In this document: positions 1-27,211 of the stretch, in pieces
How positions within the stretch are numbered: position 1 is the first letter of the stretch
Layout of the letters: every line of letters begins with the position of its first letter
Source: a virus
Length of the DNA stretch: 27,211 nucleotides
IMG/VR virus record: IMGVR_UViG_3300006802_000437
Location: 1 to 27,211 of that record
Reading direction: 5' to 3' (one strand)
Program-made: the position numbers and the translations under genes
The notes under the pieces: generated by a model
What the model was told of the DNA's origin: nothing
The model's input: the letters and a program-made list of their open reading frames with translations, nothing else
The model's database searches: none

Positions 1-231
1 AAGTGGTACGCACTTCGGATACTTCCGACTTGAACCACTGGCAGATTTTCTTCCACACTCTTGAAACTTGCCACCTTTTTTCTTTGCTCCAATATCTACC
101 CATTTTTCATTAAACCATTTTGTAAGTCCACCAGACTTCATTGCAGGAACACAGTTGGGCACCATTCGGTTGCCTTTTTTCTTCATGCCCTTTTGGACAT
201 AGCCTTCCCAACATGATCCTTTTTTGTTCAT
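1..231 (-). CDS. Basic Cys-containing phage protein, C-terminus outside window (DUF5872-associated type)
   Basis: Partial gene: 77 codons from an ATG at 231 run open to the window edge with no stop. The translation starts MNKKGSCWEGYVQKGMKKKG and later reads GGLTKWFNEKWVDI, then CGRKSASGSS and RKYPKCVP. The pattern WF-EKWVDI, then CGR, then YPKC is one I recognise from short basic proteins of marine phages and bacteria, often joined to a DUF5872-type segment. Function is unknown; the spaced cysteines could bind a metal, which is inference. The start overlaps the stop of the 125-aa gene upstream (ATGA at 228-231), so the two are probably translationally coupled late genes. A real gene is likely; the family name is from memory. 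Confidence 0.75.
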   Translation of the reverse strand, partial: MNKKGSCWEGYVQKGMKKKGNRMVPNCVPAMKSGGLTKWFNEKWVDIGAKKKGGKFQECGRKSASGSSRKYPKCVPL

Positions 232-605
232 TTTTTGTATGCAGCTTTGTGTAAATTTGAAATTTCTTGTTTGCTAAGTTTATTTCCACCATGCATTCTA
301 ATTCCATGAGCTAAGTCTGTTTTTGCATCAGATCTTTTTCCAGCACCTCTAACACCTGATTTCATAATTTCAATAATTTTTCTACCACCTGCTTTTTTAT
401 ATTGTTTAAAACCATATTTAATTCCCGCAGTAATTAAACCACCAATCATAACTTTCTTAGGCCCCCAATCTTTTTTCTTAGTTCCTGAAGGATCTTTTAT
501 TTTACCTGCACATATTTTTGAAGCGTATGCGTTTGCATAAGCCGATGGATATACTTTAAATTTTCTTTTAGCCGCTGATTTGCCTCTTGCACATAATTTT
601 GTCAT
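228..605 (-). CDS. Conserved basic phage protein with KVYPSAYANA motif (125 aa)
   Basis: A 125-aa lysine- and glycine-rich protein. Residues 12-27 read AAKRKFKVYPSAYANA, the hallmark of the DUF5872-like segment found in many marine phage genomes. The middle (about 51-62) has a short glycine-rich hydrophobic stretch, too short and too basic around it to be a convincing membrane span. The rest is basic, consistent with nucleic-acid or virion association, but no catalytic motif is visible. It begins one base from the stop of the 128-aa membrane protein upstream and its stop overlaps the next start, so it belongs to the portal-linked late operon. Function unknown. Confidence 0.8.
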   Translation of the reverse strand: MTKLCARGKSAAKRKFKVYPSAYANAYASKICAGKIKDPSGTKKKDWGPKKVMIGGLITAGIKYGFKQYKKAGGRKIIEIMKSGVRGAGKRSDAKTDLAHGIRMHGGNKLSKQEISNLHKAAYKK

Positions 606-992
606 CTATTTTTTTCCTCCGTTACGGAAGATTTGTGTTCCCTTAATTCCGTATATGGATGCTACGACAAGGATCCACAAATTAGTAAACCATGAAGGAA
701 GCTGAGAGAACATATCAAAAAACAATTTTACTTTGTCCATCGCTGTTGGGTCATCCGATATCACTGCCCAAGCGAGCACCAAAACGGGCAAACTGAGAAT
801 TATGAGAACTGCCTCGTCTTTCCAGTCTGATTGTCTAGCCTCTAGCAATTTTCCCTGGTAAGCTTCGTCCCCTCGGGCCATACGTTCAGCATGCATAAGT
901 TGTGCATCTGACATAGCCATCTTAGTTTTCTGCTTATTAGCATAAATTTTACTTCCAGCATTTACTGCAAGTTTAATTGCACTTAACCACAT
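606..992 (-). CDS. Two-helix membrane protein, holin candidate (128 aa)
   Basis: The protein has a soluble, mildly amphipathic N-terminal half (residues 1-60) followed by two clear hydrophobic segments at about 61-78 (AVLIILSLPVLVLAWAVI) and 103-117 (TNLWILVVASIYGI). The C-terminus ends NGGKK. A small late-operon phage protein with two transmembrane helices and a charged tail fits a holin or another late membrane protein. I recall close relatives in uncultured marine phages, annotated only as membrane-helix proteins. No endolysin is visible next to it, so the holin call is weak. Its 5' end overlaps the last 20 bases of the homing endonuclease gene, which may have been inserted just upstream. 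Confidence 0.8.
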   Translation of the reverse strand: MWLSAIKLAVNAGSKIYANKQKTKMAMSDAQLMHAERMARGDEAYQGKLLEARQSDWKDEAVLIILSLPVLVLAWAVISDDPTAMDKVKLFFDMFSQLPSWFTNLWILVVASIYGIKGTQIFRNGGKK

Positions 993-1374
993 AATATTTC
1001 TCCTGTCTTCTAAAACACATATAGTCTATCATTTTATCCATGCACAGAAAAGCCCCTTTACCACAGAGTTTCCACCTGTATGTTATTTTCCAATGTGCTT
1101 TTCTTTGTTTACATTCGTAAAATGTTCCACCAAACATATCGTGGAATCTTTTAACCATATCTTTATCAGTAGTTTCTACTGAACAAGCAAAGTATCTAGG
1201 TTTTGACGCTCCTCTGCCTTTTGACCAAAGTCCAAAACTACCTTCGCCATCAAAAAGACCTGCTAAAAAAATTATTTTATTTTTTTCGCTTAATTTTTCG
1301 TACAAGTTTGTACTTATTACTTGTTTTGATGTCGATGCCTTGGGGGTTTGGGCCTCTTTTGGGTGGTGGGCCAT
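973..1374 (-). CDS. LAGLIDADG-type homing endonuclease, free-standing (133 aa)
   Basis: The motif FLAGLFDGEGSFG (about residues 36-48) is a clear LAGLIDADG helix with its metal-binding acidic residues. Later motifs TTDKDMVKRFHDMFGG and KWKITYRWK-like positions, then a tyrosine/lysine-rich end, fit the LAGLIDADG_3 fold. There is a single LAGLIDADG motif, so it should act as a homodimer. Such enzymes cut a 14-30 bp DNA site and spread their own gene. I start it at the ATG at 1374, preceded by GGAGG about 8 bases upstream. The longer GTG start at 1389 would put that ribosome-binding site inside the gene. It sits between the portal gene and the membrane protein, is not inside an interrupted gene, and its end overlaps the next gene by 20 bases. 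Confidence 0.85.
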   Translation of the reverse strand: MAHHPKEAQTPKASTSKQVISTNLYEKLSEKNKIIFLAGLFDGEGSFGLWSKGRGASKPRYFACSVETTDKDMVKRFHDMFGGTFYECKQRKAHWKITYRWKLCGKGAFLCMDKMIDYMCFRRQEKYYVVKCN

Positions 1375-1404
1375 ATTTTTTTCCTCCACTTAAGCCTTTC
1401 CTGC

Positions 1405-3720
1405 TCATTTTTGATCTAATTTATCTCTTGCAATATCAAGTCTTTCATCTGATTGTTGATCTTGTTGTGCAAGTCGGTCGTATTCAAAATCTAATCTAGC
1501 TTGTTCTTGTATAGCGTCTTGTTCAGCTTTAAATTTTGTTTCTTGAGCTTTTCTTTGTAAATCCATAGCTCTTAAATCAATTTCTTGCTGTTTAATTCTT
1601 ACAAGTGGATCTTCTTTTTTCTGAGCGGCCATTTCTCCTCTTACAAGCTCTTCAGTTATCTCTGCAGCAGCTGTTGCAACAGCATTATCAAATCTAATTT
1701 GAAAATCTTCAGGATTAGTTTGTTGCAATTGCATCATTTGTGGGTCTTCAGCTAACTGTTGCATGACTTCTTGTCTTGCTTTGAATGAAACGTGGTCAGA
1801 AACGTGTGCTTGAAGTAAAGCGTACACCGGTGGATTGATTTGAACCATTCTAGATTGCATAAATGCCATGTGTGCAGCAATATGTGCATCGTGATCTTGG
1901 AATTCAAAAGCAGTTGCAAACTTCATTTGTAATGCACGTGCATTTTCTTTTGCAGGATCCATAGGTTCAGGTTGTTTCGGTGGTGGTTTAAGTAAAGTTT
2001 CAATTTGTTTTGTACCAAGTGCTTCATAAACACGTCTATATGCTTCATGTAAGTTGTGCATTTGTGGATTTGACTGTGCAATTTGCAATTGTGTCTGTGC
2101 TAAAGTCACTCTTTGTGACATAGACATAATATTTGGGTCAGCAACAGGTATAATATCGACTCTTTGGTCAAAATCTGCCGCTTTAATTTCTCTTGGGCCA
2201 CCATAAACATCGTAAGGATACTCTGGTGGTAAAAATTCACTACAAATTTTACCTAACATTTTAAATTCTAACCTCATTGCATAATAACATCGCTTATGAA
2301 CACCACTCATTACACGAGAACCTCTCTCCATCATTGCAATTGTAGTACCAACAGCTCTGTTTTGAACATCATTACCAATATTATTGTCTGTAATAGCTGC
2401 AAATTTTTGTCCAGCTTGTACAACAAAACCTAAAAGGTTGTATAAAGTTGTGCTTGGCTCTGTAAATGGAAGATTAAAAAACTGATCTCTAATATTTCCA
2501 CCTGGTGCATCTACATCTCTAAACTCTCCAGGTTGAATTGGTTGGTCATCATCTCTAACTCTAATCCCTCTAGACTTAAATCCTGCTGGTAAATTTTTCA
2601 AAGTACCTGCATCTATTAATTGTCTTAATGTTTGTGTTGCAGCTCTGCTCAAACCACCAATCATATGAGTTAAGCCGAATCCATAAAAACCTAAACCAGG
2701 TAAAAATTTGTAATGTACAAAGTATTCTGTTCTTTGATAGCTAGGATCATTAGGTCTGTAATTTCTATAGATAGATAAAATTTCTGCTGAGCCTTCATCA
2801 ATAGTAACAATGTAAGGTATTTTTATTTTTTTAGCTTTGTCATCAAAGTCTTCGTAGTCATCTAAATTTAAATCTACGTGTACCTCTAAAATATTATGTA
2901 AATAATCTGAACCCGTGCCTTTAACACCTTCAAGTTCATTTAATTTTTTCTGCAATGGATCAGGTTCTGTATTACCTTTAATTAATTCTATGTCTCTATA
3001 AAAACCTGCTGCTTGTTTTTTAATAACTTCGTTTTGAGTCATCTTAATTGTGTGTGAAATTCTTTCACAATCTTTCAGATCTGATGCAAAGTAAGGTACA
3101 ACTAAATCTTCTGCGGGAATAAATTTAGATACTGGTCTACCTAACATTTCATCATAATAAACTTTTTTAAATGTAGATCCTGATAATGGTAAATAGAATA
3201 ACATTTGATCCATATCAGTTGTGTACTCTTCCATTTTATCCATTAATAAGTAATTCATGTATTCTTTAACTCTATCTGCTTGTTGTTCTGTTGCAGGAGT
3301 TTGTAAACCTATAATTTGTGTTCTTACAGGGCCATCACTAGGTATTAATTCTTTATAAGCTTGTGCTTGAAATTGTGTAACTGATTCTGCAAGTAAAGGG
3401 TGAGTAACACCACTTGCACCTTTAAATGGTTTTGTAACCTCTGTGTATTTAGTACCAAGTAAATCTAAGCCTTTGATGTAAGCATCTTCCCATTCTTTTC
3501 TGGATACTCTATCTTTTTTGTATTCATCAATTAAATCAGAAGCCATGGATTTAAGAGTACTCTCATCCATTTCCTCTGCTAAATTAGCATTAAAATCTTG
3601 CTCAGGAGTTTCCTCAACTTCCTCTTCGCCTTCAACTATTACTTCTGGTGGAAGACCCTCAGGTTGTTCAGTAATTTCTTCTTCTGATACGATTGTATCG
3701 TTATTCTTTTCTACGGCCAT
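1405..3720 (-). CDS. Portal protein (771 aa)
   Basis: Predicted portal (head-tail connector), the dodecameric ring through which DNA is packed. The protein has an acidic N-terminal tail (about 1-55), then SRKEWEDAYIKGLDLLG and PFKGASGVTHPLLAESVTQF, typical of the large portal proteins of marine podovirus-like and siphovirus-like phages. Next are MLFYLPLSGSTFKKVYYDE, FIPAEDLVVPYFASDL, and a GLGFYGFGLTHMIGGLSRAATQTLRQ region in the core. The C-terminal 150 residues are Gln/Glu/Lys-rich and predicted coiled coil, as in portal barrels. Its length is within the range of P22-type portals (700-800 aa). It lies downstream of TerL in the same late operon. I recognise it from family resemblance, not from a computed match. 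Confidence 0.88.
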   Translation of the reverse strand: MAVEKNNDTIVSEEEITEQPEGLPPEVIVEGEEEVEETPEQDFNANLAEEMDESTLKSMASDLIDEYKKDRVSRKEWEDAYIKGLDLLGTKYTEVTKPFKGASGVTHPLLAESVTQFQAQAYKELIPSDGPVRTQIIGLQTPATEQQADRVKEYMNYLLMDKMEEYTTDMDQMLFYLPLSGSTFKKVYYDEMLGRPVSKFIPAEDLVVPYFASDLKDCERISHTIKMTQNEVIKKQAAGFYRDIELIKGNTEPDPLQKKLNELEGVKGTGSDYLHNILEVHVDLNLDDYEDFDDKAKKIKIPYIVTIDEGSAEILSIYRNYRPNDPSYQRTEYFVHYKFLPGLGFYGFGLTHMIGGLSRAATQTLRQLIDAGTLKNLPAGFKSRGIRVRDDDQPIQPGEFRDVDAPGGNIRDQFFNLPFTEPSTTLYNLLGFVVQAGQKFAAITDNNIGNDVQNRAVGTTIAMMERGSRVMSGVHKRCYYAMRLEFKMLGKICSEFLPPEYPYDVYGGPREIKAADFDQRVDIIPVADPNIMSMSQRVTLAQTQLQIAQSNPQMHNLHEAYRRVYEALGTKQIETLLKPPPKQPEPMDPAKENARALQMKFATAFEFQDHDAHIAAHMAFMQSRMVQINPPVYALLQAHVSDHVSFKARQEVMQQLAEDPQMMQLQQTNPEDFQIRFDNAVATAAAEITEELVRGEMAAQKKEDPLVRIKQQEIDLRAMDLQRKAQETKFKAEQDAIQEQARLDFEYDRLAQQDQQSDERLDIARDKLDQK

Positions 3721-3728
3721 TCTTTATT

Positions 3729-5672
3729 CTACCTTATGGGTTTAAATAAATCTACTACTAATCCTCCAGTAGATTTATATGTTTTAAATGTATCTTTCAT
3801 CATTGGTGTAACCTTTATAGCAAATGAATCAAAATACAAGTTTGGATCGTTATCTGGTACAAATTTATAGCTAAGATCATCAGCTACTTCTTTACTCATA
3901 GTTGCCTTATCGTGAAATATAGATTTAATTCTTTTACCTGCTTTAGGGTGATTATCGGGATATTTAAACTCATCTGTTCTAATTTTCTTGTATGGCATTT
4001 TGGGATCTGAGAGAGAAATTTTTACTGGCCCCGTGTTTGAATCATAAAACCTACCAACTTTTTTCATTAGGTTTGGCATTACAGCTGAGCCTTTACCACC
4101 AATTCCCTTACCACTTGCGTAACCATAAAATCTTTCATTACCCGCTTTATAGCCTTGTCTAAAACTTAATTTGTCAAAAGGAGCAACGGCTACATAATCA
4201 ACATTTTCTTTAGCTGCTTTATTAAGCAAATATTTTAATGCATGATCACCATAGGAATCTGCTTCAACCATAGGAAAGTAATCATACTTTTGTCCACTGC
4301 CATAGTTATCAGCTCTCTGCCCATATGTTCTTTGTATTTTTTGATTTACATCTTTCAGGTCTTTGGCAATACTTTGTGCTCTTCCTGTTAAACCTTTCTT
4401 AATAGCTTCATCCATTTCTTTTAACATTTTACTTCTGTTGTTAACAAGTAAACCTAATTCTAAATCTGCTTGAAAAGGATTAACACGTTTTTCGCCCCCT
4501 AGTTGTTGAAGCTTATTTAAATTTTTTGCAACTGTTTGGTTAGCGTCTGATTGTATTTCGTGAATTAAAAAAGCTTTCTTACCATCTGGAGTATAACGTG
4601 TATCAAACCTTACGTGGTAGATCATATTTTTATTTACACCATCAAAGTGTCCAAATGTTTTAAAGGGAGAGGAGTTGCCAACAATAGGCTCATCTAACTT
4701 CATAACAGTTTCTCTATAATTATTTCCCCCTTGTAAGGTATAACTAGCTTCATTACCATATCTTGTAGCTATAGTTTTATCTTTAAACGGTTGGGTTGTT
4801 TTATCAATTTCTCCAATTAATTTATTAACTCTTTGTTTTTCGTTTTGTGATAAATTTGTAGATTTAGATATATTTTTTAATCTTGTAAGTGATTCTCTAG
4901 CAGCAGAGCTTACTTGATCTGCTCCACCTTTCATACCTGATAGTGCATACACCGCTCCATCCAATTCATCTTTGATTGCAGCTAAACCTTTTATCTCTAC
5001 AATACTTTGTAGTTTTTTTGCTTCATCAAGTAATTGAGGTTGTGCTTTTTCTAAAGCTTCCACAGCACCTTTAGGTAAACCTAGTTCAACAGGCTTTAAC
5101 CTATTTACTGGATTTAATTTTAACATTGCACCTACTTCGTTTGCATCTAGCTTAATACCAAATTTTTTAGCTGCGTATAATAAGCCTCCAGTTAAATCAC
5201 CTGCATCATTAAAGATTGCTAAGTTAGAATCAAATAATTCTTCTTTGCTGATTGATACTTCTTTTCCTTGAAAGGGGCCAGAGTCATATTTAAATCTTTT
5301 TTCATCTCTAATAGTTTTTTTAGCTGGTCTACCAAATATTTTAAAGTTAGCTGTTCTCGTTGATGTTAAATGATCTATCCAATCCTCTGCACCAAACTTA
5401 CCTCTTCCTTTTTTCATAACCCAATCGTAAGTCGATGAACCAAACGCAGGAGCTGTCTTGTCTCCCATATATAAGTTTTTAGTTTTATTTAATGGTTGAG
5501 TAACTGCAGGTAAGTTAAGTTCTTTCTTAGCTAACTCTTGCCCAGTTTGTGTTGCTGATTGTTTATCGTAAGTAATAAGTTTTTGTTGTTGTCCGGTGGC
5601 CGGTGAACTTGATACTTTCTTACTTGGTAATAATCGTTTGCCAAGTCCGACTAGAAGAGTCTTCAGGGACAT
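3729..5672 (-). CDS. Polyvalent-like phage protein with EIQSD region (647 aa)
   Basis: A 647-aa protein between the portal and TerL blocks. The most distinctive part is residues 318-378: NYRE, then HFDGVNKNMIYHVRFDTRY and HEIQSD. This resembles a segment I recall from large phage polyvalent proteins, usually written as NYRE, HF..PN..AHVRF, EEIQSDWHQ, but its biochemical role is unsettled. Residues 205-300 are rich in Lys/Glu/Leu heptads and look coiled-coil. A later part (about 495-560) is Gly/Tyr-rich with FRQGYKAGNERFYGYASG. No signal peptide or membrane helix is seen. Such proteins are often injected with phage DNA or carried in the capsid, so a virion or ejected protein is a reasonable inference. 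The start at 5672 has GGGAG about 7 bases upstream. Confidence 0.75.
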   Translation of the reverse strand: MSLKTLLVGLGKRLLPSKKVSSSPATGQQQKLITYDKQSATQTGQELAKKELNLPAVTQPLNKTKNLYMGDKTAPAFGSSTYDWVMKKGRGKFGAEDWIDHLTSTRTANFKIFGRPAKKTIRDEKRFKYDSGPFQGKEVSISKEELFDSNLAIFNDAGDLTGGLLYAAKKFGIKLDANEVGAMLKLNPVNRLKPVELGLPKGAVEALEKAQPQLLDEAKKLQSIVEIKGLAAIKDELDGAVYALSGMKGGADQVSSAARESLTRLKNISKSTNLSQNEKQRVNKLIGEIDKTTQPFKDKTIATRYGNEASYTLQGGNNYRETVMKLDEPIVGNSSPFKTFGHFDGVNKNMIYHVRFDTRYTPDGKKAFLIHEIQSDANQTVAKNLNKLQQLGGEKRVNPFQADLELGLLVNNRSKMLKEMDEAIKKGLTGRAQSIAKDLKDVNQKIQRTYGQRADNYGSGQKYDYFPMVEADSYGDHALKYLLNKAAKENVDYVAVAPFDKLSFRQGYKAGNERFYGYASGKGIGGKGSAVMPNLMKKVGRFYDSNTGPVKISLSDPKMPYKKIRTDEFKYPDNHPKAGKRIKSIFHDKATMSKEVADDLSYKFVPDNDPNLYFDSFAIKVTPMMKDTFKTYKSTGGLVVDLFKPIR

Positions 5673-5682
5673 CGGAAACTCC

Positions 5683-6771
5683 CTATATAATTTTAGTAGG
5701 TCTTCTTCTACCTAGTTTACAACCACGTGCTTTGATCATAGTGCCTGATCTATAACCCATAGGTTTTTGCATCATGCCACCACCCATTCTTGACATAGTT
5801 TTTCCAAGTTGGTCTCGGCTTCTTAATTTATATTCTTTAATAGTTGTTTCTTTGTTAGCTGGCCCTTCTTTTTTAGGGATCTTAATAGTAAAATAATTTT
5901 CTCTTTTCTTACCTCTTTGTGTATCTTTAACACTTCTTTTTCCACTTTCTTTTACTGTTCCTGTTCCACCCAAGAGTCCTGCTTTTCCTGTTCTTTTTCC
6001 ACCCAAAAGTCCTGCTCCTGGTTCTGATCCATGTTTATAACCCATAGGTCTTTGCATCATGCCACCACCCATTTTTTTCTTAACGCCATCTTTTTTCTTA
6101 TTCATTTTAGATTTTAAATATTGAATAGCACCCGTTCCTGCTGCAGCAACACCTAAAGCTACTCTACCATATTTATTTGCCTTTGCTGCTTTCTTAGCAG
6201 CGGCTAAAGCCATTCTTCTTTTGTTGAATTGAGATGAAGTTTCTCCAGGTTTAAAACCTTTTGCTTTTCTCATGTCATCTAATGATTTAAATTTTCTTCT
6301 ACCTTGACCAATCTGTGATCCTGGCTTTACACCTACGATTGTAGTAACACCTCTTTGGGCTTTAGGAGTGCTAGCTTCAGCTGAAGCATCGAAGGTACCT
6401 AAATAACCTTGAAACAATTTTCCTTTTTTAGCTTTCATAACTTTACCTGGTTGAACCTTCTCATCTTGAAGACCCATGCCTCTGCCTTTTGCTTTCTCTG
6501 CTTTTAGAACAGCAAAATCTTTTGCATCAATTTTATTTTTTGGTGGAGCTTTAGCAGCAATTTTTGCTTGGCCACCTGTTAAGTAGGGAACTGGATTCAT
6601 TCTGCTTTGAGATTGAGTTCTTGATTTTCTTGCTTTGAAATGTTCGTCCATTTGTTTGCCTGAAAATGAAAATTTTTTTTTAAAAGCTGCTTTACTTATT
6701 TCTTTATTAGGTTTATCTGAACCATGTGTTCTTGAAGATAATCCTTTACCTTTTGTGCTTGATGATTCCAT
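5683..6771 (-). CDS. Highly basic Lys/Gly-rich repeat protein (362 aa)
   Basis: A low-complexity, very basic protein with no hydrophobic core in most of its length. Short internal repeats include two copies of MGGGMMQ(R/K)PMGY and two of LLGG followed by K/T-G. The C-terminus ends KARGCKLGRRRPTKII, an ending I recall from other marine phage proteins. Residues around 190-216 (LAAAKKAAKAN then VALGVAAAGTGAIQYLK) are Ala-rich and may be helical. A nucleic-acid-binding, scaffold-like or virion-packaged role would suit the charge, but nothing proves it. It lies directly after TerL (10-base gap) with AGGAG upstream of its ATG. The repeats are also seen at DNA level (5751-5787 with 6036-6072). Confidence 0.75.
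   Translation of the reverse strand: MESSSTKGKGLSSRTHGSDKPNKEISKAAFKKKFSFSGKQMDEHFKARKSRTQSQSRMNPVPYLTGGQAKIAAKAPPKNKIDAKDFAVLKAEKAKGRGMGLQDEKVQPGKVMKAKKGKLFQGYLGTFDASAEASTPKAQRGVTTIVGVKPGSQIGQGRRKFKSLDDMRKAKGFKPGETSSQFNKRRMALAAAKKAAKANKYGRVALGVAAAGTGAIQYLKSKMNKKKDGVKKKMGGGMMQRPMGYKHGSEPGAGLLGGKRTGKAGLLGGTGTVKESGKRSVKDTQRGKKRENYFTIKIPKKEGPANKETTIKEYKLRSRDQLGKTMSRMGGGMMQKPMGYRSGTMIKARGCKLGRRRPTKII
5751..6072. repeat. Pair of 37-bp direct repeats inside the basic repeat gene
   Basis: Positions 5751-5787 and 6036-6072 match at 36 of 37 bases (a single T/C difference, changing Lys to Arg). Between them, 5966-5983 and 5999-6016 form a second pair of 18-bp near-identical repeats (one mismatch) encoding the LLGG segments. 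The arrangement suggests internal duplication of a glycine-rich module, and it could allow deletion by recombination. Confidence 0.9.
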
Positions 6772-6781
6772 AAAAATTCTC

Positions 6782-8257
6782 CTAATAATATTTATAATCC
6801 TTTTCTAATTTCATTGGAGGATCATCCCAATCATCCGAGTATGTTGAAATAAATCCACCTTGTCGATATCTTAACACAGCTTGTGTCATGCTGTCTACAT
6901 AGTCATCATACTGTCCGTTAGGAAATGCTGCACATTCCTCAATAACCTCCTGTGCCCAGTGTTCATCGGGAGCAAATACCATACCAGACTCAAAAACAGG
7001 TGCTACTGAGTTAATTCTAGTGTGTTTATCTCTACCCCTTGCTGGAACATAATCGATTACGGGTATACCCGCTCTACGCAATTCCTGAATTAGGGGTTGA
7101 CCAGAAGCTTTAGCTTCAACAATTACAGTCTCAGGTTCCCAATAGTGATATTGTTCTAAGGCTAAATTTTTTAAATCAGGAAAATCATAACGTCCCTTTT
7201 GTGCATCTAATAACATAATACATTTTTCATAACCTTCTACAGGTTCAAAGATTCCCCAAGTTGTAATCGCTGAATAGTCTGCAGTTTCTTTTTTTGAAAA
7301 TGCAGTATCATAACTTTGTATGACATGTAATAATTTTGGTAAATGTTCTTTATCCCAGACTTGCCACCAATCTCTTTTAATGATTGCACCTTCTTCTGAA
7401 GTTGGATCTTGCATGTATTGTGCATTCCAATTTTTTACAGAAATAGATGCTTTGACAGAGTCAAGATCTTCTTTGTTCCAATACTCAGGCCATACTGGTT
7501 TATCGTTTGGAAGTATTGCAGGAAACTCAATAACCTTCCACTTGTCCGCTTTCGATTCTTTTTGTGCCTTGATTAATCGTCCAGTCAAATCGTCTACCGC
7601 CCAACGGGTCATGACTACACAAATACGGCCACCGGGTTGTAAACGTTGTCGTGGCCCTGATGTATACCATTCATAAGCACGTTCCATTGCTGAGTCTGAC
7701 ATAGAGTCTTGCTCAGTGTGTGGGTCATCGATAATAAGTAAATCCGCCCCTCGCCCTGTGATAGAGCCGCCTACCCCCGCTGCAAAATATTCTCCACCAT
7801 GATTGGTCTCCCAACGGCCTTTAGCCTTACTATCTTCTCGGAGTGTAACATTTCCGAAAATCATTTTATACTCCTTGGTATTCATTAAATTACGAACCTT
7901 ACTACCAAACCTAGATGATAATTCTGCGTTGTGTGAAACTTGCATAATTTTCATCTTAGGAAACTTCCCTATCATCCAAGCAGGAAATAAGTAAGAAGCA
8001 AATTCTGATTTAGTATGTCTAGGAGGCATATTTATAATGAGCCTCTTTTCTTTGTTAGCAGCTATATCCTCAAAAGCATGTGCAATAATTTGGTGGTGTC
8101 CATATTTTTTTGGATTATCTGTTTTTCTATAAATAAAATCTTCCCAAACAGTTTGGGCAAATATTAAAAAATTATCTTGAACTAATTTAATCCATTCTAA
8201 TTGTTTTTTAAAAATTATATTTTTTAATTCTTCATCTGATAATCGATCTATATCCAT
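6782..8257 (-). CDS. terL: Terminase large subunit (491 aa)
   Basis: The packaging motor and headful/cos nuclease. The ATPase half shows Walker A-like MPPRHTKSE (residues 77-85), Walker B LLIIDDPH (173-180) and a coupling-type motif VVMTRW (214-219). The RuvC-like nuclease half shows SYDTAF with D317, VIVEAKASG with E381, and YDDYVDSM with acidic residues 451-455. All key residues are present, so it should be active. Its length is normal for TerL. It docks on the portal and is guided by TerS, here encoded about 5.6 kb upstream rather than next door. The start ATG at 8257 is preceded by a GGGGG tract 11 bases upstream, part of a CCCCCGGGGG palindrome. Confidence 0.96.
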   Translation of the reverse strand: MDIDRLSDEELKNIIFKKQLEWIKLVQDNFLIFAQTVWEDFIYRKTDNPKKYGHHQIIAHAFEDIAANKEKRLIINMPPRHTKSEFASYLFPAWMIGKFPKMKIMQVSHNAELSSRFGSKVRNLMNTKEYKMIFGNVTLREDSKAKGRWETNHGGEYFAAGVGGSITGRGADLLIIDDPHTEQDSMSDSAMERAYEWYTSGPRQRLQPGGRICVVMTRWAVDDLTGRLIKAQKESKADKWKVIEFPAILPNDKPVWPEYWNKEDLDSVKASISVKNWNAQYMQDPTSEEGAIIKRDWWQVWDKEHLPKLLHVIQSYDTAFSKKETADYSAITTWGIFEPVEGYEKCIMLLDAQKGRYDFPDLKNLALEQYHYWEPETVIVEAKASGQPLIQELRRAGIPVIDYVPARGRDKHTRINSVAPVFESGMVFAPDEHWAQEVIEECAAFPNGQYDDYVDSMTQAVLRYRQGGFISTYSDDWDDPPMKLEKDYKYY

Positions 8258-8268
8258 AATTTTATATA

Positions 8269-8278
8269 CCCCCGGGGG
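8269..8278 (-). promoter_or_regulatory. CCCCCGGGGG palindrome overlapping the TerL ribosome-binding site
   Basis: On the minus strand the GGGGG half lies 11 bases before the TerL ATG, where a ribosome-binding site would be. The CCCCC half just upstream is complementary to it and also to another GGGGG at 8304-8308. Such poly-G/poly-C runs stand out in this AT-rich sequence. A translation-control structure is possible but unproven. Confidence 0.35.
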
Positions 8279-8503
8279 CTAGGGACTCCAAAAAAAACAA
8301 AGACCCCCTTTGCAGTAATACATTCATACCGTTTGCATAGCTAGTATATTTATTTATCAAGCTTTATAAACCCCGTCGCCCTCAAAATCTAGGGGTATAA
8401 ACGCAATTAAAATACAATATCTTGTGGTTTTCTGTTTAGAAACTCGTGTGAGCCTTCTATACGCTGGTGATTTACAGGTTATGGGTGAGGTTATTTGAGG
8501 AAG

Positions 8504-8527
8504 GTCGTAGCCCATAAGGGCTACGAC
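8504..8527 (-). terminator. Perfect 10-bp-stem hairpin after the small-gene island
   Basis: GTCGTAGCCC pairs fully with GGGCTACGAC across a 4-base ATAA loop. The hairpin starts 10 bases after the stop of the 83-aa gene on the minus strand, the usual place for a terminator. No T-tract follows on that strand, so it may be a factor-dependent terminator or an RNA 3'-end stabiliser rather than a classical intrinsic terminator. Confidence 0.5.
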
Positions 8528-8537
8528 TACTGCGTGA

Positions 8538-8789
8538 TTACTGTTGTAGTTGCTGTATTAGACTACTGAATTTGTCTAATATCTTTTGTTTAAACTCGTC
8601 AACTACTTCATTACCTTGATTTTCTAATATGTGTTTCTCTACTTCGCCTTGTAGTAATTGAAACATTATTTCATAGTTGAGTTGTTTCTTGCCATTGACC
8701 TCAATGTGCATATCGGACATTGCAGTCGGTTGATTATCATTAACACGTTCTGCTAATGTTTTAGCAATAGTGATTAAACTATTTGTCAT
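8538..8789 (-). CDS. Hypothetical protein (83 aa)
   Basis: A small soluble protein starting MTNSLITIAKTLAERV. It has no recognisable catalytic motif. Residues 40-83 are predicted helical and rich in Gln/Glu/Lys, ending SSLIQQLQQ, which suggests a coiled-coil or dimerising tail. The ATG at 8789 lies inside the end of the 108-aa gene and has AGGAG at the right spacing, so the two genes are probably translationally coupled and share the promoter at 9140-9168. It is the last gene of the island before the hairpin at 8504-8527. Function unknown. Confidence 0.7.
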   Translation of the reverse strand: MTNSLITIAKTLAERVNDNQPTAMSDMHIEVNGKKQLNYEIMFQLLQGEVEKHILENQGNEVVDEFKQKILDKFSSLIQQLQQ

Positions 8790-9105
8790 TGTTCTCTCCT
8801 ATCGCTTTATATTCACAATACTCCATCTCGGTTGTGAATTGATTGTATAAATCATTATGAGCAATCTTAAAGTTTGCTGTTTCAAACTTTCGTCTCTTAC
8901 GATTTATTTTCTGCAAACCAAAGCTATTGCCATTCTCATCTTGAACAATAATTAGGTTTTGTTTTGTTCTATCAAAGCAATCAACTATGTTTTGTTTCAT
9001 AGTGTCTAACTCTTTAGCAAGTCTGTTAGACTTTAGCTTTAATTGAACGTATGCAAGAATTACTTTTTTTTCATCTTGCTTTAGTTTTCTTATCGCATTT
9101 GTCAT
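8779..9105 (-). CDS. Hypothetical charged protein (108 aa)
   Basis: A 108-aa protein, strongly basic in its first half (MTNAIRKLKQDEKK, then LKLKSNRLAKELDTMKQNI, predicted helical). In the middle is a short beta-like part, LIIVQDENGNSFGLQKI, followed by NRKRRKFETANF. A helix-strand layout with many Arg/Lys could bind nucleic acid, but no known family is recognised. The ATG is preceded by AAAAAAGGAG, a strong ribosome-binding site, and by a candidate promoter at 9140-9168. The end overlaps the next start by 11 bases. Confidence 0.7.
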   Translation of the reverse strand: MTNAIRKLKQDEKKVILAYVQLKLKSNRLAKELDTMKQNIVDCFDRTKQNLIIVQDENGNSFGLQKINRKRRKFETANFKIAHNDLYNQFTTEMEYCEYKAIGENNDK

Positions 9106-9139
9106 TTATTACTCCTTTTTTTAGTTTTGACTTGAACAA

Positions 9140-9168
9140 CTTATCAAATCCCATGAGTAATACAACAA
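9140..9168 (-). promoter_or_regulatory. Sigma70-like promoter TTGTTG-N17-GATAAG
   Basis: On the minus strand, TTGTTG (9163-9168) is followed 17 bases later by GATAAG (9140-9145), with TGGGATTT just before the -10. It lies 35 bases upstream of the 108-aa gene's ATG. The same string TGGGATTTGATAAG and the AATTGTTG box recur upstream of the 203-aa gene (10020-10049), which supports function. Confidence 0.6.
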
Positions 9169-9211
9169 TTAAATTGCCTACTAACATATTTATTTTACTT
9201 GCTAATTATAA

Positions 9212-9385
9212 TCATTCTAAAGTATTTAAATGTCTATCAACTGTTTCTGCAACCTCGTTGGGAAGTACCACCAAGTTCTCGGTTGTGCCGTCCTCGTATT
9301 CAATATTAATACACCACGAGATTATTTTAGGACGAGGCGAGGGCGAGGCTTTAGCCTCGCCAATCATATTAGATAAATCTAACAT
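9212..9385 (-). CDS. Small hypothetical protein (57 aa)
   Basis: Starts MLDLSNMIGEAKAS and ends NEVAETVDRHLNTLE. A strand-like WCINIEYEDGTTENLVVLP segment in the middle suggests a compact alpha/beta fold. I prefer the ATG at 9385 because it overlaps the stop of the 203-aa gene (ATGTTAG). An ATG at 9403 would extend it by six residues. Residues about 9-16 are encoded by a perfect GC-rich hairpin (9342-9361). Function unknown. Confidence 0.55.
   Translation of the reverse strand: MLDLSNMIGEAKASPSPRPKIISWCINIEYEDGTTENLVVLPNEVAETVDRHLNTLE
9342..9361. repeat. Perfect GC-rich hairpin inside a coding region
   Basis: GGCGAGGC pairs with GCCTCGCC over a TTTA loop. It sits in the first third of the 57-aa gene and next to GACGAGGCGAG, a partial repeat of the same unit. 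No T-tract follows on either strand. It could attenuate transcription or be a remnant of a small inserted repeat. Confidence 0.6.
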
Positions 9386-9990
9386 ATCTGAAAGCCACCA
9401 CACTCGTTAAGAAATCTTATAAACCTCTTAACATTATCTTCGCTAAATGGGTAGCTATCGTCCCAAGTTCTAGTCTTGTAAAGTGCGTCCCACTTCGTTT
9501 TAACTTCGGCAGGGTAGTCTATCGGTGCAGTGTCCTTATCCACTCCTGCGTCTGCAACGAGCTTATCCATTTCGTCTTGTACTTTCTTATTCCATTGTTC
9601 CGACACACGAGCTTTATCTTTATTTTCTTTTTCTCTCTGCAAACATTCGCCACTTGATACTGCTAACTGCAATTCATCACGTATCTCTAGTGCCTCTTGT
9701 TCACTCCATTCCATACCACTGTTGTCCTGCAATGCGTCTGCGTGTTGTTCAGTGAACCATTCTTTGTTATTTATCTTATCGTGTATTAACGAGGCGAGTG
9801 GTCTCCACCACCACACATTTGCTCGGTAATATATTCCTGCATTTATTTCTTCGTACTTTTCCTTTTGTTCAAAGTAATCCTCTACCTCTTTCTTTGTTGG
9901 TTGAGGTTGTTTATTAGTGAACATATTAGTTGGTCTTTTAGGTTCTTCCCCAATTATCTTTGGGTTCATGCCATACACGTCCATTCCCAT
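9379..9990 (-). CDS. Conserved MGMDVYG/VWWWRPL phage protein (203 aa)
   Basis: The start MGMDVYGMNP, the motif AGIYYRANVWWWRPLASLI (about residues 52-69) and the C-terminal VKRFIRFLNECGGFQIC are hallmarks of a conserved hypothetical family I recall from phage and bacterial genomes (MGMDVYG, YFRNNVWWWRPL, FLRxCGGFxIC). Its biochemical function is not established. A charged, Glu/Lys-rich linker (about 95-165) separates the conserved ends and may be an insertion relative to shorter relatives. The ATG has AAAGGAG upstream, and a candidate promoter lies at 10020-10049. The protein is tryptophan-rich and soluble, with no membrane helix. Confidence 0.8.
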   Translation of the reverse strand: MGMDVYGMNPKIIGEEPKRPTNMFTNKQPQPTKKEVEDYFEQKEKYEEINAGIYYRANVWWWRPLASLIHDKINNKEWFTEQHADALQDNSGMEWSEQEALEIRDELQLAVSSGECLQREKENKDKARVSEQWNKKVQDEMDKLVADAGVDKDTAPIDYPAEVKTKWDALYKTRTWDDSYPFSEDNVKRFIRFLNECGGFQIC

Positions 9991-10019
9991 ATTTTCTCCT
10001 TTGTTAAAGTTTTACTTCT

Positions 10020-10049
10020 CTTATCAAATCCCACTACATAGTGCAACAA
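10020..10049 (-). promoter_or_regulatory. Sigma70-like promoter TTGTTG-N18-GATAAG
   Basis: On the minus strand TTGTTG (10044-10049) and GATAAG (10020-10025) are 18 bases apart, with TGGGATTT before the -10, 30 bases upstream of the 203-aa gene. Upstream lies a palindrome TTTAGAAT-A-ATTCTAAA (10056-10072). ATTCTAAAGTA occurs (plus strand) at 10065-10075 and again at 9214-9224 near the sister promoter. Confidence 0.6.
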
Positions 10050-10165
10050 TTATCTTTTAGAATTATTCTAAAGTAGAAATCCACATCTCTTACCACCAGC
10101 AGTGCCGTAGCTAGGTTTCTTTCCAGCAGGTCACGCACCAGCTTCTTAGAGAAACGAGACGACAT
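10034..10165 (-). CDS. Possible small basic protein (43 aa)
   Basis: An ATG at 10165 overlaps the stop of the membrane peptide upstream (TGATG) and opens a 43-codon frame starting MSSRFSKKLVRDLLERN and ending DNCCTM. A longer frame from 10249 exists but would run through the membrane-peptide gene in another frame. The N-terminus is basic and helical; the later part (ALLVVRDVDFYFRIIL) is strand-like. Its 3' end reaches into the next promoter. No family recognised; junction overlap is the main support. Confidence 0.35.
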   Translation of the reverse strand: MSSRFSKKLVRDLLERNLATALLVVRDVDFYFRIILKDNCCTM

Positions 10166-10269
10166 CAAATGATTCCTGCTAACGAGAGAACAGCCAGTCC
10201 TGTTACCACCAGCGTCCCTGATGGCCACATCAGTAAAGCAAATACCCACGCACCGACTATGAGCGACAC
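10165..10269 (-). CDS. Small membrane peptide (34 aa, GTG start)
   Basis: From a GTG at 10269 (overlapping the end of the 121-aa gene) the frame reads MSLIVGAWVFALLMWPSG then TLVVTGLAVLSLAGII and stops. Nearly every residue is hydrophobic, giving one or two short transmembrane segments split by WPSG. A GGAG lies about 10 bases upstream of the GTG. Phages often hide such peptides (accessory holins, superinfection or host-membrane modulators), but its role is unknown. It is too short for routine gene callers. Confidence 0.5.
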   Translation of the reverse strand: MSLIVGAWVFALLMWPSGTLVVTGLAVLSLAGII

Positions 10270-10622
10270 GAGCTCTGCTCCTGCTGCACCAGCTCCTGGG
10301 CAGTCACCTCAAGGGCCCACCAAACTAAATCATTCGTGAGCTGACGTAACGAGCCTGGATCTTTCGAGGTATGACTGAGCATGTCTCCAGTGTTCAGGCC
10401 GGCATCATCCGCGTGATCCCGTAGCAGCTGCCAGATCTCACCTTCATGTTGATCATGAAAGGCTTCAGTCTCTGAGTAATACGTAACACCGGCAACGCCT
10501 CCGCTGCAGCCGTGTTTAGCAATGTCTTCTATGAGGCCGATGTCCTGTGCTTGGTATTCTTTTAGACATTCCTTCAGGGATGGCATCAGCCACCAACTTT
10601 TCATTTCTTGTGCTTCGATCAT
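10257..10622 (-). CDS. Conserved phage hypothetical protein (121 aa)
   Basis: I start the gene at the ATG at 10622 (MIEAQEMKSWWLMPSLKEC), preceded by AAAAGGAGATACACA. A longer frame from 10652 would begin inside the -10 box of its own promoter. The centre reads DIAKHGCSGGVAGVTYYSE and AFHDQHEGEIWQLL, a pattern I recall from phage proteins (HGC..G..G..YY.ET..F...HE.EIW) of unknown function, possibly the DUF7222 type. It uses more G/C-rich codons than the replication genes. The last codons overlap the membrane-peptide start. Confidence 0.75.
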   Translation of the reverse strand: MIEAQEMKSWWLMPSLKECLKEYQAQDIGLIEDIAKHGCSGGVAGVTYYSETEAFHDQHEGEIWQLLRDHADDAGLNTGDMLSHTSKDPGSLRQLTNDLVWWALEVTAQELVQQEQSSCRS

Positions 10623-10649
10623 TGTGTATCTCCTTTTATGTTTGTGGTA

Positions 10650-10678
10650 CACATAAGACCAGATGGGATAGATGTCAA
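10650..10678 (-). promoter_or_regulatory. Promoter TTGACA-N17-TATGTG with TATCCCA box
   Basis: On the minus strand a consensus -35 TTGACA (10673-10678) is followed after 17 bases by TATGTG (10650-10655), 28 bases upstream of the 121-aa gene's ATG. The spacer begins TCTATCCCA. The sister promoter at 10944-10972 shares GCTTGACA, two variable bases, then TATCCCA. The -35 box includes the stop codon of the 83-aa gene upstream. Confidence 0.7.
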
Positions 10679-10926
10679 GCTTTTATTTTTTTTAATTTCT
10701 CTTCTATCTGTAGCAGCAGGTCAGCTGAGTCTGCACGCAGGTTAGCCTCTTTCTTTTCGTAATCAGGTTTGGGTTCTTCGACATTGTCTACGAGCCAATT
10801 CGTAATGAATTGTACCAGCGTGGTGAGCTGAAGGTTCTGCTTCTGCAGCCCCCGTAGTCTAGTTTCGTAGGTACGAGCTTTGTTCTGATCCTGAACGAGA
10901 CGTATAGCTTCATTTATTTCAGTCAT
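10675..10926 (-). CDS. Small coiled-coil protein (83 aa)
   Basis: Starts at the ATG at 10926 (MTEINEAIRLVQDQNKART) with AAAAGGAG upstream; the TTG-initiated longer frame from 10947 would overlap the promoter's -10. The whole protein is charged and heptad-like: LRGLQKQNLQLTTLVQFI and SADLLLQIEEKLKKIKA suggest two coiled-coil helices. No catalytic motif. It is a single-gene unit driven by the strong promoter at 10944-10972 and its stop lies within the next promoter's -35. Function unknown. Confidence 0.7.
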   Translation of the reverse strand: MTEINEAIRLVQDQNKARTYETRLRGLQKQNLQLTTLVQFITNWLVDNVEEPKPDYEKKEANLRADSADLLLQIEEKLKKIKA

Positions 10927-10943
10927 TGTTTCTCCTTTTCCCA

Positions 10944-10972
10944 ACAATACGACATCGTGGGATATCTGTCAA
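10944..10972 (-). promoter_or_regulatory. Strong sigma70 promoter TTGACA-N17-TATTGT
   Basis: On the minus strand TTGACA (10967-10972), 17 bases, then TATTGT (10944-10949), 18 bases upstream of the 83-aa gene's ATG. It is one of the two promoters in the window with a consensus -35. The spacer starts GATATCCCA, matching the TATCCCA box in the promoter at 10650-10678. Confidence 0.75.
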
Positions 10973-11035
10973 GCCTCAAATCCTGAGCTCTGCCTGACGT
11001 CCCCTGCTGGTACTAACTAAATAGGGAAAAAAGAA

Positions 11036-11257
11036 CCAGCAACGAGAACGAGAACGAGAGCTTCCTGCTGATCCAGCACGGCTGGTGCTGCAGGGGGCTC
11101 TTTCCGGTGTTCATTGTAAACAAGAAACGAGGAATTGCAACGAGAAACGACACGAGCTTCACGGAGAACGCTGCTGGGCAGGTGCTAAGAGCTCTGCCTG
11201 GATAGCGGGCCATTGTCCTGTAAGCGAGAAACGAGAACGAGGCTTCAGTAAACGAGG
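11036..11257. repeat. Degenerate AACGAGA-rich repeats
   Basis: The plus strand carries runs of AACGAGA: three tandem units at 11040-11059, others near 11121-11131, 11139-11156 and 11224-11241, plus AAACGAGG at 11250-11257. Three of the clusters are followed by GAG(G)CTTC (cttc at 11061, 11157 and 11243). The segment is richer in G/C and in CTG/CAG than its surroundings. It fills the 211-bp gap at 10948-11158 and also forms the last part of the nuclease gene. Related AACGAGA strings occur at 10149-10160 and 10180-10187. Confidence 0.65.
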
Positions 11258-11560
11258 ATCCGTGAAAACGGACACTGGTTCATACAGTTTGAGGACTCCC
11301 TCCGAGAGGGCCTCAACCAAGATAAATACTTTTCCACCCGCCTTGATATATTTATTGATCCAAACAATTTGCCACTTATTAAGCTTAGGATAACTGACAT
11401 AATCTGATTTTAATTCTATCCAAAATACACTGGTATTAGATACTGCGTGTACATCAGGAATACCATTGATTGTGCTAGATTCTATGCGAGTAAAAAAGAT
11501 TTCTGGGCAACCTTTTTTTAGTTTTTGCCACAACAAACTCTCACGATTTTTAGCTGCCAT
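11159..11560 (-). CDS. VRR-NUC-like PD-(D/E)XK nuclease (133 aa)
   Basis: A small nuclease of the VRR-NUC/Holliday-resolvase-like type. Visible motifs are RES.LW near the start (E7), GIPDVHAV (residues about 33-40, the PD aspartate), FWIELKS (about 46-52, the E-x-K pair) and KLNKWQIVWINKYIKAGGKVFIL. Phage relatives cut branched or stacked DNA. The core ends near YEPVSVFTDP (residue about 102). The remaining 30 residues (SRFSLTGQ, AIQAELLAPAQQ) are encoded by the AACGAGA repeat segment and do not look like part of the fold. The ATG lies just after the oxygenase stop, so it is the last gene of the halogenase operon. Confidence 0.75.
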   Translation of the reverse strand: MAAKNRESLLWQKLKKGCPEIFFTRIESSTINGIPDVHAVSNTSVFWIELKSDYVSYPKLNKWQIVWINKYIKAGGKVFILVEALSEGVLKLYEPVSVFTDPRLLKPRSRFSLTGQWPAIQAELLAPAQQRSP

Positions 11561-11561
11561 A

Positions 11562-12080
11562 TCAAGTCAAGACTATGTTAATATTTGTTCTAAATGGCAT
11601 ATCTGTTTGAGTCACAGGTCTATGCTTTACAGTGCCATCAAATAAGATCAAGCTGTTCTCAACTGACTCTACCCGTTCACCAGCAGGAGAGTATTCTAAA
11701 TACCCATTACAAGTATTTAATTGATAGATTGCAACGAGATGAGAGTAGTCTTCATCAGTGTGATAATCAAACTTAATTGGTTCCTTATCTCTGTAATAGT
11801 TATTAATCCAAATTCTTTTGTATGTATTAAAATTTAATTTACCCAACAAAGGCATCATAATTTCATGAAAGAATGGTGAATAGAATCTTTGTGGATGTTC
11901 AGTAAATAAATAATGCTGTTGTTTCCAAACCTGACTTGCTTCTATCTTGTCATCATTAACAATTTTATTATCATTACCAAGCTCAAGGGATTCATTAAAC
12001 CAAGGAAAGTCTCGGTGATACACCATTGTACATATACGCTTATGATCTTCTTTGCTTAGAAAGTTTTTATATAACTTCAT
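11562..12080 (-). CDS. 2OG-Fe(II) oxygenase, HxD type (172 aa)
   Basis: Predicted 2-oxoglutarate and Fe(II)-dependent dioxygenase. The iron ligands are visible as FDYHTDEDYSH (H107, D109) and VKHRPV (H153); R164 in MPFRTNINIV is placed to bind 2-oxoglutarate. Between them LVAIYQLNTCNGYLEYSPAGE and ENSLILFDG form the usual jelly-roll strands. Substrate cannot be told: candidates are peptidyl residues, free amino acids or a small molecule. Its start overlaps the stop of the 96-aa companion as ATGA, and the nuclease follows within two bases, so it is translated with the halogenase operon. Confidence 0.88.
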   Translation of the reverse strand: MKLYKNFLSKEDHKRICTMVYHRDFPWFNESLELGNDNKIVNDDKIEASQVWKQQHYLFTEHPQRFYSPFFHEIMMPLLGKLNFNTYKRIWINNYYRDKEPIKFDYHTDEDYSHLVAIYQLNTCNGYLEYSPAGERVESVENSLILFDGTVKHRPVTQTDMPFRTNINIVLT

Positions 12081-12367
12081 AGTTTAGTTATCTTTACAAT
12101 AACTGTATTAGGAATGATAGTAGTATTTCCTATAGATTCTATCTCTCCCTTATCATCTGTGGAACAGTCTGCAAACAGTCTAGTAATACCTTTAGACTGA
12201 CTAAATAAATGTCCTTTAGAAGTACAAGTAGCTAGTCTAGCTTTTTTGAGATCTTCAATAGTTAACCAACTCGCATCACTCACGATGTCCAACCAGTCTA
12301 CAGCTACCATAGGAAATTTATCTTTCCAATGTTTGGCTCGTTTTTTAATTACTATTTTTTTATTCAT
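12077..12367 (-). CDS. Conserved small protein between halogenase and oxygenase (96 aa)
   Basis: Begins with a basic stretch (MNKKIVIKKRAKHWKDKF) followed by VDWLDIVSDASWLTIEDLKKARLA, then CTSKGHLFSQ and KGITRLFADCS, and ends NTTIIPNTVIVKITKL. I recall short phage proteins with a DW.DI.SD.SW, CTSKGHL.SQ.KG..R pattern, of unknown function, also outside halogenase loci, so a dedicated halogenase partner is not certain. It overlaps the halogenase stop by 8 bases and the oxygenase start by 4, so its dosage is tied to both. Confidence 0.8.
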   Translation of the reverse strand: MNKKIVIKKRAKHWKDKFPMVAVDWLDIVSDASWLTIEDLKKARLATCTSKGHLFSQSKGITRLFADCSTDDKGEIESIGNTTIIPNTVIVKITKL

Positions 12368-13811
12368 CTACTACTCTTTCTCCTTTCATAACTTGTTGAA
12401 GCCATTTATCATGATAAATATACTCCACAGCAAACTGCTGATCTACCTCATGGTTTTTTTCGAAAAATAGCTGTTTTTTGATAGCCTCAGGTAAAGCTTC
12501 ATAGTGTGATTTGACCATATCTTGATCTAACAAACCCATTCCATACATTACGATTGCATAATGTTGATCTCTCCATAATGCATAATGGCCATCATCAAAA
12601 TCATCTTTAGTTAATAATCTGCTTTTAACTATTTCTAGTTTAGCAGCAAGACTATCTGGTATATCCATACTAGCCTTATCTCTCCAAAACTTAGTGTCTG
12701 TTCTTTTAGTTCTGTAGTGTAATATTAAAAAGTCTCTGATGTTCTCAACCAACTTAATAAATTGTTTATTGTATCTATTAATAACAACCTGATCATAATT
12801 AATTAAATTTGTAGCTAACATAAATGATTGTTGTACTGATGTTGCAATAGAAGAAGCTTCTAATGGTTCAAAAAAACTACCCGTTAAACCAATAGCAAAA
12901 CAATTACCTTTCCAGGTCTCTTCTAAATAACCAGCTGTAAATCTTATAGTCCTAATATTATCTTTAGCTGCAAGCTCAACATTATTTATTTCTTCCATAG
13001 CCTCATCCTCTGACAAATAGTTAGAATCAAATATGTATCCATTACCTTGTTTGTCTTGTAGAGGTACTTTAAATTTCCAACCTGCTGACAGTGCATGAGC
13101 TTCAGTCCATAGATCAGGTACTTCATCCTTATAGGTACGATATGTAATAGCTGTATTTAATGATAACCAAGGATCTACACCAATCCACTTAGCATTTAAT
13201 TTAGACATTAATAATTTTTTAAAACCTGTAGCATCAATCCAGAAATTAGAATGATATATGACTTTACCTTTTACTGAATGTATTCCATGCTCTCCTGTAT
13301 GTACTTCTGTAATCTCATCATCAATAACATTAACACCACGTTCTTCACTTTTCTTTTTTAAGAATGTATTTAATTTAAGATTATCAAAATGAAATTGGTT
13401 AACTGGTTTTCTAACTTCACCATTTAATTGTTTAGCTAAATGTTCTACAGGGCCAATATGTATACCAGAATAATTATTATAAAATTTATATAATAATTTA
13501 ATTTTGGTATTGAAATAATCTTTCATAATAGAATTATCTACTGAATGAATATAATCTTTATGACCCCAATTTTTGTAATAAATAGATGTCTTTAATGTAA
13601 CTCCACATTCTCTAATAATTTCATCTGCTGTAATACCAACAGTTTTAATAAAAGTATCCCAATGAGGTGTACTACCTTCTCCTACTCCAATAATACCAAT
13701 CTTATCAGATTTAATTAAATTAATATTTAGATGAGGATATTTTGTTTTTAAAACTAATGCAGCTACATAACCTGCAGTACCACCACCAACAATACAAAGA
13801 TCACTTTTCAT
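12360..13811 (-). CDS. Flavin-dependent tryptophan-halogenase family protein (483 aa)
   Basis: An FADH2-dependent halogenase of the PrnA/RebH family (Trp_halogenase). Seen: FAD-binding IVGGGTAGYVAA (7-18), GVGEGSTPH (42-50), the candidate catalytic lysine K74 in TLKTSIYYKNW, the halogenase motif as GWKFKVP (244-250, a WxFxVP variant of WxWxIP), IDATGF (192-197), and GSFFEPLEASS (311-321) with the active-site glutamate. Thus it looks catalytically intact. These enzymes oxidise halide to a hypohalous acid that reacts via the lysine. A cyanophage member (VirX1) halogenates varied substrates, so the substrate need not be free tryptophan. No flavin reductase is encoded nearby, so it would use a host reductase. 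It overlaps the 35-aa frame upstream and the 96-aa gene downstream. Confidence 0.92.
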   Translation of the reverse strand: MKSDLCIVGGGTAGYVAALVLKTKYPHLNINLIKSDKIGIIGVGEGSTPHWDTFIKTVGITADEIIRECGVTLKTSIYYKNWGHKDYIHSVDNSIMKDYFNTKIKLLYKFYNNYSGIHIGPVEHLAKQLNGEVRKPVNQFHFDNLKLNTFLKKKSEERGVNVIDDEITEVHTGEHGIHSVKGKVIYHSNFWIDATGFKKLLMSKLNAKWIGVDPWLSLNTAITYRTYKDEVPDLWTEAHALSAGWKFKVPLQDKQGNGYIFDSNYLSEDEAMEEINNVELAAKDNIRTIRFTAGYLEETWKGNCFAIGLTGSFFEPLEASSIATSVQQSFMLATNLINYDQVVINRYNKQFIKLVENIRDFLILHYRTKRTDTKFWRDKASMDIPDSLAAKLEIVKSRLLTKDDFDDGHYALWRDQHYAIVMYGMGLLDQDMVKSHYEALPEAIKKQLFFEKNHEVDQQFAVEYIYHDKWLQQVMKGERVVDE

Positions 13812-13908
13812 CGACTTTTACATTAATTACGCCTAGTGATGTCATCAAGTGACTGTTGTGTCTTTTATTAAATATTTTAATAAACTCAGACCAACTAGCC
13901 CTGTTCAA
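13801..13908 (-). CDS. Possible short protein linking TerS and halogenase (35 aa, TTG start)
   Basis: After the TerS stop an overlapping frame reads NRASWSEFIKIFNKRHNSHL and ends NVKVDEK. A TTG at 13908 with AAGAG just upstream, or a frame extending back inside terS to an ATG, could start it. Its stop overlaps the halogenase ATG by 11 bases, so it could couple TerS translation to the halogenase. Composition looks protein-like (aromatic and charged residues evenly spread), but no family is known. An alternative is a frameshifted extension of TerS. Confidence 0.4.
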   Translation of the reverse strand: MNRASWSEFIKIFNKRHNSHLMTSLGVINVKVDEK

Positions 13909-14419
13909 TCTCTTTTGTGTCTTCAATAACTTCGATGGTTTTTGCATTGTATCCATCGATTTTATTTGAAAGCTCTTTGAGTTTTTTTTCAAGCTCTTCA
14001 CGTGACATACCCTCCAGACCAGTTACTTTTACTTCTCTCCTATCTACATACTGACCTGCTAATTGTCCAGATCTGTATTCAGCATTAATAGCAGCAGCAT
14101 ATTGTTTATCAGCTTCTGCATTTAAAGCAATTCGTTCTAATCTTTTATATCGTCTTAGGTTATCACCTTCATACTTCGCACATTCTTCCTTATAAATTTT
14201 ATCTAAATATTTAACAACGTGAGGGTTCAATTTTCTATTTGTTAATCTACTAGCTATAACTGAATAATCATTCGAATTCTTACATTCATATCCCGCTTCT
14301 TTTAAAGCATCAGCTTTTGTGATATTGCCCCAATTTTTAACATAGATATCCACAAACTTCTTTTGCTTTAGAGTCAAGTCATCTTCTGTTCTCAGTTCTT
14401 TCTTTTTCAATCCTGGCAT
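13895..14419 (-). CDS. terS: Terminase small subunit (174 aa)
   Basis: The DNA-recognition subunit of the packaging motor. The N-terminal region LTLKQKKFVDIYVKNWGN followed by KADALKEAGY is the typical TerS helix-turn-helix opening (Terminase_2 type: KQ.KFV..Y...GN.T.AA..AGY), here residues about 16-44. The middle (RRYKRLERIALNAEADKQYAAAINAEYRSGQLAGQY) matches the oligomerising helices and the DRREV end seen in the family. The C-terminal 40 residues are charged and probably disordered. It binds a packaging start site, and the repeat array just upstream (14508-14610) is a candidate. Unusually it is not adjacent to terL. Confidence 0.85.
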   Translation of the reverse strand: MPGLKKKELRTEDDLTLKQKKFVDIYVKNWGNITKADALKEAGYECKNSNDYSVIASRLTNRKLNPHVVKYLDKIYKEECAKYEGDNLRRYKRLERIALNAEADKQYAAAINAEYRSGQLAGQYVDRREVKVTGLEGMSREELEKKLKELSNKIDGYNAKTIEVIEDTKEIEQG

Positions 14420-14427
14420 ATTTTCTA

Positions 14428-14663
14428 CTATATAGATATTTCAGACCTCTGTACACTATTTGAAAAAGTAAAAATTTACTGCTCCACAAGACACACATAG
14501 TCCTAATGTGTCCCTCAGGGACACCACAGGGACACCACAGGGACACCATAGAATCGTCTATAAATGTTGGTATTAGCGAATAATAGTCTTCAGGGACACC
14601 AGGGACACCACTTTAGGGTTCCAAGCAAATTATTTTATTGAAAGGGTAGAGATATCTATATAG
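14428..14663. repeat. 12-bp inverted repeats flanking the GGGACAC array
   Basis: CTATATAGATAT at 14428-14439 and ATATCTATATAG at 14652-14663 are exact inverted copies, 212 bases apart, and enclose the repeat array. The sequence is AT-rich, so chance is not excluded, but position and symmetry are notable. Confidence 0.6.
14508..14610. repeat. GGGACAC iteron-like array
   Basis: CAGGGACACCA occurs three times head-to-tail with an 11-bp period (14516-14548). Two more AGGGACACC copies follow at 14592-14609 with a 9-bp step. Inverted GTGTCCC copies are at 14508-14514, forming a GTGTCCCT-C-AGGGACAC palindrome (14508-14524), and at 14738-14744. An 11-bp period places the sites on one face of the helix. 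Confidence 0.9.
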
Positions 14664-14780
14664 AGGAATTTCCGGTATCCGTTGTAACGTACGGTGTTTT
14701 ACTTGAAGAATCCTACCAAATACAGTACACTGGCCATGTGTCCCAAGTGAGTTTTTAACATTATAGCTCTTACGATCATT

Positions 14781-15167
14781 TTAGCTTTCTTTTTTATCAT
14801 TTGGGACATTTATTAAATCAATTTTTTTCTTAATCTCTCTTCTCTCTTCCTTATTATTAGCTGCACGATATTGAACATATCTAGCTCTATACTCCATCCA
14901 TAACTTCTCGTTCCTGTTGTATTGAATTTTTTCTTCTTTAATCAATCTCTTAAATACACCCATTACATACTCAGGGTCAAAATCTGCGTTCCAACAAATC
15001 TCCTTAAACTCATCACTATTTCTTACAAACCAATTAATCGAATCCTGTTTATTATAAGCATCAATTTTAGAATAAGTAAAAGAAGTACAATCCTCAAAGG
15101 CTTGCATAATAATAGCCTGGAAGAGCTTATGCTCAGGCTTACTAGTACATGTCACAGTTGAAGCCAT
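14781..15167 (-). CDS. Hypothetical protein (128 aa)
   Basis: I start it at the ATG at 15167 (MASTVTCTSKPEHKLFQAII), one base after the upstream stop (TGACATG). A frame from 15209 would add 14 residues that overlap the upstream gene. The middle reads DSINWFVRNSDEFKEICWNADFDP and VMGVFKRLIKEEK, a pattern like short phage proteins with W(F/I)...FE.VC..A..DP, which may be a small helical DNA-associated domain. The C-terminus is highly charged (EERREIKKKIDL). Function unknown. It is the last gene before the repeat segment upstream of terS. Confidence 0.7.
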   Translation of the reverse strand: MASTVTCTSKPEHKLFQAIIMQAFEDCTSFTYSKIDAYNKQDSINWFVRNSDEFKEICWNADFDPEYVMGVFKRLIKEEKIQYNRNEKLWMEYRARYVQYRAANNKEERREIKKKIDLINVPNDKKES

Positions 15168-15168
15168 G

Positions 15169-15423
15169 TCAGTGCCCAAAATTTTTAACAAGTTCGGTGA
15201 GTAATTCACGATATTGTCTTTGCTCCTTTTTGCTGGAGTCGAAAGTCATTACCTCAGTATAATCGTCAAATATACCCTCGATGAATCGCATCCTACTTAC
15301 ACCGTCTAGCATATTTGCAACCTTGTAATGATAGTCTTTAAAATCTATGTAAGTTTCATCATCCATAATGATCGTAACCGCAGGATGGGAAAAGATATCG
15401 ATATGGAAGTTTCCTACGGTCAC
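15169..15423 (-). CDS. Hypothetical protein (84 aa, GTG start)
   Basis: Starts with GTG at 15423, overlapping the upstream stop as GTGA. The N-terminal half is strand-rich (NFHIDIFSHPAVTIIMDDET, then YIDFKDYHYKVANML) and the C-terminal half helical (KEQRQYRELLTELVKNFG). It looks like a small alpha/beta protein but no family is recognised. Tight coupling with both neighbours suggests the three small genes at 14781-15674 work or are expressed together. Confidence 0.65.
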   Translation of the reverse strand: MTVGNFHIDIFSHPAVTIIMDDETYIDFKDYHYKVANMLDGVSRMRFIEGIFDDYTEVMTFDSSKKEQRQYRELLTELVKNFGH

Positions 15424-15674
15424 GCATCATTTTTAACAACCAGTCTTAAGCCTTTCGCCTTAGCTGCAGCTTTACGACCTGATCGCCAACACCCCTCGAT
15501 TTTATCAAGGAATGAAAGATTGAAATTTCCTAAACCAAAATCATTTCCACAATATAATTGAAACATCAAGGAAGTTATCTCGTCATAAGTTCTCTTATTC
15601 GGACATATCATAACCAAACGTTGTAGCGTTTTAGTTAAAGCTTCTTCACTCGACTTTTTCATAGCTTCTGCCAA
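15420..15674 (-). CDS. Hypothetical protein (84 aa, TTG start)
   Basis: The frame opens with TTG at 15674, preceded by GGAG seven bases upstream; an ATG five codons in (MKKSSEEAL) is the alternative. It contains LVMICPNKRTYDEITSLMF and a Gly/Asn-rich GNDFGLGNFN, then a basic segment RSGRKAAAKAKGLRLVVK. No known domain. It is the first gene after the terminator at 15815-15845, with a candidate promoter at 15784-15812. Confidence 0.6.
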   Translation of the reverse strand: MAEAMKKSSEEALTKTLQRLVMICPNKRTYDEITSLMFQLYCGNDFGLGNFNLSFLDKIEGCWRSGRKAAAKAKGLRLVVKNDA

Positions 15675-15783
15675 CTTTGTTCTCCATAATTAAATTAAAA
15701 GAAAAAATTGTTCGTTGTTATTGTGAAAATAAAGTGTTTTGAAAGCCCCACTTTTTCATTTAGGCTTAGGAATACGTTATTAA

Positions 15784-15812
15784 CTATTAAGTGATTTAAA
15801 TTTTAATTGCAA
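15784..15812 (-). promoter_or_regulatory. Candidate promoter TTGCAA-N17-TAATAG
   Basis: On the minus strand TTGCAA (15807-15812) and TAATAG (15784-15789) are 17 bases apart, directly after the terminator and before the 84-aa gene. The same TTGCAA hexamer is the proposed shared -35 of the divergent promoter at 17303-17352. Confidence 0.4.
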
Positions 15813-15814
15813 GT

Positions 15815-15845
15815 AAAAAAAAAGGGCCAGTCTCCCGGCCCTTTT
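15815..15845 (-). terminator. Intrinsic terminator after the ParB/RHH operon
   Basis: AAAAGGGCC (15820-15828) pairs with GGCCCTTTT (15837-15845) over an 8-base loop. On the minus strand the stem is followed by nine T in total, making a textbook Rho-independent terminator 40 bases after the stop at 15885. It ends the operon read from 17273. Confidence 0.92.
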
Positions 15846-15884
15846 CCAACCTCAGATTTAAGGTTAACCATCCAATCCGCAGGT

Positions 15885-16106
15885 TTATTTACCACTCCCG
15901 TTAAGCAATTTCTTGCCCTGTGATAGTAAATTCTCTCTCATTGATTCGGGTGATTTGCCTTGTTTTTTAGCGATTTTTTTAACTTCTTCATCTACTAATT
16001 TGGCAATCATATTACCCGGTCTTCTAAAGCCTTCTTTACCCATGGCCCTAATTATACAGTATGAATCTATATCCACTGCACAGGATTTCCATTTGTTAAT
16101 ATTCAT
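15885..16106 (-). CDS. Small ribbon-helix-helix regulator candidate (73 aa)
   Basis: The N-terminal WKSCAVDIDSYCIIRAMGK followed by RRPGNMIAKLVDEEVKKIAKK has the strand, helix, G-x-M-I, helix order of Arc/MetJ/CopG-type ribbon-helix-helix proteins (strand about 6-12, helices about 14-22 and 30-46). Such dimers bind DNA with the paired strand and usually repress phage or plasmid promoters. The C-terminal 25 residues are basic. It follows the ParB-like gene by three bases and is the last gene before the strong terminator. The fold call rests on pattern only. Confidence 0.6.
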   Translation of the reverse strand: MNINKWKSCAVDIDSYCIIRAMGKEGFRRPGNMIAKLVDEEVKKIAKKQGKSPESMRENLLSQGKKLLNGSGK

Positions 16107-16109
16107 AGC

Positions 16110-16898
16110 TTACGCTGCCTCTCTCTTGTCAAAGTCTCGATCTAATGCAAACTTAAGAAAATCAACTTTTTTATCTCTAGTCAATCCACCATTGTACACT
16201 CTATCGAATTGTTCAATGTAATCAGAGCTGTTAGTTACTGCAGCTAATTTACCACCCTTAGATTTCATTGCAGACTTTAATCTATCAAATGAAAACTTTG
16301 GATGTTTGCACATAATTAAATATGCTCTAATCAATTGTCGTTTTAGTTTTTTACCATTCGGATCGATTTGTTTTGCAATGTAAGTTATTTCTTTTGCAAT
16401 TTGATCAAACCTGCTTAGTCTACCTGCAGCAATTGAGAAGTCTCCCAATTTAAACTCTTCAGTTTGTAATCTACAAACTGTTGCTCTACCATTAAGTAGG
16501 GCTAGTGTTTCAGCTACTGGCATTCCGTATTGTGTCATTTTAGAAGCACAGATCTTATAATCTTGTTTGCCTCTTGTACAGTGGAAGTTTAAAAAATTGT
16601 TTAAGTTCCAATTCTTTTTTCCAGTGTTAGCCCTAGCTGTATCTAAAGCATCATCAGAATCACCAATTACATAGTAAATATCCAAGCCTAATTGTTTTCT
16701 AGCCTGGGCTGTATGTTGACCATCTACGATCTCCATTTTTTTATTTACAATAATAGGAGTTTTAAGATCTCTCTCAGCGATTAATCTTTTGATTCTATCT
16801 ACATGTGTAGAATCAACTTCTCTATTACCTTTTGATTTTTTAAATATTCCATAATCTTTTGTTACAAAATATTTACCTTTTACTTCTTTAGTCATCAT
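16110..16898 (-). CDS. ParB/Srx-domain DNA-binding protein (262 aa)
   Basis: Residues about 25-75 carry the ParB N-terminal fold: REVDSTHVDRIKRLIAERD, TPIIVNKKMEIVDGQHTAQA, where GQHTAQAR (60-67) is the nucleotide-binding box (GEHRxxA in canonical ParB, with Gln-His-Thr here). Residues 110-160 look helical and could include the DNA-binding region (YGMPVAETLALLNGRATV, a helix-turn-helix-like step). The rest is helical and basic. Phage ParB-like proteins act as CTP-switch clamps, nucleases or transcription regulators. No ParA is present, so plasmid-type partition is unlikely. RBS AAAAAAGGAG precedes two adjacent ATGs. Confidence 0.8.
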   Translation of the reverse strand: MMTKEVKGKYFVTKDYGIFKKSKGNREVDSTHVDRIKRLIAERDLKTPIIVNKKMEIVDGQHTAQARKQLGLDIYYVIGDSDDALDTARANTGKKNWNLNNFLNFHCTRGKQDYKICASKMTQYGMPVAETLALLNGRATVCRLQTEEFKLGDFSIAAGRLSRFDQIAKEITYIAKQIDPNGKKLKRQLIRAYLIMCKHPKFSFDRLKSAMKSKGGKLAAVTNSSDYIEQFDRVYNGGLTRDKKVDFLKFALDRDFDKREAA

Positions 16899-16909
16899 TT
16901 TCTCCTTTT

Positions 16910-17020
16910 TTAGTATATGATTGTATAGAGCAATGCCCCAACTAACATTATAAAAATCTTAGGTGGTATTACTAATATTGCACACAAAAGTACAAACTTA
17001 AAAAATTGATTTATCATCAT
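16910..17020 (-). CDS. Small membrane peptide (36 aa)
   Basis: The frame from ATG at 17020 reads MMINQFFKFVLLCAILVIPP then KIFIMLVGALLYTIIY and stops. It is almost wholly hydrophobic, with two short spans around a PPK turn. The start overlaps the end of the 91-aa gene and the AAAAAAGGAG of the ParB-like gene begins right after its stop, so it fills the gap exactly. Function unknown; a host-membrane or exclusion peptide is possible. Confidence 0.6.
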   Translation of the reverse strand: MMINQFFKFVLLCAILVIPPKIFIMLVGALLYTIIY

Positions 17021-17273
17021 TATCTTGTTTCCCCTTTATGTGGCAATGTATTAAATCCATCGCGACTTGCTCATTAATCGGATAGATAGGATGCATGTCG
17101 AAATTCATAGAACACTGCTGCAACCTACGCATTTGTTCTTGAAAGTGGTCTTCACTATATTCCATAGGTTGACCATCTATTGTTGTTATCTGAGTTGTAC
17201 TCAGAATGTCATCAACTTCTTTTATCCAGTTAACAAAAGTGTCGCTACTAGATTTCAATTTTATGTTGATCAT
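16998..17273 (-). CDS. Hypothetical protein (91 aa), first gene of the regulatory operon
   Basis: I start it at the ATG at 17273 (MINIKLKSSSDTFVNWIKEV), preceded by AAAAGGAG. The longer frame from 17330 would run through the promoter. It contains EDHFQEQMRRLQQCSMNF and ends in an acidic/charged tail (HIKGKQDNDDKSIF). No recognised domain; helical, possibly DNA-associated. Being promoter-proximal and ahead of ParB and RHH genes suggests an early regulatory role, which is inference. Confidence 0.65.
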   Translation of the reverse strand: MINIKLKSSSDTFVNWIKEVDDILSTTQITTIDGQPMEYSEDHFQEQMRRLQQCSMNFDMHPIYPINEQVAMDLIHCHIKGKQDNDDKSIF

Positions 17274-17289
17274 GATATTCTCCTTTTTA

Positions 17290-17301
17290 TAAACATGTTT
17301 A
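17290..17301. promoter_or_regulatory. Perfect 12-bp palindrome TAAACATGTTTA, operator candidate
   Basis: It lies just downstream of the leftward -10 box, between promoter and the ribosome-binding site of the 91-aa gene, a typical place for a repressor site. A dimeric regulator such as the ribbon-helix-helix candidate could bind it. Confidence 0.45.
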
Positions 17302-17302
17302 C

Positions 17303-17330
17303 AATATAAATATTTTAATCTAAATTGCAA
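17303..17330 (-). promoter_or_regulatory. Leftward promoter TTGCAA-N16-TATATT
   Basis: On the minus strand TTGCAA (17325-17330) and TATATT (17303-17308) are 16 bases apart, 30 bases before the 91-aa gene's ATG. The hexamer TTGCAA is its own reverse complement and may serve the rightward promoter too. Confidence 0.5.
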
Positions 17331-17352
17331 GGATTAAATAAGATAGGATAAT
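17325..17352 (+). promoter_or_regulatory. Rightward promoter TTGCAA-N16-GATAAT
   Basis: On the plus strand the same TTGCAA (17325-17330) is followed after 16 bases by GATAAT (17347-17352). The ATG of the 73-aa gene is at 17361, so the transcript would have almost no leader. Confidence 0.5.
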
Positions 17353-17360
17353 ATAGGAAA

Positions 17361-17582
17361 ATGAAATACTTGCTAGTTTTACATTTATGTAGTTTTTTAA
17401 CTCAGACTTGTCCTGGTATGGTTCATCCACAAGGAGAGTATGATTCATGGAAAGAATGTGCAATCGCTGGATATAAAATATCTGGAGATACAATGGCTAC
17501 AATGCCTAAAGATAAGATAAATAAAGGAAAATTAGCTATAAAATTTGAATGTATAGAAATTAAAGAAAGCACACCCCTATAG
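17361..17582 (+). CDS. Small secreted or membrane-anchored Cys-rich protein (73 aa)
   Basis: MKYLLVLHLCSFLTQTCPGM is a short hydrophobic leader with a cysteine near its end. The mature part has PQGEYDSWKECAIAGYKI and FECIEIKES, i.e. two further cysteines about 30 residues apart that could form a disulphide in the periplasm. I recall very similar small proteins (leader, then WKEC, then FEC) in uncultured marine phages; function unknown. First gene of the only rightward cluster inside the window, under the divergent promoter. Confidence 0.75.
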   Translation: MKYLLVLHLCSFLTQTCPGMVHPQGEYDSWKECAIAGYKISGDTMATMPKDKINKGKLAIKFECIEIKESTPL

Positions 17583-17617
17583 TTGCAATAATATCACAAA
17601 ATGCTATATAATACCTT

Positions 17618-17896
17618 ATGAAGCTATATCGCGTCCAAGCAAAGTACAAGAATATATATATTAATGAGATGCTTTGGGCAGAGAACGATAAAGCCGCCCT
17701 TGAGGAGTTTAGTAAAAAGGTTAGCTCAGGGGATGTAACAGAGAATGAAGGTGCAGGGTTTGAGAATCCTGATATTTTATTCTTAACCTATGAGGAGGTT
17801 GACCGAGATGCAACTACAAAAGTTAATATCGGAAAAACTTCAGCTGGAATCCAAGTGGGCATCACAGGCATTGCAGCAGGGTCGGGTAACACCTGA
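17618..17896 (+). CDS. Hypothetical protein (92 aa)
   Basis: Opens MKLYRVQAKYKNIYINEMLW and continues AENDKAALEEFSKKV, a strand-strand-helix start typical of small phage proteins with a 'xVxAxN.xEA' layout. FENPDILFLTYEEVD completes a probable compact domain at about residue 62. The last 30 residues (DATTKVNIGKTSAG, VGITGIAAGSGNT) overlap the next gene in another frame and are Gly/Thr-rich, so that tail may be a by-product of overlap. No function known. Confidence 0.65.
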   Translation: MKLYRVQAKYKNIYINEMLWAENDKAALEEFSKKVSSGDVTENEGAGFENPDILFLTYEEVDRDATTKVNIGKTSAGIQVGITGIAAGSGNT

Positions 17897-17996
17897 TATG
17901 AAGTGGATCGATATAAAGATCAAAGGTCTTAAAACTAAGATTAATGATCAAAGTGTTGAAGACGCTAAAAGTGGTCTTTACGATATAGCTAGTTAA
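17808..17996 (+). CDS. Small helical protein (62 aa)
   Basis: I start it at the ATG at 17808 (MQLQKLISEKLQLESKWASQ), with AGGAGG nine bases upstream. A frame start at 17790 lacks such a site. Charged helical N-terminus followed by VTPDMKWIDIKIKGLKTKIN; likely coiled coil. It overlaps the previous gene by 89 bases. Function unknown. Confidence 0.65.
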   Translation: MQLQKLISEKLQLESKWASQALQQGRVTPDMKWIDIKIKGLKTKINDQSVEDAKSGLYDIAS

Positions 17997-18043
17997 ATAA
18001 AACTAGCACATTTACTTTTTTCGATATAAAGTGTAGGGAACTT

Positions 18044-18220
18044 ATGTCCTCTAATAAAACCTTAATCATAAATGATTACAAAAAATATTGGATTACTGAT
18101 ACCAAGAAGGGTCATTTAATAACTATTTGTCATGGGCCAGAAGATAAAGTTTTAAAGTTAAAATTAAATTGGAAAAATAGACATCGAAGTAATGCAGGAA
18201 GAGTCCTTAATAAAAGATAG
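18044..18220 (+). CDS. Small basic protein (58 aa)
   Basis: An ATG at 18044 opens a 58-codon frame: MSSNKTLIINDYKKYWITDT, then KKGHLITICHGPEDKVLKL and a basic end NWKNRHRSNAGRVLNKR. Strand-rich with a positively charged tail. It fills the gap between the 62-aa gene and the oxygenase, overlapping the latter by 29 bases. No family recognised; supported by position and protein-like composition. Confidence 0.55.
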   Translation: MSSNKTLIINDYKKYWITDTKKGHLITICHGPEDKVLKLKLNWKNRHRSNAGRVLNKR

Positions 18221-18707
18221 CTGGATTTATAATGTACCTAAACACATAGTACATAAACCAATTCTCATTGATAAAATGAGATTGATACCACAAAATAAAA
18301 TAGATCAAATTTCACACACTGATTATAATTTACCTGCGAGTATGATTATTGAGTGGAGAGAATATTTTTTTAAAAATATTTATCATGAATTTAAATTAGA
18401 CTTTGAAGATAAGATTAAAAGTAAAATTGGTTTACACAACGCCTGGTTCCAATGGTATGAAAAAAATGATTTTCATGTATGGCATATTCATGGAGGTGTT
18501 CACTTTACAAATATTTATTATTTATCTATGCCAAACAAAGAAGTTAAAACAACTATTAAACATATTGAGCAGCTAAAATCTTTTGATGTAATGGAAGGAC
18601 AGATCTTAACTATACCCTCTTATTGGTGGCACAAGTCTCCAGTAAATTTGTTTGATGATCCTAAAATTATTATCTCTTTTAATACTTCAATTAAAATGAA
18701 CGAATAG
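18192..18707 (+). CDS. 2OG-Fe(II) oxygenase-like protein, HxH type (171 aa)
   Basis: Residues NAWFQWYEKNDFHVWHIHGG (83-102) carry the paired histidines H98/H100, and IPSYWWHKSP (141-150) the distal H147, followed by KIIISFNTSI. This is the layout of the putative 2OG-Fe(II) oxygenase family PF13759 common in marine phages (W.N.Y.KGD...HIH, then PS...H...). A usual 2OG-binding arginine after the distal histidine is not obvious here, since the segment reads DDPKIIIS. So activity is less sure than for the HxD enzymes. Last gene of the rightward cluster, ending three bases from the convergent polymerase gene. Confidence 0.7.
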   Translation: MQEESLIKDSWIYNVPKHIVHKPILIDKMRLIPQNKIDQISHTDYNLPASMIIEWREYFFKNIYHEFKLDFEDKIKSKIGLHNAWFQWYEKNDFHVWHIHGGVHFTNIYYLSMPNKEVKTTIKHIEQLKSFDVMEGQILTIPSYWWHKSPVNLFDDPKIIISFNTSIKMNE

Positions 18708-18710
18708 TAT

Positions 18711-20579
18711 TTATTCTTTTGCCTCACCCCAAGAAGCTCCAAGTGCAATATCTACTTTAGAAGGAACCTTAAGATTTTCGACTGCGTTTTCCATTATCGA
18801 TTTAACATGTTTAATATCTTCTTCCTTATCAATAGAAAAACATAATTCATCATGTATTTGTAATAAAGGTTTATATCCTGCTTTGTAGCATTGAATCATA
18901 GCCATTTTAGTTTGATCAGCTGCTGACCCCTGAATTAGTCTGTTTAAAGCTTTATATGTAAATGCCCTACGTATGTTATTTCCATAATGGGCCTTAGCAG
19001 CCTCGTAGTCCATCGCCTTATTCATTCCGAAGGTAGATGGCTCCCACATGTTAAAACGGCATTTACGGCCCTTTATAGTCCGAATAAAGCCATATTTAGA
19101 AGCACTGTTAGACACTTCTGCGGCTAATTTCTTAACAAATGGTACTCTACTGTTATATGTTTGCAGCAATCTATCTGCAGCATCTTTATCAATACCTAAT
19201 TCTGTGGCTAATTTGTTTTTACCCATACCATAGAAAAGACCCAAATTGATCGTCTTAGCATGAGTCCTAGATATACCTGCCATATCAGCAACTATTTGGT
19301 GAAAGTCTGCTGACTCATTTTGGTAGGCTTCTATAAATTCATCAGCACCATCAAATCCTGCGTCTATAGATGCAGCGTAGTGAGCTACTAATCTTGGTTC
19401 TTGTTGTGAGTAGTCAAAGCTACCCCATTGTCTACCCTCTTCAGGTAAAAATAAACTTCTAATTTTATCACCCATTTCTTTGTTACGGGCTGGTATCTGC
19501 TGTAAGTTTGGATTAGAATAAGATAATCGTCCAGATACAGTTCCACCCTGATCTGATCTTAATTGATTTATCTCTGCATGGATTCTGCCTTTGTGCGTAT
19601 ATCTTAATACGGAGTCTATGAATGTTGAATGAAATTTATTTATTTCTCTTGCTTGTCTTATTAGTTGTGCTATCGGGTTATTACAGTTTACTAACCAGTT
19701 TTGTGTAAAGCTTGGTTCTCCGGTTTTCTGTGTCCGTGGGTACTCCACACCTATTCTATCAAACACCTGAGCTACACTTCGTGCAGCCCAAATGTCTACA
19801 CTGTGAGTTGTCTCTTGTTTTATTTTATCTAATACTTCAAATTCTTTTTTCTTAAATTCTTTTTTTAGTAAATGAGCTTTTTCTTCATCAACTCTAATAC
19901 CTCTACGTCTAGTATCAATAAGTATAGGCAGGAGCTCCATTTCCATTTCCCACACATCACTTAAATTTTGTTTTACAATTTCACCTTTTAATCTTTCCCA
20001 TAGTCTTAAAGTTAAACCTGCATCTTGTTCAGCGTAATGACCAACATAACCCGCAGGTAATCTCCACATGTCAGCCTTGGGATCTATGCCCCACTCTTTA
20101 GCTTTTTCAGTTAAGAATGTTTCATTTTTAACTTCACCTAAATAATCTTTAGCACATGCATTTAAACTAAAACTAAATCTATTTTCATTTATTATTGCTG
20201 CAGCGATCATAGTATCTACAATCTTACCTTTAATCTCGAAACCATTTACTAACAACCAACCGACATCGTAACTTGCATTATGAAATATTTTAGTAGCAGG
20301 AGTTTTAAGAATATCCTGCATCCATGCAGTTGTTATAGCTAAATCCATATTACCACCTGCATCATGTTGAATTGGAAAGTACCATTGTTGGCCCAGTGCA
20401 GCTACTGCAAAACCAACTATGCCACCATCAAAGGTAGCCCATCCAGCTCCTTTAGTTTTTATATTTGGATCTTTAGTTTCTAAGTCTATTGCAATTTCTG
20501 TGGCTTTAGACAAATCAGGGTATTCAGCAGGACATATCCAATCTGAATCATTATAAATAAAATTTAATTGATGGGTCAT
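18711..20579 (-). CDS. polA: DNA polymerase A with proofreading exonuclease (622 aa)
   Basis: Phage replicative family A polymerase without a 5'-nuclease domain. Exonuclease domain: AIDLETKDP (D32, E34), FHNASYDVGWL (99-109) and YAEQDAGLTL (182-191). Polymerase domain: GSFDYSQQEPRLVAHY (motif A, D389), RTHAKTINLGLFYGMG (motif B, K442), and LLQIHDELCF (motif C, H576-D577-E578). All catalytic residues are present. Motif B has leucine (L446) where E. coli Pol I has Phe762. Motif A reads DYSQQEPRL instead of the common DYSQIELR. Translation is coupled to the lipoprotein-like peptide by an ATGA overlap. It is the last gene of the leftward replication operon. Confidence 0.97.
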   Translation of the reverse strand: MTHQLNFIYNDSDWICPAEYPDLSKATEIAIDLETKDPNIKTKGAGWATFDGGIVGFAVAALGQQWYFPIQHDAGGNMDLAITTAWMQDILKTPATKIFHNASYDVGWLLVNGFEIKGKIVDTMIAAAIINENRFSFSLNACAKDYLGEVKNETFLTEKAKEWGIDPKADMWRLPAGYVGHYAEQDAGLTLRLWERLKGEIVKQNLSDVWEMEMELLPILIDTRRRGIRVDEEKAHLLKKEFKKKEFEVLDKIKQETTHSVDIWAARSVAQVFDRIGVEYPRTQKTGEPSFTQNWLVNCNNPIAQLIRQAREINKFHSTFIDSVLRYTHKGRIHAEINQLRSDQGGTVSGRLSYSNPNLQQIPARNKEMGDKIRSLFLPEEGRQWGSFDYSQQEPRLVAHYAASIDAGFDGADEFIEAYQNESADFHQIVADMAGISRTHAKTINLGLFYGMGKNKLATELGIDKDAADRLLQTYNSRVPFVKKLAAEVSNSASKYGFIRTIKGRKCRFNMWEPSTFGMNKAMDYEAAKAHYGNNIRRAFTYKALNRLIQGSAADQTKMAMIQCYKAGYKPLLQIHDELCFSIDKEEDIKHVKSIMENAVENLKVPSKVDIALGASWGEAKE

Positions 20580-20719
20580 TTATTATTATTACTTATAACT
20601 TTTATTAATTGATTTGCAACTGTTGTGGTAGGGTTGAAATCTCTTAAATTTTTAACGCAATTTGATGTTAAAAATAGTAACATAATACTTAACACTACAA
20701 AGATTTTTTTACACTGCAT
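20576..20719 (-). CDS. Small lipoprotein-like peptide (47 aa)
   Basis: Frame from ATG at 20719: MQCKKIFVVLSIMLLFLTSN followed directly by C21, then VKNLRDFNPTTTVANQLIKV. It looks like a bacterial lipoprotein: basic n-region, hydrophobic core, cysteine. The residue before the cysteine is Asn rather than Gly/Ala/Ser, so the lipobox is imperfect. The start overlaps the oxygenase stop and the stop overlaps the polymerase start (ATGA), so it is embedded between two real genes. Possible role in superinfection exclusion is inference. Confidence 0.6.
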   Translation of the reverse strand: MQCKKIFVVLSIMLLFLTSNCVKNLRDFNPTTTVANQLIKVISNNNK

Positions 20720-21290
20720 AAATATTTCCTGACATAGTAATTCTTGGTAAGTCAGAAGTATAAAATGGATATACAGAGTGTTTTAAAAAAGCTGGAAATA
20801 TAAAACCTTTTCCTTCGTAAGTCTTGTCGACAGGTATGTTATGTTCAGTAATACCTCCTCGACTTGCTTGGTCTAAATGTAAAAATTGTAAGAATCCTGA
20901 TAGTGGTGAATTACTATGTCTTGATTTAGGATTATTCATTTCATCTTGGATTAGAAAGGGTATTTGTATAAATAATATAAAACTAAATAGACCTGAGTGT
21001 GAATGAGCAGGGTTAAATTCATGTTTGTGCATATGATTTACCCAAAAATCTTGTTGTTTAAGTTTTAAATGTTTTGTTACTTTAACTGTTTTTAAATGAT
21101 TACTTGAATTTGTTTTAGGATCCTTAATTATATTCATTAAGGTGGGTTCAATCAAAGGTATATATTTAGTCAAATCATATTCTTTTTCGATGTTTCCTGC
21201 TAGATCTACATTTTTATCAGAACTAGTATCGTTTGCGATACCTTTTAAACTTTTAAATACTTCAGGTGGTATATCAAAAAAATCAAGCAC
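20709..21290 (-). CDS. 2OG-Fe(II) oxygenase, HxH type (193 aa, GTG start)
   Basis: The iron-site motif is HKHEFNPAHSHSG (88-100, H96 and H98) with distal H171 in FPAFLKHSVYPF and a candidate 2OG-binding R183 in DLPRITMSGN. This matches the PF13759-type putative oxygenases found in cyanophage and other marine phage genomes. Substrate unknown; often suggested to hydroxylate proteins or to manage nitrogen/2OG signals. GTG at 21290 is the start (MLDFFDIPPEVFKSL), overlapping the membrane peptide. It lies in the replication operon upstream of polA. Confidence 0.8.
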   Translation of the reverse strand: MLDFFDIPPEVFKSLKGIANDTSSDKNVDLAGNIEKEYDLTKYIPLIEPTLMNIIKDPKTNSSNHLKTVKVTKHLKLKQQDFWVNHMHKHEFNPAHSHSGLFSFILFIQIPFLIQDEMNNPKSRHSNSPLSGFLQFLHLDQASRGGITEHNIPVDKTYEGKGFIFPAFLKHSVYPFYTSDLPRITMSGNIYAV

Positions 21291-21372
21291 GTTCGTTATT
21301 CCATTTAATTAATAGCAGCAATATTAACCCAAATATTATAAATATAAATCCTAAAGATAGACATAATTGCAT
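21283..21372 (-). CDS. Mini membrane peptide (29 aa)
   Basis: ATG at 21372 overlaps the DUF3310 stop (TGATG) and opens MQLCLSLGFIFIIFGLILLL followed by LIKWNNERA. One clear transmembrane helix with a charged tail. The stop falls eight bases inside the next oxygenase gene. The end-to-end fit between two genes is the main support; no homology is known to me. Confidence 0.5.
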   Translation of the reverse strand: MQLCLSLGFIFIIFGLILLLLIKWNNERA

Positions 21373-21611
21373 CACGAATAATCTCTTTCTAATATCATTT
21401 CTAAATAGTGTATGGCCTTTTGGATATCTTTTTCTTTGCCTTTTGACTGATGCCTACAAATGTACTTAATTGCATTGCCCTCAGCAAATAAAATTTTATT
21501 TTCATTAATAAATTCTGCGGGCTGAATCTTCATTTTAGAGTAGTGATTCCCGCCTACCTGCTTTTCTAAAGAATCATAAGTAGCTCCCTTAAACATATCT
21601 TTATGTGTCAT
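21372..21611 (-). CDS. DUF3310 protein (79 aa)
   Basis: EKQVGGNHYSKMKIQPAEFI then FAEGNAIKYICRHQSKGK and IQKAIHYLEMIL are the signature of DUF3310, a small phage family sometimes described as nucleotide-kinase-like but without proven activity. I start at the ATG at 21611 (MTHKDMFKG), which overlaps the oxygenase stop as TAATG and has a GGGGG six bases upstream. An ATG at 21623 would add four residues. Typical of phage replication/nucleotide operons, as here. Confidence 0.9.
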   Translation of the reverse strand: MTHKDMFKGATYDSLEKQVGGNHYSKMKIQPAEFINENKILFAEGNAIKYICRHQSKGKEKDIQKAIHYLEMILERDYS

Positions 21612-22177
21612 TAATACCCCCATCCTACGAATGAAATTCGTTCACCTTTTAAACAATCAGTTACTCTGTGTGGAAACATAAAATTAGATGGAAATAAAAT
21701 AACATCGCCTTTACCCATAGCTACTCTCTTGTCTCTACATATAAATTCTGATCCTTCAAAGTCATCATTTAAGTTACCTACTATACTTAATATAGGAATT
21801 CCTTTTTCATTACCATCAAAAATTGAATGTATATGATCTTGATGTTCTTTCATATAACTGCCTGGAGCATACTTATTAAATCTAAGTCTTGTAATCTTAG
21901 TTATAAATTCGTTTTTTGTATTCTCGGCTTTACCACAAAATGTTTTTTGATATTCTCTAATTAACTGATGTAGGAGAGGGTGCAGCAATCCACATAAATC
22001 ATCAGGCATATAAGAACAGATAACACCCTCTGTATCTCTGTCATGAAACTCATTTCTATTATTATTATGCCATAAATGTTTTTCCCACTCTAATTCTTTT
22101 GACCTTTCTATTAGCATATCGCATATGCTAGATGGTATAATATTGCCTTTCATTATATACTTTTCAATCATAATCAA
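21611..22177 (-). CDS. 2OG-Fe(II) oxygenase, prolyl-hydroxylase-like HxD type (188 aa)
   Basis: The protein shows RLRFNKYAPGSYMKEHQDHIHS with H112 and D114, then SIVGNLNDDFEGSEFIC, GDVILFPSNFMFPHRVTD (H170) and GERISFVGWGY with R180. This is the full HxD...H...R set of prolyl-4-hydroxylase-like dioxygenases, so it should be active. Phage members are thought to act on proteins or nucleotides; target unknown. It starts inside the end of the 68-aa gene and is coupled to DUF3310 downstream. Confidence 0.9.
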   Translation of the reverse strand: MIMIEKYIMKGNIIPSSICDMLIERSKELEWEKHLWHNNNRNEFHDRDTEGVICSYMPDDLCGLLHPLLHQLIREYQKTFCGKAENTKNEFITKITRLRFNKYAPGSYMKEHQDHIHSIFDGNEKGIPILSIVGNLNDDFEGSEFICRDKRVAMGKGDVILFPSNFMFPHRVTDCLKGERISFVGWGY

Positions 22178-22370
22178 AGTCTCTTATAATTTTTAAATTT
22201 TCTTGTGCTTGAGCTATTTCATTTATTAATTTATCGCATTCGTCAACGTGTTGTGGATGTTCACCAATAGCTACTGGTTTTTCAAAATATATTTTTATAG
22301 TAGCTTCGGCTTTAGATATTTGTGCATTATATTTATCTTCTAGTGCTTGTATTATTAATTTTCTAAACAT
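22164..22370 (-). CDS. Conserved small phage protein (68 aa)
   Basis: MFRKLIIQALEDKYNAQISK and KIYFEKPVAIGEHPQHVDEC, then a helical end ENLKIIRDFDYD, follow a pattern I recall from cyanophage small proteins (two helices with IDAL...A....IE..L..P..I..H..). Probably a helical hairpin; function unknown. ATG overlaps the helicase stop (ATGTTTAG). Confidence 0.75.
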   Translation of the reverse strand: MFRKLIIQALEDKYNAQISKAEATIKIYFEKPVAIGEHPQHVDECDKLINEIAQAQENLKIIRDFDYD

Positions 22371-23973
22371 AGTTTGCCTCGTAAAGTTTAAAGTATTTAC
22401 CTAATGGAAAGTTATATTGATGATAGGTGCCTAATAAATGCAACGTACCTTTAGATCTTGTTGCACCTGTATACCAAACTCTAAGTTCTTTTACTTTATC
22501 CATTAAGTTTTTCTTCTCAAAATGAGAAGGATAATTACATTTACTTGCTAAAACTACATTATCAGCTTCTCCGCCTTTGACTTGGTGAATAGTATCTATA
22601 ATTATCTTTGGTGGCAAGTTTAAATCTATACCCTCTTTCATTAATTTTTTAAAATACAACTTATCTTTTTCCTTAAATTTTCTTTTAAAAGCATCTTCCC
22701 AGCTGCTTTTTTGATCTCTCATACCACACCTCAAATGTAATTCGTCAAAATTAAACACCTGATTCGGATGAGCAAAGCTCCATTTTTTGCTGTCCGCTGA
22801 CCGGTAGCCGTGATCTATGTTTAAAAGAAACTCATACATTACTGTTGCTTCTTCTCTTGTTATAGATCCACCTTGATTAATTTTATTCCAATACTCAATA
22901 GCTAAAAATTGATTAGTATCAAATGATCTATTACCTTTTACATCTTGATAATATAATGAAAGATTTCTTGCTTCTTGCTGCAATTCTTTTTTTACATCGT
23001 TTATTCTAGCAAGTACCATCCAAGATCCTTCCATGTCCCAAGGTACTTTTTTTAATCCATTCCATCTATGAATAGATCCTTCTTTACCATTAGATATAAA
23101 TTCTTTTTTTATTCTATTATCTCCCATAGAATTTAAAATACATTTAGAAAAGAAATGTACATTTTTATTAAGTCTTACAGATTTTTTTAATATAACTTTA
23201 CGACCTGGAAAAGTTTGAAAGTGTTCTACATCTGCACCATTCCATTCATAAATAGCCTGGTCATCATCTCCAGCTAGATAAACTCTATGTACTTGTGCCG
23301 CTAACTTAACAACCAAGTCCCATTGTAAAGGTGTTAAATCCTGAGCTTCATCTACCATTAAGACTCTAAAAGGTATTGATAAACCATCATCAATAAATTT
23401 TTGTATCATATCAGTAAAATCTAATCTGTCCGGTGTCCGTTGTCCGTTTTCTAACTCCATAGTTTTAAATTCTTCATAACCTGCAATAATAGATTTGAAT
23501 TGCTGCAACCTTACAGCTTTTCTTGGCTGCTGTTTGTACAGCCACACAGGATCTACTTTCATGTTTCTAGCTCTGTCATAAATTTGTAGCGACCAATTGT
23601 TATAAACTTTTTGCTCATCATGACCTTCTTTAAAATTTACTTTTACAGTTCCATATTGTGTATGAAACGTAATCATATCCACTTTAGGATCTAGTACAGG
23701 AATCTCTGCAAATTGTTGTCTTGCTAAACTATGTAGGGTTCTAAAATATTTAAAGTCATCTTCATCATACTCTTTAAATTTTTTTCTTACACGACTTACA
23801 CATTCGTCAACAGCTTTGTTAGTAAATGATATATAACATATTTCATCAGGTGAATAACCTTGTCGTAAGTATCTTTGTACTCGTTTTAAAAGGTTCTCAG
23901 TTTTACCTGTCCCTGGAGGGCCAAATATTTTAACTGTCTTCCCATGCAGCTTTTGCTTTAGTAAATTTGACAT
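22363..23973 (-). CDS. UvrD/PcrA-like superfamily 1 helicase (536 aa)
   Basis: An ATP-dependent 3'-5' type DNA helicase candidate. Motifs in order: FGPPGTGKT (I, 17-25), YISFTNKAVDEC (Ia, 47-58), VLMVDEAQDL (II, 204-213), LAGDDDQAIYEWNGA (III, 233-247), SVRLNKN (IV-like), TIHQVKGGEADNVVLA (V, 461-476) and VWYTGATRSKGTLHL (VI, 499-513). Shorter than UvrD (about 720 aa), as in phage versions. It likely works with the primase and SSB-like protein at the fork. Its start overlaps the primase end by 44 bases. Confidence 0.94.
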   Translation of the reverse strand: MSNLLKQKLHGKTVKIFGPPGTGKTENLLKRVQRYLRQGYSPDEICYISFTNKAVDECVSRVRKKFKEYDEDDFKYFRTLHSLARQQFAEIPVLDPKVDMITFHTQYGTVKVNFKEGHDEQKVYNNWSLQIYDRARNMKVDPVWLYKQQPRKAVRLQQFKSIIAGYEEFKTMELENGQRTPDRLDFTDMIQKFIDDGLSIPFRVLMVDEAQDLTPLQWDLVVKLAAQVHRVYLAGDDDQAIYEWNGADVEHFQTFPGRKVILKKSVRLNKNVHFFSKCILNSMGDNRIKKEFISNGKEGSIHRWNGLKKVPWDMEGSWMVLARINDVKKELQQEARNLSLYYQDVKGNRSFDTNQFLAIEYWNKINQGGSITREEATVMYEFLLNIDHGYRSADSKKWSFAHPNQVFNFDELHLRCGMRDQKSSWEDAFKRKFKEKDKLYFKKLMKEGIDLNLPPKIIIDTIHQVKGGEADNVVLASKCNYPSHFEKKNLMDKVKELRVWYTGATRSKGTLHLLGTYHQYNFPLGKYFKLYEANYV

Positions 23974-25501
23974 TTTTATTTTTGTGTTCCATTTGTTTTG
24001 GTAATGCTACAACCCAATGTCTGCTATCAATAGCTTGAAATTTCTTTTTAGGTTTAGCACCTCCCGATTCTAAAAATTTAGTACAATCTTTTTCTGACCA
24101 GTTATAACCCATTTTTTTAATAAATTGTCTAAATGTTTCTAATTTAAATCTCATCTCAGAATCATCCTTCCAAATATTACCATTATCAATTTGGTCAAAC
24201 TCAGTTGTATCTTCAACATCTTCCAAAAACCTAGACATTCTAGAATTAAATACATCACCCATTTCTTCTGCTGCATCAAATCCTTCCATGTCTTGTTTGT
24301 TAGATATTAACTCTTCTAGCCAATCTCTGTAAGGGTCAGGGTCTCTTTTAGAAGGCTTTAAAGTACGCCAAACTATATCATAATTAAGCAATGCTTCCCC
24401 TAATAGCTGCTGTTGATATAATTGTTTAGTAGATAATCTAATTGATTTACCTTGGATGGGTAATATCCAATAAGGTTCAGGGTAAGAATTAACTTTTAAA
24501 AGTTTTCCTACTTCGGGTAACGCTTCATTAGTTCCAATCCCAAACTTACGCTTAACGCAAGTAGATGATACGCAGTGCATTCTAGCGATTGACGTTTTAC
24601 ATTTGTACGCATATTCTTTATTTTCTACACCTTTAAAAATATTTTGCAACTCTTTAGGATGTAAGTTTTCAGAACAAACTTTAGTCATCATATTTCTAGT
24701 CCAATCTTCATACATAACTGGATCAGGATTTATTTTTTTTGCTAATACTGCTACGTTAAACATAGCATCATTTCTACCCTCACCTTTTTGCACTCTGTTT
24801 TTCATAAAGTTAATTACACAAGGTGGGTAATCTTTAGTTTCATCATCTTGAAATATTTTTAATTTTTTAAAGTCTGCTGGTTTTAATCTGTAAGGTTTTA
24901 CAAATTCAAATAAATTTTCTATTTTAATTCCGTTACCATTGTCATCCATAGCAACACGAGTTGTCATATGTGCTTTTTGATATGGTAAGTTTACAAAGTT
25001 ACCTTTTCTTTTGTCGTCCCATTTTTCAGGAGATAGGTCTACTTCATCTTGAGCAGGATAGATGTCTGTTGTTGTGTCGTTGATTCCTAAGTCTGAGGCT
25101 ATCTCTATTAGTTTCTTACGCATTGCTGATGCAGCAACGACTCCATCAATAAATAATACTAAGTGTAATCCGTTGGATTTCGATCTGAACGGGATGAGTG
25201 GGTACTGTCTTTTCCGTATAACCGATATAACGTCCTTATGCTGTATATTATAACGATCAACATCGATGACCCCCCAAGAGCATGTATTATCATCTCTAAT
25301 TGGAACGCTTCCATAGTATGCTTCTCCTTTTAAATGTTGTTTCCAATGATCTAACGTCATTGGTTTTGGTTCAACCCAATGTTTGAATTCATTTTTGCCG
25401 TTCGGTTTTTTACTTCCTATAGGCTGAGATGCACCAAAATATGTAGATGAGCCCTGGAAGAGTTGTACAAACTCTTCCAAGGTTTTGTCAAGTAGACTCA
25501 T
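23930..25501 (-). CDS. Archaeo-eukaryotic-type primase (523 aa)
   Basis: N-terminal AEP/TOTE-type primase domain: GVIDVDRYN (D80, D82 metal ligands), RSKSNGLHLVLF (S109-H113) and GNFVNLPY (168-174). This is the catalytic triad order of prim-pol enzymes. Residues 225-320 form a PriCT-like part with cysteines C228, C301, C310 and C315 that could bind zinc or an Fe-S cluster. The C-terminal third is helical without helicase motifs, so unwinding is probably done by the neighbouring helicase. No DnaG- or T7-type primase is seen in the window. Family call from motifs. Confidence 0.85.
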   Translation of the reverse strand: MSLLDKTLEEFVQLFQGSSTYFGASQPIGSKKPNGKNEFKHWVEPKPMTLDHWKQHLKGEAYYGSVPIRDDNTCSWGVIDVDRYNIQHKDVISVIRKRQYPLIPFRSKSNGLHLVLFIDGVVAASAMRKKLIEIASDLGINDTTTDIYPAQDEVDLSPEKWDDKRKGNFVNLPYQKAHMTTRVAMDDNGNGIKIENLFEFVKPYRLKPADFKKLKIFQDDETKDYPPCVINFMKNRVQKGEGRNDAMFNVAVLAKKINPDPVMYEDWTRNMMTKVCSENLHPKELQNIFKGVENKEYAYKCKTSIARMHCVSSTCVKRKFGIGTNEALPEVGKLLKVNSYPEPYWILPIQGKSIRLSTKQLYQQQLLGEALLNYDIVWRTLKPSKRDPDPYRDWLEELISNKQDMEGFDAAEEMGDVFNSRMSRFLEDVEDTTEFDQIDNGNIWKDDSEMRFKLETFRQFIKKMGYNWSEKDCTKFLESGGAKPKKKFQAIDSRHWVVALPKQMEHKNKNVKFTKAKAAWEDS

Positions 25502-25504
25502 AGA

Positions 25505-26299
25505 TTAGAAGGGTGTTTTTTCCTGTTGTTCTTCTTTTCCATGATTAACTTTTACTGATCCTTTTTTACAAGTCTCGTAAAAGCCGAATGCTGCTTCTAA
25601 AACAGTCTTATCAGCCACAGGGCCAATATGTTCTATTTCCCAGCCATACCATGATCCTAACTGATTTTTCTCTAAAACAGTTCGCATTTTATATTGCTGC
25701 GTGAATGGAGCAGGTTTAAAGAAACCTTTACCATCAGCTTTTTTCTGTCTTAAAGACATCATCATAGAGTTCCACTTCTTAGATTTTTTTCTTTGAGTGG
25801 ATTTCATAGTAACCAATGCAGTTGATTGAGAACCATCTTCACATATTAAAATATAGTGAGAAGCTGTTTCTTCTACATAGTTGCCATTTTCAAGTCTATC
25901 TTTACCATTATCATCTCTTGTTGTTTTAGACATGATGTCTGATGTTGCAGGATAAACATTTACTGGTGCTACTGCACCTTGGTCTCTGTCTTTCCATTCG
26001 ATATACTCTAATTTATAATAACAAGGTATAACTGTAATACCATTTTGACCATTATAAAGTTGGTTCGTTACAGTATTATAAATCATACCTGGTCTAGCAG
26101 CTTCGATAAACTGACTATCACCTTGTGTTACTTGAGGAGATAATTGTCCTAGCACTTTTAAAAATGGTAATGCTACTGATTTAGCATCAACATTATCAAA
26201 GCCAGTATCAGCAAATTGTTCTAAATTTACTGCAGCTAAAGCTCCTCCTTTTTTAGCTATTACTTCAACGTCTTTCGTTGTTTTTTCACCGTTATTCAT
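25505..26299 (-). CDS. Probable single-stranded-DNA-binding-like protein (264 aa)
   Basis: No sequence family is certain, but size, position ahead of primase/helicase, and a mostly beta core (NGITVIPCYYKLEYIEW, ASHYILICEDGSQSTALV, WYGWEIEHIGP) resemble phage SSB-like proteins. A basic patch STQRKKSKKWNSMMMS could contact DNA. The tail EEQQEKTPF ends in Pro-Phe like the acidic IPF tails of bacterial SSBs or the aromatic end of T7 gp2.5. I recall relatives in marine phages with LPFLKVLGQLSP.V and AR.G.IYNTVT. Call is inference. Confidence 0.6.
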   Translation of the reverse strand: MNNGEKTTKDVEVIAKKGGALAAVNLEQFADTGFDNVDAKSVALPFLKVLGQLSPQVTQGDSQFIEAARPGMIYNTVTNQLYNGQNGITVIPCYYKLEYIEWKDRDQGAVAPVNVYPATSDIMSKTTRDDNGKDRLENGNYVEETASHYILICEDGSQSTALVTMKSTQRKKSKKWNSMMMSLRQKKADGKGFFKPAPFTQQYKMRTVLEKNQLGSWYGWEIEHIGPVADKTVLEAAFGFYETCKKGSVKVNHGKEEQQEKTPF

Positions 26300-26301
26300 A
26301 C

Positions 26302-26844
26302 TTATCCTTTGTTAGTTATTTTAGTTTTATTAGCGATATACACTCCAAACATATCGAAGGGTATTTCTTTACCTTGTTCAACTTGATCCTTAACAAATGC
26401 TTTAAGAGTCATCGGTTCAACTTTTTGTTTTTGATTATAGTTGAAACCAAACTTCTCACAAACACTTATAAGTTCAGACACTTGATTGTCTTGGCCTCTG
26501 CTAAACTGAGTAGTAATAGTATTCTTAATTAAATCTTCATGACCATTACCTCTCAACCAACTGAAGGCTTCTTCAATCCTAGACTCAGGAATCTTAGCTG
26601 CATAAAAAGGTTTTACTTCTACAGTAGAACCATCTTTAAGTTTAAGCAAAGACACACCTGCTTCTTGCATCATATCTGGAATAGTTCTCTCTTCTAAATC
26701 TCTTGCTTGAGATTTTAGTTTTGAGATTTCTTCTTCACGCTGTTCGATTTGGAGTCGGAGACCGCTAAGTTTTTGACACTGATCAGAAATAGATTTAATC
26801 TGATCCTGATCTATGTCGATTTTTGACATTTTTTCGATATCCAT
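26302..26844 (-). CDS. Coiled-coil phage replication-operon protein (180 aa)
   Basis: Residues 25-60 form a strong coiled coil (LRLQIEQREEEISKLKSQAR). The middle LLKLKDGSTVEVKPFYAAKI, EAFSWLRGNGHEDLIKNTIT and the C-terminal MTLKAFVKDQVEQGKEIP match a phage pattern I recall (KDG..V.V, AF.WL..NG..dLIKN, TLKAFV.E..E.G..iP), always next to replication genes. Function not established. ATG has a perfect AGGAGG. First gene of the leftward replication operon. Confidence 0.75.
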   Translation of the reverse strand: MDIEKMSKIDIDQDQIKSISDQCQKLSGLRLQIEQREEEISKLKSQARDLEERTIPDMMQEAGVSLLKLKDGSTVEVKPFYAAKIPESRIEEAFSWLRGNGHEDLIKNTITTQFSRGQDNQVSELISVCEKFGFNYNQKQKVEPMTLKAFVKDQVEQGKEIPFDMFGVYIANKTKITNKG

Positions 26845-26864
26845 ATTTATTCCTCCTGGAAACG

Positions 26865-26892
26865 CTTATAAATAAATTGTTGACCAATGCAA
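26865..26892 (-). promoter_or_regulatory. Candidate promoter of the replication operon TTGCAT-N16-TATAAG
   Basis: On the minus strand TTGCAT (26887-26892) is followed after 16 bases by TATAAG (26865-26870), 21 bases before the ATG at 26844. The -35 would overlap the start of the rightward helicase gene, so the 42-bp divergent gap is very tight. Confidence 0.4.
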
Positions 26893-27211
26893 GAAGAAAG
26901 TTTATTAATTTGTTCGATGTGGAAATACCCGTACAAAACAAAACCCTATGAACATCAGAGGGAAGCACTTAAGATATCTGCACATAAATCTGAGTTTGCT
27001 TACTTTATGGAAATGGGCACAGGCAAAACTAAAGTTACTATTGATAACATTGCTTGGTTGTATTTACAAAATAAAATTGATTCGTGTTTAATTATTGCAC
27101 CTAAATCAGTTTATACAGTATGGCAAACAGAAATAGAAACACATTTACCTGATGAAGTTGAATATTATATTTACAGATGGAATATAGATAAAAAAAATAA
27201 AGATAAAACTA
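26887..27211 (+). CDS. DEAD/SNF2-type helicase, N-terminal part
   Basis: Partial gene leaving the window on the right. From ATG at 26887 (or 26917, MWKYPYKTKPYEHQREAL) the frame reads AYFMEMGTGKTKVTIDNIAW with Walker A MGTGKT, then SCLIIAPKSVYTVWQTEIE, the Ia motif (IAP.SV...W..EI) of SNF2/DEAD-like helicases. I favour the second ATG slightly because phage relatives often start MW(K/R)....PY.HQ..AL. Possibly a replication or recombination helicase; later motifs are outside the window. Divergent from the leftward replication operon. Confidence 0.9.
   Translation, partial: MQEESLLICSMWKYPYKTKPYEHQREALKISAHKSEFAYFMEMGTGKTKVTIDNIAWLYLQNKIDSCLIIAPKSVYTVWQTEIETHLPDEVEYYIYRWNIDKKNKDKT

Follow-up and report, generated by a model that had tools for sequence, protein, structure and literature searches.

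A halogenase gene and a 2OG-Fe(II) oxygenase gene flanking a resident gene in a probable SAR11 phage

When a halogenase and a 2OG-Fe(II) oxygenase are encoded in a single run of overlapping phage genes, do they belong to a dedicated operon whose products act together, or are they separate cargoes stacked in one compact region? The question is raised by the IMG/VR virus record IMGVR_UViG_3300006802_000437, positions 1-27,211 (the window, i.e., the whole 27,211-nt stretch analysed here), in which a block of four genes had been described preliminarily as an overlapping operon, with the halogenase and the oxygenase as possible partners in sequential chemistry on one substrate. The genes referred to below are the following (coordinates in the window):

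13895..14419, minus strand: small terminase subunit (TerS), phrog_51 E 3e-9, PF03592 E 2e-5; resident
13801..13908, minus strand: predicted gene of ~35 aa with a TTG start (LNRASWSEFIKIFNKRHNSHLMTSLGVINVKVDEK), homologues with the same start; resident
12360..13811, minus strand: flavin-dependent (tryptophan-type) halogenase, 483 aa, PF04820 E 7e-93; cargo gene, first of the block
12077..12367, minus strand: 96-aa "companion", small beta-rich protein, phrog_25889; resident, second of the block
11562..12080, minus strand: 2OG-Fe(II) oxygenase, 172 aa, phrog_274 ("DNA endonuclease V") E 1e-22; cargo gene, third of the block
11159..11560, minus strand: nuclease-like protein (Hjc/PD-(D/E)XK-type), 133 aa, phrog_2165 and Hjc matches; resident, fourth of the block
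18192..18707, plus strand: second 2OG-Fe(II) oxygenase, phrog_81 E 8e-18, PF13759 E 9e-7; outside the block
20709..21290, minus strand: third 2OG-Fe(II) oxygenase, PF13759 E 1e-7, above the Pfam cut-off; outside the block
21611..22177, minus strand: fourth 2OG-Fe(II) oxygenase, PF13640 E 6e-10, above the Pfam cut-off; outside the block

The four reading frames of the block, which all run on the minus strand, and their junctions were confirmed: the end of the halogenase gene overlaps the beginning of the 96-aa gene by 8 nt (12360-12367), an ATGA at 12077-12080 is common to the stop of the 96-aa gene and the start of the oxygenase, and a gap of 1 nt (11561) separates the oxygenase from the nuclease. 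The gene reading is not a product of chance, because the block genes were found again in independent metagenome contigs (82-100% identity) and their dN/dS is low (halogenase 0.23-0.36; oxygenase 0.09-0.12; nuclease 0.16-0.41; 96-aa gene 0.10-0.27 where dS was measurable, one comparison with saturated dS being left out); all four are under purifying selection. The identity of the nuclease is a weaker call, with a phrog_2165 match at E 5e-14 and an Hjc match (E 0.003) that lies below the Pfam cut-off.

The first reading had passed over the three 2OG-oxygenase genes outside the block and the ~35-aa gene between TerS and the halogenase, apparently an overlooked gene, which overlaps TerS by 14 nt and the upstream side of the halogenase by 11 nt. 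Homologues of the ~35-aa gene with the identical TTG start occur in dozens of related loci, and in 68 of 78 loci the 96-aa gene follows it within 200 nt; its conserved motif is SWSE[F/W]I..FN..HN. At the other end of the block, repeats of AACGAGAACGAG (plus strand, 11041-11058 and 11230-11241; 3 matches vs 0.03 expected) lie where G+C is raised (46% at 10-11 kb vs about 35% elsewhere), and the 3' end of the nuclease gene extends into this stretch. Similar repeat-coded RER/NEN stretches are found in related contigs.

TerL and PolA of the window are 70% and 61% identical, respectively, to those of Pelagibacter phage HTVC023P, and several flanking genes stand in HTVC023P order. Because of this HTVC023P-like backbone and because the 96-aa protein is found mainly in Pelagibacter phages (40 of the 43 annotated phage records that carry it), the host group is probably SAR11. 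The AlphaFold model of the 96-aa protein (pLDDT 90) gave weak Sm/Hfq-like matches in the PDB (E at least 0.4) and otherwise uncharacterised phage proteins; its candidacy as a halogenase subunit was ruled out, since it is resident in phages that have no halogenase.

The two enzymes

The PF04820 profile was matched over nearly its full length (2-449 of 458). The FAD motif GxGxxG reads GGGTAG (residues 9-14), and its G9, G11 and G14 are invariant in an alignment of seven phages, as are K74, W245, P250, E315 and E318. K74 and E318 (in EPLE) align with those of the solved halogenases 9luq and 6y1w, the nearest solved structures (best E 5e-55 among 30 solved homologues listed). The position of the WxWxIP motif reads WKFKVP, in which W245 and P250 are retained and F and V fill the remaining motif positions, and close relatives have WKFKIP. 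The FAD motif, K74 and the EPLE glutamate that the preliminary description had singled out in the halogenase are thus borne out by alignment with solved halogenases, with which its WxFxVP also aligns. In a maximum-likelihood tree the protein falls in a marine viral clade, where it forms a separate lineage together with the halogenase of one related locus, L025. The halogenase appears catalytically intact and is presumed to be active. A search of four related contigs turned up no phage-encoded flavin reductase, and FADH2 is therefore likely to come from a host reductase. With FADH2 from there the enzyme would form hypohalous acid, which K74 may steer onto an electron-rich aromatic, namely an indole or phenol that is either free or carried by a peptide.

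The lack of a flavin reductase in those contigs would also suit a different enzyme, namely a flavin monooxygenase similar to QhpG or LodB, whose role in vivo would be to oxidise tryptophan or tyrosine within proteins. The phenylalanine in place of the second aromatic of WxWxIP and weak NCBIfam matches (LodB 5e-7, QhpG 2e-5) point in the same direction, but both matches are far under the curated cut-offs, that to LodB is confined to the N-terminal FAD region, solved halogenases score far higher, and the halogenase active-site residues K74 and E318 are retained. We regard a monooxygenase as distinctly unlikely and treat the protein as a halogenase.

In the oxygenase, H107, D109 and H153 (the HxD...H iron triad), the 2OG-binding arginine R164, and also N168 do not vary across 19 homologues, so that the HTD...H...R signature proposed earlier stands; neither enzyme shows active-site loss on alignment. 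The AlphaFold model (pLDDT 89) has a double-stranded beta-helix fold, and its best Foldseek matches, at E about 2e-6 and TM about 0.6, are PHD2 (HIF prolyl hydroxylase) and ALKBH3. Since the window protein matches no Pfam family at E 0.01, its membership in the 2OG-Fe(II) superfamily rests on motif and predicted fold; a relative, from locus L094, reaches PF13640 (E 5e-5). The protein looks like an intact catalyst, presumably active, that would hydroxylate or demethylate its own target with 2OG and Fe(II). A comparison with the bacterial DUF6445, whose genes occur close to some of the bacterial halogenases, gave an hhalign probability of 9.5% over 35 columns.

All 19 aligned homologues match phrog_274, a family carried in many cyanophage records under the name "DNA endonuclease V". 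Because of the 2OG motif and the PHD2-like fold predicted for the window protein, this name looks wrong, and a large phage family annotated as an endonuclease is indicated to be one of 2OG oxygenases.

Presence and absence among related loci

Relatives were gathered through TerS and through the 96-aa protein, and 85 distinct readable intervals from TerS to the nuclease were compared. Neither enzyme is present in 80 of them, both in three, the halogenase only in one (L025) and the oxygenase only in one (L251); the halogenase is thus missing from 81 of the 85 and from all 78 loci that were collected by way of the 96-aa gene. The stretches read of HTVC023P, HTVC027P and HTVC103P contain neither enzyme. 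In two further loci, L184 and L191, the sequence breaks off within the halogenase gene. The three loci with both enzymes form a single clade, that of the window, in which the two always occur together. Each single-enzyme state is represented by one complete locus on a fragment (4.9 kb for L025, 12.3 kb for L251), so that the rest of either genome may hold the enzyme that is absent here. Identity is 55-57% for the L025 halogenase and 47% for the L251 oxygenase, which has the identical 4-nt overlap with the 96-aa gene. The closest relative of the 96-aa protein outside the clade is that of the oxygenase-only L251 (74%), vs 54% for the halogenase-bearing L025.

All four presence states therefore exist at one locus, and the 96-aa gene and the nuclease persist where the enzymes are absent, which shows that halogenase and oxygenase assort separately here, with a resident gene between them. 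Among the 85 intervals, the two enzymes occur together only in the three loci of the window's clade, and the 96-aa protein and the nuclease, described before as members of a halogenase operon, are residents that are found with or without either enzyme. The slot of the 96-aa gene may also hold other genes: in L181 the gene that stands there between TerS and the nuclease (7612-8025) encodes 137 aa and includes a zinc-peptidase-like HEIMH motif, and L192 has a different 98-aa gene.

In the empty loci, the resident genes from TerS through the ~35-aa gene (TTG start) and the 96-aa gene to the nuclease already overlap or lie only a short distance apart. Start/stop overlap is the rule for this region, with cargo or with none; it is a local habit, not a sign of a halogenase/oxygenase pair.

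The explanation that we consider probable is that of a halogenase and an oxygenase gained separately, as cargoes around resident genes, in a compact phage of probable SAR11 hosts; as part of the same explanation, the locus would serve an HTVC023P-like phage as a cargo region, which extends between the genes for the two terminase subunits, small and large, with TerS at its upstream edge. In a resident chain running from TerS through the ~35-aa gene and the 96-aa gene to the nuclease, a functional flavin-dependent halogenase would have been acquired ahead of the 96-aa gene and, in a separate gain, a PHD2-like 2OG-Fe(II) oxygenase behind it, each cargo keeping the compact start/stop overlaps of the region. 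That these events were gains, not losses, is itself presumed. Both enzymes would be present in the same infected cell, and a common substrate would not be required. The locus illustrates that genes which look like one operon with coupled translation can, where a phage genome is compact, be separate cargoes placed round resident genes, a caution against reading pathways from start/stop overlaps.

2OG genes beside other halogenases

That the two enzymes are a true pair acting sequentially on one substrate, with L025 and L251 as degenerate or rearranged versions of the locus, seems unlikely to us, although more than their constant company in the window's clade can be said for it. Among 41 non-redundant viral loci, 2OG genes number 0.41/kb within 1 kb of the halogenase vs about 0.11/kb at 2-6 kb, and an immediately adjacent same-strand 2OG gene accompanies 15 of the 41 halogenases vs 60 of the 343 other genes in these loci that encode 100 aa or more (odds ratio 2.7, p 0.006, uncorrected for kinship). 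The 2OG neighbours come from different subfamilies and are spread over several separate branches of the tree. In cyanophage S-H38 the halogenase is followed by a phrog_274 oxygenase with a 4-nt overlap, in Pelagibacter phage HTVC008M a 2OG gene overlaps the halogenase start, and of 80 loci with bacterial relatives of the halogenase, 46 have a Cupin_8 (JmjC-like) gene immediately next to it, in many cases together with SapC and a TonB-receptor-like gene. The 2OG counts are somewhat uncertain: iterated 2OG profiles drifted superfamily-wide and served only for the class "any 2OG", with an HxD/E...H filter and Pfam spot checks, in which two of 10 neighbours (L067 and L070) had no 2OG Pfam match, nor had L032:4279.

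Against a pair stand, besides the halogenase-only and oxygenase-only versions of the locus, the different subfamilies of the 2OG neighbours, and four annotated cyanophage halogenase loci (S-B64, S-SRM01, Sf-CH3 and S-PM2) that have no 2OG gene within 5 kb. Chance proximity is likely in the window itself: with four 2OG genes in 27 kb (among ~40 genes), we estimate that a 2OG gene would lie no more than two genes from the halogenase in about one case out of three, and the proximity of the two genes is therefore weak evidence. Of the partnership proposed at the outset, there remain two enzymes that both look intact and a tendency of marine viral halogenases toward a nearby 2OG gene, but a dedicated operon or obligate pair does not agree with L025, L251 and the 80 of 85 loci that lack both.

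We regard the neighbourhood trend as real, whatever it means, and the general association of halogenases with 2OG oxygenases is testable and worth testing. One meaning would be a widespread, undescribed modification, in which one kind of target (e.g., tryptophans of surface peptides or proteins) is both halogenated and hydroxylated, so that the halogenases of marine viruses and of the bacterial TonB/SapC loci would time and again have been joined by 2OG oxygenases from unrelated subfamilies; this generalization is unlikely, and separate gain remains our preferred reading for the window. Two placements may be recorded here. The halogenase genes of the bacterial loci (L328-L407) are often tandem pairs accompanied by SapC, Cupin_8 and a TonB-receptor-like gene, and in cyanophage S-SRM01 (L411, 4992-6449) the halogenase lies between the tail-fibre region and an adhesin-tip gene, which hints that some phage halogenases may modify virion proteins.

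Comparison with known systems

Halogenases in phages are already known, and the window, which probably belongs to a SAR11 phage, adds a new lineage to them. For cyanophages, a 2010 tabulation (PMC3037559) lists tryptophan halogenase genes (prnA, T4-GC 212) together with many 2OG oxygenases, and a 2023 review found halogenases in 20 of 153 cyanophages (PMC10452541). A limited literature search on the pairing of halogenases with 2OG oxygenases, on clusters with SapC or cupins, and on pelagiphage halogenases returned nothing pertinent.

The first viral halogenase to be characterised was VirX1 of cyanophage Syn10 (PMC8407142). It resembles the window protein as a viral flavin-dependent halogenase with a catalytic lysine (PDB 6qgm; PMC8407142), but no close sequence relation to this promiscuous, iodinating type was seen: VirX1 gave the weakest match (E 7e-32) among the 30 solved homologues listed. 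The bacterial clusters of TonB receptor, SapC, Cupin_8 and Trp_halogenase (Alteromonadaceae, Sphingomonadaceae, SAR92 and others) likewise place a PF04820 gene beside a 2OG-type gene; they differ in that their halogenases are about 28-35% identical to that of the window, the neighbour is JmjC-like instead of a phrog_274 oxygenase, and the setting is cellular, with an outer-membrane receptor and SapC.

The oxygenase has its counterparts in the cyanophage "DNA endonuclease V" proteins of phrog_274; it belongs to that family and retains HxD...H...R, and its predicted fold is PHD2/ALKBH3-like. The PrnA-type halogenases of P-SSM2, S-H38, S-SCSM2R and HTVC008M share with that of the window the family (PF04820/phrog_2928), the catalytic residues and the status of a marine-phage accessory gene, but identity is only 32-37%, and the window represents a smaller, HTVC023P-like phage with a different neighbourhood. 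In HTVC008M, an isolated SAR11 phage, the halogenase likewise lies between TerS and TerL and adjoins a 2OG gene.

Follow-up and report, generated by a model that had tools for sequence, protein, structure and literature searches.

Known systems with repeated sites read by a replication or packaging protein

Satellite phage P4, with its alpha protein and type I iterons, has a primase whose C-terminal origin-binding domain reads short direct repeats. The pelagiphage locus described here is likened to it through these general features alone, and it is unlike P4 in that the P4 primase is fused to an SF3 helicase.

In archaeo-eukaryotic primases (AEPs), a C-terminal winged helix has been proposed to read the origin through its recognition helix and wing (Kazlauskas et al., PMC5862659). 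The primase-initiators with a PriCT-1 domain and a C-terminal HTH or winged helix (ColE2 Rep, PolpTN2, RepE/RepS) share with the pelagiphage system an AEP primase for which a C-terminal origin-reading module is proposed (PMC5862659). The pelagiphage differs from them in having a separate SF1 helicase and a DNA polymerase A, in the distance of 7–10 kb between the primase gene and the array that is its putative origin, and in the fixed 9/55/11/11/10 arrangement of its many repeated sites.

Two further systems are close in other respects. In the PLE elements of Vibrio cholerae, the DNA-binding domain of RepA and its iterons co-vary, and specificity has switched several times, as was proven by origin swaps (PMC8263062). 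The pelagiphage locus shows the same kind of co-variation, between a putative initiator and its sites, with several switches, whereas RepA is a RepA_N initiator, not a primase, and its iterons are semi-palindromic and about 30 bp long (PMC8263062). In lambda cosB, protein sites flank an IHF bend just upstream of terS, as they appear to do here (PMC4669245); the pelagiphage sites, in contrast, co-vary with the primase and not with TerS, and no cosN was found.

The repeat array and its gene neighbours

The window, the whole stretch of 27,211 nt (27.2 kb) that was analysed, is a fragment of a relative of the HTVC023P-type pelagiphages. Its terL is 74% identical in DNA to that of Pelagibacter phage HTVC023P, and its TerS reaches 55% with the closest isolate. 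The genes for TerL, TerS, DNA polymerase A, an SF1-type helicase, and an AEP primase are all minus-strand genes. The small terminase subunit gene, terS, occupies 13895–14419 on the minus strand (phrog_51, E 3e-9; Pfam Terminase_2, 26.0 bits, marginally below the cut-off of 26.1), so the array lies directly upstream of it. Directly downstream of terS is a tryptophan halogenase gene (12360–13811; PF04820, E 7e-93). Elsewhere in the window, a 2OG-Fe(II) oxygenase-like gene (18192–18707; PF13759) runs on the strand opposite to nearly all other genes, and a 138-aa ORF between structural genes (973–1389) carries a LAGLIDADG-like motif, FLAGLFDGEGSF, and is possibly a homing endonuclease.

The earlier note had described a GGGACAC array with a palindrome and enclosing inverted repeats in the gap upstream of terS, and all of these are present and far beyond chance. 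Direct copies start at 14518, 14529, 14540, 14593, and 14602, and inverted copies at 14508 and 14738. All seven copies in the window lie in this gap, against 0.9 expected and a maximum of 4 in dinucleotide shuffles. Five copies of one GC-rich 7-mer within 361 bp occurred in 0 of 5000 Markov simulations, in which the maximum was 4, reached once. The 17-bp palindrome at 14508–14524 has 8-bp arms around one centre base. The exact 12-bp inverted repeat (14428–14439 and 14652–14663) was also confirmed, and by itself it would occur in about 4% of simulated 361-bp pieces. The propensity of the array DNA to form a hairpin is nothing special (z = -1.3), and a comparison of the array DNA with known phage records gave chance-level matches only.

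A conserved element of about 225 bp

Conserved repeats, which the earlier note had proposed to look for in relatives, were found as one element of about 225 bp that recurs in about 250 IMG/VR contigs (195 distinct sequences); the relatives were collected via TerS, array DNA, and the primase. Read in terS orientation, the element starts with a TATATAGAT box, followed after about 50 bp by two GGTGTCCC sites 9 bp apart and a spacer of 53–55 bp. Next come a triplet of sites with 11-bp spacing, a single inverted site, a further 60–80 bp or so, and a ATCTATATA box, after which the start codon follows, either that of terS or that of a small inserted gene. The distance from array to terS is mostly 100 to 1400 bp. 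This iteron-type spacing of 9, 53–55, 11, 11, and 9–10 bp is helically phased and is kept in nearly all relatives.

In the window, the distal pair of direct sites lies at 14593–14608 on the minus strand, its 9-bp spacing kept in relatives, and the conserved triplet with its 11-bp period at 14518–14546, reading GTGTCCC in terS orientation. The inverted site at 14508–14514 (GTGTCCC on the plus strand, GGGACAC on the minus strand) forms the palindrome with the next site; its distance to the third direct site is 9–10 bp in the majority of relatives. The second inverted copy, at 14738, exists in the window and its closest relatives and falls outside the conserved element.

The spacer (14547–14592, minus strand) corresponds to the conserved 53–55 bp gap and contains a conserved A/T tract and an IHF-like core, TACCAACATTTAT, at 14560–14572 on the minus strand. 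Across relatives, spacers combine the A/T tract with a WATCAANNNNTTR-like core, and the IHF score is 9/9 in 21% of gaps versus 1.1% of shuffles; IHF-like here means a match to the consensus alone, and the core is frequently one or two bases off it.

The two halves of the enclosing inverted repeat are AT boxes: the terS-proximal box at 14428–14439 (ATCTATATA on the minus strand) and the distal box at 14652–14663 (ATCTATATA on the plus strand, facing away from terS). Among the distinct elements, TATATAGAT is exact in 191/195 and ATCTATATA in 195/195, against about 3–3.6% in shuffles even when up to one mismatch is allowed. In long contigs the boxes flank every array and elsewhere occur at background level. 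A role as a genome-wide promoter motif was rejected on their background frequency away from arrays. Together with the A/T tract, the conserved boxes adjoin the repeats and form a candidate unwinding region.

The boxes could also be divergent -10 elements, with the array bound by the primase or another regulator that controls the late operon headed by terS or the inserted small genes. The terS-proximal box does overlap the -10 of a sigma-70-like match just ahead of the terS ATG, and the boxes face outwards on both sides. Transcription from the distal box, however, would enter the upstream gene at its 3' end, the promoter scan came out near chance (2 versus 1.3), and the sole co-varying protein is a replication enzyme, which makes transcriptional control quite unlikely. 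The promoter-like match itself, TGTACA-17-TATAGT at 14455–14427, ends about 8 nt before the ATG, so a transcript from it would be nearly leaderless; comparable spacing from TATA box to ATG recurs in relatives.

A concerted switch in the sites that TerS does not follow

In many relatives every site reads GTGTATC instead of GTGTCCC, with the spacing unchanged. Six sites changing in concert point to a protein that reads them in trans. Five loci (L494, L502, L503, L508, and L509) carry mixed arrays, with GTGGGTC and GTGTCCC within one element, together with a primase loop of the form KKFQ.NNTRHW; judged by their sequence, these chimeric arrays are possible intermediates of a change in specificity.

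The first candidate for the reader is the neighbouring terminase. In a lambda-like cosB or pac site, TerS would bind the repeats as R sites around an IHF bend and start packaging by its own gene. The R-R / IHF-like / R-R-R layout beside terS resembles R3-I1-R2-R1 of lambda cosB (PMC4669245) so strikingly that packaging is the main rival explanation. In 262/262 loci with TerS on the same stretch, the array is found upstream of terS and shares its orientation. This constant position counts against an origin, which need not lie there. Moreover, 18 contigs begin at most 140 bp upstream of the triplet, where about 4.5 would be expected.

Against packaging, TerS does not track the array class. TerS proteins that are 95–97% identical stand beside either GTGTCCC or GTGTATC arrays, and the HTH recognition region of such pairs is free of differences. 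TerS of L100/L124 (GTGTCCC) is 97% identical to that of L284 (GTGTATC) and differs at residues 28, 70, 84, 148, and 163. Array classes do cluster on the TerS tree, yet at least six class changes are needed, with lone mismatches inside TerS clades. These comparisons contradict the suggestion of the earlier note that TerS is the sequence-specific reader. A separate search for covariation within the TerS HTH gave a best column (residue 54) with 0.61 of 1.0 bit, and it was discarded as it fails in L126, L100/L124, L186, and L064.

Among the contigs, an invariant cut site of the cosN type did not emerge, and those of genome scale cross the array without a break. Contig starts are spread over 4–137 bp upstream of the triplet (L254, L246, L290, L260, L180, and others), and no sharp genome end at the array was found among them, only a diffuse excess. 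This excess could mean that assemblies tend to break where an element is conserved, or that the genome end is diffuse. Packaging as the function of the array is considered unlikely, and a single site serving both origin and packaging is possible.

The earlier note had also named a ParB-like protein as a potential reader, and a partition centromere of the ParB type would agree with the ParB-like gene that lies 1.5 kb from the array in the window. That gene is missing from several array-bearing contigs, e.g. G012 (83 kb) and G024 (59 kb, circular), and the centromere is highly improbable. What comparison favours among the readings of the earlier note is an initiator that binds the phased sites cooperatively at an origin; TerS and the ParB-like protein do not co-vary with the sites.

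The primase co-varies with the sites

Protein columns that separate the array classes were sought in 28 shared families across 19 large contigs, 12 with GTGTCCC arrays (including the TerS exceptions G013 and G025) and 7 with GTGTATC arrays. Two columns of the primase, and none of any other family, separate the classes while being nearly invariant inside each; the separating columns of other families are hypervariable. In the GTGTATC phages, ORF calling had missed the primase, which was located by tblastn.

GTGTCCC arrays go with K486 and D/S492 in the primase, GTGTATC arrays with S/A486 and Q492, and mixed GTGGGTC/GTGTCCC arrays with K and N at these residues, the last pair having been noticed afterwards rather than predicted. 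The rule holds in 59/59 loci that have both primase and array (31 CC, 23 AT, and 5 mixed), and about 20 of the distinct proteins among them had not been used for discovery; one locus, L226, was read by eye. The held-out contigs G053 and G050, whose arrays lay beyond the fetched loci and were located by pattern search, fit as well (2/2). On a primase tree built without the two columns, five class changes are needed, and three independent, well-supported pairs all agree, a number too small for formal significance. In the closest contrasting pair, L425 (ALPKAKFKGIQTRHW, GTGTATC) versus G025/G013 (ALPKKKFQNISSRHW, GTGTCCC), the changes are local, and the loop stretch differs only by A/K, K/Q, G/N, Q/S, and T/S. 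Preferences of lysine for G and of glutamine for A are common in protein–DNA contacts, and residues 486 and 492 fit them.

The primase is a 523-aa protein of the AEP family encoded at 23930–25501 on the minus strand (PF22548 AEP-TOTE, E 5e-13; phrog_21866 primase) and is proposed here as the origin-binding initiator. Its full model has a mean pLDDT of 66 and an AEP fold, and Foldseek matched it to CAPP Prim-Pol (E 8e-9) and also to the RepB' primase and S-2L PrimPol; both Pfam and Foldseek support the presence of an AEP catalytic domain. At the C-terminus, AlphaFold2 predicts a beta-alpha-alpha-beta-hairpin domain (residues 443–499; 24005–24175, minus strand; pLDDT about 60–79), in which the hairpin loop of residues 486–492 (24026–24046, minus strand), placed by covariation and the model, would hold K486 and D492. 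A winged helix would show this order of strand, helix, helix, and hairpin and would place the discriminating residues in its wing; the model confidence is modest. The C-terminus gave no Pfam family and no significant Foldseek match; the PriCT_1 profile hit 15 of 58 members of the primase family (best E 0.0086).

One clade stands apart. L504/L525 combine a CTAGGAAA array beside a diverged terS with a related primase (KKFESINTRHW); the primase of L525 (loop KKFESINT) belongs to the main family, and so does that of L504. Isolate HTVC023P has CTAGGAAA repeats at the equivalent place and a 25%-identical primase, and in distant relatives including this isolate such arrays have a somewhat different spacing of 8, 44, and 11. 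Arrays of CTAGGAAA or TGGGAAA with a related layout were seen upstream of terS in L525/L504, L082 (11680–11771), L070, L073, and L074. The occurrence of CTAGGAAA arrays with such primases means that the code involves more than two residues or else that this array is a different site; in the latter case the origin of L525-type phages would be on the missing part of the contig.

A model of the probable replication origin

Since the sequence changes of the element track two C-terminal amino acids of the primase and not the packaging protein, the element of about 225 bp is probably a replication origin, with the C-terminal domain of the primase as the reader of its iterons. The primase would bind the five direct and one inverted GGTGTnnC sites via its small winged-helix-like domain, with the two variable bases read by residues 486 and 492 of the hairpin loop. 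The spacer of 53–55 bp may carry an IHF-like bend that joins the pair to the triplet, and melting would occur at the flanking AT boxes (or at the A/T tract). The primase could then supply primers for DNA synthesis, which DNA polymerase A and the SF1 helicase of the phage itself would carry out. Physical binding, the role of IHF, melting, and origin function are all inferred. In nine long contigs, whose genes nearly all lie on one strand, GC skew did not switch at the array.

That the primase is the origin-recognition protein, and that natural populations have repeatedly switched between origin–initiator codes (CC, AT, and mixed), is a joint reading with roughly even chances. As part of it, a code would be switched via a few residues of one loop while six DNA sites change together, and the chimeric arrays would be possible intermediates that have survived.

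Implications for pelagiphage biology

The HTVC023P-type pelagiphages rank with the most abundant phages of the ocean, and the texts searched are silent on where their replication starts; the text of a genome survey of this group leaves an origin of replication, a cos site, and such a repeat array unmentioned (PMC9599517). With a predicted origin, a reader put forward by name, and naturally occurring pairs, both matched and mismatched, origin recognition becomes directly testable in vitro, and the origin model yields predictions of replication coverage for uncultured phages. Six sites and two protein residues that switch in concert are a clear natural case of protein–DNA co-evolution. If the origin reading is true, these phages would hold a natural record of how origin specificity evolves.
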